From Fragilariopsis cylindrus CCMP1102 (taxonomy: Eukaryota > Bacillariophyta > Bacillariophyceae > Bacillariales > Bacillariaceae), in assembly GCA_900095095.1 (NCBI GenBank), contig FMBT01000428.1:1-64000 (forward strand): 64,000 nt of DNA, in the 5' to 3' direction. Positions 1-64,000 of this stretch are shown piece by piece. Below the pieces are notes generated by a model. It saw only the letters and a program-made list of their open reading frames with translations, searched no databases and was not told the origin of the DNA. The translations under genes and the position numbers were made by a program. How positions within the stretch are numbered: position 1 is the first letter of the stretch; each line of letters begins with the position of its first letter.

Positions 1-1
1 T

Positions 2-496
2 TGTTCGTCTCTTGTCGCAGATGGAGATACCGTCAAAGCTCATCGTAAGGTTGTTCAGCACGATGGTGTGACCGATTTCATCATAACCGAATCGAAGAAT
101 GAAAATACAGACACTGAAATAATCTTACGCCTCAAATTTCCTGGTGTAAGGAATCCTGATGGAGCATGTTTCTATAATACACATACGTTAGTACCAACTA
201 CGAGGGGAGCCAAGGTCAGTTCTGCCAGTATTCAGGACAATGTCGTGAAGGTTACTATTATTGCCGACTGGGAAACATCAGTTAGAAGTACTGGTGAGGG
301 TATAATGGAACTAGTCATTCAAAAGGGCACGGATGAATCAATGGACGACGATTCATCACCGAAACGAATCAGAATTATTATTGAAGATATTAGTCCCATC
401 CATGACAAAATGACTGAATATCTAGCTTCAAGTTTCGCAAAATTAATGATTAAAGACTTCGTCGATCCTGTTGGTATTTTTTTCGTTGATTCATAG
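2..496 (+). CDS. hypothetical protein, 3' part only
   Basis: The frame is open from the left edge to the stop at 494-496, so this is the end of a larger gene. A plausible 3' splice site (pyrimidine-rich, ending cgcag) lies at positions 1-20, so the last exon may begin near 21. The roughly 160 visible residues are mixed alpha/beta, soluble and without membrane segments. They include a short acidic patch (SMDDDSS) and end in VDPVGIFFVDS. I do not recognise the family. Codon use and composition resemble the other genes in the window, so I take it as real. Confidence 0.55.
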   Translation, partial: CSSLVADGDTVKAHRKVVQHDGVTDFIITESKNENTDTEIILRLKFPGVRNPDGACFYNTHTLVPTTRGAKVSSASIQDNVVKVTIIADWETSVRSTGEGIMELVIQKGTDESMDDDSSPKRIRIIIEDISPIHDKMTEYLASSFAKLMIKDFVDPVGIFFVDS

Positions 497-2132
497 CTAA
501 AGAAACGCCCTATATACTATAAGAATACTCTTTAAGTTGTATCGAATTTACACATATATCTTATTTTGTTTTCCAAAAACTATTGTTATAGTACTGTTCT
601 CTTCTGTTAGTGTTCGGTTGAATCTGACGTATTTTGAAGCAATCAATCAGACAATCTCATATATCTAATTATGAAAGTATTTCTTGTTGACGTTTCTTTT
701 TCGTACTTGTACTTGTAGTACAGTACAGTATATAGTCGTCTGGATCATTGTGTTGTTTCCCTACTCGTTCAATATATTATACTATATTATAATATCATAT
801 TTAGCATTCATTTAAGATCATAAAAGATCATTCAAGATCAATTCAAAGAATGTGAGTCTCTACCCTCATTGATTCTATACCTTTTTCAGTAGCAATAATT
901 GCAGTACCACCTATATTAATATTATTACTAAAAACCTATAATAATATTACAAATATTATTGACTACATCTATTAATACGTTGTAATTGTATCATAATTAT
1001 TGTTATCATTATCAATTACTTTATCATCATGATACTCGCATTCATATTCATTGCTTTCATATTCGTTATTTCATTATTTTCGATACTTTCATTTTCATTA
1101 ATCGTTGATAAAAAACAATTAAAACTATGACGACGTAACCTACGATGATATTTTTGTTTTTTAGATGTAGTAGTAAGTTAGGCAAGATAATAATAATATT
1201 ATTATCTTTGGTATTAGTAGCGGTAGCGGCTTGAACAGCTTAATGACGAGGAAGAATAAGATTATGATTACGACAGTAATAATCGACATACTGAATATAT
1301 TCGTTATTATCATTTACACTCCGTTTCAGGGATGATGATGAGAGAGGATGACGAGTGATGAGGATGATATACCGATCGATGTATAATATGGCGAAATAAG
1401 TTGAGTGGCGAAATGATAATGTTTTTATCACCAACCAATAAACGAGCCCCATCTTCGACTTGTTTGTTGAGAAGTTTCGAAACTGGAGACGATGTAAGGA
1501 CTCATTACGAGTGGAACAGGCAGCCCTGATCCTGATCTATCTAAAAAGTTGGAGTATTTATTACGCGTATGACGTACACCAGCGTTTCGAAGGATTTAGC
1601 ATTGTATGATTTCGTCACCTGTTTTTAGTTGAAGGAGAGGTACATTACTCGTTTCGAGTTTTCCAGTGAACGAAATCGCGCGCTTGCTATCCGATTTTCA
1701 ACTTGAGACGGCTCCGCGAGTTTCACTACAAATTGAAAATAGGCGGAGTAGTTTGAAATTTTGAATACATATCTCTCAAAGTAATATACGCCGTAGTTAC
1801 CTTGGCAACGAACGTCGAAGCAGAAAATTCTACATTCATTGCTCTACTAGCTATTGTTATCTATCCATTAAATATACCCTTCAAAAAGACAGTACAATAT
1901 ATCATCTTGCCATAAAACGTCTTCGAATTTATTATATTTTTGCAAACTGAGATCTGTCTCGAAAGGAGTAAGCGCATCGATCTGATCGTTTTCTGGTCAG
2001 TGATAGTACCTGTACTCTAGAACCAAAAAGACGATACCACACCCGTCAGATTTTCTTCGTCTAATACGTTTACTTGATACTACGCATTTTTCTTTCCTTA
2101 CAGCAATCATAGAAGATAAAGCCCGCCCAAGG
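497..2132. other. AT-rich intergenic region
   Basis: No credible coding sequence. It holds a small three-copy direct repeat at 811-840 and ATTATT-rich low-complexity DNA at about 940-1240. The short minus-strand frame at 1240-1452 lies in this low-complexity DNA and has no coding character. Confidence 0.6.
811..840. repeat. three tandem copies of a 10-bp AAGATCA-containing unit
   Basis: tttaagatca, taaaagatca and ttcaagatca follow one another directly in the spacer. Confidence 0.7.
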
Positions 2133-3089
2133 ATGAGACTTTACGATCAAAGATCTAGTACGCCCATCATTTCGGACAGTAAGAAGTGGATGCGCCCTAC
2201 CAACTTTCTTCCGGATAAAAAGGAGAATATTGTCGAATATTCAGACACCAAATACGAAAAAGAACTGACTGTAACTGGAAGAGTTTGGAAGGAGAGTACC
2301 GACTCCGAAACTAGTGCATCCGCTTCTATCGAAATTTCCGACATATACAAAGGACATACAATTTACGATGACTTTCGTTTCGACATAGACGAAGATCAAG
2401 AGATTTCAATGCACAGTTCATCGACATTGAGTACACATTCTACTCTTCAACATGTGACTAATGCATCATATAATAGTGGTTATCAAATTGATTTCTTAAA
2501 TTCGGGTCCTGTTGCTGAATACGGAGGAACTGAATCCGACGCAGTCGACTTTTCGAGGAGCCTATCCAAGGAGAGTACAAAAACTTCTTATCAAAGCTCC
2601 GTCAAAGAGTCATCCGTTATTGACAATAACTATTTGTTGGGTAGTTTCAATAGCGATAGCAGTGACGATGATGAATTCTATACCCCTAAATTGACGCTTA
2701 CTGAATCATCAGAGGACTCAGCATGGTTAGATTTTCAAGGGTTTGGCATTAAAAATCCCTTTCGTGCTACAGGCGACACGCATAAATCCAACAACGAGAA
2801 GCCATTGCTTAGTTCCTGTCAAGTTTTCCATAAGACTTTCCCTATAGAGAGCCTTCCAAGATCAAACAATAAGGTATCTCCGTCATGTAATACTGACGAA
2901 AAGGAACAAAGATCACCTAATAAATCTCCAAGTTTGTATGAGGGGACCTGGAATTATACCAAGTATTTGACTTCGATAATTCAGGGAATTCCGGTGGCCG
3001 ATGTCTCGAAAGCTATGGAAGAAGATTCGGTTGATCCATCCATCATATCCTTGGTGCTTGCTGCAAGTAAAGCTCGTCGTTCTGTATAA
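2133..3089 (+). CDS. Ser/Asp-rich protein with WASH-subunit-like C-terminal motif
   Basis: A 318-residue protein from ATG to TAA without introns. Residues 1-270 are polar and low in complexity (runs of Ser, Thr, Asp, Glu) and probably disordered. The last 45 residues change character: YTKYLTSIIQGIPVADVSKAM, then EEDSVDPSII. That layout (aromatic, short helix, G-[IL]-P, hydrophobic helix, M, acidic D-x-[LV]-D-P) is the one I associate with WASH complex subunit 3/CCDC53 and related actin-regulator motifs. This motif is what supports the gene being real. The function is an inference: perhaps an actin or endosome linked scaffold. It is convergent with the next gene, only 55 bp away. Confidence 0.65.
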   Translation: MRLYDQRSSTPIISDSKKWMRPTNFLPDKKENIVEYSDTKYEKELTVTGRVWKESTDSETSASASIEISDIYKGHTIYDDFRFDIDEDQEISMHSSSTLSTHSTLQHVTNASYNSGYQIDFLNSGPVAEYGGTESDAVDFSRSLSKESTKTSYQSSVKESSVIDNNYLLGSFNSDSSDDDEFYTPKLTLTESSEDSAWLDFQGFGIKNPFRATGDTHKSNNEKPLLSSCQVFHKTFPIESLPRSNNKVSPSCNTDEKEQRSPNKSPSLYEGTWNYTKYLTSIIQGIPVADVSKAMEEDSVDPSIISLVLAASKARRSV

Positions 3090-3144
3090 AATGGGGGGCT
3101 TTTCTATTATATTTTCTAAAATACCAGTAGGTATATCAAGCAGC

Positions 3145-5731
3145 CTAGTCGCGATCTTTATGAATCCATACCTCTGTTTCGAGGTGGATAGGGTCAAATA
3201 TAAGAACCTGCATAGCAAACATTATCCCACTATTTACATTTCCGTTTTCTTTCGGCAACATTCCAATAGTATTTAGTCCTTTCACCGGAATGACTGATAT
3301 AGCTGGTCGATTATTTTCTACTTTAGAACTGATTATGGCACGAAGAGATGCACGCAATTGAACACCATCGTCATTTACAACGTATTCTCCATTCGTAGAT
3401 TGCTCGGAGGAGACATAGAAGAGCCGAATATGAACAATCTTGCGAGTATCTAGACCAGCTCGTGCCTTAGAAAGTACCTTTACGGCTGAGGAAATCATAT
3501 CGTCTAACATATAATCAGATTGAATTTCGTATTTATTTGAAGTTGTGTTCGTGGAACGCGACGCCGTAATAAGTGCAACAGCTGCACATCCATGTCCGAC
3601 AACGCGAGCGAAGGAGTCTATCCGTATCCCTTCATTGGCAGGCAACGATGGCCCGAAATCATGACCAGATTCCCAACCCACTGAAGATGCACAGATTGGA
3701 GTGACATGGGAGCTGCAATCAATAGAATAATTGGCATCTCTCTGCTCCAAACTTTTGGCTACATCCACAGTGGTTGTTATTACTTCCACTTCCACTATCG
3801 CTCCTTTTGGCATTTCTGGGATGCATACCACTAAGATAGGGCAAGGATTAGGTAAAGATTCATCTATATCTTCGTCGCTCTTCATCTCCTCCCATGTAGC
3901 CTGGTCTTCATAACCACCATACAGTTCGGTCGTGTCCTGCAACGAATCTATCTCTCCTGCAATAATCGACCCATTGTTACGTATCTGACTTGTCGATATT
4001 GATGCAAGCAAATCTATCGACTTTTCTTCTTGATAAACCTTCTCAGATATATAAATCAACGAACCGAAAATATCTTTCAAAGAGCTTCCGTTCAAAGCAT
4101 CAAGAACCGATGCTACATTTTTCCAGCACTGTTCCAGCTGCAATGTCCAAGTTGGTTGCAGTGTCATTGTTTCTGGTATTAGGCCAATTTGTCCAGCTAG
4201 AAACTGCAAACCTGATCGTAGTGTATTAACTTGGGAATATGGACCAACACACACTGGTGCCCACTGTGAGATGGACTGTACGTGGAGAACTTCTCTCAAT
4301 TTAGAAGTCATGTTGTTGTGCGCAGCCACTGAGTATGGATTTTTCTGATGTGAGGCTACATCGGACGTGGCGTTCGTAGATGACCTCATGTATTCTCCAC
4401 TGCCAATTTGTACAATACAATCCAAAAGAACACGTCTGCCACCGGGAAGAACCCTACGTCCTACGGCGACGCAACTTCGCGATGGGGGTAAAAGACTTCC
4501 AAAAAAGGCTTGATAATAGACATTGATCGTGCAAAGTGAGATATTTCGCTCAAGTATAAATGAACAAATAATACATCCTTAGAAGTAGCACCGTGTGACT
4601 GTAACCCTTTCTCCAGTATTGAAAGATTTGTTTCGCCTCCTCTACTGCCAATTCGGCTTCAGATTTATTATTTCCGGCTAGTAGTGGCGACGTTGCAGTT
4701 ACTGGTGAAATAATTTCACTAAAGTGCAAAAGTCCACCAGTTCCACGATATACTTGAGGAGTATATGATATACTAGGTGTGATTGTTGTTGTCGTCGATT
4801 GATCCATGACTGTGTCGTCGTGATTATCACGTGTAGGCGTAGTGTAGGTGGTGTTGTGTCTGCACTTGGTTTTGTTGTATCACGTAGTGCTCGTCCTGAA
4901 TGCATTCCTGCTGCTCGAGTTGTTCTAACAGTGGAATGTCCCCTTCTACCTTTCTTCAGCATGACATGCTAAGATTCGTAACTCCCCAACACCATCTGAA
5001 TCTGGCTCAATAATCTCAACCTCATCTAATACTAGTTTCTTTTTGTACAGGGGAGAATCTATGACTAGAGATTCGTATTCGCCACCTTCACCACAAACAT
5101 GAAACTGATATTGCTGATGCAACTTTTCCAGTAGTCCAATATCAGACAAAAATCTCAAAGTTTTATTCAAGTGCTTTCTTGGGACCAATCCAGGAGGACA
5201 TGCGACCTTAACAAGTACGGCCTCGATACCATCGTCCAACATCTGTTGTAGTAATTGCTTTTGTGGAAGGAGTCTCCACATATAGGAAAGTGATGTCAAC
5301 CCTAATCGATTACAGACGTGTTCAATCCGCACTCGTTGATACGTCGAGAGAATTGCACCTGAACACACTCCTTCAAAGTTGAATCGTTTCGTAGCTAACT
5401 CTAGCGCAAGAAACAAGTCTTCTACTTCGTCGTTCGGTGTAGTGTTTTCATATACTAGCCCTGTATTCACGCTCCGACCCTGTCTCGGATATAGTAGAAG
5501 TTCAACTCCTAAACATTCTTCGACTTGTGTCTTTACTACTTCAGAAGCTGCCGTTTGATACATGTATGATTCCTCTTGTTCTATTTCGGTCCCATCCTTA
5601 TTTTTATCGCCAGAAATAGCTGCTGGTGCTCCTAGATGAACACATGCCACGAGCTCGTGCCCATTGCGAATCGCTTGGAGTATGGAATATATAGAATCTT
5701 TTCCTCCTGAAACTAAGGCGACAAATCTCAT
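3145..5731 (-). CDS. DPH6: diphthine--ammonia ligase with two C-terminal RidA-like domains
   Basis: Last step of diphthamide synthesis: ATP-dependent amidation of diphthine on elongation factor 2 in the cytosol. The N-terminal part (5731 to about 4950) is a PP-loop ATPase with SGGKDS at residues 9-14 and GEGGEYE near residue 227. Two YjgF/RidA-like domains follow, as in yeast and plant Dph6; the second starts near LHVQSISQWAPVCVGPYSQ. The first RidA domain is readable only by moving between frames. HLYLSEISHFAR passes into NVYYQAFFG near 4527, and EEAKQIFQ into ILEKGLQSHGA near 4619, each needing one base that is not there. Segment 4949-4808 is either an intron with a weak GTAGAA donor or a coding linker with more one-base losses; I could not decide. 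Identity is secure; the exact exon structure is not. Confidence 0.88.
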
Positions 5732-6160
5732 CTTCTCATATGAAAATTTCGGTACTCTCTTGACTGCGATGGGACGTAGAAAATGGGGTCAAGGTTTTTT
5801 AAAATGTGTAATACGTTTGTGTTGCTGTGTATGAATAATATTGAGAATGAATAACCTGATTGCGAATTGTCGACAATAAAATCTGAAATGTGAAGATCGA
5901 CTCGCGAGGACGACGGACGGACAAGAACGAATAATGAGAGAATAGTTGAATTTGCGCACCTTCACACAAGAATGAAAAAAAATCCTGGGATCGAATTCAG
6001 AAGGAGTAACATAAAACATTCGATCATTGCTCCTATTTTTTTTTAATGACTATTGACTGATTGATTCATACCGGCAGTATTAAACGGAACATAGCATCCC
6101 TCATTTAGATCTCGAGAATTTTATAACTACCGTAGTAAAACAAAAAAGAATAATCTAACC
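5732..6160. other. divergent promoter region
   Basis: 429 bp between the start codons of DPH6 and the first membrane paralogue. It is AT-rich with several A/T runs. I see no gene and no motif I can name. Confidence 0.5.
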
Positions 6161-7158
6161 ATGGTCAATTTTATGTGTGTGCTATCAGCACTCTGTTTCA
6201 TCGTAGGGAATTCATTGACGATTTCCTATTACGTGAAGGAGTTCCAACGGTAAGATTCATTATGTTCTATACTGTAGAAAGCTTCGACATGAATGTGATT
6301 GATGGATTGATTCGTTCTACCAATTTGTACATTCCTAAACTTTTCCCATTTTTCATTTTTGATTTTCGATTCTTTTACCTTTTACTTTTACCTCCCACTG
6401 TACACTATAGATCTCATTTTGATTATGAAGCCTACACTTCACTTGATCCTGGTTACATCCAGGTCGAATGGGGATTTCGTGAATTGAACCGTCCCAAGTA
6501 CTTAGCTGCTGGAATTATTAACACCTTAGCATGGTTCTTTTTAATGTTCCCAATTGTTCATCTTGCTTGGATTTTAAGTCAGGGTGGTAAGAAATGGATT
6601 TCACTCCATATTGCTATCTCCCTTCTTGTTATGACGGGCGGTTTGACAGAATGGATTAGTCACGTGTTATATATTGGTGCTTCCATGACATCAGAATTAC
6701 TTACTAAACAATTCAATCTCGATAATTGGATCACATCTAACAGTCAGGATATGATTGGTTGGAGGACATTGGAAATCACCCACATTGTTACGTACGGTTT
6801 CATTAGTGCCATTGGTGCTATAGAATGGCTATTTCTTTCGTTTGTAATGGTTCTGATTCATATTAGTGTCAAAAGATGGCGCCGGAATGTCGATACTACA
6901 ACCTTCGGTGCATGCTGGAATGCACTTGGTTTATTTATTGCCCTCATGTGCATCCTTGAATTTGTTGCCGAGGTATTACGTTTGGATGGGTTTAAAACTT
7001 TTGGACAAATCGCTTTCTGGTATTCAGGTGTGAATCGTTTGCTCCTTATCCCAACATGGTTGGTATTGTTAGGATTGAGACTCCCATACGCTGGTGTGAA
7101 ATTGAATCAACAAGCACATATGAGAGACCAAGTGGAGCCACTTACAGGTGGCGATTAG
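6161..7158 (+). CDS. multi-pass membrane protein, first of a tandem pair
   Basis: Two exons, 6161-6249 and 6411-7158, give 278 residues. The intron (donor CG|GTAAGA, acceptor CTATAG) joins EFQ and RSHFDY in phase; the upstream ATG at 6161 in ACCATGG context is the natural start. About six hydrophobic segments are visible, near residues 3-23, 60-82, 92-115, 152-180, 205-224 and 240-262. Conserved-looking stretches are IGWRTLEITH, CWNALGLFIALM and GVNRLLLIPTW, all of which recur in the neighbouring paralogue. I do not recognise the family; it resembles neither transporters nor receptors that I know well. The short polar tail ends LTGGD. Intact. Confidence 0.75.
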
Positions 7159-8135
7159 AATCAATCTAGAATCGACGAATGGCTCGTTAGGAGAGAAGCT
7201 AGCACGCGAATTTTAAAAAAAGAGGAGTGCGGCATGTACTTGTCACTATGAGGTTTATCTCATCGTGATTTTATGATGTATCGAGATATCGTGATATTAT
7301 TTTAAAGATAAAATTTCTGTCTTCCGGACGAACAACTTCAATTCAATTTATTCTCCATTGATTTACACAAACATAGTATAGGTACGAGTCTCAGATGATT
7401 ATACAATGCATATATATATATATAATATTATAATAATAAAGTTATAAACAATTAATTATTGAATTTTATAGAGTAAAGAAGGTAGAAAGAATGATAGCGT
7501 CAGAACAGATGCAGATGCAGATGCAGATGACATACTCTAATCAAAACAATAATCTATATAGGGTGAAAAACTTGTAGATTATATTACTAGGATGTAACAA
7601 TCTGTCCCTTCCACCAACATCTCCCCTAATCACCACATATTGGAAGGGTGGCAATAAAGAAGGGTGAATGCTTAAAAAAGACATCGTTGTGGTGTATAGA
7701 TATTGTTTGACTAAAAGTTTTACTGTATCATTATATTTTTGCTACTAAAGTAGTACAAATAATAAACACTTCAAGCACTCATGAAGTAAGTACTGTAACA
7801 TTATGAAGAAGTAAGGCTAATCGAAAACAAAGAAAGCATGCTAAAAGTGCTTGTAGTTTGCGCGCACCTTGCTACTCGTCGCGGAAAAACTACAAACAAA
7901 GAAACACGAGTGAAAAGTAAAATACGTAAACAATGCTTTCGCATGGTGCTTCCACATCACGTGACAAATCTAACGGCAGTATATATTCACTACGTCGGTT
8001 CTGAGGGAATGCATTGATTACTTTTATTTCTCACAGTTATTTTTCGTAACAACTTTCTACTATTCGAGTACACCCTACCTTAAAATAAACCGGACACAAA
8101 AGAACTAGATTGTCGATTGACAAAACATAAACATC
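7159..8135. other. intergenic region between the tandem paralogues
   Basis: No coding sequence found. It carries a TA/TAA microsatellite near 7411-7440 and four CAGATG-type hexamers at about 7507-7530. Confidence 0.55.
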
Positions 8136-9041
8136 ATGATATCTGGAACAACCGTATTGTGCATCGTATGCGCATGCCTATTTTGGGCTAGTAATGCGAT
8201 CGAAATTGTTATAGGATTCCAGAAATCAACGCAAATGGTACGGTTGATAGAGAAGCATATAAACAATTACTTCCCGATAATATCGCTGATGATGGTCGAA
8301 AAAATTGATACGAGGGGACTTATATAGCATCAGGATTTTTAAAAGGTACTTTTTGGATCGTCTTTTGCTTACCGATAATTGAAATGGCATGGGTATTATC
8401 AAAAGGTGGTAAACGTGCACTGGTATGGAATTTAGGTATTATTCTCTTCGTACTTGGCGGAAGCTGGACGAAATGGTTCACTGCTATCTTTTGGAATGGT
8501 ATGTATATCTCATACCTTCAAATCGCAAGGAATTTAACCTTGACGTTTGGTTGAGTACAATTTTAGCAGAACAATATCAAATTGATGGAGAAGATGGAAT
8601 TGGATGGAGAGCTCTTGAAGTGAATTATATGGTATCACGAGGCTTGGTTTGGATTGTTAACTCCGTTGAATGGATTTGTCTTGCTGCGATATTTTCATTT
8701 ACCTTTGTCAGTGTCTTCCAATGGAGGAAAACAGACGAAACATCCTTTGGAGCCAAGTGGAATGCATTAGGACTATTTATTGGCCTGTTAGCCGTTGTTG
8801 AATTTATAGCAGAAATTGTCGGATTTGAAGGTTACAGAGTTGCTTGGATTTTTGTTGTGTTATATGCTGCGCTGAATAGACTCTTTTGATACCCATTTGG
8901 ATCATCATTTTAGGTTTTCAACTACCCAACGCTTGTACCAAGGAAGTTGATACGTTATTCGATGAAAATAATAACAATAGTGAATTACAATTATCCGAAC
9001 AACCACAACAACCAAACGTCGTCCTTCCGATTTTCCATTGA
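8136..9041 (+). pseudogene. second tandem membrane paralogue, frame-broken
   Basis: Clearly homologous to the gene at 6161. Shared blocks include GIGWRALEVNY, AKWNALGLFIGLL, VVEFIAEIVGF and ALNRLFLIPIW, in the same order and spacing. It starts MISGTTVLCIVCACLFWASNA, also a hydrophobic N-terminus, but shows no intron at the paralogue's site. The homologous reading moves frame at about 8247, 8535 and 8886, each consistent with one missing base, and it meets an in-frame TGA at 8306-8308. With three bases added the length is a multiple of three (303 codons). It could be a decaying copy, or a working gene hurt by the same one-base losses seen in essential genes of this window. Downstream of the TGA at 9039 the frame stays open for some 190 bp (DDDTPAGPTSPPAA), so the tail may be longer. 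Confidence 0.65.
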
Positions 9042-10407
9042 CGTGACGATGATACTCCTGCTGGACCAACATCTCCGCCAGCTGCAGCCTTTACAGCAAA
9101 TGAACTAGTAGATAGCCAAAAATCTAGTTTGGAACAAGAATCAACAGATTCGTTCCAATTCTATCTACGCCTACATAATATGATTCATCTTTCATTAAGA
9201 AAAATCTTAGATATTTATTTATTTCAATAGTAACTGAAAAATGAAAAGTAGTTCAAACTTAATTTTATTTGTCCTAGCCTTATATAATATCAGTATGTTG
9301 ATCCTTTGTTGTACATTGGAAATCAGTCGACCTTCAATTACTTACCTGTATAAATTGTGTTACTCTAAACCAGCTCTGATGAAACTACAGTATGAGTATA
9401 TTGAATTGTCAACATCGATACCATAGAAAATTACCCCAGCAGTTATTGGAAAGCTTTCATAACAACAACAGTGTCAAGAAGTGAGCCAAAACACAGCAAG
9501 AGAAATCAGCAACAATGTTACAATGGATGATATGAAAGGATAATATTGAAGTAATCAAAAAGGATTCATCAGATACAATGAGATCAATTACAAATGATGC
9601 ATGTTTGTAGGAAATATAGGAAAGTTCAGTTGGTGCTATCCAACCAATCAGAGATAAAAAGGAATAAGATATTATGGTGATCATCAGGCTGCTGCTGCTG
9701 CTGCTGCTGCTTACTAACCATCAACACCGAATTAACTTGATTAACACACGTCAGACCCAGCTGTGTTGATTAGCAAAGGTAGAATGAATGAAACATCCTT
9801 CAATATCAGATGCTAATCATTCTACATTCTACATTAGTTATACAAATAATATGTACAAATACTAGAGTACGTACAAATTACAGCAGTACACCATTATTGC
9901 ACGTCAGCCACGTTTCATAGCTACATCCGGGGGGCTACGGTAACAGCTGTACGTCTGTCTGTTGTAGGAATAATGATGAATCACGTGAATAAGAAAACTG
10001 ATTCAATTAGCAATGTGCGTCAAAAGCTTCGCAATTTTAAACCAAGATTGACTTGGAATTTTTGAATTACATCTAATATTAATAGGGCTCAGCATTCTTC
10101 GCTCATTTAGAAGACAAAAGGCGATAGATTTAATAGGATACCACACACACATACACTCATCGTTCTTCTATTCGTATAACCGTATTAATAGTTGCCTTCA
10201 AAGAATCAGTAAAAGTGATGGGGGATCACGAATAATTGCGCTTTGGATTTAAATACCGTACTTGAGGAGATAAAAAATAACGTTTGTTGACGATATAGAA
10301 ATCTCGGAGCGAAGAATTAAAGGTACCCTCAACGCCGTGCCTCAACGAAATCAGACTGTCAATCCTCTAGATCAAATTTAACCTGGTGTTTGCCTTTAGA
10401 ACGAATC
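9042..10407. other. intergenic region
   Basis: The first 190 bp may be an extension of the broken paralogue. The rest holds a CTG triplet run at about 9690-9711 and no convincing gene; short frames at 9241-9426 (+) and 9457-9684 (-) lack any recognisable feature. Confidence 0.5.
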
Positions 10408-13155
10408 ATGGCTTCGGAACTCATCATGGCTGGTGGGTTAGATGAAAAGAAACCTCAATACAATGAGATCGCTGCTACTAGTAATCCTGATCCTGATCCT
10501 GTTGCACAGTTAGCTCCACCTTCCCCGCGACGTTCCCCACGACCTTCCTCGCCATCATTTTACGATCCTGCAGAATGGAATATCGCCGAACTTTCCCCGG
10601 GTGGTGTCTCTTTCTCTTCGGATCCGAGCTCCCATGTCCAGAATGAAACCAACAACGTGGTCAATGCTGTACATATGCACGTCCAGGATAATGCTAGGAT
10701 ACCGAATTATAACCAGGCTGTCGACCGCACCAACAGTAGCGGTAATAGAAAAAATTACCAGCGAAATAACTACACATTTGACACATTGTTGTCATCACAT
10801 CCAGTAGATAATTCCATGGCGGAACTCTTTTTAAGTTCCGAATCTAATAATCGAACGAGTCGAAATCATGCTTATGAGGTACGGGGGTCTATATCAACAG
10901 AAGATGTTCATGCCGGAATGGAGATGTTGGATGCACTAGAAGCAGCCGTTGATCCAACTCCATTGAGTGAGATTAAAGATAAGATATATGTTGCAGAAGA
11001 AGAAAGAAAAGCGCAACATGCATCTACAATATCCACAGCAACAGTGTCTCAACATCCGTACCATTCTAGCTATTATCCTTATGGTAGACATCATCAACTA
11101 CCAATTCCAGAGAAAATCCCTTCTCCTCTAAAAGCTGAACCGAATTCATTGATCAATAATACTACAACTACTTCTACTGCTGCTACTGCTACTGATCACG
11201 AAGCTTCTAGACTGGCCGCAGCAATAGCCACTGCAGCAGCAATTGCGTGTACCACCAATACCGGAGTTATTCATAAAGCACCCGTCATTGCATCTGTAGC
11301 CGGAGAACCTCCGATATTGTCCTCAAATAACATGTCGGCGAACAATCCGCCAGGGTTACCGTCTGGAAATAGGCCAGGTGGTATCGCTAAACCTCAGGGC
11401 GAGCCTAGAATAAGTCAAAATTATACATTGTCTATGAAACCTGGGGGGAGTAATGCATTTATGTTACAACGTCAGCGCGACAACGATAACGTGCCCCCTC
11501 ATGCCGCTATCCGCACTGCTAGTAGTGCAGCGGTGCTAGCAGCGGCTAACAGGAAGTCTCAATATGGATTTGGTGGAAATCATACTATTCCCTCAATTCC
11601 AGCACAACCATCTATGCGCTCTTCTACTCAACAATTTCCACGTCCGAAAATCATTCATACAACGAATCATCAACAACTCATCAAAAATAGAATAATCAAA
11701 CCACCACCAATTCCATTAGATACATCAGAAGGGTATAAGTCTCATGTTTTCAATCCAAATAAGGATAATGTCTCCGCCTACGAGCGCAAAAAGCAAAAAG
11801 CCAAGGATGCAAGAATCAAATTAAACGAATCGATTGAAAGGTTAGCTATCGCTGTGAGTTTAGCTGGTTCGCAATCAAGGCATCGAATCGATCAACTAGA
11901 AAACCATATTACCATGACCGAATTTCGGCAGAAATCTATTCAAGTGAACAAAGAAGGAATAGATCTAGCAGATAAAGCGAAGAAGTGGGACCGACCACAA
12001 TTCGTTGGAACAGCTGCATCTGTGATCCAATCTCTCAATGCACAATGTGAGGCTCTTATGGCCGAACTGTCGGCAATGCAAAAAATATTGGATGACAACA
12101 ACCTGTCAGAAGCGTCCAATAGCAATAACGATACCAATGACATCGACACGACAACAGCAACAACCCCAGACAAAACCAGTTCCGCAGCGACATATCACGC
12201 AACAGAACAAAATGAGAATCATATCGCGCACTCCCCTCATAAGCGCCATGAACAGCCGTCCGAGCTTCCACAGAATAATCAAATCTCCAACAAACGCCCC
12301 CGTATGGAGATCAAAGTATATGAAGATTCGCCCAGTGATGACGAGGTCGTTTATGGTGAGATAGCGAAAATGTTGGATCCAGTTTCTTTATGCCGTTGCG
12401 CGAGTGCGTCGAAAATATGGAGTCAAATGCAAGCTTTTCAAGATGATGATAATTGGCTTAATTTGGCTGTGAAGCGGTTTGGATTTTATAACGTTCGGCA
12501 ATGGAGCGAAAATTTAAAAGAGATGGAAGACGAAGAATCGATAATATCTAATAAGTACCTGTACCGAGAGATGAATGCTTCTAATTGTATGCCTCATTTC
12601 TCTCAAGAAGGTTTATCATTGCTTGGGAATGGAAAGATACAGGGAATGATAAGTGGCTGGGTGTTTCTTGTAGAAAGAAGTAATGGGGAAACCCTTCGGA
12701 GTGTCAAACGCGATCCAAGTACAGCGGCTCCAGGAGGTGGATCATATCAAAGTCGGCCTGTCGTTGAGCTTAGAATAGTCATACAGAATACTGGTATGGG
12801 TAGTCAACCTATTATCGTTAAGCCACAACAAATTGGGGTTGATATTTCAACAAGACGTAGGGGTGGGGAACTTGAAGAGATCGATTGGGACGAACGATTC
12901 AGAAAGGTTATTAAAAATACAGATGGAACGAAGCGAATTCCACCAACTAAAAAGTCAAATACTGATTTTCGGGAAGATATTTGTTGGTTAGGATTGTTCG
13001 AAACTGCTGTACTTGAGGTTCACATTAATGCACCAGGATGTTCCACGATATCAAAATTTAAGCAAAAAAGCAACTTTACGAAACTCCTTGTAACTTTGGA
13101 TGGTACGACCGTTCCGATGGTTATCCCCTTCCTGAGAGACCACAACATGCTCTAA
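10408..13155 (+). CDS. large low-complexity protein with F-box-like segment
   Basis: 915 residues from the ATG at 10408 (another in-frame ATG follows at 10426), one exon. Residues 1-440 are Ser/Pro/Asn/Ala-rich and probably disordered. About 470-565 is a charged helical, coiled-coil-like region (YERKKQKAKDARIKL to AELSAMQKIL). Near 640-700 comes EDSPSDDEVVYGEIAKML, then LDPVSLCRCASASKIW and DDDNWLNLAVKRFGF. This has the shape of an F-box: short helices, DP-x-SL-x-R-x-A-x2-S-x2-W, then W-x2-L. The last 200 residues are a compact, mostly beta, unnamed domain. By the F-box reading it would be a substrate receptor of an SCF ubiquitin ligase; that is inference. No frame breaks. Confidence 0.7.
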   Translation: MASELIMAGGLDEKKPQYNEIAATSNPDPDPVAQLAPPSPRRSPRPSSPSFYDPAEWNIAELSPGGVSFSSDPSSHVQNETNNVVNAVHMHVQDNARIPNYNQAVDRTNSSGNRKNYQRNNYTFDTLLSSHPVDNSMAELFLSSESNNRTSRNHAYEVRGSISTEDVHAGMEMLDALEAAVDPTPLSEIKDKIYVAEEERKAQHASTISTATVSQHPYHSSYYPYGRHHQLPIPEKIPSPLKAEPNSLINNTTTTSTAATATDHEASRLAAAIATAAAIACTTNTGVIHKAPVIASVAGEPPILSSNNMSANNPPGLPSGNRPGGIAKPQGEPRISQNYTLSMKPGGSNAFMLQRQRDNDNVPPHAAIRTASSAAVLAAANRKSQYGFGGNHTIPSIPAQPSMRSSTQQFPRPKIIHTTNHQQLIKNRIIKPPPIPLDTSEGYKSHVFNPNKDNVSAYERKKQKAKDARIKLNESIERLAIAVSLAGSQSRHRIDQLENHITMTEFRQKSIQVNKEGIDLADKAKKWDRPQFVGTAASVIQSLNAQCEALMAELSAMQKILDDNNLSEASNSNNDTNDIDTTTATTPDKTSSAATYHATEQNENHIAHSPHKRHEQPSELPQNNQISNKRPRMEIKVYEDSPSDDEVVYGEIAKMLDPVSLCRCASASKIWSQMQAFQDDDNWLNLAVKRFGFYNVRQWSENLKEMEDEESIISNKYLYREMNASNCMPHFSQEGLSLLGNGKIQGMISGWVFLVERSNGETLRSVKRDPSTAAPGGGSYQSRPVVELRIVIQNTGMGSQPIIVKPQQIGVDISTRRRGGELEEIDWDERFRKVIKNTDGTKRIPPTKKSNTDFREDICWLGLFETAVLEVHINAPGCSTISKFKQKSNFTKLLVTLDGTTVPMVIPFLRDHNML

Positions 13156-13271
13156 CAAAAATCAATACTAATAGTATTATATACTTTTTCAAGAAAAAAA
13201 GAGCATAAAAATATACATTGCGTAAATAACCCGAATTATAAAAAATATCATATACAAGTAGTCCTACTATC

Positions 13272-13616
13272 CTATGCCATTTGTGTTTTGTTTTTGTGCG
13301 TCATAAGATCCAAGTAACGTTTGTTGGTATTGTATCTTGCTTCAACCGTCTCATATAAGTTTTTCGCACGTATCGTTGTTTCGAGTAATTCTGGCAATTC
13401 GGTATCGTTGACTAGAAGGTTGTTGTCGATACCACTACTATCATTATCCTCCTTTTGTTGTTGCTGGTGGAGTTGGTGTTGTGCTTGACTTCGATACTTT
13501 TCCTTTGCTTCGTATAATTGCCGTTCTGATAAATCTAATGCTTCCTTACACACCTTTAAATCCGATTCAGCTTCGTCGGTTGCGAACTGTAATTTTGTAA
13601 TTATTTCGTCCATCAT
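13272..13616 (-). CDS. small coiled-coil protein
   Basis: 114 residues, starting MMDEIITKL. Residues 1-55 form a heptad-like charged helix rich in Glu, Lys and Gln with a short poly-Gln stretch; a second helix lies at about 75-105. It is convergent with the F-box-like gene (116 bp apart) and divergent from RPAC2 (345 bp). No family recognised. Amphipathic composition on both helices argues it is real despite its size. Confidence 0.5.
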   Translation of the reverse strand: MMDEIITKLQFATDEAESDLKVCKEALDLSERQLYEAKEKYRSQAQHQLHQQQQKEDNDSSGIDNNLLVNDTELPELLETTIRAKNLYETVEARYNTNKRYLDLMTHKNKTQMA

Positions 13617-13961
13617 TGCATTTAGGAGGACGTAGGAACAAACAACAATATCTCTTCAGAAGAAGATTCCTGGTTATCGAATTGGATGATGCTTGTTGGC
13701 TAATATTATCATTAATATTAGTTCACATTATAATAATACGAAAAAAGTATCAGGCGTCTGTCATTCCTCCAACGATTGTGATTCAACCATAAACAAAACG
13801 CGACTTTTGTGAAAACAAACAGAATCAACAAAAACGAAACAAAACGCAAAATAAATATATTGATGCTACTTTTACTATAATCAGGAAGGGAATGAAAGTT
13901 GTGTACTGCGGAATTTATATATGTTAAACAAGAACTGAAAAGAATTAAAACTAAATAGAAG
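13617..13961. other. divergent promoter region
   Basis: 345 bp between the coiled-coil gene and RPAC2, AT-rich, with no gene or named motif seen. The minus-strand frame at 13718-13981 overlaps the RPAC2 start and is not credible. Confidence 0.5.
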
Positions 13962-14193
13962 ATGAGTGTAAATGAAGTCAAACTGAAAAGTGTCGATGAC
14001 GATAAACTTTTTGTTGTAAAGGGGACGGGGCCCGCATCAAATCGAACATTTGCGATTGGAAATGAAGATCACACATTGGGAAATGCTTTACGACATGTAC
14101 GTATACACGTGCGATTGATTTGCTTGATTGAATGGATGCATAATAAAAATGTTGGCACTTGTAGTAATATTGCGAAATATATTACATGAATAG

Positions 14194-14227
<34 letters not shown>

Positions 14228-14627
14228 TTCGATGAATTCAAATTTGATTATCCTAATCGTATATCGTTTGTCGCTTTTTCATTATTTTTTTGAATTTGTT
14301 TTTGTTTTCGTTTTGAAATAACAGATTATGATACAGAACTCAAAGGTTGAATTTTGCGGATATTCTGTACCTCATCCATCTGAACCGATTGTTCATGTGA
14401 GGGTACAAACGAAAGAACCAACAACTGCTATACAAGCACTTCAAGAGTCTTGTGAAACACTATATGATCAATGTGATTATGTTCTTTCGCAACTAGAAGC
14501 GAAGCTACCAGAAGTAACAGCAGACTCAAAAGCACTGCAATTGAAACTAGCAGAAATGTTAGAAGAAGAGGACGATGATGATGATGACGATGATGAAGAT
14601 GCCGAAGAAGTTCCTATGGAGGAATAA
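13962..14627 (+). CDS. RPC19: RNA polymerase I and III subunit AC19 (RPAC2)
   Basis: Two exons, 13962-14096 and 14325-14627, give 145 residues. It is the small, RPB11-like half of the AC40-AC19 heterodimer shared by RNA polymerases I and III in the nucleus. Diagnostic motifs are NEDHTLGNALRH at the end of exon 1 and VEFCGYSVPHPSEP at the start of exon 2, where the intron falls exactly between LRH and IMIQ. A helical dimerisation domain follows, then an acidic tail of Asp and Glu that is common in AC19. The length is normal. The intron carries a TA-repeat. No frame damage. Confidence 0.93.
14192..14229. repeat. TA microsatellite in the RPAC2 intron
   Basis: Near-perfect alternating TA of about 36 bp with one C interruption, entirely inside the intron. 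Confidence 0.85.
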
Positions 14628-14818
14628 TTAATCTGCTTATTTATTATTACTAATTACTATCTTTCCTTTGTCTTATGAAGCTCTTTAATGTTTGCAATGC
14701 AATCACCATAATATGTATTAGTTGTAGAATGTTCTTGTACGCGTAGCGGAAATGATATTGTTCTCCAGCACGAATTATTACCTAGGAAATATATACAGTA
14801 TGATGAAAATAAATGTAT

Positions 14819-16159
14819 CTATTTCTTGACCGTGAATTTTTTTTTCTCTGCATCTGCTGTTAATCGTAGTGCTTGGATTTTAGCAAACGACTCGTCGACA
14901 AAATCAAAATATACCTTTTTATCAAAAGAACCTCGGAAAAAGTTACATGATAGATTGACTTCTAACAAACAAATAGGTACTTTTGGATCTGCACTGAATA
15001 CCACATCCCATCCAGCAAGTGGTACGTCGGGACACATTTTCATATGACTATGTTCAACTAAAGCCAGTACTCCTTTAATATCAGGTACACTGTTGCCAGA
15101 AACAGGTATATCACCATCAGGATGTGTTGTGTGTCTTTCCGTGTCAGAGGATCTCCATGGGCATCGTCCGGGTAGTGCTTCATGTAATCCCAAACGATAC
15201 CAATGTGCATTGGTCGTACCACCTTTGATCAATCCAGTTTTGACATCAACATCAAATAGGATAGAATCATGATCAGTAGCTGCACCTTCACGACCCGCAC
15301 GGAAGACACAACTCAATGCGGTAACATCCTCGTCCTTTGGTGTCTTATCTAAATTAATAGAAGCTTTACTTTGTGTAATAACTCGGAATGTAGACAGGGG
15401 TGCATTTTTGGGTAACATGGTATTCACCCAGTCACTATTGGATATCGTTTCTTGAATAATCCAATCTCCACCTGCGGTAGCATTTTTATAGAAATATATT
15501 CCCATCCCACCTTCTTCATTCCGATGCTTGATAACCAATCCTGGTGTTTCTAAATAGGGAGACACAGGAACACCTAACTTCGAACCACCATCGAGGAATG
15601 TCCATTTATTTTCCATCTCGTATCCCTTGGGTGTGTCATTCAAAAGTGCATGTAAACCAACAACGTTACAATTTAATCTCCAATATTGGAACCAATCATC
15701 TGGTGCGAGTAATCTCGTAGCGTATTCTTCACTGATACTAGATTTACATCTAGAAATAATCCATTTATGAATTGCAGCAGCATAACTTGCTGCTGGGTAT
15801 GTCGTTAATAAAAATAGTAAACCTAAAATCCTACTTCGTGCAACAATCGATAATGGGATACCAGTTCCTGGTATAGCAACATTCCGTAAATTGTCGATCA
15901 TATCATCACGGTACGATCCCTTCCGATAATGTGGTTTGTTGTATAGATAAAATACCGATGACAAACTAAAAAGATGAATCCTTGCATGTTGTTTGAATAG
16001 GGATGTCTTTTCAGAATCTGTCGATTTGATTTTTAAACTTGAAATAGTCGATTCATTATTTAACAAGTAGGGCGAAGTACGTCCACTACCAATCAGGTAG
16101 TAAAATAGACCAGAATAGTATGTATTCGTCGATGATAGGAGAGAAAACGGTTGACCCAT
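14819..16159 (-). CDS. ATP-grasp domain protein, sugar-transfer-associated type
   Basis: 446 residues in one exon. The C-terminal two thirds match the alpha-L-glutamate-ligase-related / sugar-transfer-associated ATP-grasp family. Features are VSPYLETPGLVIKHRNEEGGMG (nucleotide-binding lysine region), a central domain with FDVDVKTGLIKGGTT, and the closing PLAGWDVVFSADPKV and ICLLEVNLSCNFF, where the E and N are the usual magnesium ligands. The N-terminus MGQPFSLLSS has Gly2 and Ser6, the pattern of N-myristoylation. A hydrophobic stretch at about residues 103-130 (ARSRILGLLFLLTTYPAASYAAA) could lie on or in a membrane. The substrate is unknown; carboxylate-amine or thiol ligation is inferred from the fold. 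No frame breaks. Confidence 0.8.
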   Translation of the reverse strand: MGQPFSLLSSTNTYYSGLFYYLIGSGRTSPYLLNNESTISSLKIKSTDSEKTSLFKQHARIHLFSLSSVFYLYNKPHYRKGSYRDDMIDNLRNVAIPGTGIPLSIVARSRILGLLFLLTTYPAASYAAAIHKWIISRCKSSISEEYATRLLAPDDWFQYWRLNCNVVGLHALLNDTPKGYEMENKWTFLDGGSKLGVPVSPYLETPGLVIKHRNEEGGMGIYFYKNATAGGDWIIQETISNSDWVNTMLPKNAPLSTFRVITQSKASINLDKTPKDEDVTALSCVFRAGREGAATDHDSILFDVDVKTGLIKGGTTNAHWYRLGLHEALPGRCPWRSSDTERHTTHPDGDIPVSGNSVPDIKGVLALVEHSHMKMCPDVPLAGWDVVFSADPKVPICLLEVNLSCNFFRGSFDKKVYFDFVDESFAKIQALRLTADAEKKKFTVKK

Positions 16160-16844
16160 ATTATAATATATTATAATGTACTGTGAGATTTGGATACGAT
16201 TAGCGAGAGTAGGGGAGGAGTGTAGAAAAGATGGAAAGATGTAATAATATTATGGCTCTTGGTGTTGTCGTCGAAAGATGAGACGGTATGCAATGAGAAG
16301 ATGCGAAAGGTCGAGTTGTCGAATCAATACAAGAGGTGACGATGCAATGTGCTTGGTAGATCCGATTACGTCAATCGCAACAGCCAAGTTTTCATTAATT
16401 AGTTTGTGATAGTGCTGATTCATGCATACTGTATTCATTACGATTTGATACACGTGACGGCGATGATGATGATGTCATTTTCATTTTACTGTGTACATAG
16501 TAGGTTGTGAATAAGTGAAAAAGAATAGTTTTCCTGCAAGTCTGTCCATCCTACGTTTTTGTTATCTAAAGTTAAAAAACAATGTTCTTCGCGGTTCTCT
16601 GTTCGCTTCGTGAAATTTGACAGGCTGATGGCACAGATAGGCACGATCCATTGAAGATCCAAAAAGTCGTGAGAAATCTTTCACTTCTTCTCTTTGCAAA
16701 TCTAAAATCAAATCCGGAAGCGATACAGTGTTAGAAAGTCATAGAGGAAGGAAATCAACGAGATTACAGGCGAACATAAGAAAGTAAAGCAAGGCAAGAG
16801 AGATCTAACCAAACTCAAGAAGAACAATCTCTAATTATCTAAGA
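16160..16844. other. divergent promoter region
   Basis: 685 bp between the ATP-grasp gene and the aldehyde dehydrogenase gene. I find no supportable gene in it. Confidence 0.5.
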
Positions 16845-18477
16845 ATGGTGCAACCTTTAGCTAAGTTCGGTGATTTAGAAACACGATTATTCATTAATAA
16901 TGAATTTGTTAATTCTATTTCTGGTAGAACCTTCCCTACTATTAATCCAGCAACAGAAGAGACCATTTGTGAAGTCCAAGAAGCTGATGCAGCTGATGTT
17001 GATCTATCTGTTAAGGCTGCCATTGATGCATTCAAACTAGGCTCACCATGGAGATCAATGGCAGCATCCGAACGTGGAAAACTTTTATGGAAGTTAGCAG
17101 ATCTAATAGAAAGGGATGCAAAGTATCTTGAGGAATTAGAAGCACTTGATAATGGTAAACCACTCGGTAGAGATGGACAATACGGAACTGCTGTTGATGT
17201 TGGTCTTACTATAGCCATTTATCGTTATGCATCAGGATGGTGTGATAAGATTGCAGGTGATACGATTCCTGTTGATGGGAATACATTATGTTATACACGT
17301 AAGGAACCGATTGGAGTCTGTGGTGCAATCATACCATGGAATTTTCCATTACTGATGCAGTCATGGAAATTAGCACCAGCACTTGCTGCTGGATGCACAA
17401 TGGTACTGAAATCATCTGAAAAGACTCCATTAACAGCATTGCACACATCAAAGTTAATAGCTGAAGCTGGATTTCCTCCCGGTGTTGTTAATACATTAAG
17501 TGGATTCGGTCCAACTGCTGGTGAAGCACTTGTGAAACATCCTGGAGTGCATAAACTTGGTAAGCTTCGTTCCTATGTCTCCCGTGTTACGATCTCTAAG
17601 TACAGAGTGTTGTGTCGCTTCGCTTTTTCTAATTTAGTTATTTCTTTCGCTCATCGCTCATTTTACCTTCCCCTCTGAATTGAATGACGAAATATTCGCT
17701 TCATTAGCTTTTACTGGCTCCAGTTTAACGGGAACAAAGATTGTTCAGATGGCAAAATTGAAACGGGTCACATTAGAATTGGGAGGCAAATCACCTGTTA
17801 TTGTTTGTGACGATGCTAACTTAGATGTTGCAGTTGGTGCATGTCACGTTGGACTGTTTTTAAATCAAGGTCAATGCTGTTGTGCAGGATCAAGAATTTA
17901 TGTTCAGGATACTATTTACGACAAATTCGTTGAAAAGGCTGTTGAAAAAGCCAAGCAAATGAAGATCGGTGCATACAATCAACCAGAAGTTGAACATGGA
18001 CCACAAGTTGATGAACTTCAATTTGATCGTGTTATGGGCTACATCCAAAAGGGTAAAGATGAAGGTGCAACAGTTTCGCTTGGAGGTGCCCGATATGGCA
18101 CAAAGGGATATTTTATTCAACCAACAATTTTTACTGATGTGAATGATGAAATGACTGTTGCCAAGGAAGAAATTTTTGGTCCTGTGATGTCAATTATGAA
18201 ATTTTCGACCGATGAAGAAGTTGTTGAACGTGCTAATGGATCATGTTTTGGGTTAGGTGCTGGTATTATGAGTGAAAATATCGGCCGTGCTATTGGATTA
18301 GCACATCAGATCCGTGCCGGGTCGGTATGGATTAATACTTATGATGACTTTAGTGTCCAAGCACCGTTTGGTGGTTACAAGGATAGTGGTCACGGTCGTG
18401 AAAAGGGCAAGGAAATGTTAGACAACTACCTGCAAACCAAATGTGTTTTTGTTCCATTACAGGGACCAAAATGCTAG
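16845..18477 (+). CDS. aldehyde dehydrogenase (NAD(P)+ dependent)
   Basis: Two exons, 16845-17559 and 17708-18477, give 494 residues, a normal ALDH length. The intron splits the alanine codon of KL-A-FTGS, so LAFTGS is rebuilt in phase. Hallmarks: FINNEFVNS near the start, [10 protein letters not shown], the catalytic glutamate in [10 protein letters not shown], the catalytic cysteine in [11 protein letters not shown] and EEIFGPV in the third quarter. It oxidises aldehydes to acids. The class resembles ALDH1/2 (retinal or acetaldehyde type). No targeting peptide is evident before the folded domain, so it is likely cytosolic, unlike mitochondrial ALDH2. Intact, which makes it a useful contrast with the damaged frames on either side. 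Confidence 0.92.
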
Positions 18478-19069
18478 AAATAATATGTGTATATATATAT
18501 GTATAGTTACATAGTTATTAGCGACTGAACTACGTTTTTTTAAGGAAAATATTATATATTATTCGGCCATGCTATGATAATGATGATGATGATGATGATA
18601 GGTTCGAAGGTGTAGGCGAATTTCATGGTGCAACGAAATACATAGAACAATAAATAACATCGCAAAAATCATTAATAAAGTATTCAATATCGAGTTTATA
18701 TATCTATTATTATGTAGTACTTTTTGTTATTGTATTATCCACCTTAATATATATATACGTGAAGTATCGTGTCGTGCAAAAAAAAAATGTGTACGTGCGT
18801 ATTAGCTTGCAATGGAGGATGCGAATTTTTAAATTTCTCATAATTTTTTTTATCGGAGTATTATGTACGATGTACGAAGTTACCGTATCAAAAGCACAGT
18901 ATCACACATCAATAATAAGACATCAACCACACGACAACGATTCACGCATCACAACAGCGAACAACGAACAACGACGACATACGCATAGTATCATTATTTC
19001 TGCCTTAGATATGGCATATGGCATACTTTCTTCTTTCATCACAACACAAAACATAAAGAAGGAGCAGTA
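18478..19069. other. intergenic region with GAT repeat
   Basis: A GAT triplet run lies near 18579-18599. A short open frame ending at 19070 has a hydrophobic start (MRIFKFLIIFFIGVLC, from 18816), but it runs into the next gene's ATG and lacks other support, so I treat it as 5' flank. Confidence 0.45.
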
Positions 19070-19191
19070 ATGCCGTTTTCTAACTTCAAGCCTCGTCGTG
19101 GACGACCACCGTTATTCTTGACACTACTTGTATCATTACTAATGTTATTATAGTTGAGGTACACGCTGCATCTACTCCTACACCTATTTCG

Positions 19192-19227
<36 letters not shown>

Positions 19228-21770
19228 GCGAGAAAAGTTGTGATCGGCATTGATGGAGGAACTGAATCTATCAGAGCATGTTGCTTTGACGCCGAAACAG
19301 GTCATGTCATAGGAAAGCCGTGTGCGGCACCATATAAAACATACCACCAATATCCTGGCTGGGCAGAGCAAGACCCTAACGATTGGTACGAATGCATGGG
19401 AAGATCAGTCCGAGGTGCTGTAGACTCTTTATCGCAACACGACGAAATAATGGTAGTTACGATATATGCTGTGTATGCGTGGATACAACATGCTGTTCCG
19501 TCGTCGCATTAGACAAGAACAACAACCCATTAAGAAAATGTCTCCTGTGGATGGATCAACGATCTTCTTCTCAAACAGAACAAATAATGGAAAAATGCAA
19601 AGGTGATCCTGCGCTTCAGGTCAATTGCGGGGGGGCTGGTCCAATATCTGCTGAATGGATGACTCCAAAAGCATTATGGATACGTCAAAATGAACCTCAA
19701 ATATGGGAAGAAGCGAAGACGATTTGTGAATACCAAGACTATATCAATTATAAACTTACAAACATAATGTGCGCCTCTTCTTGTAACGCTGCGTCTCGGT
19801 GGCACTTTGATGGAGAAGAATGTTTAGAAGAATCGACTCCTGAAAATCCGTTCCCAGGAAGGCCAGTATCGATGTGGGAAAAATTGGGCATTCCTGAGTT
19901 GGCTGAAAAACTTCCATTGAAGTATATTCATATGGGAGGCCTCGTTGGGAGATTGACAGAGGAAGCTGCTAGACATTTAAATTTACGTGTAGGGACAAAA
20001 GTAGCTCAAGGAGGTCCTGATGCGTTCGTCGGGATGGTAGGTCTTGGGTGCATCAACCCTGGACAATTGTGTCTAATCACGGGATCATCTCATTTGCATT
20101 GCGTCGTTACTTCTACTCCAGCTACCGCTCCAGGCATTTGGGGCGCTTATAAAGGTGCTCCTTTGCCGGGAATTTGCTTTGCAGAGGGAGGGCAGGTACG
20201 AAACACAAATAATTTTCAATTTCAGTTCTTATTTTTCATTCTCTTCTGTTCTCACATTATGTATCATACATACTTCTGTTAGTCGTCAACCGGTAGTATC
20301 ATTCGATGGTAGGTTACAAATTTACAATACAAAAAAATCAAGTCTCGTTTTCATATGATTTTTTCTTCTTTCTCGTTTTCTCACATCATTATATTATAAC
20401 ATCACAAAAAACCTTCCTACCTCGCAGGGCACGGAACATTCTTGGTGAAAGTGAAAGAGAGTACAAGGAATTTGACGAAGAGGCCTCTAAATATCACCAG
20501 GATGCGATGGTCTTGTTGCCTTAGAAACCTTCCAGGGTAGTCGGACTCCTGTGACTGATCCACTCCAGCGTGGGCTTTACTTGGTCTCACACTTGCACAC
20601 ACTCGTGCACACATATGGCGAGCCTTAATGGAATCTGTCTGCTTCGGAACACGATCATGCTTGGAGGGGCTAGAAAAGGCAGGTCATGGGTGTGACGAGA
20701 TTGTTATCGCGGGGGGTGCAACGAGAAGCGACTTATGGCTTCAAATGCACGCAGATGTAACGGGAAAGCCGGTAGTCGTTTGCGAATTTATAGATGCCCC
20801 ACTATTGGGATGCGCCATTCTAGCGAGTGTTAATGCTGGTGTTCACGAGACAGTCAACGATGCCGTCAATAACATGGTCAGAAAAGCAAAGCGTATTAAG
20901 CCTTCCGAAGTATCCTCGAAAACTTACGATGAACTATATACTCGTCTTTATAGCGGATTAGGGAGTGCAACGAGACCTATTCATCATGCTATTGCTGCTT
21001 TTAGTAGAGGCGGTCATATTTCAGCCATACGTAGTGCTCTCGACGACGAAAGTAAAAATACAAGACTAGAAGTTCCAGTACCATGATCGATGTGGATTCC
21101 CAACAATATCCCCTTCACTTCTTGCCTCTGACTGGTCTAACATTCGAGGGGAAGTACAGCGCTGTATAGACGCGGGATGTTCCCGGCTACATATAGATAT
21201 CTTTGATGGAGTCTTTCTGGACTCTCCACACGCCTTAACATTCGGTCCACAGATGGTTGACGCAATTCGAAGATGTTCGGATGATACTATATTAGATCTA
21301 CATATATGTGTTGATCGTCCTGCACGGTACATCCAAGCGATGAAAGAAGCTGGTGGTAACACATTTATATTTCAATGGGAGGCTGTAAAAGATGCAAGGG
21401 AACCCTTGAAAGCAGCTCTCGAGATTGCCAGCGAAGTGGTGAAGTCAGGTATGTTATGCGGAATTTCTATCAATCCTCTACAAGTGTTGAGGAGATCTAC
21501 CCTATTTTGAATTCTGGTTTGATCGCTGTCGTTGATGTTCTTGCTGTAGAACCTGGATTTGGAGGGCAAACTTTCCAAGATAGCGCTATTGAAAAGATAG
21601 AAACATTATCTCAATTCCGGGGAAATTCTCCTGTAGAAAATCACTTTAAGATAATGGTGGATGGTGGTATCAATAAAGACACTGCCGAGAGAGTAACTGC
21701 CGCAGATATATTGGTCGCTGGAACTTTTTATTCAAACATCCTGACCTACGAGACGGTATTGCAAAAATGA
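19070..21770 (+). CDS. FGGY sugar kinase joined to ribulose-phosphate 3-epimerase
   Basis: The N-terminus (ATG at 19070) is a signal peptide (PPLFLTLLVSLLMLL, then EVHA) and a serine run. It is followed by an FGGY kinase: VVIGIDGGTESIR, CVDTTCCSVVALD, GGPDAFVGMVGLG, ITGSSHLH, EGGQSSTGS and GLTLAHTRAHIWRA. The best-known relatives phosphorylate D-ribulose. The epimerase starts within about 30 bp of the kinase end: SLLASDWSNIRGEVQR, HIDIFDGVFLD, DVLAVEPGFGGQ and MVDGGI, a full RPE fold. Introns lie at 20196-20282 and 20309-20427, leaving a 26-nt exon between them. The reading needs about seven single missing bases (near 19151, 19470, 20504, 20574, 21083, 21110 and 21476). With seven added the whole locus is one multiple of three, which favours a fused protein over two genes. 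Confidence 0.75.
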
Positions 21771-22082
21771 AGGCATCTCGTCGCAACTAATCATATTGCT
21801 CGCATTAGCAAAAGTCGCTAATATCAAAAGTGAGATTGAGAATAAGAAGTAATACATTCCCGATATAGACGTCGTCTATGAAGCAGAAAACAAAAACAAC
21901 ACAAGAACAACAACTATTGGCAACTTTAAAGCGGCTAAGGTGATAGATGATTCTGCAGGTATTCAATATGCAAAAGTCCTAGCTAAATCAATGAAAAAAT
22001 CAAGTCATAGTAAATGTAGATACTACATAAATATATTATAAATACCATGGTAATGCTAAACATAAATGGTGAAATAATCCAA
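21771..22082. other. convergent intergenic region
   Basis: 312 bp between the kinase-epimerase gene and alpha-tubulin, which point toward each other. No gene seen; it must hold both 3' ends. Confidence 0.5.
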
Positions 22083-23767
22083 CTAGTACTCTTCGCCGAG
22101 TTCTTCTGGTTCACCGCTATCAGCTCCAACTTCCTCACTGTATGAATAGTAATAATAATAATAATAAAGCAGGAAAAATGATGACGGAGTAAAAGTTTAA
22201 AATGAGTGAGAAAAAAAAGACTTCAAGATTAAAAAACTGCATGGATGATTACCACGTATATATACTTACTAATCTTTCTCTAATGCTGCGAGATCTTCAC
22301 GCGCTTCGGAGAATTCACCTTCTTCCATACCTTCTCCAACATACCAATGGACGAATGCACGCTTGGCGTACATAAGATCAAACTTATGGTCAATACGGGA
22401 AAGAGCTTCAGCGATTGCTGTTGTATTTGCAACCATACAAACCGCACGCTTGACTTCAGCCAAATCACCTCCAGGTACATTCTTAGGAGGTTCGTAGTTA
22501 ATACCACACTTGAATCCGGTTGGGCACCAATCAACGAATTGGATTGTACGCTTGGTCTTGATGGTGGCAACAGCAGCATTGACATCCTTAGGAACAACAT
22601 CACCACGGTACATAAGGCAACATGCCATGTACTTACCATGACGAGGATCACACTTCGTCATCATGTTTGTTGGTTCGAATACGGTACTAGTGATTTCAGC
22701 AACCGAAAGGGATTCATGGAAGGCCTTGTCAGCACTGATAACAGGAGCATACGAAGTCAACATAAAATGAATACGTGGATATGGGACCAAGTTCGTTTGG
22801 AATTCAGTAACATCAACATTCAATGCACCATCGAAACGAAGGGATGCGGTCAACGAACTAATAACCTGAGCAATCAAACGATTCAAGTTGGTGTAGGTTG
22901 GTTTTTGAATATCAAGATGACGACGACAGACATCGTACAAAGCCTCATTGTCCAAACAGAAGGTACAATCGGTATGTTCCAACAAAGCATGTGTCGACAA
23001 GACAGAGTTGTACGGTTCAACTACGGCTGTTGAAACTTGAGGACTTGGTGATACCGCAAATGACAACTTCGATTTACGACCATAATCGACAGAAAGACGT
23101 TCCAATAAAAGAGAACCAAGACCGGATCCGGTACCACCACCAGTTGCGTGGAAGACCAGGAAACCTTGTAGACCGGTACAGTTATCAGCAAGTTTACGGA
23201 TACGATCTAAGACTTGATCCACAATTTCCTTTCCGATAGTGTAATGACCGCGTGCGTAGTTATTAGCAGCATCTTCCTTTCCAGAAATGATTTGTTCCGG
23301 ATGATAAAGTTTGGAGTACTTTCCAGTACGGACCTCGTCACAACAGTTGGTTCTAAATCAACAAGACAGCACGGGGGACGTGCTTTCCAGAGGAAGTTTC
23401 ACTGAAGAAAGTGTTGAAGGAATCATCAGCAGCACCATTGGTTGTGCCATCGGTTGGCATATCACCATTCGAATCAATACCATGCTCTAAACAATAGAGT
23501 TCCCAACAGTTGTTACCAACTTGGATACCGGCCTGACCGAGATGGATTGAGATACATTCTGTTATCCAAGAAGAAAAAGAAAGTGGTTGGAACGAAAGGA
23601 AAAAATCAATATGAGTTGACAGTGATATTAATAACGACCACGAAAACGAATAAATAAAGAATATCAAGTCATAATACACCCACTATCTACATTTTCGGAA
23701 ACCAAACAATCTCACGGTACCCGTAATCTCCTATCAACACAACGATTGTATATTACTTACCACGCAT
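22083..23767 (-). CDS. alpha-tubulin
   Basis: Three exons on the minus strand: 23767-23761 (only ATGCGTG), 23558-22270 and 22137-22083. The tiny first exon splices to read [17 protein letters not shown], a common tubulin intron position. The signature [21 protein letters not shown] and the terminal ...GEEY (a substrate for detyrosination) fix the identity. Residue 40 is Gly, not the Lys that is acetylated in ciliated species. Two apparent one-base losses sit close together, near 23358 (LLDLEP) and 23340 (TVVDEV). Adding two bases gives exactly 450 residues, the family's standard length. An essential, near-invariant gene broken twice in 20 bp points to sequence error, or else this is a spare dead copy. 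Confidence 0.93.
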
Positions 23768-24690
23768 GATTGATGTTAGAGTTTAAAAGAAGAAAAAGGA
23801 TGTAAAGAGCATAAGCTAGTTCAAAGGGGTTACAAGTTAAACTTCTCGCGACAAGAGGTAAACTATGCGGTGACGATTAGTCGATCATGGTTGGATTCAA
23901 ACGCCTAAACAACAACAAACCTCCTCCACTCTCAACTCCTCAACTCAAAAAAGTCAATAACGCAATCTTCGCGCTACGTACGCGCCGGGCCAGTCGGCTT
24001 GAATCTTTCTCAACAAAAAATGACACTGTCTCGTGTGACCTCGCGTTATACATACTTATAGGTACTCTGATACCCTAATACCACAGCACAATTTTCTATA
24101 TACTAGCAAGAAACTAAAAGATAAAAAGTACAATATATATAAAGTTAAAAGTGGCACTTCTCCACTACAATTAACGTAAGTTTAATTCTAAAAATGATTA
24201 CAACTAATGTAGAGTCATGATATCTCGCAGTGAAATTACACGCGCGTAGATTGGCTTGAATATAATATAGAATAATATTTTTAGGAATTAAGATCCTAAT
24301 AGTGTCATATAAGATAGTAGACAATTAAAGAACCGAGACATGCAATCAGTAAATTCGATCTAAGGTGAAGCTTGGAAAGGATATCAACATTAGCAATTCA
24401 TCACTTTTTCGTTGATTGGAAAAAGCAACGCTTTGACCGGGGGGGGGGGGGATTCGTAAGGACAATATTCGCTCTCCAAATGGTGGCTTGCATAAAAAGA
24501 GATCGAAATGAAAGTTCCTTTGCTGTTTAGTTTTTCTTCTTCTCCCTTTTCGCTCTTACAGAAATCTTCAGCATAATATTTCCGCTCGCTCGTGTGATGA
24601 TTCGATATTCGATTCAGCTAGTATCTGTACCTTATAGTAATCATCTATCTTTTTGACCAGATACAAAGATGAATAACTTCTCTCTATTCA
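23768..24690. other. alpha-tubulin upstream region
   Basis: The 5' flank of alpha-tubulin, then AT-rich DNA with a 13-base G run at 24439-24451. The short plus frame at 23887-24078 has no recognisable content. Confidence 0.5.
24439..24451. repeat. 13-base G homopolymer
   Basis: The longest homopolymer I noticed here. The true length in the genome is uncertain because long G runs are often miscounted. Confidence 0.8.
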
Positions 24691-25296
24691 CTATTGTTTG
24701 TGGTAACATTGACCTATTCCTAGTTTCGCTATCGCCTCAGCATTTCCAAATGTCTTGAGCATTCCCGCCGGTAAGAATCCAAATTCACACGCACATCTCC
24801 AGTTATTGTTGTTCTTGTTACTTCCTGTTTTTTTCGTGCTCCCATCGTTCATTTTGAACCAATCTTCTTCGTTATCCTCTACATTATTCTTGACTTCGTC
24901 GTTGCTCTCTTTTTTGTCCAGAGAACTACTACTACTACTACTACTACTATTAGATATCTCCTTTTCGTTCTTATCGCGTCCCGATTCGTTCGACAACAGC
25001 TCATTCGATTCGTTCGAAGTTTTGTTTCTGGATGACTGATTTGGGATTATTATACAGCTGGACTGCTGTTCGTTGTTGATGATATCTTCCTTCTTATCTA
25101 CCTTCGTCTTTTCTATCATCAATGCAGTAGCAGTAGCAGTAGCATTATCAGTCGTGCTAGTATCAGCAGCAGTACTTGTTGTATTCGTTCGTTGCTTTTT
25201 GGTGATGCCCATAGGGAACCAGAAAGACATTTGCATCAGGACAATCAGTGCGATGGTCCCGATCGGAATTAGTATCCCCGTTAAACTTGTTTCCAT
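24691..25296 (-). CDS. small single-pass membrane protein with Cys-containing tail
   Basis: 201 residues, starting METSLTGILIPIGTIALIVLM, one N-terminal membrane segment at about residues 6-30. About 120 low-complexity residues follow, rich in Ser, Thr, Asn, Asp and Lys, including nine consecutive Ser. The C-terminal 38 residues are compact and less biased: NWRCACEFGFLPAGML, then KTFGNAEAIAKLGIGQCYHK, with three Cys. No family recognised. The contrast between biased middle and ordered ends suggests a genuine protein with a tethered short domain, probably facing the cytosol. The long spacer could place the Cys motif away from the membrane. Confidence 0.55.
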   Translation of the reverse strand: METSLTGILIPIGTIALIVLMQMSFWFPMGITKKQRTNTTSTAADTSTTDNATATATALMIEKTKVDKKEDIINNEQQSSCIIIPNQSSRNKTSNESNELLSNESGRDKNEKEISNSSSSSSSSSLDKKESNDEVKNNVEDNEEDWFKMNDGSTKKTGSNKNNNNWRCACEFGFLPAGMLKTFGNAEAIAKLGIGQCYHKQ

Positions 25297-25657
25297 CCTC
25301 TAGCTAGTTGTAGTTCTCTTGCAAGTATTATCTTATGTCGTTGCAGTATTTTTTTACATTTGTTATGTTGTTGGACAAGAAATAAATTTAAAAATTGCCT
25401 TTTTTCTGTTTAACTGATTTTAAATATATTTTAGTCGAACTAGTCAAATGGAGTCATTAATCAATATGATTTTAAAAAGTGTTAATAATTAATTCTTTGT
25501 GTGCCGATTATTTCACGATGGCATTTCATTATCAATTTATTGTCTACCTTGTCTACTATCAAACTACTCACAAGTAATACGAAAACTTCAGTAGCATTAC
25601 CTGTTATATAAACAAAAGAACTGTTAAAATAAACATAAACAAAAATCATCATCCATC
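25297..25657. other. divergent promoter region
   Basis: 361 bp between the small membrane protein gene and the sigma adaptin gene; AT-rich, nothing else seen. Confidence 0.5.
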
Positions 25658-26395
25658 ATGGAAGCAATCGGTAGTCATCAGGGGATTAATTCAGCAGCAA
25701 CACAGGTGGGATTTAATTTCTTTGTATTGATGAGTCGTCAGGGGAAGATCCGTTTATCTGAATTTTTTCAATCCTATACAGAATCTGAAAAACGTCGTAT
25801 AACAAAAGATATTGCTGCAGATATTCTTCCACGTGCACCTAAAATGTGTAATATTATTGAAAAGGGACCATATAAATTTGTTTATAGACGTTACGCCAGT
25901 TTATACTTTGTTGTTGGTGTACCACTTGGTATGAATGAATTAATTGTTTTAGAGCAAATTCATTTATTTGTAGAAGCATTGGATGGGTATTTCAATTCAG
26001 GTAAATGTTATTAAAGATACAAGAGAAAAACCTTACCAACCTATATTGTCCTGTCTTGTCCTGCCTATTTCTAATATTTTAACATTTTTATTTCTTCTTC
26101 CTTTTAATCTTAATAATAATAATAATAAACAGTTTGCGAATTAGATCTTGTATTTTCACTTCATAAATCATTATTAATTTTATTTGAAATGTTCATTGGC
26201 GGGATGCTATGTGAAAGTAATAAAAGAGAGGTACTTAAAGCAATTGTAGAGGCTGAAGAAATGGTAGAAGAAATGACGAAACCAGGAGAAGATACAGCAA
26301 GTCAATTAGATGACGGTTTGAGTTTCCAGGAACAATTTCAACTTGGACGTAAACCTGGACGTAGAACTGGTGGTGGTGGTGGAGGAAGAATGTAA
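25658..26395 (+). CDS. clathrin adaptor complex small (sigma) subunit
   Basis: Two exons, 25658-26000 and 26133-26395, give 201 residues. The core FFVLMSRQGKIRL, YRRYASLYFVVGV, NELIVLEQIHLFVEALDGYF and VCELDLVFSLHKS is the longin-like sigma subunit of an AP complex, which sorts cargo into coated vesicles at the trans-Golgi or endosomes. The intron splits the Val codon of NS-V-CELD, giving the expected join. ILPRAPKMCN looks like AP-1 sigma, while VYRRYASLYFVVGV looks more like AP-4 sigma, so I leave the class open. It is longer than the usual 140-160 residues: about 18 extra at the N-terminus and a Gly/Arg-rich C-terminal tail. No frame damage. Confidence 0.88.
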
Positions 26396-26771
26396 GGGTG
26401 TAAGTATATAATAAGATCAACATAAAATCTAAATACTACCATGTATCATACGTTGACATATCGATCGTCTTTTGACATAGCCAACCAAATCAAACAACGA
26501 ATACGCCTAATGATGAAGAATAAAAAATAATTAAGACTGTTTTATAATAAATCATTTTATCTAGTTACAAAATTATTTACTTTCCTTATCATTATTTATT
26601 GATGATCCTCTTCGTTATTTGCATTATTTAATTTTCCTCTTTATTCATTACTCATTGATCTTTCTTCGATTTAGCTTCCTCTTAATTCATTATTTATTGA
26701 TCTTTCTTCGATTTAGATTATAGATTGTAAAAGCAACGTGTCAGGATTTCAGTGCATCAAATAATCGCCCT
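26396..26771. other. convergent intergenic region with a 32-bp direct repeat
   Basis: Two near-identical 32-bp copies (26643-26674 and 26685-26716) spaced 42 bp apart, otherwise nothing. Confidence 0.6.
26643..26716. repeat. direct repeat, two 32-bp copies
   Basis: Both copies end in gatctttcttcgatttag and differ at about two positions in the first half. They lie in the 3' flank of the sigma adaptin gene. Confidence 0.75.
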
Positions 26772-28302
26772 TTAAGCCGACCCGCTTGTACTTTCATCAT
26801 TAGCAGCATTTGCTGGAACGTCCTGTGGTCCTGAACTAATAACCTGTTCCACTACCGTGTTAAATGAACTACAATGACCACATTGGATACCTAAAAAGTG
26901 CCAATTACGTGCATGACTCTTTGTTTCACAATCATTGCACATAATATCCACAATACGTTGTAAGTCACTTGGCATAGGATGTTCGGAAATGTCTCGAGCA
27001 CGAGCCTCCCACGCTGCTGCCATAGATTGTTGAGAGACAACAGTCTTTTTACAAATAGGACAACGGTAGTCAAAACCAGCCAATTTTCGAAAGCAATGGG
27101 CATGGATGGCATGACCACATGGTAAGTCTTGAGGAGATTGCCGTGAGGAGAACATATCTTCTCTACAAACTGGGCAGTTATTTTTATATTTATCCTTGAA
27201 ACACCGATGGGTATCAAATACATTCACGGAGATACACATACAGCATTCTGAGCAATGTCTGAAGTTCTCCTGACCACCCACACGACAAAATCCGCATTGG
27301 TCGCAATGGAATGGCTTTTTGGACTATGGTATGGTATCGTATCCAATTTCATATTCAATAGTATCGGATGGTACGATTAACAAAAGAAATGAAGATAATT
27401 TAGGTAAGGAAGGAAGGAAGTGACTTCAATCCAAGCATACTACTGGACTGGCATCCGCTGCATTGTACAGATTTTTTTTATTTTAAATAGACGTACCTGA
27501 CTCATCCATAGATTACATTTGTTACAATGATACTCTCCGAATATCGTTTTGCAGTTGATGCATTGATTCCTATAGCGTTGAAATTTAATCGAATTAAGTA
27601 ACAATTTGAAAATCGAATAGTATTGATAATAGTTAGATCCATGAGAAGTCATCAACATTTTTATGTCCGAGAAACAAATTGATAGACAAAAAAGATTTTT
27701 GGTCTCCGTAGCTTTCATTTCATATTCAGCACAATTCGATTTCAAAACAAAAACAAAACAAAACATTAAAATAGTACTTACGAGCCCATCTGTCTTGTAC
27801 CACACAATTTGCAGACTACTTCTCGGACCATGAAACGATTCATTGAAGGATGTCCTGGTGGACTTGTCTCGTCGTGACAGATACGACATCCCACAACTCT
27901 ATTGCAGCATGGGGCAACCATATTACAATTCCGTTCATAGTGAGTACACTTGCTATCCGCTTGTGCTGGTAGAATTGGTGACGGAGGTGGTGCAACTTCT
28001 GTACGTCCACCACTCATTAGGTTTTGTATACGCATACGTTTCTCTTGATCACTTAGGGTATTGTCACGCATAATTCCCTGTATAGCACGTCGACGAGCTA
28101 CGGCAGCATCTTCCTCTACAAGTGGATTTACCCCAGCAGCGTTATCATCGTTCCCTTCGTCGACGTCATCATCATCGTCTTCGTCGTTCATATGATCTTC
28201 CCCATCCCCTTCAGAATCGTCGTCGTCATCATCATCATCGTCATCATCGCTGTCCACCATAACGATATCATCATCATCCATGAAATCTTCTTCGTCTGCC
28301 AT
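26772..28302 (-). CDS. RCHY1: CHY and RING zinc-finger E3 ubiquitin ligase (PIRH2/RCHY1 type)
   Basis: Three exons, 28302-27782, 27569-27497 and 27323-26772, give 381 residues. Order of domains: an acidic N-terminus with runs of Asp (residues 1-60), a helical stretch (ARRRAIQGIMRDNTL), a CHY zinc finger starting CTHYERNC, a CTCHY finger (CINCKTIFGEYHCNKCNLW), a RING-H2 finger (CPVCREDMF, CGHAIHAHCF, CPICKK) and the C-terminal zinc ribbon (CNDCETKSH, CGHCSSFN). This is the full PIRH2 architecture; the E3 ligases of this family ubiquitinate regulators such as p53 in animals. The first ATG after the flank, in CATCATGGCAGAC, is chosen. The acidic extension is longer than in animals. Both introns are phase-consistent; no frame damage. 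Confidence 0.93.
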
Positions 28303-29949
28303 GATGAGATACTGTATCAATATGTAGAGTGGTAGAGCACGTTAAGTTTGAAAAAGAGAAGGCGAACAAAGTATAGTAGTACGGTATTTGTACGTTTAAA
28401 GATCAGTTCGATTGCAATTGTAGAATGGACTGGGAATACGATTAGCGCGAACGTTAAAACGTAACAAGTCAAATGTTGTTCTATGATGTTCAGAAATTCG
28501 GTAAGAAGAGGCTATTAGTACCGGTAGTGATTCGCTTTTAATACTGCGAATAGCACTCAATACTTCTCGCGCAATATAGTAAGCGTGACAACAAGTTTTG
28601 TGGTTAAATTGGCTGAGGTTGTTTAATCACGAGTTTCGAAAGAACTATTACATCCATACCCCTGCATTCATCGCCGTTAATAAAAACTCGTCGCGTATCA
28701 TCAAATTAAAATAATTAGGCCTGGACCATTTTCACCCTAGCGTGTTTCGGTGAGTTAAAATTAAAAAGAAACTACTTATCTTAATATTAAATTTGTGCCC
28801 ATTTAAGGCCCATCTAATGTGCTGTAACAAAATATGTGCCGCAAATAAATACAGTGCGTGTGTTAATCATGCATGTGCCGTGTGCATTTAGTGCCAGAAA
28901 TACAGTTGGTACATCCATTGCGGCACAAATTTGAATAAATTAATTTTAATTCGCCGGAACACGTACTAGGGTGGACATGGTCCTGTGGCAGCAACAACCA
29001 CGACAAAATATCCAAGGGGGTATCATAAATGACTCTTCCAGTACATAAAACGCAGGGATCACTCATGATTTACGAGACTTCATATTTTTTTCATGCCTTT
29101 GTATTATTCTTGTTGCAACAACAAAGTATTGATGTATGATATATTGATTGATTATTATTAGGAGTGTATACAATAGATGGAAAGGGAAATCTTTTCACAT
29201 ATTCAAGCTAGATATCGCACTCTACACCTTGCTCCGACAACATTAAGCACTATGTTTGTTCAACAACAACAACAACAACACAACGCAATGCCATGCCACC
29301 AAGCTATGACTGTGGAGCGGAGGGAGGGACACAGTTAATGATTGTATTTTGTTTTGATTCCATTTCTTTGAATATGAGCACCAAAATATGTTGCTGGAGA
29401 TTTTTTAAATCGTAAATACATTGATATCTGATGGAGTGTAACGTTAGTTACTAGTATAGAACATTCTGTAATGAATAATAAAGTGTATATATTTTTTTTA
29501 ATAAAAAACACTTTGTCTGTCCTTGTTTATCGATGTGGTGGGGGGCTACGATTTTAAAATTTTAAATTTTTACATTTGATTGTTGTTTGTGTGAAGGCAT
29601 TTTTCAGCGCGATTAGCTACAGCACTGTAATAGCTGCGTTCAGCACCGAAAAGCTAATAAGCAGTGCAGTCTTTATTCTTTGTGTTTTTACTTTCTACTC
29701 ACCCTGATCCATTATTGCAACTACAAAGAAGCACTTGTCAACTACCTCTATTACTCGATCGTCCTCATAAAATAAATACAGTTACACTACTGTTCGTATT
29801 AGGACAACAGCCGGATCAAACTTCTAGCTTTTTCACGCACAGATTCAGAAGATACGCATTTATATCCTATTATATATTTTCGATCGTAATATTTTCGTGG
29901 AATTGCGAAGGAATTTTAAAATATAACAATAACAATAACCAATAATAGT
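28303..29949. other. large intergenic region
   Basis: 1.6 kb with no gene I can defend. It holds a CAA triplet run at 29264-29282. A minus-strand frame at 28863-29066 starts MSDPCVLCTGRV and has eight Cys in 67 residues, but has no recognised family. A plus frame at 29664-29945 is probably UNC-50 leader. Confidence 0.45.
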
Positions 29950-30970
29950 ATGTCTGTTGATGCAGCTCGACATCGTGGTGGGGTGACGGTACCAATGGGG
30001 GGTGATCCATTGGCAACTGCTACACGAAAAACAATGGCTGCTGCTAGTTCGATGACTTCTTCTGCCAGTACTGCTCAATATATTGCAAGATTGACAGATT
30101 TTAGACAAATGGACATACAAAGTGCACTGGATCAAATGAAAACAATTCTATCCACCCGACCACACGTCGTGTACAAGACAGCATACTACAGAAAACAAAC
30201 AAAGAATCACTGGGCCCGTGATGATCCAGCATTTGCTGCATTGGAATTTATATTCCTTACTGTTTCGTGCATTGCATACGCCATCAGTTTCCGAGTACCT
30301 GTTACGGAAGGGATAGCTTTTTGGTTGTATTCCGTTCTATTCAACTGGTTGGGATTAGGCTTTATTATTGCTACTGTGGGGAGAGAAATGGCTAATAGAC
30401 ACTTAACAGATCACAAATCTACCAGTCATGTCCGACAATCAGTAGAATGGCTCTATGCCTTTGATATTCACTGTAATGCATTCTTTCCGGTCTTTGTTCT
30501 TCTCTGTAAGTAGTGACACCAGCATGTTATTTTATGTTATTTTATGTGATGTGATGTGATGTGATGTGATGTGATGTGATGTGATGTGATGTGATGTGAT
30601 GCTATAAATGAAAGAAGAAAAATAGAAAACGGGCATCAATACGATTTCTTCTCACATTGCTAATTTCTTTTCACTCAAATTTGACATCAATGCCATAATA
30701 GATGGTGTCCAATTTTTTCTATTGCCGTTAGTGCTGGGAAAATCTTTGTTTTCTCTAGTGGTTAGCAATACACTATACGCTGCTGGCTTTGCTTGGTACT
30801 GGTATATTACTCACTTGGGGTACCGAGCACTACCATTCTTATCACAAACAGAAGTATTTTTATTTCCCGTCGCTGCAATTGCTTTGGTATTTGTACTAAA
30901 TTTAGTTGGTTACCCATTCGGATTGGGTTGGAATGCTTCGAGAATTATGGCGCATATTTACTTTGATTAG
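29950..30970 (+). CDS. UNC50: UNC-50 family Golgi/inner nuclear membrane protein
   Basis: Two exons, 29950-30505 and 30702-30970, give 274 residues. The family signature KNHWARDDPAF (residues 85-95), SVEWLYAFDIHCNAFFPVFV and the LLYGVQFFLLPLV join across the intron leave no doubt. About five membrane segments are visible. UNC-50 proteins act in the Golgi and are needed for assembly and trafficking of particular membrane receptors in animals; in fungi the relative is Gmh1. The N-terminal 65 residues, with Ala/Ser/Thr-rich sequence, are a variable cytosolic leader. The intron contains a striking pentanucleotide repeat. No frame damage. Confidence 0.95.
30546..30601. repeat. GTGAT pentanucleotide microsatellite, about 11 units
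   Basis: A perfect tandem array wholly inside the UNC-50 intron, preceded by two imperfect TTATGTTATTT units. Confidence 0.95.
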
Positions 30971-31679
30971 TATCCCAGATCTAGCAGATTCACATATTTA
31001 CCTTTCATTTACTTCGGCAAACATGACGTAAACATATTGTACCATTCTTTTCGCGTTAAGAAGATTAGGAATGGACAGTACTGCTACAGCCTCACGGATC
31101 TTTTTTGGTGATTCATTATGTTGATGCGAACAAATTGGGAAATTTGGCATTTTCCACCAATGTATTCTATTTATACTTACTAGTAATATCAAAATTCAAA
31201 AATTAATTCACGAGATTTTCTTTTGGAAAAATCGTTTTCATTTCTTCTCTCATTAGCTTTTTATTAAGTACTTGAAGTAGTTTACTATATATGTTCGTAT
31301 GTATGCATGCATGTGTGTTTTTTTCTGGCAGTTTTCCTTCCGGATTCTTCCTGCATGAATGCTTTCCTGTTATACTTTGTACTTTCATTTGTAAGGTAAT
31401 TGTGCATAATTTCAAGAGATGATAGAAAGTCAAACAATACTCTACTTGTGACTTGGTATTAGGGTCGACTTGGTATTAGGGTCAAGTATGATAAAGATTG
31501 AGATCTATGCTTGTTTGGATGTGTTCCAGTCTTGCTTGTGAATGTAGAAGAAATAGTAGAAATGGATAGAAAATATTACATTCATAATGTGTTCATACTT
31601 AAAAAAAATGCTTATTTATCTTTATACTATTGGTATAGTATACCGAACCATTATATCTTTAGTTATGTCGTTATTACGA
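30971..31679. other. convergent intergenic region with 17-bp tandem duplication
   Basis: Holds an exact 17-bp tandem duplication (31450-31466 and 31467-31483) and no gene. Confidence 0.6.
31450..31483. repeat. exact tandem duplication of a 17-bp unit
   Basis: gacttggtattagggtc is repeated twice without a gap, and so looks recent. Confidence 0.85.
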
Positions 31680-32654
31680 CTATAATTCCAGTAAAATATG
31701 ATTCCTTAATAGACAATATACTACATCGTATTGTCGTTTTGGACCACCATCATAACGGGGATAGGATCTATTTCCCTTCTTTCTCGTTGCCGCCTGCTGT
31801 CCTGCCATCGTGATATTGCTACTAGTCCTATTAGTCGTAGTAGGAGAAGCTGTAGTATAATCAGATATTGACTGCAATGTTGTTGCTCCGGTTGTGTAAT
31901 CCATTGATGATAATAGTAATGATGCACGTGCCAAAACAATAGGCCATAATTCGGATCGGACATGATGATCTTGTTTCGTGGTAGATGAAGTTGGAGCAGT
32001 GGTAAGCGTCGTTGTTGACTCTGTTGTTGACGTTGATATTTTCATTGATGTTGTTGTTAATAGACGTCTTCCTCCACGATTTAAATCTAAATAGTATCTG
32101 ATTTTGTTGGAATGAAATGTAGCAGTATAAAAATATTCCAATGAAGTATTGTATTTCATAACATTGCATGCAATTTGACGTATGTATGAATTTTGTGGTA
32201 ATAGTAATATTGTCAACGATTTCAATTGATTTTGTTTCAGACCTTTGTTACAGAAAACATCCCAACAACTTTGTTCATGACAGTTATCGATATTTGTCCG
32301 TAACGAATTTGTGTTTTTGTTGTTGTTGTTGCTGCTACGTTGTTTGTACAAATCAGAACTATCATTACGGCAGGTGAACAAAGAAAGATATTCGATACCA
32401 CAATTACCACTGCGGCACCTCATAATTTCTCCTTGTCCTTGTTGCTGTTGCTGCTGCGCTGACATTATTAATGAATCAACAAGAGTTGTCATTTTTGTTC
32501 CACTAAAAATGTATTTCCCAAGCTCTAATCGTTTTAGCTTTGTTGCGTATTGTAAAGCATGACAGAATTCTGTCAGTCCATCTTCTTCTTGTTTTTCGTC
32601 AGCAGGGAATGATAGTGATGATGATATCGATAACGCTATTAATCGTTGTGACAA

Positions 32655-32691
<37 letters not shown>

Positions 32692-33994
32692 ATGGTCATC
32701 GTCATCGTCGTAGTTGCTGCTGCTGCTGCTAGGGCACAACTTAATGCTAATAAACTTCTTTTATCACAGGAACATTCTTTTCCGAAACGAATTGTCTCTA
32801 CATAATACGGAAGCCGACCAATAAGGTATGCTAAATCTTCATCATCTGTTTTGCATTCAACCTTTAATGATATAAGATTTTGATAGTGTTGATTGGTTCT
32901 CAAAGTCCTACAAAATAACTTCCAACAGTCTATTATGATTTCATCATCACTATCATCATCATTTTTATTATTATCATCATACTCGTCATCGTCGTTGACA
33001 CCGTCATTATTGACACTTTTTTGTTCTTCCTTCTCGTCAGTACTGTTACCACTGGTATAATGAAGGGATTCTGACTGTTGGACGATGATGATGAGAGATG
33101 AGTACGTGAATTATTATGATACCATCGCGAACCTCTACAGATTTCAAGTTCTTTTAAGCACGATGATGATGATTCAGGTGGTGATGATGATGATGATGAT
33201 GATGATGATAATGACATTGACATTGGACGGCAAAATTCCAATGTCCATTCTGGTGTAAAATCTAATCGGATAGCACATTTTTGTACGTTCCAAAATTTCC
33301 ATAAATTTATAAAGAAATTGTGATGCCTTTTGGGGTCGTAATTATTATTATTCTTGGTAGTAGAAGGAAAATTCAACACCAAATAGGAAACCTCTGTAGT
33401 AATAGTAATAATATTTGTAGTAGTTGTTTCCACCATCGACGTATCTTCGTCTACTGATTTTTCTGTTCTATTCTGCTCCTCCTTCTTATCATCAGTTGTG
33501 TCGTCGTTATCGTAATCGTCGTCAGTAGCAGCAGTTGAATCGCTGTGTCTGTGCAGTACTATATTATCTCTAATGAATAACAAGGATTCAATCCCAATGC
33601 AACCATTGAATTCTATTCGTGACCATTTCCTTGATTGAATTAATACCTGTAAATGCGTTGTAAATATAGATTTTGAATTTGAATTTGTACCAGCATCGTT
33701 ATCGCCATCATCATCGTCGTTGTTACGGTCTTCACCACAAAAGTTCAGATCTTTACAATACAGACCATTAATGGAATAATCTCTTTTTGCTAAATGAATT
33801 TGAAATGATATATAATTTGGATCCATTTTATTCGATAATTGTAACATCTTCATCGGTTCTTGCTGATGCTGTTGTGACGTTAGGATATTGTCAGGAGATC
33901 CATCGTTACTACCGAGGTTCGTGCGGTTAGTCTTGGTCGGCAACGGACATCCCCACACTCTCGTCGCAACGCCACCAGCTCTATCACCACTCAT
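31680..33994 (-). CDS. diatom RNI/leucine-rich-repeat-like protein
   Basis: About 771 residues if one missing base near 33050 is allowed (the total is then a multiple of three). The ATG at 33994 starts MSGDRAGGVATRVWGC. Residues 90-330 hold LRR-like lines (SRIEFNGCIGIESLLF, LVLNFPSTTK, CAIRLDFTPEWTLEF, LKELEICRGSRW) broken by acidic and Ser-rich loops. The second half continues with LISLKVEC, KRLELGKYI and QLKSLTILLLP. It ends with the trio I know from a large diatom family: LDLNRGGRRLL, ELWPIVLARA and DVVYCLLRNHILLEL. Many simple-sequence loops (Thr, Asn, Gln, Ser, Asp) come from triplet expansions. Function unknown; these proteins are assumed to be protein-binding scaffolds. Confidence 0.75.
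32655..32693. repeat. GTT triplet run coding poly-Thr on the minus strand
   Basis: About 12 GTT units inside the RNI-like gene, adding a threonine tract to the protein. Confidence 0.85.
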
Positions 33995-34536
33995 TACTAT
34001 CGTTTCGCCAACTTCTAAAAAAATCTTGTCATACGTTGTTTCCAACCTCTTTTCTTTTGTCTGTGTCTTGATACAGAAGCTCCTTATTGTTCTGCTATTT
34101 CTCCATGGAAGATTTTGTTTCGAAAGAAACAATGAAATCTGAAATCTAATCAGACAAATCACAAAACACGTGCTTCAAAACTTGTGTGTTGATCCACGAC
34201 TGGAAATCAGTCGTACAACTATAAATCAATCGTAACATACCTTTTTGGGGTATAATCGGTATGCTGTTACAAGTGCTTTTTCCGCCAACCATAAGCATTC
34301 GCCATCAGCAGTTTAACTATTTCAATTCAAACTACTGTACCGTACAATTTGAAATTGTAAACTGAAAACTGTTTCTTCACGACAATGATGTTGTTCCATA
34401 AAAATTTGTTACCTTCCTTTTGAATCTACAAGTTCTCACAACGCTCTAGGTATATAGACAGCACTAACTAGATCTTAGCGGGACATCAATACATAAAATA
34501 AAATAAAAACTTTGACCACTATTCAATACTGGAATA
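33995..34536. other. divergent promoter region
   Basis: 542 bp between the RNI-like gene and RRP40. The RNI-like frame stays open upstream to 34162 without an earlier ATG. Nothing else found. Confidence 0.5.
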
Positions 34537-35338
34537 ATGTCGGCAACTGCATCATTATCGATTGTCCTTCCGGGCGACGATGTTACAGATAAAATCCAGC
34601 CAACGTCGGCCAAAAAAAAGCCAAAACTTGGAATAGGTCTTCGATGTAGCGGCGGTGACGATGATGGTGATGGTGATGATAATAGAGTGTTTGCAACCTG
34701 TTCTGGGCGGCTCGTACAACGTTCCAATACATATTATGTAAAACAAAATATTCAACGTTATCGTCCATTTCAAGAAGATCGTGTTGTTGGTATTGTAGAA
34801 GATAGAGTTGCAAGTGATGGGACCGGTGGTGATATATACAGAGTCAATATTGGTGGACCACATCCTGCTTTATTAAATAATCTAAGCTTTGAGGGTGCAA
34901 CTAAACGTAACAAACCGAATTTCTCAGCTGGGAAACTTATCTATGCACGGATTGAAACGATCCCTCCAGCTATGGATCCAACACTTTCTTGTCAACTTGG
35001 ACCTAATGATGCTGGCGTGCCAAGGAAGGATTGGATGACGAATGAAGGAACATATGGAGAATTAAAGGGTGGAACATGTCGGAAAATACCTCTTGGATAG
35101 CACGTGAACTTTTGTATCCCGGTAACTTAGTATTGCTTGAATTGAGCAAGTCAATAGCATTTGAGATGTGTGTAGGCGTGAATGGATTTTTATGGGTTCA
35201 TAGCTCACGACCAGAATATACAATTCTGATCCTTAATGCGATAATGAATAGTCAAGTATTAACAGAGCACAGGTAATAGGGATGGTGAAGGCTTTAGTTG
35301 ACACAGTAAAACGACAAATAGAAGACAACGAGGATTAG
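34537..35338 (+). CDS. RRP40: exosome complex component RRP40
   Basis: Cap subunit of the RNA exosome, which trims and degrades RNA 3' ends in nucleus and cytosol. The N-terminus has IVLPGDDV and GIGLRC; the S1 domain region has YYVKQNIQRYRPF and DRVVGIVEDRV; LSFEGATKRNKPNF and GKLIYARI follow; the C-terminal KH domain has IAFEMCVGVNGFLWV and TILILNAI. The reading changes frame near 35096 (between KIPLG and ARELLYPGN) and again near 35268 (before QVIGMVKALV), each fitting one missing base. With two added it is 267 residues, close to the family's usual length, and ends IEDNED. A glycine/aspartate loop at about residues 39-48 is an expansion. Single exon. Confidence 0.9.
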
Positions 35339-36030
35339 TTAAGTTCGGGGAAAACGATGGAATTTGTTTTTCTGGAACTCAAACTCAAGGACATAATGAG
35401 TAAATGTACAACCAAAGTGAACTGGCTCATCGAAATTCTTGACCATGACTACATAACGGTACATGTACTACCAAGATTCTTCAAATAAACTTTAGAACCT
35501 TTAATTCGACTACAACATTCGCACTTTTGTCCTTCTCGAGTTTTACGGTTTACGATGTAGAATCCATGTAGAAATATTTATACCCGCTAAGAAGCTCCTA
35601 CTCCTTCTATCTGGAAAAAGCATCTATTCTTCGATTGTTTTCTTTCGGATTAAACTAGAGTATTCTGATTGTGTGTGTATGTATATATCATAATATTATT
35701 CAAAATTTCTCTTCTACTCTAATCATACTATTCTTACAAAACTGGTCAGTGGAAAATACAGTCATCATGACGATTACTTATTTCCTTATGGGAGGTAAAA
35801 ATCATCTAGATACGACATTGGCTGTTACTACCGTCTATATTTTGAGAACGTAGCAATGTACTTTTGAATAGAGAAAATAATAATTTCAAACTCCATGACG
35901 ACCCAAAGGTTGCGAAATCTTATTTTTGACAGACATCATAATATTATAGTACTATATTTTATCACTGACCATCAACCCTCACTATTATTTCGTACTGTAC
36001 AAATCATTCATTCTTCTTCTTCTTCTTCTT
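35339..36030. other. convergent intergenic region
   Basis: 692 bp, AT-rich, holding only 3' flanks and a TCT triplet run at 36009-36032 just at the end of the next gene. No gene seen. Confidence 0.5.
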
Positions 36031-36735
36031 CTATTCATCTGCTGGATCCACCTCACCAGCAGCAATAAATACAGTTTCTTTTTCTGTACGTTTGGTACCA
36101 TCAATTTCTTCAATATAATGTGTCATTTCACGTTTGATATTCCCTTCTTGATCCCAAGATTCTTTGACGTCTGTAATGATTCTTGGTGTTAGCAATTTAC
36201 GTCCCATCCTTAATTTTGTCTGTAATCCTTTTTCTTCGAGACCTTTAATACGATCTTTTATATTTGAACTAATTTCTTGAACCTTTCTTGTACCACCAGT
36301 ATAACCATCTGGTACATTCTTTACCTGACGTGGACCACGAAGATCATCTTCTTCCTCGTAGTCTTCTTCTTCTTCCTCGAAATCTTCTTCTTCCTCCTCT
36401 TCTACTTCGGGAGTATTTCCCCATCCGGGTGGTGGTGCATCATGTCCATCGGGATTAACATTTGTAGCAGCAGAATTGATAGTAGGAGCTGATGATGATG
36501 ATTGATCCTTCTTTTCTGTTGCACTTTTATCAGGAGTGGACGTAGGTCTTTTCCCTGATCTCCCTTTAAAAGGTGACGGAATAATAGACTTCTTAGACGG
36601 CACTGGTTCTGATGCTCCAGCTGCAGGTGGAGAGGGAGAACCTGCAGTTTTCTTTGGTTGAATAGTCTTTTGATCCGGTTGCGTTTCGACCGTATTCTCT
36701 ACCTCATTAGAATTACATGTACAACATAACACCAT
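36031..36735 (-). CDS. acidic low-complexity protein with a C-terminal motif shared with its neighbour
   Basis: 234 residues from the ATG at 36735. The start MVLCCTCNSN is Cys-rich and could be palmitoylated. Residues 20-110 are Pro/Ser/Lys-rich; 115-145 is a Glu/Asp run after PPPGWGNTPEV. The last 75 residues are ordered: NIKDRIKGLEEKGL, RKLLTPRIITDVKE, then GNIKREMTHYIEEIDGTKRT and a hydrophobic end. The motif G-N-I-x-R-x-[MI]-[T]-x(5-7)-D-x-x-x-T-x-T-E also ends the divergent gene at 37248. No known family named. A membrane-attached adaptor is possible, but that is inference. Confidence 0.65.
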   Translation of the reverse strand: MVLCCTCNSNEVENTVETQPDQKTIQPKKTAGSPSPPAAGASEPVPSKKSIIPSPFKGRSGKRPTSTPDKSATEKKDQSSSSAPTINSAATNVNPDGHDAPPPGWGNTPEVEEEEEEDFEEEEEDYEEEDDLRGPRQVKNVPDGYTGGTRKVQEISSNIKDRIKGLEEKGLQTKLRMGRKLLTPRIITDVKESWDQEGNIKREMTHYIEEIDGTKRTEKETVFIAAGEVDPADE

Positions 36736-37247
36736 GGTATTATTTTTAATTTGTCTTGTACCGGCGTCTATTATATGAGACTTTGAGTCTAATTTCTGTA
36801 TTTTTTTCTTTATTGTCGTATTTGAGAGAAAGAAGATGTATTTACGGAAGTACAAATTGTGTTGTAATCGCTAAGATAATAACTCCTGTTTTCGATTTTC
36901 TTCTCTTGACAATTGTATTCCGAGTTGTGGTTGTGTCATTGTGGGGGGAGTACGGTAGGCGTTGACACGAAAATTGTGAATTTTTGTCTTGGGTTCGTTA
37001 AGTTTTAGTCGATTCCGAGTCTTTGTGCCTCCGTTCGTCGCACACGATGACTGTTCGTCGTTTTAGGTTTTCGTCGAAAAGCTACTACACAAAACTAACT
37101 GGAAAACAGAACACAAAAAAAATCCCAGTACTTTTAAACTTAACAACTTAACAACTTATATTCCTTCCGAAGCAACGTTGACAGTAGGCCAGAATCACAC
37201 ATTCAATTCGGTTTAATTTAATACAACACAACACAACACAAAAAATC
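36736..37247. other. divergent promoter region
   Basis: 512 bp shared by two genes with related C-termini. It ends in an ACACAACACAACACAAC stretch just before the 37248 start. Confidence 0.55.
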
Positions 37248-38051
37248 ATGGCCCCGACAGATTCTGAAAAAGCAGAAGAAATGAGAAAACGTGATGCGGA
37301 AAAATTGAATGCTCGAAAGAAGAAATTTGATGCAGCAAGATTCGCTCATATCGAAAAAACAAATGAAATACATGGACAACCAACGGTTGTGGTAAGGTCA
37401 TTAGATGATAACAATAACAGCAACAAGGAGACTGTGCAGGAAAAAAATAAACGAAAAGGTTGGGGAATTTTTTCAAAGAAGAAAAACAACAATAACAACG
37501 CAGAAGATACCACAACAACATCAACAGTGACAAAAGTAATTAAAAGTCCACCACCAATCGCAGCAAGATCAGTCAAACCTACAAATATTCCACAAGCGGT
37601 ATCAGCTGGTTGGGCATCAGTAGATAAAAAAAATGAACGGACATTACCGGTGGTACATTCATCCGAACCAAACTATCCAAGACCACCGGAATTATCATCA
37701 TCGACAACAACTAGTAGTACTACTACCAACGATAAAAAGTCGAATAGACCGAAAACTCCTGCAAAGCCAATGTTCAAGACCGTTGGGTACGGTACTGCAA
37801 CTACCACTAATAGTAGTAGTAATAATACTAATACTGTGTCTAGTACTATCGCCAATTTTGGGGGTAATATTAAAACCAAAATGGGTAATCCAAGACAGAT
37901 GAAGCAACCAAAAGTTTCATCAAGTACTAGCGAATCTATGGATAATAATGGGAATATAACAAGAACAATTACACGACAAATAAAAGACCCCAGTACTGGA
38001 AAAACTACAACGGAAACTGAAATCATTGAAATACCAGCATCCAAAAAGTAG
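37248..38051 (+). CDS. basic/Asn-Thr-rich protein with shared C-terminal motif
   Basis: 267 residues, one exon, start in AAAATCATGG. Residues 1-45 form a charged helix (KAEEMRKRDAEKLNARKKKF); 75-95 is Lys/Asn-rich (WGIFSKKKNNNNN); SAGWASVDKKN lies near 125. The rest is Thr/Ser/Asn-rich with triplet-repeat tracts. It ends with GNITRTITRQIKDPSTGKT and TETEIIEIPASKK, a match to the end of the gene on the other side of the shared promoter. I recall TRTITR-type ends in other diatom proteins, but cannot name a function. Lys-rich N-terminus plus disorder suggests binding to nucleic acid or membrane; this is inference. Confidence 0.65.
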   Translation: MAPTDSEKAEEMRKRDAEKLNARKKKFDAARFAHIEKTNEIHGQPTVVVRSLDDNNNSNKETVQEKNKRKGWGIFSKKKNNNNNAEDTTTTSTVTKVIKSPPPIAARSVKPTNIPQAVSAGWASVDKKNERTLPVVHSSEPNYPRPPELSSSTTTSSTTTNDKKSNRPKTPAKPMFKTVGYGTATTTNSSSNNTNTVSSTIANFGGNIKTKMGNPRQMKQPKVSSSTSESMDNNGNITRTITRQIKDPSTGKTTTETEIIEIPASKK

Positions 38052-38608
38052 TATTCTATACTTCTTTATTTGAATAGTTAATTGGTTTATTGTAAACTAC
38101 TTACATACCTACTTAATTACTTTACTACTTCATTCTTCTTATTACCAAGTCAATCTAAAAAATCTAGGACAGAGCTAATTATCTAGTTAACTAAAAGTAG
38201 TCTCTTCTCTCAGTACCCCTATTAAAGAAAAATTAGGCTTAGAAAAATAGTCCGCCAACATACGGTAATATAAGTTTGCCGCAGGTCCCAAAATTTGCTG
38301 GCCCGTCCGGCGCAAAAGAAATGACACTTCAAAAATTCTCAATCGTAAGCACGGAGCGAGACATGGATAATCAATCAATAAACAACAATAATGAACGAGA
38401 CATGGATAATCCTTGACAATGAACAACGATTTAATACAACAAAAACAGCAGGCGGCGATTAGTAACATCAAAACATTACAGAACAAGCCCTTTCATCGCA
38501 ATAAGAAACTGTGAATCAAATAGGATCTCTTTCTCATTAAGCAGGGACTAAAGAATCGAATAGGCGGAACAAATACCAAGTCACGATAAAAGGAAAAACT
38601 GATCAAAA
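38052..38608. other. intergenic region with a 16-bp direct repeat
   Basis: An exact 16-bp copy pair (cgagacatggataatc at 38357-38372 and 38396-38411) lies in an otherwise empty spacer. Confidence 0.6.
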
Positions 38609-40147
38609 ATGGGAGATACTTCTACTCCGACTCCGATTCCGTCTGCGAATACTGGAAAGGAGACACCAACGGCAGCAACGGCGATGACGAGTGATCAAGC
38701 AACAAATGCTGCCCAGTCGACGACAGGACCAGAACAGCCTGTGCTTCAGGTCGAGACGGCAGCGTTGCATCGGCTCCACCACCAGTAGCTCAAGATCCTG
38801 CACATGCTCTCTTAAGCCTTGCTGGTGGTCAGCAGGACTTGACAACAACAGGTAACAATGAAGTTGCAGTTGTACTAGCCGAAGTTGCTGCTACTGCTAC
38901 TGCTACTGCTACAACTGCTGAACCAGTGATCGGAGGCACTGACAACAATGACATTCAAGCAGCTAAGACGAAGAAACGAAAACTTAACAACGATAAAAAT
39001 AAACAAACAATTCCAATGGTGATCCTCCAGATTTTTCTCATTGGATGAATCCTGGAGAAGATATTGGTGATTGGGATGTTCTTTGTGGACGTGGAGGTAA
39101 GTGAGACCTTTGTTAATCAAGTAAATGTTTCGTAGTTCGAATGAATTATGTTGCGGCAGTGATGGTAATACAATTGTGATTTTTTCTCGTCGACTCTTTG
39201 CGTCATTCTTTCATGTATTCATTATTTCTCATCTTGGTCTTACGCATTATTCAAAAAATAATATATATGAAAACATCTCAATTCAAGGCGAGAGCAATAA
39301 TCATGTTGGAAATAAGAGGTATCGAAAAGTCGTTGATGAAAGGAAAGTAGAATATCGAAAAATTAACTCAAAGCAAAGAAAATTGAAGACGGTTTTTGTA
39401 CGAGATATCGTCTCGCATATCAATAAATGTGGAGGACGTTTTATCGACGTTGACAGTAAAGGAAAATATTACGTTGTAACTATGGAAAAGGCAAGGAAAA
39501 AGACGTAAGTTATCGGTTATCCGGTGTTTTTGTTCCAAGATTAATTTTTGTGTACCGTCCATCATCCTTTAATCGATCATCTAGCTCTAACAGCATTATT
39601 CTGTATCCTCCCCTCCTCCGGTTTTGATTTTGGTCATATACCTGCTACTGCCAATATATTGAATAGATCACAAGCACTGCGTGAGACGAAGGAACTTAAG
39701 TGGTTAAATATCGATGAAACAAAGGATAAGAAGGATACTATCAGTAACAAAAACATAATCTGTCCGTTTTGTAAGATACCTGGTCACAAAACAAAAATCG
39801 CAAAAGCATGCTCCTTCCATAACGAATGGCTCGATGCTAATAAAACCAGTGTTCTCAACAACATCAACATTGATGGCAGCGGCAGCACCGGTACCGGTAC
39901 GGGCGTAGCTAGTATTGCTACTGTCCAGCAGTTATCACCATCAGCTTTGCAAGCAGCAAATGAAAATACGAATGATGCTAAACTACCCCCATCAGAGACT
40001 GCTGGTACGAACGCTACTAGTACTACAAACGTTTTGCAAGTACCAAAAGTAGAACTAAATTTGCCCAATGAGAGCGCCAATAGTATCACTTTACCAACAA
40101 CAACAGATGATACCGTTGCGGCGAGCAAAACACAAGTTGAAGTGTAA
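38609..40147 (+). CDS. DUF6824-domain protein
   Basis: Exons 38609-39096, 39288-39504 and about 39585-40147. The DUF6824 domain, common in diatoms, begins in exon 1 with IGDWDVLCGRGG and continues in exon 2 with SNNHVGNKRYRKVVDERK, VEYRKINSKQRKLK and INKCGGRFIDVD. Introns are GTAAGT types. The N-terminal 120 residues are Thr/Ala/Pro-rich; the C-terminal part has CPFCKIPGHKTKIAKAC, a possible small zinc-binding knuckle (C-x2-C-x4-H-x6-C), and a Thr/Ser/Asn-rich tail. Frames shift near 38757 and 39016, each fitting one missing base. The join into exon 3 is still off by two, so more losses or another splice site must be involved. Function unknown; a DNA-binding or regulatory role is sometimes supposed. 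Confidence 0.75.
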
Positions 40148-40577
40148 ATAATAGTAAAAGGAATGAAAATCAAGAATTATATGGGAAATGGTGATCGAAA
40201 AAATAACATCCATGGTGTACATGGTATAGTATTGACAGTATTGATAGTAGGAAATATATACGCACGCCTATAGGGGAACATACGATAGTACTATTCAAAT
40301 AGTCATAATATCCTACAATTACATACTGATTTTTTCTTCGTATGACTATTCGTAAACAGTAGTGTAAAGTGGAGGTAAAAAGTTTTTATGTGATTTTTAT
40401 CTATCGTAATGAACTGAATGACTCGCATGATCCATATCCTCGACACATACTGGTAGCATTAACTTTGTTTCGATCTTCCGATATATTGTATATAGAAATG
40501 AACAAAGGTGAATTTTTTTAATATATGGATGATAATTGAACATTTTTATTTATGATTAAATAATATAAGTTGTTTGT
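40148..40577. other. convergent intergenic region
   Basis: 430 bp, AT-rich, between the DUF6824 gene and atpC; nothing coding seen. Confidence 0.5.
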
Positions 40578-42080
40578 TTACTCAAGAGCCATGGCACCTG
40601 CAACAATTTCAAGAAGTTCTTGTGTAACGGCGGCTTGACGAGCACGATTGTATTGAAGACTTAATTCCTTTTCAAGGGCACCGGCGTTGTCACTAGCACT
40701 TTGCATAGATTGCATTCGTGCGGCAAGTTCGGATGCAACAGATTCTTGTAATGTACGAAGGACTTGTCCATTTAGGTACAGAGGAAGGATTGAGTTAACA
40801 ATTTGAAGTGGATCTTGTTCGAAGATCATATCATTAGGGAATTCTTGCGGTTCAGCAACGGCAAGTTCGGTACGTTCGACACTGAATTCACCAGATTCGG
40901 ATGTCAATTGAAAACTTCATCACCGGTTTGGGTAATATCAGAAGCGGAGAAAGGAACCAATGTTCGGACTGCTGGTACAGAGGCGATAAGAGAAACAAAC
41001 TTGGTGTAAAGTAATTCGATGGCATCGGTTTCACCAGAGAGGAAGGTGTTTAATAATTCCTCAGAGATGGCAAGGGCATCCTTGGCGTTAGGGTTTTGTC
41101 CACATTCAAATTTGGCACGGATAGGGAACTTACGACGTTCAAAGTAAGCAATTCCCTTAACTCCAATAAGAACCATATCAACCTCAATACCTTGAGCGGT
41201 AAGTTCCTTATAACGGGCTTCAGCCTTCTTGATCATAAATGAGTTGTATCCTCCGCAAAGTCCGCGATCACCTGTGACAACAGTCAATGTAACCTTCTTG
41301 ACCTCACGTTGTGTTAAAAGAGGAAGATCCATAGCTTCACCTCCTAATCGAGCAATCAAACCACCGAAAACAGATTGAAGGTTTCCGAAAATGGACGTGT
41401 TGCAAGGACGGCATCTTGTGCACGTCGGACCTTGGCGGCCGCGACAAGTTTCATTGCCATGGTAATCTTCTTTGTGTTCTTTACCGAGGAAATACGATCA
41501 CGGATAGCTATTATTCGAGTTTTAAGAAAAGAAAGAAAGATCAATCACGATTGACGTAGCAGTTAAGAGGATTCATTCGGAGAAGTAGAAGAAAGAAGGT
41601 AAGAAAGAGATACGATATGCAAGGAAAGGATCTCCAACGACTATAGATTCGGTGATAGCGACGACGGCAGAAGAAAAAGATGGATGATGTATGATGTCTA
41701 TGTCCTTCCAGAATGACTTTTTTCTGCGCATCATTTGCCACCCTTTCGTCCTATCCTATTGTGGTGTATTGTGGTATGCGTCTAGCCTAAGTTGCCTATC
41801 TATTCAGTATATACGGCATGATAATTTTTTCCCAGGCTAAAATATAAAGGATTCGATATTTCCTTATGACGTACGCGCGTCGCAGCGAGTAACTCAACGT
41901 ACCATTAGCTTTACCATCCATGACAATTGTAGCACGACGATTAGCATGTGATTGACTAGGTGCAACAACATTATCAAGAGCACGTCCACCAACAGCAGGA
42001 ACACTGGTAGTGAAGGCAGCAGGACCTGATGTGAAAGCGTTGGCTGTTGCCAAAAAGGCTGCTAGACAAAAGAATCTCAT
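40578..42080 (-). CDS. atpC: plastid ATP synthase gamma chain
   Basis: Central shaft subunit of CF1, nuclear-encoded. Exon 1 (42080-41903) carries the presequence [19 protein letters not shown], a signal peptide ending ANA|F as required for diatom plastids. A 395-bp intron follows, then exon 2 (41507-40578): [34 protein letters not shown] and the C-terminal helix with [17 protein letters not shown] and [10 protein letters not shown]. Frames shift near 41380 (ETF-QSVFGGL) and 40912 (EVF-QLTSES, in a T run), each fitting one missing base. With two added it is 369 residues, a normal precursor. I see no cysteine pair of the kind that gives light/redox control in green plants, as expected for this lineage. 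Confidence 0.95.
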
Positions 42081-42745
42081 GGTTATTTAATTTATTTTTT
42101 TTGTTTTGTATGAAATTGTGGATATTATCCTAGACAAATCTCAGTAAACGGCGGTAAAATAATGAGATTGTGCGGTTTTCATAATCGAAGAAACAGCAGG
42201 TGATACAGTAGGTCAAAATCTCTCTCGTGCGCATGTGTTCAACTTGCGAACGCACGACGCACACACTCGAGAGGGCATCCGGCATTTCGTACGTGGGAAT
42301 CTCAATGACGTGCGTTTTGCGTTTGTCTTTGTGTGCCGATAACTTACTAGGGTTGCATCAAAAATTAATCGACACAAAAAATAAATTTACGACTAGCTCG
42401 ACCAAAGCGTGTCTTACGCGTGATTTTTTATGCATGCGCTTCATCTGTTCGATTAAATCATGCATCATAAATGGGGAAATAAATACATAACATGAACCTC
42501 CCCCAAATCAACTTTATTATTTATTTAATAAAATGTTTTTTCGAAGTTGGTGATGCGTCACACGTAAATCATCATAACAACGACCAACATATTCTTCTTC
42601 TGTAACTCGTCAGCATTTCATTACAGTACGACAATACCGTAGAGTATTATTCACATTGACAAGATAAGAAATAAGAAATAAAGAACTTATACATTACTAT
42701 TGATGCTGTTGTATCATAATTCGAATCAATCTCAAATTATCAAAC

Positions 42746-42782
<37 letters not shown>

Positions 42783-42795
42783 GTCCAGCCAAACT
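42081..42795. other. divergent promoter of two plastid-protein genes
   Basis: 715 bp between atpC and the 2Fe-2S protein gene, with a 37-bp AAT microsatellite (42745-42781) right before the latter's ATG. No gene seen. Confidence 0.55.
42745..42781. repeat. AAT microsatellite, about 12 units
   Basis: Perfect triplet repeat ending 14 bp before the ATG of the 2Fe-2S protein, so probably in its 5' leader. Confidence 0.9.
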
Positions 42796-43155
42796 ATGAA
42801 TACCTTTAAATCGGTTATATTCCTTTTCTTTGCAGCTGCAGTAGCTGTAAACGCGTTTCAGCAGTCGACGTCACTATATTCGACGAGAGCATTAACTACT
42901 TCTAGCACTTCTTCCACTTCTTTGCATATGACGGTGTTGACCTACAAAGGAAAGAAAAAGAATTTTAAAGAGGGTAGTCCCTTAAAGAGTGCTGTTGCTG
43001 GTCTTGGAGTTAAACCAAGATACAGTTGTAAGAAGGGTGACTGTGGTAGTTGTACATTGAGTGTGGGCGGTCAACGAGTCAAACCATGTGTAGGGAAGGT
43101 TCCTGCTGAACCACGTCTTAAATCATTAATAGAAAAGGGACTTGAAATCAAATAG
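42796..43155 (+). CDS. plastid-targeted compact 2Fe-2S ferredoxin-like protein
   Basis: 119 residues, one exon. The presequence MNTFKSVIFLFFAAAVAVNA is followed by FQQSTSLYS, the bipartite plastid pattern. The mature part is only about 75 residues: MTVLTYKGKKKNFKEG, then the cluster loop YSCKKGDCGSC and KPCVGKVP. The cysteine spacing is C-x4-C-x2-C-x11-C. Plant-type ferredoxins have about 29 residues before the last Cys. An 11-residue gap is the pattern of succinate dehydrogenase subunit B and xanthine dehydrogenase. So it is a ferredoxin-fold electron carrier, but probably not the main photosynthetic ferredoxin. Neighbours are atpC (divergent) and a sirohaem-pathway gene (convergent). Confidence 0.85.
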   Translation: MNTFKSVIFLFFAAAVAVNAFQQSTSLYSTRALTTSSTSSTSLHMTVLTYKGKKKNFKEGSPLKSAVAGLGVKPRYSCKKGDCGSCTLSVGGQRVKPCVGKVPAEPRLKSLIEKGLEIK

Positions 43156-43847
43156 ATTATAATTATGCATACATGTATGTATGCATACATGTATGCATAC
43201 AAAAAATTGTACCGTATTATTCATGCGAGAGAAAAAGGAAAGAATGGAGGTCAAAAAGAGGAGTGTGACAAGAAAAAATATGAGTTCTACCTATTTTGGT
43301 TTGGAGAATTCATTGTCCATCGACTTACGCATGTAAACGTACTTTATCATCACAAAACACACTTACAACGTTCCAAACGTTTCAGTACTTGTTTTCAAAA
43401 ACTCGAATCGAATCTTTTGGTGCTATAATGAAGACCTAAAAAAAACTATATACCGTATCCCAATTAGAACTTGGGAGAAAGCTTACAATACATCATATAT
43501 ATACGAGTAATTAAATAAGAAATCGATCGCTAACAATACATAAAAATAAATAAAAATCGATGATTAAATATAATATTTACAGAATTTTGTATTTAAAAAA
43601 TCTCTCTGCTTTTCTTGTCGCATTCATTTTGCTTTGAAGGCGTTTTCGCATTACATGTGACTGATGCTCCATCAAAGAGTCATGAATGTATTGTGTGTGT
43701 ATTTGTATATAATGTGCACGTATTTTATAGTGGTTCTCAAAATCGGTTTATTCGTTTCAGTATACATTAATGTATGTATTGGTGTTCTATTTTTGACTTG
43801 ACTGGTACGTGCGTTGCTGGTGATTGTCGTGCTGAGAATCCCCGGCT
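43156..43847. other. convergent intergenic region with ATGCATAC repeat
   Basis: Begins with a palindromic ATGCATACATGT array at 43165-43201. The rest is AT-rich 3' flank with no gene. Confidence 0.55.
43165..43201. repeat. palindromic ATGCATACATGT array
   Basis: Repeated self-complementary GCATAC/GTATGC units 10 bp after the stop of the 2Fe-2S gene; could form a hairpin in its 3' UTR. Confidence 0.75.
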
Positions 43848-45118
43848 TTACACGGTCATAACTTTATCACTTGCGTTTTGTATTAGACCTTGCATGACCA
43901 TCCCATCATCGTCCTTTTCTAAGAGCACATCTACAACTTTACCAACAACAATTGTACTTGGTGCTTGAATGTTGTACTTTTCTGCTATGTCAGCTATTGT
44001 TTGCATATTACCGACGACTGTTCTTTGATTTGGACAACCAGCTCTTTCGATTATACCCACCGGTGTATCTTTAGGGTATCCTGCCAAATTAACAAGACGA
44101 TCACATAATTGTCTCAATCTACCGACCGCCATCAGAAAGACAATTGTTTGTTCCTCGTGATATTGTATCAAATCGGGTGATGTTCCTTCTCTACCATATC
44201 CCGTACACATCACAACTTGATTCGAAACACCTCTGTGAGTAACAGGTATGTTGGCCAACAGGGGAGCAGAAAATGCAGACGATACACCCTAAATATTGAT
44301 TGATTGAATTGATTGATTGATTGGTTCGTTTCATTTCATAGGAAGTTCCAGATATTAAAAAAGTGAGAATTGTTATGAATAAGATCATGATGGTCGCAAA
44401 AAAATCAAAGGAATATTGCAATTGCGACGACACGAAGAAGGAAGACACGACCTTTAAACTGGAAAACTTACAGGTACAACCTTGGATTCGACTCCAAACT
44501 TTCGAAATTGGATGACTTCCTCTCCACCTCTTCCAAATACAAATGGATCACCAATTTTAAGCCGAATGACATGTTTCCCCGCAGCTAGTCCCTCGTGCGT
44601 CCAAAAATAAATTTCCTCTTGTGCAAATTCAGCACAACCAGGCATCTTTCTTGCGATTTTGATTTCACCCTTCACTAGATCAAGAATCTCTTGACTGACA
44701 AGACGATCCGAAATAATCAATGCATCCGGATCTTGAAGTAGCTTATAAGCTTTTACGGTCAGCAAGTCAGGATCGCCCGGACCAGATCCAACCAATGTGA
44801 TCCTCCCTCCATTTCCAAGTGCTCCTTTGGTGTGTCTGAAAGGGTTCGAGAGTGGCGCTTGACGGATACCCCATTCGTTCTGCTTGCTTGATTCGATAGT
44901 CTCCCGTGAATATTCTACTTCCCATTATTATTGATACCTAGATTGCTGGCTATTCGATGTGTCAATAAAAAAAAGAGATTATTATTATTAGAGTCTCCCG
45001 ATATCCGAGATGTCGTCGATTTGATAGATGTCGATGTCAAAAAGGCCTCGTTGCAACAAACAAGCACAAGGAGTAGAAGAAGCCCATAACATGGTGAATT
45101 ATTGAAAAAGTTATTCAT
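43848..45118 (-). CDS. UPM1: plastid uroporphyrinogen-III C-methyltransferase
   Basis: SAM-dependent methylation of uroporphyrinogen III to precorrin-2, the branch from haem/chlorophyll synthesis to sirohaem (cofactor of nitrite and sulfite reductases). Exon 1 (45118-44472) carries a signal peptide with CCNEAF, then LVGSGPGDPDLLTVKA (family motif 1), ISDRLVSQEIL and GDPFVFGRGGEE. Exon 2 (44288-43848) has the family motif GVSSAFSAPLLANIPVTHR and the C-terminal Rossmann-like half with VGNMQTIADIAE. The intron joins VVP to GVSS. The frame shifts near 44919 (NNNGK to VEYSRE), fitting one missing A; with it the protein is 362 residues. It lies next to a 2Fe-2S gene, which suits nitrite/sulfite reduction, but such proximity may be chance. 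Confidence 0.92.
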
Positions 45119-45898
45119 TTTAGAAGATTAGTTTGAATGTTCTTTCGAATTATATTCCTTTGTTTTATGAGAATATATCTGTGCGTTTTCGAAGTTTGAT
45201 GTGTTGTTATTATTTTATTTGTCGTCGTCGAGAATAAAGAGAATAAGAGAAAGAATAAAACGCAGAGCTTCTCCGGCAACGTTTCGGAGTGTGTGATTGA
45301 ATTTCTTAACACCTTCTTTTTAGTTCGGAGCAAAAACCATCTGGAAAATTGATGGCTGCTGCTGGACCATCTTCATACGTGGATAAAAATGTATGAAATA
45401 TTTAAGAAAATGAAAAATATACTAGAGAATAATCGAAGAAAAGAATGTAGGTACAGTACTGTAGATTAGTCTAACTACGTATATCTACTAGATTACTCTC
45501 GTAGGCTTATGATACTACCACTATTTCCACATGCAACGAAAAAATGCTGTATAGAATTGAAATGTATATTCATAATTTATGGAACTGCTCACTTGGGAAT
45601 CTGATGATAATTTAAGATGCGAAAAAAATGTTTTACATAGTATTATTAATATGAATTATAGATTTGTTATAGGTTAACATGTGTTAACAAACAGACTGTA
45701 AGAAATGGAAAATTGTGGGAATTGACGGCATGTCTATTCCTTGTGAATATTTCGTGATGGTGATGGACCATATGATAGGTCCTAGTGTACTTTCCTACCT
45801 TTGCATGTGGCTTATTATTGATAGACATTATATTGCTAAGCTTAGAAGAAGAAAGCGATTAATTGCATACGAGGTTTTTCTATAGACAATGGAATCAA
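45119..45898. other. intergenic region
   Basis: 780 bp between UPM1 and the RING gene; AT-rich, no gene seen. The first 200 bp are UPM1 leader. Confidence 0.5.
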
Positions 45899-47103
45899 TC
45901 ATTCTCCACTACCATTCTCCTCGTCCTTCTTAGATACAGATGTTTCGATACAAAAATCTTGTCGACAACAGGGACATAAAATAGGGAAATCGCAGATAAG
46001 ACTAAGAGCTTGTTCGTCTGACATGTTTCGATTATCACGTTTACGTTCCTTTTGTGCCTTTCGTCCCACGGCTACGTACCAATTTAAGATACAGTCGCTA
46101 TGATAGACGTGGGTGCATTTTGAGTTGCTTGACCAAGTGATCTTATCGTCCTCTTCGAATAGACAAAGACAAATCGCACATCCGTTCGATACAAGACGGC
46201 GACTCCCGCTGATAGATTCTTCCTTCGATTCTGTATCCTGGATGACAACAGAAGTACCAGAAAGTGGAATGGACACTTTTTGACCATCAGTAAATTTAAA
46301 TGCTAGTAAATCTTCCCATCATCACTACTATCGGATCGTTTCTCTTCTGCAATAGTTTGTGCCTCGATGTCATGTATGCTATTGTCATCGTTATCAATAC
46401 TTTCCCGTGACTCTATAACTGTCGAATCAATGGTCGATTCACATTGAGTTTCCGTATCATCACCTTCTTCTTCATCATCCTGAGATTCTTTCTTCCCAAT
46501 CATCTTCGATTTCTCCGATGCTGCGTTGCCTTCGTCTTCACATATTACATCCGACTTTGTCAGTGACTATAATAATCACGATATGAAATATTTCGCCACG
46601 ATGAAAAAAGAAGAAAATCATGGGTGAAGATGAGATACGAGACGATAGACTTTGAAAAAGTGAAATAAGTGAAAAAAAAGGCTGTCTGTTTGAATTCGTA
46701 GGATACGCGTACTTCTTGTACGAACGAAATTCTATAATCAGCGTAAACGTACCATAGAGTAATTTTCCATCAAATGCACCAAATATTGCTGTCTAATTTC
46801 GTCCTCTTGTGTTCGGTTTGTCTGGAAGCGACGATGATTGTCTTGTATCGTTTGTCGTCTTTCTTGTTGATCCAGCTCATCGCTATGATTGTTACCATCA
46901 TCATCAAATAAATTTTCGTCGTCACTGATCCATCGTCTTTCTCGGATCCCACGCATACAAATTTTTCTGCGTCTGGAGGAATAGAAGGGTAAACAAATAA
47001 AAAGTAACATAGTACAGATCCAAAGTAGCATCCACGTTACGTTTCCATCGGAGTAGGTCCTCGAAGTACCGTCAGCGTTACTACTATCATATGCCGATGT
47101 CAT
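45899..47103 (-). CDS. membrane-anchored RING finger protein
   Basis: Probable E3 ubiquitin ligase. Exon 1 (47103-46753) has one membrane helix, VTWMLLWICTMLLFICLPF (residues 24-42), then basic RRRKICMRGIRERRW and a charged helical stretch. Exon 2 (46566-45899) has a long Glu/Asp/Ser region and then a C-terminal RING: CAICLCLFEEDD, CTHVYHSDCILNW, and CPCCRQDF. A 60-residue loop rich in Lys/Arg separates the last two parts, a layout I have seen in diatom RING proteins. Splicing at ATG|GTACGT to TAG|TCACTG is in phase. The frame shifts near 46306 (GKIY to LAFKFTDG), fitting one missing base, and then gives 339 residues. Substrate unknown. Confidence 0.8.
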
Positions 47104-47599
47104 TGTCAAGTGTTGGTGCCTTCCGACGGAAATGTTGTGAAACCTATCCTATTCTCTTTTTCTTATTAGTACTCTTCGGTTAGATTTTTTAACAGAGACC
47201 AGTTGATGATTCGTTCCTTTTTGTCGTCGCCGTTGTTGCCATCGGCCATCATCTAAAAACTAGTTAGTTCTGTAAGTTGCGAGTTGTGGCGAGTTGTGGG
47301 AGTTCATGTGACCATGTTGCTCGTCAAGCGAAGTTGCTGTTCCTCCCGAAGAACAATTCGAAAAATGTTCGAATTTTTGTGTACTTTTTTTCATACTTCT
47401 GTTTTTACGTCTGAGTGTGTCAGTAACTTACACATCTTTATTTGTGTATCTTGGAAGTTCGCGATTTTTCAACTAAATTCAATGGAAATAAACGACGAGC
47501 GTGCCATTGACACTCTTTATTGTAACTTCAAATGACTAACTATCATTCCCACTTACTTGTACTCATCACACAAGACTTCTTAGATATGTATATATAGGT
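47104..47599. other. intergenic region
   Basis: Promoter side of the RING gene. The plus frame at 47284-47535 has no recognisable content. Confidence 0.45.
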
Positions 47600-48200
47600 A
47601 CCAGGGACATATGCATTATGTATGTCAGCTTGAAAGACCTTCCAGACTGTCCAAACCAACCAACTACAACAAAAAAGTTGGATAAAATCATAAATGGACC
47701 TGCACAAGAATAGAATCAGAGTATGTTTCTTGCTGACTCACTCTTTTGCCACTTTTGAATTGTGGGACTTTGTTATCATCCACAAACATCATCATTGCCT
47801 TACAATTATCAAACATCATATGAACACCTGATACATGTTGTGCGATTGGTATCTAACTGTTGTCACCACTAAATCCAAAAGCAATCATCATCATGTTCTT
47901 TCATTTATAATTGCCTTCTCCCAGTGGCTAGTCCCTGTTTCCTCATCATCGATCTTCCTAGTTTCAGCTATTGACTTAGGCAAGTATACAACATGTTAGT
48001 TGGTCTTCAACCAATGTTTAGACTTGTTTCCACAGATAATATGAACTATTTTCCTCAACAATACACATAGAACCAACCAGTGGGTATTGCATGATTCCTT
48101 CATCATTTCATAGGCATGGTTTAGCCCTTATCTATCTCATCTACAAAGATAAATAAGATAGGCCACACGAAAAATTCAAATCCAATATTGTTGATCATCT
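47600..48200 (-). mobile_element. decayed Ty1/copia-like retrotransposon fragment
   Basis: Read on the minus strand, several short stretches resemble the start of the reverse transcriptase region of Ty1/copia elements, in the right order. It is a fossil: broken many times, no intact gene, no terminal repeats or integrase that I can see. Boundaries are approximate. Strong decay suggests an old insertion. Confidence 0.5.
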
Positions 48201-48470
48201 TTCTTTCATTTTATAGACTGAGTTTGCATAGTGCAGCCTGATAGATTGGCGACGACGACAACAACAATACACAGAATGATATCTACTATACAATCTGAGC
48301 CTTACTCATCGATACTCCTACCAAAAGTATTAAAATATCCCCTGAAATTTGATTACAAAGGCGTTAATCTTACTATCAACTAATGTACTAGTGTACTAAT
48401 GTACTAATGTTGGTAATAGCAATAATATGAGCACAAGATTAAATTTTATTTTATATACTATATCTTTGAT
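48201..48470. other. intergenic region
   Basis: Between the decayed element and the 3' end of the reductase gene; it includes a short CTAATGTA repeat near 48383-48412. Nothing coding. Confidence 0.5.
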
Positions 48471-50545
48471 TTAGTATACTTCGACGTGCCATTGCTTTGC
48501 CTTTTTCAGTCCCTTGAGCCATTCATCGTAGTTAAGACCTTTCTTCTCAGCGACACCCTTGAGCATGTCTTGGATTCCAGGCATCATTCCCTTCAAACCA
48601 CAGAAGTAGATGTGGGCACCGCTCTCGAGCTTGTTGAAGACCTCATCAGCATATTCTTCAACCTTATCTTGGATGTACATTTTCCCTCCTTTAGTATTAT
48701 TTTGTTCACGAGAAAGAGCATAGTCAATACGAAGATTTTCTGGGAACCTTGTCTTCGCCTCTTGGAATTCATCATCGTACAAAAGAGCATCGCTATTGGC
48801 AACACCTAAGAACAACCATGCCTCCCCCTTATAGGCACGGGCAGCAGGGGTATCTTCATTAAAGAGACGACGAATGAATCCACGGTAAGGAGCAATACCC
48901 GTTCCGGTAGCAACCATGATATAGTTGGTGGAAGGGTCCTCTTCAGGCATAAGCATTACCTTTCCAGCAGGTCCAGTCATTACAACATCATCACCGGGTT
49001 GAGTATCACAGAGAAAGTTCGAGCAAATACCCTTCTTGGCTGGGTCGTCAGCTTTAAGTTCGTCATCCCAGTATGTAGCACGACGGACGCACAAGGATCC
49101 GGTCTTACCAGTCATATCATCACCATATCGGGAGGAGGCAATAGAATAAAGACGGACGGAATGTGGTTTACCATCCTTTTCACGGGTACCTGGAGGAATC
49201 ACACCCCATGATTGTCCCTCCCAATAAGGGAAGTCACCTTTGTGATCAACAATGATATGACAAGTCTCACCGGTGGCCTTTGGTCCTACAATACGCTTTG
49301 TTGAAACAACCTTTCCAGTGAAGGGAGCCTTGTTTTTGTATACATTGACAGGAACACTCGATTGGTCGTAATATGGTGTGGCTTCCAAGAACTCTTGCGT
49401 CGGCGTCGATGATTTCTTGAATAGTACCTCATTTGCCGCAAATGCAATCAACACTGAAATAGCAATCAGTCCTCCAGTTCTCCCGGCAAGCGTTAAGGCG
49501 GTCATAATCAATCCGGCAGAAACCACACCAGCAAAGATGGAGGACAAAGCAAAGAGGGTTGGCATACCTAATAAAAATGATCCCATCGCCCCAGTCCAAG
49601 CACCTGTTCCGGGTAGAGGAATACCAACGAAGGCTGCCAATGAAACCCATTGCTTTTCTAGGGAACCCACACCTAATCCAGCGGCCTTCTTCTCTGCACG
49701 ATTTAAGATAGGACTCATAAGTTTTTTCAATGATGGATTTTTCAATAGAAACAGAAGCGGAACAATAGGGATCATATTTCCGATGACACAAGTTAAAAGT
49801 ACTTGTTGGATCGGTAATCCCATCCATACACCAACTGGGATAGCTCCACGAAGTTCTACAACCGGCATCGCAGAAATTGTAGCAAGAACAGCCCATTTTG
49901 GTAAACCAAAGCTCATGAAGAAATTGGCAATCTTTTGTCCTGTATGCAAATGTTCTACTGTTTCCACCACTGCCTTTTTCGCAGCAAACGCAGGACTAGT
50001 AAGTAATGACAAAGTTACGAGAGCCATCGCCGACGTTTTCAAGAATTTGGACATTGACAACGTTTTTGATTTTGCGTTCGCACGTTCGTTGTTATTGACA
50101 ACACCATTGTTGTTGTTAGAATTACGACCAAGCACATTTCCCAACGAAGTTAAGGATAGATTCAAACTTGTTGTGGTGGAAAGGGTGTTCGTTACTCTAC
50201 TAGAAAACTGCAGATGGTTGGGAGCGTTATTTGCTCTACGTGTCGTTAAATTTATTTTTCATTATATCGTCATCATTAGAAGAAGAAAAATGACACATGG
50301 AATGGATACAGGGATATTGAATTTTGAATACATATAATTAGTAAGTTCACAGCTTTTGGATTGGCTAGCATTGACATTACAGAGATACAAATATACGAAT
50401 ATATATTATTTATGTCACCGGATAATTAATTAATTGCTCACCTAATGATCGGCGTCGACTGAAATGCCAATGCAGGTCTGCTGCTGCAGTAGACGGCAAC
50501 AGTTAGTAAAAAGCACGAAAGCATATGCTTCGTTGTCATCGTCAT
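48471..50545 (-). CDS. PETH: plastid ferredoxin-NADP+ reductase fused to an N-terminal membrane domain
   Basis: Two exons, 50545-50442 and 50235-48471, give 622 residues with no frame break. Exon 1 encodes a signal peptide ending [10 protein letters not shown], the plastid bipartite pattern; it splices AG|A-GCA to a Ser/Asn-rich transit region (36-95). At about 98-119, [22 protein letters not shown] looks like a second, thylakoid-type signal. At about 148-290 is a membrane domain with [29 protein letters not shown] and [16 protein letters not shown], which I place in the small multidrug export family (PF06695). From about 328 on is a complete [11 protein letters not shown] (FAD), [23 protein letters not shown] (NADP), and the terminal WHVEVY. 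FNR makes NADPH from reduced ferredoxin. The fusion would tie it to the thylakoid. Confidence 0.93.
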
Positions 50546-51029
50546 CGTTGCGTCTTTATTTGTAGAATAATGACGTAACTATATTAGATATATTGTATTG
50601 TGTCTAATTATTATTTTGGTACAACGATGACATAACAAACACTGCCACCTGAATTGCCGATGCAAAGTCGTAGTTGTCCAAACAAAAAATTAGTCGTCAC
50701 CTGCAAGAAGCAAAGATAATGCTAACAGGTGGTACTGTACTAATTGATAATTAACGTTTAGGTATTGCTGGTAGAAATCGTTAATAAGAACATCAAGACA
50801 GGCTTAGTGCTTAAAACATCAAAGAAGAAGTCTGCTCAACGTCCGCGTGCATGTTGACTGTTGTTGCTCTTGCTCGTTGCCTGCTAATGTAACAAACCGG
50901 GCTATTGAAGATAAGGTTGCTTGCTTAGTTCGCTACAGAAGTTTCGTGTACTACTAATTTAGCATGAAGTATAATACTCAGTCCAGTCCAAAGTCAATAT
51001 ATAAATTGTAAAGAACTACAACAACAAAA
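50546..51029. other. divergent promoter region
   Basis: 484 bp between the reductase gene and the coiled-coil gene; no gene or known motif seen. Confidence 0.5.
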
Positions 51030-51944
51030 ATGGCACGTATTATTCCTCGACCTACAAATAGCGGCGGCGGCGGCGGTACAAGTTGTACCGAACAAGACGA
51101 TAACGGTGGCAATAGTTCGGGCAGTGAGCTTCCGTCGCAGAAGCAACAACAACATCAACATCCACTTCCATCTGTTGCGGATCCAGACATTTCGTACAAT
51201 TTACCTCAATGGCTAGCTCCAGAAAAACAAACAGCTATGTCGTTTTCCATTCCCCTTCCCGATGTACCCATCAAAACTAACAAGGCCATTCGATCGTTTA
51301 TACTAAAACACAAGAATTATTCCCAAAAAATTGTCGGCAAGGATTCTGCACGTCTGCTTCAAAATCTAAAAATAAATCGACAGGAAGAAAAACAGGCAAC
51401 TAGTAAGGTGAAGACTGCGAAAGACAAATTGGCTCAGGCTTTACTATTAAAATCCGAGAAATTAAAAGAAATCCGAAAAGCACACGAGTTGAAAAACACA
51501 AACGTTATAGAAGAATTGGAACGAACCATGAGAGAAGAACAACTTAAAGAATTTGAAAAAGTAGAGCAACAAATCAAAGAAGATTTTAAATTGGAATATG
51601 GAACGAAATTCGATGAAGAGATATGTAATAAACGCAAAAGAGAACAGGAAGAGGATGAAAAGGAAGGAGGAGAAGCAGAAGAAGGAGCAATAGTAGCAGC
51701 AGAAGCACCAGCTCCTACGAACAAGGAAGATCATATTGAGACGAGTGGTGATAGCGGTATCGATGGGGGAGAAGCCAATAGCAAAATCGAAGTTCTTAAG
51801 CAGAAGCAGGAAGAGCTTCAGGGGAAAATGGAAAAGTTATCCGAGAAGAAAAGAGAAATGTTTTGGCTATTAAAACAAGTCATAAGACAAGAGGCGATGA
51901 GAAAAATGAAGAAGAAAAAGTTAGTTGGAGCTACCGCAAGATAA
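51030..51944 (+). CDS. coiled-coil protein
   Basis: 304 residues, one exon, start in ACAAAAATGGC. Residues 1-65 are Gly/Ser/Gln-rich; 66-110 are ordered (LPQWLAPEKQTAMSFSIPLP, AIRSFILKHKNYSQ); 115-205 is a long charged helix rich in Glu, Lys and Gln; 206-255 is acidic with Ala/Glu repeats; 255-304 is a second helix (VLKQKQEELQGKMEK, KREMFWLLKQVI) with a basic end. No family recognised. The basic C-terminus MRKMKKKK could be a nuclear signal. Intact. Confidence 0.65.
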   Translation: MARIIPRPTNSGGGGGTSCTEQDDNGGNSSGSELPSQKQQQHQHPLPSVADPDISYNLPQWLAPEKQTAMSFSIPLPDVPIKTNKAIRSFILKHKNYSQKIVGKDSARLLQNLKINRQEEKQATSKVKTAKDKLAQALLLKSEKLKEIRKAHELKNTNVIEELERTMREEQLKEFEKVEQQIKEDFKLEYGTKFDEEICNKRKREQEEDEKEGGEAEEGAIVAAEAPAPTNKEDHIETSGDSGIDGGEANSKIEVLKQKQEELQGKMEKLSEKKREMFWLLKQVIRQEAMRKMKKKKLVGATAR

Positions 51945-52138
51945 ATAATGAGAGGGAGGGAAATCATTAGACTTTGTTACTACATTTGATATCAGAAAAT
52001 CGTATTAATTAGATAGTGGAATGGAACTGTTATCTAGTTGTTAGTTACGTTTTTCACGTTGAGTAGCAGCCTTTAGTTGACGTTGTTTTTATATTTGTTG
52101 TCGTTGTTGTTGCTATTGCTCTGAAAGATACAATAGTA

Positions 52139-54106
52139 TTAACTTCTATAGTCAGCGTTGATAACAACGTACTCTTTCGTAAGGTCACTTCCCAGTACAC
52201 TGACATCGGTAAAGTCGGGATTTTCCAAACCAAAATCAACTCCGATTTCAACAAATCGCTGATGCGGAGGATAGTTCGATTCTTCGCTATACGCGGCACT
52301 TTCCATGTGCTGACTCAATTCCTTTTCAACAGCATCTCCTTCCAAAACAAACTTGCCGTCGGAAAAGATACAACGACCACCAAGCGTCAATGACATTTTA
52401 GAAGTATCCGAATCTGGCATGTGTTTACCCATGTACGAACCAATAGCAGCAGCCAATCGGCCCGTATTGGGATCGTTTCCAGCTACTGCGCATTTGAAAA
52501 GAGGCGAATTGACAATGTGGCGACCCAAAAATCGAGCGTCTCTTTTTGTACCTGAAAAGTTACTAATTACTACACGCATAACGTGGGATGTACCTTCACC
52601 GTTACGAACAATATCGGAAGCTAAACCCTTGCTAACATGCATCAAGGCCGATTTGAACTCATCATAGTCGACATCACCCGAGACCTGGTTTGATGCAAGA
52701 CAAACGACAGTATCAGACGTAGATTCATCTCCGTCGACCGACAGACAATTGAATGTTTCGTCGACAACGCTACTTAGCATAGATTGGAGTTTATCCTTTG
52801 GAACAGTCGCATCGGTCAAAATATATGACAACATAGTAGCCATATTCGGTTCTGTATCAAAAATGATTGCAAGGGATAGAAATGTGAAGATAATCATTAT
52901 TTTGTTGTCGTGAGGATAAAGCACATCATGGGCTAGCAATGTGTTTGTCATTAATGAAAAACCTATAGACTCTAAACAATAGAAAAGAAGACACGTAGAT
53001 ACACTTACCGATCATACCGGCACCCTTTGCAATTCCAACAACTCTAGCTCCGTTAGAGAGAGTGATACTTCTAACCTTCGGAAAGCGATCAGTTGTCATA
53101 ATAGCCTCGGCAGCATTCATTATAGAATCTGTTTGCATGTTCTTAACTGCCTCCGGAGCGATATCTTCCGCTAGTTCCTTAGCTGGTAAACGCCATCCGA
53201 TAACACCGGTACTGGAAGGTAATACTAATGAAGATGAATCAAGATTTAATGCGTTTGCAACAGCCTCGCATACCAACTCGGCATCAGCTTCACCGTCACC
53301 ACCGGAACAAACATTGGAAACTTTATTATTAATAACAATAGCTTCGATTGGACCACCAGCTGCCAAACGCTTACGACCCACTTTGATGGGAGCTCCAGGG
53401 AACTATTTTTTGTTTAGTTTTGGTAGAAAGGGTGAAAAGAAAAAGAAGAGGATAAGGAAGATGATTAGAAGAAATGAAAGGTGTAAGATATAATTTTACT
53501 TCATCATAGGAAAGAGAAAAGAAAACAAACGAAAATTTCTTAAAAATACAACAAATATTATCTCAGAATAAGATCTAAAACTAGCTTTATTCACTTGTAC
53601 GATTGCTGTTGGTGTCTCTTCTTTCATGACTGAATTTTTCCTGATTGATTTCATGATCTCATCTCTTTCTTATCATATCTTATATTTAATCTTACCTTAT
53701 TTGATGTAAAGCATGCAGCCCAACTATCAGTGGGACCATCTGTTAATTTTATAACAGTTGCACGGATTTTCAATTCACCCAAACTAGGCGCCTCTACTGA
53801 AATAAATGTCCCATCAGATGTACCGGTCGCAAATCCTTTGGGCAAATCACTAACAGTTTTCATATATGCTAAATATTCTTCATCAGTTGCAAATTCTGGT
53901 AACGTTTCAGGTGTATCGGAGGATACCATCGTAGCTGATCGGCTACTACTGCTACTACTGCTACTAGCACTTTTACTGATCATCGACCGTTGTTGTTGTA
54001 ATTGACGAGTATTAGCAGTAAATGCTGATGATTGCCCACCGTGACGGGCAATGCATATCACCACCGAAAGGATGAAAAGTAAGGATGTTGATGTAGACAA
54101 GACCAT
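52139..54106 (-). CDS. argJ: plastid glutamate N-acetyltransferase / amino-acid N-acetyltransferase (ArgJ)
   Basis: Transfers acetyl from N-acetylornithine to glutamate in arginine synthesis. Three exons, 54106-53696, 53402-53009 and 52851-52139, give 505 residues with no frame break. The presequence MVLSTSTSLLFILSVVICIA ends with SSA|FTANTR (plastid type). Then come GFATGTSDGTF, CFTSNKFPGAP across intron 1, STGVIGWRLP, GIAKGAGMI-EPNMATML across intron 2 (the Thr in MATML is the self-cleavage nucleophile that makes alpha and beta chains), and the closing VVINADYRS. A normal enzyme length after the presequence. The ATG at 54106 is chosen because upstream residues lack signal character and this one starts the hydrophobic stretch. 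Confidence 0.95.
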
Positions 54107-54926
54107 TTTTGTAGTTGGAAATAATAGGATTTGTTTGTGAAAGTTTGAGAATACCCCTCGAAGCAAATTATGATAATCGACTCAATGAAATATCTTAAAA
54201 ATTATGAACTCGATGTGTCTTTGATGAACAATCTCAGTTACTTTGCTGTTGTACGGTATTTGAATGGAACAAGTACAGTATTTCCAGAATATGAATGCTG
54301 TTACTTGTTACCGGTATGATGTGTGAGGGCGGTGTATTTTCAATCAAGCAATAATCAGATGTCATGTGTCTGTTTGCTGGAAGATCGCGAACGAAGTTTA
54401 GGATTTTCATCGCGCCCATCACCATCGATCGTCGTCACATGACGTGCATTTTCCTGAAGATATGTGTATACCATAATACCATGATCAGTATATTAATCAT
54501 ATGTACGATAGATATCAATTGGATCGTATCTAGCAACGCAACGCACTTTTTCTTCGGACGGACAGACAAAAGAACAAATCTTGTAATTGAACTTCTTCCA
54601 CTAAATTCTGCCCCGAACAAGGCGTCGTCCCGCGATGAGACAACGACAGCGATATCAAACAAAAAAATAAAAATAATCGAATCCCCCGCCCCAATCGATC
54701 GGCATGAGTGGAAACAAAACGTATGCGTGTTATTATTAGACACGCAAGAGTAAAGTTAAAAAAAAGTGCTAATAACTGCTGTATATCTTCTCGTTGATCA
54801 TTATTGACAGCTCAATTCCATTACATACACTGTACATATTATTTTATTCGTTCGACCTAAGTTATCTAAAACAATCGTAGCAGAATTGACAAGAATACAT
54901 CCATACACAAACAAAGAACATACAGT
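54107..54926. other. divergent promoter region
   Basis: 820 bp between argJ and thioredoxin. Overlapping frames on both strands at 54364-54753 show no domain or composition I trust. No supported gene. Confidence 0.45.
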
Positions 54927-55823
54927 ATGAACAGATATTTCTCCAAGACTTTACTATTGGCTTTTGCTACTGCACTGTTTTCGGTGGAGGATGCCATTGC
55001 CTTTTCACCAACGGGAGCGTCGGTAACTCGGCAGCAATGTTTGACACCATTAATGGCCGTTGTTGATATTGACGGTGAAACACCATTCGATAAAACTATC
55101 AAAAGTGCAAATGGGGGTGTTGTTATAGTAGATTATAGTACAACATGGTAAGTAGATTTCTTCTTCTGCTTGCTGGTTGAGTTTAGAGAGAGAACATTTT
55201 TATGTTTTATGAATCGAATCAAATCTTCTTTTATCCCTTGCGTGTGATGTGACAACAAAAAATATTTCAAACAAAAACAAATGCGTGATATACTCGATGA
55301 TTGATTCGATGTCTCAATTCTTCCAGCTCTTCTCACACATGTATTTTTGTCTCCCCATTTATTTTGTGTGTGTGTTTTATTAAATTGTAGGTGTGGGCCA
55401 TGCAAAGTGATTGCTCCTAAGTTTGACGAATTAAGTGAAAAGTATCCTGATGTTGTTTTTCTGAAAGTAAGTACTATGATATAATAATAATCAAACAGTA
55501 TACGTATCGACTTAATCTATCGCTCTGTCGAACTTTAGTTTTGAAAATCCTTTTTGTTCTAGCTTGCTTCCGATATGATTCGATTCGGTTTGATTGAAAT
55601 GTGATCTTAATTTTATTGATCTTCTTTTGATTTTTCCTTTAAATTTCTGCGAATTTATCAGGTGATTGGTGATGCTTCCCCAGATGCATCGAAACTAATG
55701 AAACGAGAAGGTGTACGATCTGTTCCTTCATTCCATTACTTTAAGGACGGTGAAAAGGTCGATGTCGTGAATGGTGCCAACGCTGAAGCTATTGAGGCTT
55801 GTCTTACAAAGCATCTTTCCTAG
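54927..55823 (+). CDS. plastid thioredoxin
   Basis: Three exons, 54927-55147, 55391-55466 and 55662-55823, give 152 residues. The N-terminus MNRYFSKTLLLAFATALFSV ends AIA|FSPTGASV, the plastid signature. The active site WCGPC spans intron 1 (TTW|CGPCK, in the TGG codon). The cis-proline is in VRSVPSFHYFKDGEKV, and the protein ends CLTKHLS. It is a redox carrier which, with ferredoxin, could switch plastid enzymes. The type (m, f, y or x) cannot be assigned by eye; VIGDASPDASKLMKREGVRS resembles m-type. Splice sites are standard and phases consistent. Confidence 0.94.
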
Positions 55824-57147
55824 GATTAATTAATTCAATTATTGGACTGCCAAATTGAATGCCTAAAATATACACGTATTATAATATAAACAAAAACAAA
55901 AGAAAAAGAAAAAACATTATTACTTATTATTATTTGGAAATGAACGCCTGCCTCCGACTTTGGAATGATCGATCACTATTTTAGCTTTGGGAGTATTTTT
56001 TCAAGTAATAAGTAGTCCCTTTATCAATTAAAACATCAAAATACTCACTACAGCGAAGGGTTGTATTATTGATGTTTCTGTTGAATGAATGGGAGAAATC
56101 ATGTCAATGCATCGTAGATTATTTGCACCGTTACCACCATCATTATCGATCAAAAAGTTACTACTACCAGAATTTTTTGTCGGGTAATAATAATATCATA
56201 ACTGCTACCGTACTAGTAAAATAAAGATTAAAAAAGCGCCAAGAGTCTTGTACTGCATTGTTCTCCTACTACTATCTAGTAACGTTCGTTAGTGGAGAAG
56301 GCAACCCCTTTTGGAAAATAAAGACTTAACTTGAGACTTGACTTGCTTAATATAAAGTTTGAGTACGGATAAGGGGAAGCGTCATCCACTTAATTCGTAG
56401 AACACAGGACTACTGCAAGTATATTATGGTGGTCCTCCATTTACTTCTAGCTACAGCACCATAGTTCATATATCATCCATTGGGTTGTTGTAGAATTTGA
56501 TTGTAATTTGCATTCTCCATTCTAATCTTAGTTGCACTAAACACAAAGAATGTGGTTGTTGAGCTCCAACGACAGGGCATTGTGTTTCTATAAGGTTTCT
56601 ACCTATGCATCAGGTTTGTTTTGAGTGATAAAACATCACTGCAACTCTTTCAATTTTAGTTGCAGTTGTTTATTGTTGAGTTTTAACTAGGCGATCAATA
56701 AGTACCGCACCTATCTGCTGAGTGGACACTCTTATACAGCATATCCTCTACTTCCTACTCCTCCCTCATCATATTATTATGCTATAATTGATCTAAGTTC
56801 ATCTTCCATCTACAGCACCATTAACACCAGCAACACCAGCAACACCAGCACCACCAGCAGCAGCACAGCAGCACAGTCTAGCCAAGTCTAGGCTGAGACT
56901 ACTTTATTCACCATAATTATCGTATTTTTCCACGTCTGACATTTAATGAATGAATCATCGAATCAAAATGAAACCAAAATCAAATCCTGTTTATATACAT
57001 ACTACGACATACACTACTACTACATAGAATACTACAACGCAGACTGCTGCAAAATGAAAATCCGTCACAATGAACAATACAACTTGGTCACCATTCTGAT
57101 AAAAAATCATATCACAACATACGAAAGATCTTAATAAATAAAGCACA
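55824..57147. other. large intergenic region with CAGCA-rich repeat
   Basis: 1.3 kb without a gene. It holds a CAACACCAGCAACACC-type array (56815-56878). The 56300-56750 part is more even in composition than flanking spacer and might be a decayed element, but I found no supporting domain or repeat ends. Confidence 0.5.
56815..56878. repeat. imperfect CAACACCAG/CAGCA tandem array
   Basis: Nine-base unit varying between AACACCAGC and ACCACCAGC, followed by CAGCA repeats. Confidence 0.8.
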
Positions 57148-58406
57148 ATGTCGAGCCATCAAATTCTAAATTATCTGTTTATCTTATTTTTTCATCTTGT
57201 TGGATCCAATTTTGTGGAAGGATGGTCACAACAATGCTCAACGACGATGGGCGTTCAGCGATGCTCTGACGGACGAGGGATTAGCAGTAGAATATCAGGA
57301 GTTAACGTACCGTTTACGAAGATTACTACAAGCACACATCATGGTAATAATATGATGTTATTTTCGATCTCAACAAACGATAAGGTTGGAATAGAAAAGG
57401 ACGTAATTGATGAGGATGATCAGGATGGCTCATCAACAGTTGAGGAATATCGTAATCCTGCCACAAAATTTCTTTCCGGGTTTATGCAAAAAGATGACTC
57501 GATGATGACCAAGTCCGATAATACTGACGATAGTAACGATCGTGATATAATTGATTTCCAAGCACCGAAAATTGTACCGTCGACATCACTGAAAACTCTA
57601 GCAGCTGCACTGGATTATGAACTCACTGAAAAAGAATGGTTTGTCTCGGGAGATGTAAATCCATCCTATTTTTCGGAAGATTTTGAATTTCAAGATCCGG
57701 ATGTCAAAGTTAGTAGTATTGAAGATTATAGTAAAGGTGTCCGGAAGATATTCAATCAATCTACTTCTCGTGCTGAGATCCTGTCAACTGTCATTAATGA
57801 TGAGGTTTCTACACTTGAAAGACCCGTCATTACCTGTACCTGGAGACTTTCGGGAGGTGTTAATATCGGATTTGGTCTTACTATTAAACCATACATAGTA
57901 TATACAGATTTTGCAATCGATCCAATATCGTCATTGATTATTCTTCAGGAAGATCGTTTCGGTCTTCCGTCTTGGGATATTTTGTTGAGGTGCGTTGTAT
58001 AATATATATACACTTTTGTGTGACTTATAACTAATTGTGTGGACTTTGTCTGTTTTGTTCGGGTTGATGGCATGGAATAAAAGCAACACCACATTATCAT
58101 ATTGGAATACCAACGTGTCATTTAATGTGGTACAAAAAAATGGCACCACAAAAAAAATTGTCTTGTTTTAACTTGGTTTCAATTATTTTTATTAATATTA
58201 TTTTCTCTTTCTCTCTTCGGGTGGGAATTCAAATTTATGTATTGGCAAGTGCTCTATTCCCTTTCGTAATTGGTAAAATCACAAAGCCACCGGCTCCTCC
58301 CGCTCCCAAGCGTAATTTAATCATGCCTAAAATTGCTCTTATTGGATCTTCACCGTCGATGAATGATTTCGGTGGAATATTTCAATCATTATTTGGAAAT
58401 CAATAA
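57148..58406 (+). CDS. NTF2-like (DUF2358-type) protein, probably plastid
   Basis: Two exons, 57148-57989 and 58250-58406, give 332 residues. A signal-peptide start (NYLFILFFHLVGSNFVEGW) is present, though without the classic A-F. After an acidic linker, residues 150-290 form the domain: LAAALDYELTEKEWFVSGD, YFSEDFEFQDPDVKVS, ITCTWRLSGGVNIGFGL and LIILQEDRFGLPSWDILL, then SALFPFVIGK across the intron. This is the DUF2358/SnoaL-like fold found in plant and algal plastid proteins of unknown function. The donor is GTGCGT, less usual, but the join LL-SALFPF is what the family predicts. The C-terminal part is Pro-rich and ends with MNDFGGIFQSLFGNQ. Confidence 0.75.
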
Positions 58407-58741
58407 TGATTGATATTTCATTTTTTCTAGATAAAAAGTACTTACTTTATCATTCATATTATCGTTAACTCGATCGGCCATTTAATATTCTAAATCCATC
58501 AATATACTAGACTAAATCACCTACATAGACTGTACTGAAGATTATTAGTATAATTCCTTGGACAACGACGGAAGTAGAATAGATTCGAATACTGCGAAGT
58601 TTCGACTCGACAAAAATGAATGCTAAGACAAAAACTATAACTTGTCGTGTATTTTTTATGTTTGTTCCATTGATCATTTTCTACACTACTAAGTTATCTA
58701 TTAATATATTCATCATTCAATATTCTATTATTCGTTATTCG
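58407..58741. other. convergent intergenic region
   Basis: 335 bp between the NTF2-like gene and UBC13. AT-rich 3' flanks only. Confidence 0.5.
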
Positions 58742-59381
58742 TTAGGTTGAAGGTGTGGCAAATGACTTAGTGAACTCCCTAGCTCGTTTCAGTGCCTCTC
58801 TTCATTATTTTTCCATACTTCCGCAACATTATTATCAAGTGGATCATCAGGATTTGGTGCACTCAATAGTGCCTGGATTGATAATAAAACAGTTCTAATT
58901 TGTAATGCCGGACTCCATTTATCCTTTAAGATATCCAAACAAATTCTTCCAAGTTTATCAATATTAGGATGATAAATTTTTGTTAAAAAACGAACTTTCG
59001 GTGGTGCCATTGGATAATCTGCTGGTAAAAATAATTCCAATTGAAAGACACCCTTCTCGTATGGTGTTTCTTCTGGACCTTCAATTCCTACTGTAAAATA
59101 TCGTAAATTATCAGCGTATGGTGTAGCACTAATTCCAGCAACTGGTTCTGCAACCAAACGTTGTGTTTCCTATTCCATTGTATTTGTTGTTATTGTTGTT
59201 ATTGTTGTAGTGAAATATAAACAAAGAAATAAAGGTCAAGATGAGTTTTCATGTAACATCAATATACATTGTAATCGGAATCGGAATAAAATTCAGAATT
59301 AAAAATCAAAGTCAAAATTATGAAATAATTCAGTCGTCGTTATCGTACCTTGATGATTCGACGGGGTAAACCTGCACTCAT
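58742..59381 (-). CDS. UBC13: ubiquitin-conjugating enzyme E2 N (UBC13)
   Basis: Makes Lys63-linked ubiquitin chains with a UEV partner, in DNA-damage tolerance and signalling. Exon 1 (59381-59349) encodes [11 protein letters not shown]; exon 2 (59169-58742) continues [33 protein letters not shown] includes the active-site Cys, and [14 protein letters not shown] and [12 protein letters not shown] follow. The frame shifts near 58798 inside [13 protein letters not shown], fitting one missing base; with it, the protein is 153 residues (152 is usual) and ends TPST. Without it the protein would stop after NNEERH. Short first exon with an intron after IIK. Confidence 0.95.
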
Positions 59382-60073
59382 CTTGTTTTCTTTATTCAAT
59401 ATTGATCTATTTGCGAAAAAAAGAAGGCTGGTAAATGATATTATGATATGTTTTGAACAGTACATCAGTATGGAATTTGAAAGGGAAAAAAAGGGAAAAA
59501 AAAGTACACAGCACGAAAATAGAAAATTAGTTAACTTTGTCTTGTCCTTGCAGGATCTCCTTCTAAGCTAGTAGCAGAACAGGAATAGAGACAAAAAAGG
59601 GAACGACAGGGAACTCTCTTGCTGGCGATATCTCCAACACTTACATTTGTATGAATTAGTAGAACTTCCAGTATTACGGACGAAGCTATCGTTGTTACTT
59701 TTTTTTTAAAATATAGCCAACTTTAGATTCTGCTTGATAAAAATATTAATAGTAGCAGTATTGCGATAATCTCATCGCGACAGAATATGGACACACGAGA
59801 CGACAAATCAAATTGAAAAGTCACACGGAAAAAAAGGACCAGGCTTTGCCAAGAGGGGAGAGTGCAGAGAGGAAAGGATCATTATTTACATGTATTGATT
59901 TAGGGGCTTTAATCGTGAATGATCCCCCAACTCGATGGAAATGTTTACTTACTGCGTACATCACCTCACGATCAAATCGGAAACAAAAACGAACATTCAA
60001 ACAGAAAGGACAGACTTTAGCATCGCTCTCATTCATTGACTTGTGTGAATAGTCGGCAACAATACAATACAAT
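59382..60073. other. divergent promoter region
   Basis: 692 bp between UBC13 and the CCDC124 gene. Frames on both strands at 59813-60072 are shadows; I see no gene. Confidence 0.5.
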
Positions 60074-60826
60074 ATGGGCGGAAAAAAAGGAGGACACGAT
60101 CAAAAAGTTGCTTCTCAAGCTGCTAAGGATGCCAAATCTGCTGCAGAAAGAGAGAATGATGCACAAGCCGATTGGTCAAAGGGTGCGAATAATAAAGGTG
60201 CATCAAAGGCAGAAGCTGCTGCAGCTAAGGCCGATGAGTTAGCTCGAAAGAAAAAAGAAAAGGCTGACCTGTTAGCCGAAGAAGAGGCGAATTTAGGACC
60301 TGGTGGTAAGGTCGCGAAAAAGGTTCCAACACTATCGAAGAATAAGGGTGGAAAGAAGAAAAAGAATAATGATTTATCTTTTCTAGAGGATGCATTAGTA
60401 AGTGGAGCCGAAAAGAAAGTGAAGGCAAAAAAGAAAGCTGATCTTGCAAAGGCTGAAAAACTCAAGGCGATACAACTACAAACCAAGAAGAAAGATGAAG
60501 AACCAATGGATCCTCTACTTGCAAATACAGAAGGAATGATTGGTGCAACATCAAATGATCTTGTTGGTCGAGCAGCAAATAAAGCATTAGACGAAGAAAA
60601 TGCTGCTAGTGGAATTGATGGTGCACTTGATTCACTTCATGTTAGTGCTGGTACTGGTGGTACTAGTATCCATAATTCCACCAAAGGTCTATTTAAAGCA
60701 TATGAAGCACGAATGATGTCCGAAATTAAAGAAGATTATCCAGGATTAAAACTATCCCAAATCAAGGAAAAGATATTTCAAAAATGGAAAAAATCACCAG
60801 AAAATCCAGCAAATCAACAACAATAA
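60074..60826 (+). CDS. CCDC124: CCDC124 (Lso2-like) ribosome-associated protein
   Basis: 250 residues, one exon. The N-terminal half is Lys/Ala/Glu-rich helix (MGGKKGGHDQKVASQAAKDA, ELARKKKEKADLLAEEEANL), the ribosome-binding part of the family. The C-terminal domain is diagnostic: GLFKAYEARMMSEIKEDYPG, LKLSQIKEKIFQKWKKSPEN. In animals CCDC124 and in yeast Lso2 bind idle ribosomes and help them restart. The family's usual length is 220-250. The Lys-rich region GGKKKKNNDLSF at about residues 95-107 is a likely nucleolar or RNA-binding patch. Intact. Confidence 0.9.
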   Translation: MGGKKGGHDQKVASQAAKDAKSAAERENDAQADWSKGANNKGASKAEAAAAKADELARKKKEKADLLAEEEANLGPGGKVAKKVPTLSKNKGGKKKKNNDLSFLEDALVSGAEKKVKAKKKADLAKAEKLKAIQLQTKKKDEEPMDPLLANTEGMIGATSNDLVGRAANKALDEENAASGIDGALDSLHVSAGTGGTSIHNSTKGLFKAYEARMMSEIKEDYPGLKLSQIKEKIFQKWKKSPENPANQQQ

Positions 60827-61362
60827 CAATAAAAATTGAAGTAGAAACTGCCACATTGTCATTGTGTTAAAATAAAAATAAACCATTACACTTGCGCCAA
60901 CTTTTTTCGAAGGTATTTGAAAGAAAATTTAAATCTCATTACTATCATTGAACGAGTGTTTGGGACAAAGGTTTGATGCTATGTATCATATTAGACAGGT
61001 AGATAAAGGACACAATTAATAATAAGGATTCAATTAGAGGGATAGATATCACTACACTATTCCTGCTGGTGCCATTATTACTATGATTGTTGTGCTTTTG
61101 CTCCCACTGATGTCATAGGTACCTGTCCAATTTCTACTTCGTCTGGGTCTTCTGCTTGTTTTTTTGTTTTTTAAATCCTGATCTTGTTCTTCTATCAACG
61201 TTACCATTTGGGAATTTTATAGGACGGTGTAGAAGATGATGCGATACATGAGACTATGATAAAAGAAGAAATAAAACGAGAAACTTAATTACATGATATA
61301 TTGAATACTAAATAGTTACATTATCCGTAGAGAACGAACTCTTTGTTTCCCCTTTTTTAATT
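60827..61362. other. convergent intergenic region
   Basis: 536 bp, AT-rich with a TTTTTTGTTTTT run near 61161. No gene seen. Confidence 0.5.
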
Positions 61363-62541
61363 TTATAGAGAATGATGCACTTCAATCATCCCTAGATCTA
61401 CCAGTATCTGATAAGCTTTCTCCTCCAAATCTGAAATGGCACCATATCGTGCAGCTAATAAAGCCTCATCCTTTTGTGACTTAGGTTGTTTTCTTGCTTG
61501 TACATATTTGGGATCACAAAGTGGAAGAATGTTGCTGCTGCGGTCTGTGTTGCTATTAATTCGTATTATTTCTGTTTTCTTGTTACTATTATCATTATCA
61601 TTATCATCGTCATTATCATTATCATTTTCATCAACATCATCATCTTGTTGGTTCATTATCTCCCTGCTAGTCCTATCCTTTTTCAGTAAAAACAAGGCCA
61701 TCCTAGTTACAGTGCTTCCGGCTATCACCCCTCCTACAGCTCCTATTACTTTACTCATATGATCGTTTTTACTATCATACTTGATATGTTGCGCCTCTTG
61801 TTCATCTTCGGTCGTCTCTGTCGTCAACATAGAAGAATCAGTACTAGTACTAGTAGTACTTTCTTCTTCTACGTAACTTCCCCCGGTAGCGAAAAAATTA
61901 TCACCATCACCTTCATCATCATTATATTGTAAGAAGTCTTTTTTGTGATCTGATTCTATCATCGTTGGTGTCTGTGATATCAGTGTTATAGTGGGAGTGA
62001 CTCGCATATTGTGTATTGTTGATGATGATGATGATGTGACTGTGACTGTATTATCTGTTTGTTGTTCTGCCATAACATGAGAAGGAAAAGATCCAAAGGC
62101 AATGATAGCCGCTGCAATAATAGAAATATATCTTTTCTTATTGGATAATAATTCTCCTATCATTTGTGATACTATCTTGACTACTTGTAGGGGCAATAAA
62201 GTCGTCGTTCTGGTTGCATATTCTGGGTCCATATGCTGTTGTTGTTCTTGTTGTCCTCTGTTGTAGTTGGAGCGAAATGAACGAAATAAACCCTCACCGA
62301 TAATATTATTATTGCTGTTGTGGCCAGAATATTCTACCATCAAGTAAGAATTGGTTGTAGGAAAAAGAAGATTATTATGATGTTCCGGGATGATTCCGAT
62401 TCTTGCTGCGGTAGTCGTAGGTGGCGGTGGGGATGAGGATGCGATGAATGCCTCGCATAATTCGATTGAGAATGCCAGCAGCATTGTTGAAACTAAACAT
62501 CTGACAGCGACCATACTTTTATTCATGTTGAATATCTTCAT
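61363..62541 (-). CDS. hypothetical plastid-targeted membrane protein
   Basis: 392 residues, one exon. The start MKIFNMNKSMVAVRCLVSTM reaches a signal-peptide end at ELCEA|FIASS (plastid pattern). Residues 70-100 hold VEYSGHNSNN, GEGLFRSFRSNYN. A hydrophobic stretch RYISIIAAAIIAFGSFPSHVMA (about 137-158) could be a membrane span or thylakoid signal ending VMA. A second one, VIGAVGGVIAGSTVTRMALFLL, lies at about 267-290. The middle and the following stretch are Thr/Ser and Asp/Asn low-complexity. The C-terminus is ordered (DEALLAARYGAISDLEEKAY, QILVDLGMIEVHHSL). No family recognised. Confidence 0.65.
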   Translation of the reverse strand: MKIFNMNKSMVAVRCLVSTMLLAFSIELCEAFIASSSPPPPTTTAARIGIIPEHHNNLLFPTTNSYLMVEYSGHNSNNNIIGEGLFRSFRSNYNRGQQEQQQHMDPEYATRTTTLLPLQVVKIVSQMIGELLSNKKRYISIIAAAIIAFGSFPSHVMAEQQTDNTVTVTSSSSSTIHNMRVTPTITLISQTPTMIESDHKKDFLQYNDDEGDGDNFFATGGSYVEEESTTSTSTDSSMLTTETTEDEQEAQHIKYDSKNDHMSKVIGAVGGVIAGSTVTRMALFLLKKDRTSREIMNQQDDDVDENDNDNDDDNDNDNSNKKTEIIRINSNTDRSSNILPLCDPKYVQARKQPKSQKDEALLAARYGAISDLEEKAYQILVDLGMIEVHHSL

Positions 62542-63021
62542 GGCTTGTTTAAATTTTGATATAATAGGAATTATAGCTACGGTGCTTATCGTTTTAGTGT
62601 CTGCTGCTCTCGGTCAATTATTAGGAACATTCAACAACCGATGACAAACTGACAAATTCAAGAATGATGCAATGAAGGAATGCTTTTCATTTTATTTACA
62701 GTAGAATGCTTTTCATTTTATTTAAATAATAATTTTCAAATGATTATTTTCGAATTTGAAATTTTGAAGATACGATTTCTTAAAACCCGGATATTCAACG
62801 TCCGCCCGTCAACACCACCCCACGAACCGAACATCAAATCAGAAAATAATTGATTATGGCCTACCTATGGCCTTGACCATGGTACATATTGAATATCCTG
62901 TCAAACTATTTTACTGTATCAACGCAATAATCGAATCAGTCTTCGTCATCATTCAATCAACTAGCTAGCTACTGACAACATTTACCTGAAGATTTAGAAA
63001 AAAATCCATCTCTAGATAAAG
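62542..63021. other. divergent promoter region
   Basis: 480 bp between two secretory/plastid-type presequences. The plus frame at 62390-62644 is mostly antisense to the upstream gene. An imperfect duplication of ATGCTTTTCATTTTATTTA lies at 62680-62724. Confidence 0.5.
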
Positions 63022-64000
63022 ATGGCTTGTTTACAAAAAATATTCTCATTGTCCCTACTATTATCATGTTCGCTTGGATTTCTTGTTGTCGATGGATTCG
63101 TCGTTTCCCCGTTTCGACGCACGTCGTTATTGTTAACACCTGGATCTAATACAGCAATCGAATCAACAATCAAGATATCGTCATCGGGTGCTGATGGTCG
63201 ACAACGTTGTCGTCTTAATGCCTTTAAGAAATCTAATAAAAAAAGTTCCACCGCCGCCAGTAGCAATACTGCTAAGATACAAGAGATGGCTGCTTTCTTA
63301 TCTGTTACGTTATTGGAAAAGGTTATCGCTGAAACGATGAAGGAAGGTGGAGAAAGTAATATGGACCTTGATGCTATTCAACGAATAACAGATGCTTTAC
63401 AAAATAAACCAAGTTCAGAAACCAAGCAAGAAGAAGAATCTACGAGTACAGCAGCAGCAGCAGCAGCAGCTAAACTTGAAACAACAACAACATCAAAGTC
63501 CGACGCTGAAGACAAGGTAGCAACAAAAGAATCGATCGAAGCAGTGGAAATTCCTGCTTCTACTAACTCTGTGGTCGATAATAGTGCTAGCAGCAAAACA
63601 GCTGAAGATAAAAATAAAGATGATGCTTCAAAGAAAGAAAAAAAGATCCCTCCCCTTGAAATTGTCGCAGCAGATATACCACCACTCCGACCATCATCGA
63701 TGCCGAAAAGAGAATCGAAATCGAAATCATTATCTACATTGACAGAAGAAGAAAAAGAGACCACTCAGTCGTCGGAAATAATAATTGAGGATAATAAAGC
63801 ATCATCACCATTAGTAGACGAAAATGACGATGACACCAACAACGATATGAGTAGCGATGATGTCGATGTCGATGTTGATAATGGTGTTGATGTTGTTGAT
63901 GATATATTAAAGCAAGCGTTTTCTTTGAGTGAAGATGAGGATGGTAGTAATATTGATGATGACTATAGCCAAAATAAAGATAAAAATAAGAAAGACGAAA
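63022..64000 (+). CDS. hypothetical protein with signal peptide, 5' part only
   Basis: Open from the ATG at 63022 to the right edge, 326 residues and no stop. The start MACLQKIFSLSLLLSCSLGF leads to LVVDGFVVSPFRR, a signal peptide with a plastid-like Phe after the hydrophobic stretch. A short ordered region (AKIQEMAAFLSVTLLEKVIA, ETMKEGGE) lies at about residues 82-110. The rest visible is Ala/Ser/Glu/Asp-rich: poly-Ala, many Lys-Glu pairs, and an Asp-Val and Asp-rich end. Function unknown. The low-complexity region may be a linker before a folded domain outside the window. Confidence 0.6.
   Translation, partial: MACLQKIFSLSLLLSCSLGFLVVDGFVVSPFRRTSLLLTPGSNTAIESTIKISSSGADGRQRCRLNAFKKSNKKSSTAASSNTAKIQEMAAFLSVTLLEKVIAETMKEGGESNMDLDAIQRITDALQNKPSSETKQEEESTSTAAAAAAAKLETTTTSKSDAEDKVATKESIEAVEIPASTNSVVDNSASSKTAEDKNKDDASKKEKKIPPLEIVAADIPPLRPSSMPKRESKSKSLSTLTEEEKETTQSSEIIIEDNKASSPLVDENDDDTNNDMSSDDVDVDVDNGVDVVDDILKQAFSLSEDEDGSNIDDDYSQNKDKNKKDE

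Follow-up and report, generated by a model that had tools for sequence, protein, structure and literature searches.

The root-type ferredoxin-NADP reductase (FNR) of plants is a soluble, separate protein that mainly runs from NADPH to ferredoxin, and to our knowledge there has been little study of how algae with red-derived plastids keep their FNR in place. The location of FNR is relevant to whether photosystem I electrons are passed to NADPH or enter cyclic flow (PMC13322767). In vascular plants, FNR is held at thylakoid or envelope membranes by TROL and Tic62, described as separate FNR-binding proteins (PMC6953530, PMC13322767). In green and red algae, FNR is described as docking on photosystem I either unaided by an anchor of this kind or through transient contact (PMC13322767), so that tethering is no general need. 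Cyanobacterial PetH enzymes (NF058510, NF045929) carry an extra N-terminal domain, the CpcD phycobilisome linker, which places FNR at a membrane-bound structure. PF06695 (Sm_multidrug_ex), the family of “small multi-drug export” proteins, has been grouped with the DedA superfamily by Mesdaghi et al. (PMC7818093) and in a review, which also describes lipid scrambling by the superfamily members TMEM41B and VMP1 (PMC9950537). Arabidopsis At2g02590 has been listed among plastid transporters as a putative small multi-drug export protein (PMC2246286); its table line names no FNR, and its likeness to the protein described here is one of name.

Here, we analyzed a window of 64,000 nucleotides of Fragilariopsis cylindrus CCMP1102 (contig FMBT01000428.1, positions 1 to 64,000). 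An earlier note on this DNA had reported, at positions 48471-50545, a PF06695-like membrane domain and a full FNR ending in WHVEVY in one chain. This observation holds: a Pfam search and a full-length FNR alignment confirm a real gene that joins the two domains, and the coordinates are right. The gene and each of its features given below lie on the minus strand, which the note had omitted. Because FNR and membrane domain are covalently linked in this chain, the protein differs, by description, from the separate binding proteins TROL and Tic62.

The whole gene (48471..50545) is predicted to encode a precursor of 622 residues in two exons; its ATG lies at 50545 and its stop codon at 48471-48473. 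Exon 1 (50442..50545) would encode 34 residues, comprising the start codon, the ER signal peptide and the start of the transit peptide, and exon 2 (48471..50235) everything else, from the remainder of the targeting region through the membrane domain to FNR. The predicted 206-nt intron between them (50236..50441; GTGAGC ... ACGTAG) has a consensus donor, AG|GTGAGC at 50441, and the acceptor ACGTAG ending at 50236, and keeps the frame; it is one of 14 in-frame GT/AG solutions, picked for its consensus donor as the best by eye. From 50235 to the stop codon the frame contains no stop, and the chance of a 587-codon open frame is about 4e-18 at the given base composition. The “one long unbroken frame” described earlier is correct for the membrane domain and FNR, which lie in a single stop-free exon and in the same frame, and needs amending for the targeting region, which the predicted intron splits at a distance from the domain junction. 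Codon-position composition is similar in the two domains, and no presequence is found at their junction. In the numbering of the 564-residue ORF, used here for residues throughout (58 is added for the precursor), there is no Met between residue 221, within the membrane domain, and residue 351, beyond the RLYSIAS motif at 338; a start at Met 201 or 221 would retain the last membrane helix and lose the presequence. We therefore rejected the production of a soluble FNR from an internal ATG, since no Met permits an intact one. A 319-residue open frame on the plus strand (49378-50337), antisense to the membrane domain and the targeting region, most likely just mirrors the coding strand.

By full-length alignment and motifs, the C-terminal part (48474..49361) is a complete plant-type FNR, of the root type by score. 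It contains RLYSIAS, CSNFL, GTGIAP, CGLKGM and a C-terminal VEVY, which we take to be the FAD and NADP motifs and the C-terminal aromatic end of FNR. NAD_binding_1 is matched in Pfam at 1.5e-24, and FAD_binding_6 stays below the Pfam cut-off (E 0.14, 12.9 bits vs 21.1); the FAD half is nevertheless secured, because residues 269-564 align over their full length to solved FNRs, with no part missing and E-values down to 5e-135. The plant root-type FNR of PDB entry 1jb9 shares 189 of 295 residues (64%) as well as the motifs and the WHVEVY end, and differs in having no membrane domain. The top nine distinct solved sequences, among them 1jb9, 3lo8 and others that we take to be maize root FNR, score 451.7-454.7 bits; three are named “chloroplastic”, and the isoform is not stated for the nine. 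The spinach enzyme 1fnb (organism after PMC5723097) reaches 302.5 bits, the named leaf isozyme 3mhp 300.8 bits and the remaining solved FNRs at most 302 bits. Judged by this gap of about 150 bits among solved structures, none of which is an algal FNR, the FNR head appears nearer to the root type than to leaf FNR, and it may run either in linear flow beside photosystem I or in the direction from NADPH to ferredoxin.

The cyanobacterial PetH models of NCBIfam match only from profile position 108-112 on, far under their cut-offs of 600 and 635 bits; the match over residues 265-564 at 370 bits begins at position 112 of its model. A CpcD linker was accordingly rejected for this protein: the PetH models match only behind CpcD, and the N-terminal part is occupied by PF06695, so that the phycobilisome linker of PetH is replaced here by a predicted integral membrane domain.

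The PF06695 match (49506..49856; Pfam 5.2e-29, 101.7 bits against a cut-off of 30.7) spans ORF residues 104-220 and the complete profile (positions 1-121 of 121), which bears out the family assignment of the earlier note. AlphaFold2, run with a bacterial alignment, models the membrane part with a mean pLDDT of 86.4 as two successive sets of helix, hairpin and crossing helix, separated by a loop, and then a further helix. Along the chain, these correspond to a first predicted re-entrant hairpin with a 10-residue motif (49824..49898; AlphaFold2 helices 28-37 and 42-52, taken as re-entrant after PMC7818093), core membrane helix 1 (49746..49811; helices 57-69 and 72-78), a central loop (49662..49745), a second predicted re-entrant hairpin with an 11-residue motif (49572..49661; from the alignment and AlphaFold2), core membrane helix 2 (49479..49559; helix 141-167), an extra C-terminal membrane helix (49413..49469, residues 233-251; from AlphaFold2 and the alignment) and a 17-residue linker between that helix and FNR (49362..49412). 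A full-length model, with pLDDT in blocks of 24-58 over the linker and the FAD half and 42-88 thereafter, gave low confidence for much of FNR because its alignment contained no FNR relatives, and was left unused.

In order only, these helices match the inverted repeat of DedA (amphipathic helix, re-entrant loop, membrane helix) with one helix added; the same order is described for the DedA/VTT core (PMC7818093). Comparison by hhalign with ten DedA (PF09335) proteins, from 10 of 11 fetched loci (L094 being left out), gave a probability of 89.9 and an E-value of 1.7e-6 over 137 columns at 7% identity, which is moderate when taken alone. A Foldseek search of the PDB with the membrane model returned no usable match (best E 1.7), and a sequence search there gave no solved structure related to this domain at E-values up to 1. 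Taken with the published groupings, the profile match places PF06695 with the DedA/VTT superfamily and hence with relatives of lipid scramblases.

Relatives of the membrane domain were collected with an alignment (A1) of three Clostridia sequences as the query on the genome_contigs collection; because of this origin of A1, the abundance of Bacillota among the relatives says little on where the domain came from. At least 590 stretches were matched and 587 were confirmed, of which the best 80 were kept; the structure alignments comprised these 80 loci (A2) or 45 of them (A3), without L001-L003. Identity between the window domain and these best 80 bacterial relatives is 30-40%. All 20 columns that are invariant in the 80 relatives are kept in the window, as are 28 of the 33 columns conserved in at least 90% of them. 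Part of the second motif was fixed by the patterns used in the scan; ten of the 20 invariant columns lie outside these patterns, namely P39, E42, L43, R44, N68, P71, L114, V118, T129 and G130 (model numbering). The retention of all 20 invariant residues led us to reject a degenerate anchor; the membrane core is probably more than an inert one, and it probably still moves a lipid or a small molecule. The window protein resembles the bacterial PF06695 proteins in this complete domain and is set apart from them by its predicted plastid presequence, added helix and FNR head.

A fusion of the same kind was not found among these relatives. No FNR-like frame (at least 60 residues, E 1e-3) occurs at 83 PF06695 loci (the best 80 in genome_contigs and three on plasmids) with flanks read up to 3 kb, or 1.5 kb for the plasmid loci, and the longest frame holding the PF06695 domain there has 328 residues. 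Searches with the whole protein gave one pattern match in viral_contigs and 14 in genome_contigs, none of them confirmed; these two collections hold viruses and prokaryotes and say nothing on other algae. The FNR stretch around GMMPGIQ, put as two degenerate patterns, had no match in viral_contigs. Among plasmids, the membrane domain matched three records, and FNR matched 92 records with a best identity of 35.5%, these being of BoxA and sulfite reductase types. The control genomes included a PF06695 match in Synechococcus elongatus; in 12 PF06695-bearing genomes, the cyanobacterial PetH family gave weak matches in six and none over the cut-off.

The presequence is predicted to be of the plastid type, with an ER signal, a transit peptide and a lumen-type second signal. 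By eye, the ER signal peptide (50465..50545) has 27 residues and an ALA|FQ site with cleavage before F, which we take to be the diatom plastid pattern with its ASAFAP-like motif. The transit-peptide-like stretch of 67 residues (50058..50464), split by the intron, lacks Asp and has a single Glu, along with six Lys/Arg, 17 Ser/Thr and 15 Asn; the signal before F and this acid-poor stretch fit the diatom plastid pattern, as read by eye and from residue counts. A second signal of 24 residues (49983..50054), recognized by sequence and hydropathy, ends in SPAFA before AKK, where cleavage may be expected. Its hydropathy peak of 1.42 is barely above the threshold of 1.4, and we infer that it is of the kind directing proteins to the thylakoid lumen. 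If cut after SPAFA, the mature protein would have 503 residues and 54.9 kDa.

Resembling presequences were seen by eye in other ORFs of the window. A 392-residue ORF (61363-62541, minus strand) without a Pfam match combines a diatom-like presequence (LCEA|FIASS) with a further hydrophobic signal that ends in SHVMA, and its product is perhaps another lumen-directed plastid protein. A gene for ArgJ (ornithine/glutamate acetyltransferase), split into two or more pieces, lies at 52139-53381, perhaps extending to 54166, on the minus strand; the ORF upstream of it (53651-54166) has a signal-like start with SSAF, another at 57148-58002 (plus strand) has a signal-like start with VEGWSQQ, and both are without a Pfam match. 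An aldehyde dehydrogenase (16845-18477), an FGGY sugar kinase (19383-20282) and an alpha-tubulin (22269-23222) look, by eye, like ordinary nuclear neighbours. No RNA family at the gathering threshold and no tRNA was found in the window.

The central loop of the membrane domain carries a net charge of +5 by charge count, and all 80 bacterial relatives likewise have a positive loop (+3 to +10), so that by the positive-inside rule the loop would face the stroma. Provided that the two hairpins are re-entrant, the core should then start and finish on the lumen side, with the loop on the stromal side. With the C-terminus of the core in the lumen, FNR would also be lumenal, away from ferredoxin, unless one crossing were added. 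The extra helix, filled in only four of the 80 bacterial relatives (at least 12 of 19 columns) and lacking in 76, would provide this crossing and return FNR to the stroma; it is modelled with less confidence than the rest (pLDDT about 55-69). The second signal would likewise set the N-terminus in the lumen, and the signal and the extra helix would thus fit one picture.

We consider it likely that the product of this nuclear gene is an FNR built into a plastid membrane, with a stromal head and a DedA-type core. A PF06695/DedA-type core of two re-entrant hairpins and two crossing helices would have both ends in the lumen; the added helix would cross back, and the 17-residue linker would hold the FNR head at the stromal face. 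At this membrane surface the head would pass electrons between ferredoxin and NADP(H), and no TROL, Tic62 or other separate tether would be needed. A built-in tether with FNR on the stromal face of the thylakoid, rather than of the inner envelope, and with the chain left uncut, appears to be the plainest reading. The earlier proposal of a membrane-anchored FNR stands to the extent that the fused domain and the plastid-type presequence predict an integral form; the place next to photosystem I or in cyclic flow that it suggested would be one possibility. Its label of a “transporter-derived module” is better replaced by the DedA superfamily, in view of the profile match and the published placements (PMC7818093, PMC9950537).

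Alternatively, the fusion might be only a precursor, the linker of which is cut by a plastid protease, so that a soluble FNR is freed and the membrane domain works alone. In Thalassiosira pseudonana, the FNR B8CGL9 has been reported from soluble-protein gels of pH 4-7 and 3-11 (PMC5299434), and the Asterionella FNR has been found to associate with GAPDH and CP12 (PMC7992989). The computed pI of the FNR part alone, 6.3-6.5, lies within the pH 4-7 range and that of the mature fusion, 8.6, does not, so the T. pseudonana FNR is likely cut or separate; the extract was perhaps not membrane-free, since the table of that study also has a light-harvesting membrane protein (PMC5299434). However, no cleavage site is evident by eye, and a soluble paralogue would explain the same data, with two petH entries reported for Thalassiosira oceanica (PMC5570362). 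Diatoms may thus possess an additional, soluble FNR or cleave the fusion; for the gene described here, we regard release from a precursor as unlikely.

We give a similarly low probability to a membrane-bound isoform that runs from NADPH to ferredoxin and feeds ferredoxin-dependent enzymes, for example desaturases, nitrite reductase or pigment enzymes, with another FNR serving photosynthesis. The root-type score of the FNR head and the membership of the membrane domain in a lipid-handling superfamily would suit it, and diatom plastids are reported to be without an oxidative pentose phosphate pathway, which makes their NADPH supply in the dark unusual (PMC7992989). Yet in algae of the red lineage, resemblance to root FNR does not by itself imply the same use; the FNR of the red alga Gracilaria, which is without CpcD, has been described as nearer to the leaf type (PMC5723097). 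In Phaeodactylum tricornutum, PETH is reported as strongly down in darkness, which would fit a photosynthetic FNR if it is the orthologue (PMC3592843).

The two halves might be functionally linked. In the strongest form of this reading, which we think distinctly improbable, the protein would be a redox-linked lipid or solute carrier, in which the stromal FNR head senses or uses the state of ferredoxin or NADPH and drives or gates the DedA-type core; if true, the movement of lipids or metabolites at the plastid membrane would be tied directly to photosynthetic reducing power. An artefact of assembly or gene modelling (two adjacent genes or a chimeric contig) has in its favour that no relative of the whole protein was found in the viral and prokaryotic collections, but it is very unlikely given the single exon, common frame and similar codon-position composition of the two domains and the lack of both a junction presequence and a Met for a soluble FNR.

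The earlier note knew of no description of this fusion, and our literature search, which did not extend to protein databases or to the bulk of subscription papers, likewise found none for FNR with a PF06695 domain; the word “ferredoxin” is absent from the main text of the study of ochrophyte chimeric plastid proteins by Dorrell (2017). The fusion may already be visible in database annotation. As read from its sequence, a covalent, membrane-built FNR would be a new form of membrane-tethered FNR. It would offer a direct handle on the role of FNR location, as the membrane part could be cut or swapped and electron flow measured. In addition, the fusion would place PF06695 in a plastid context, as a member of a superfamily whose physiological function has been called poorly understood (PMC9950537).
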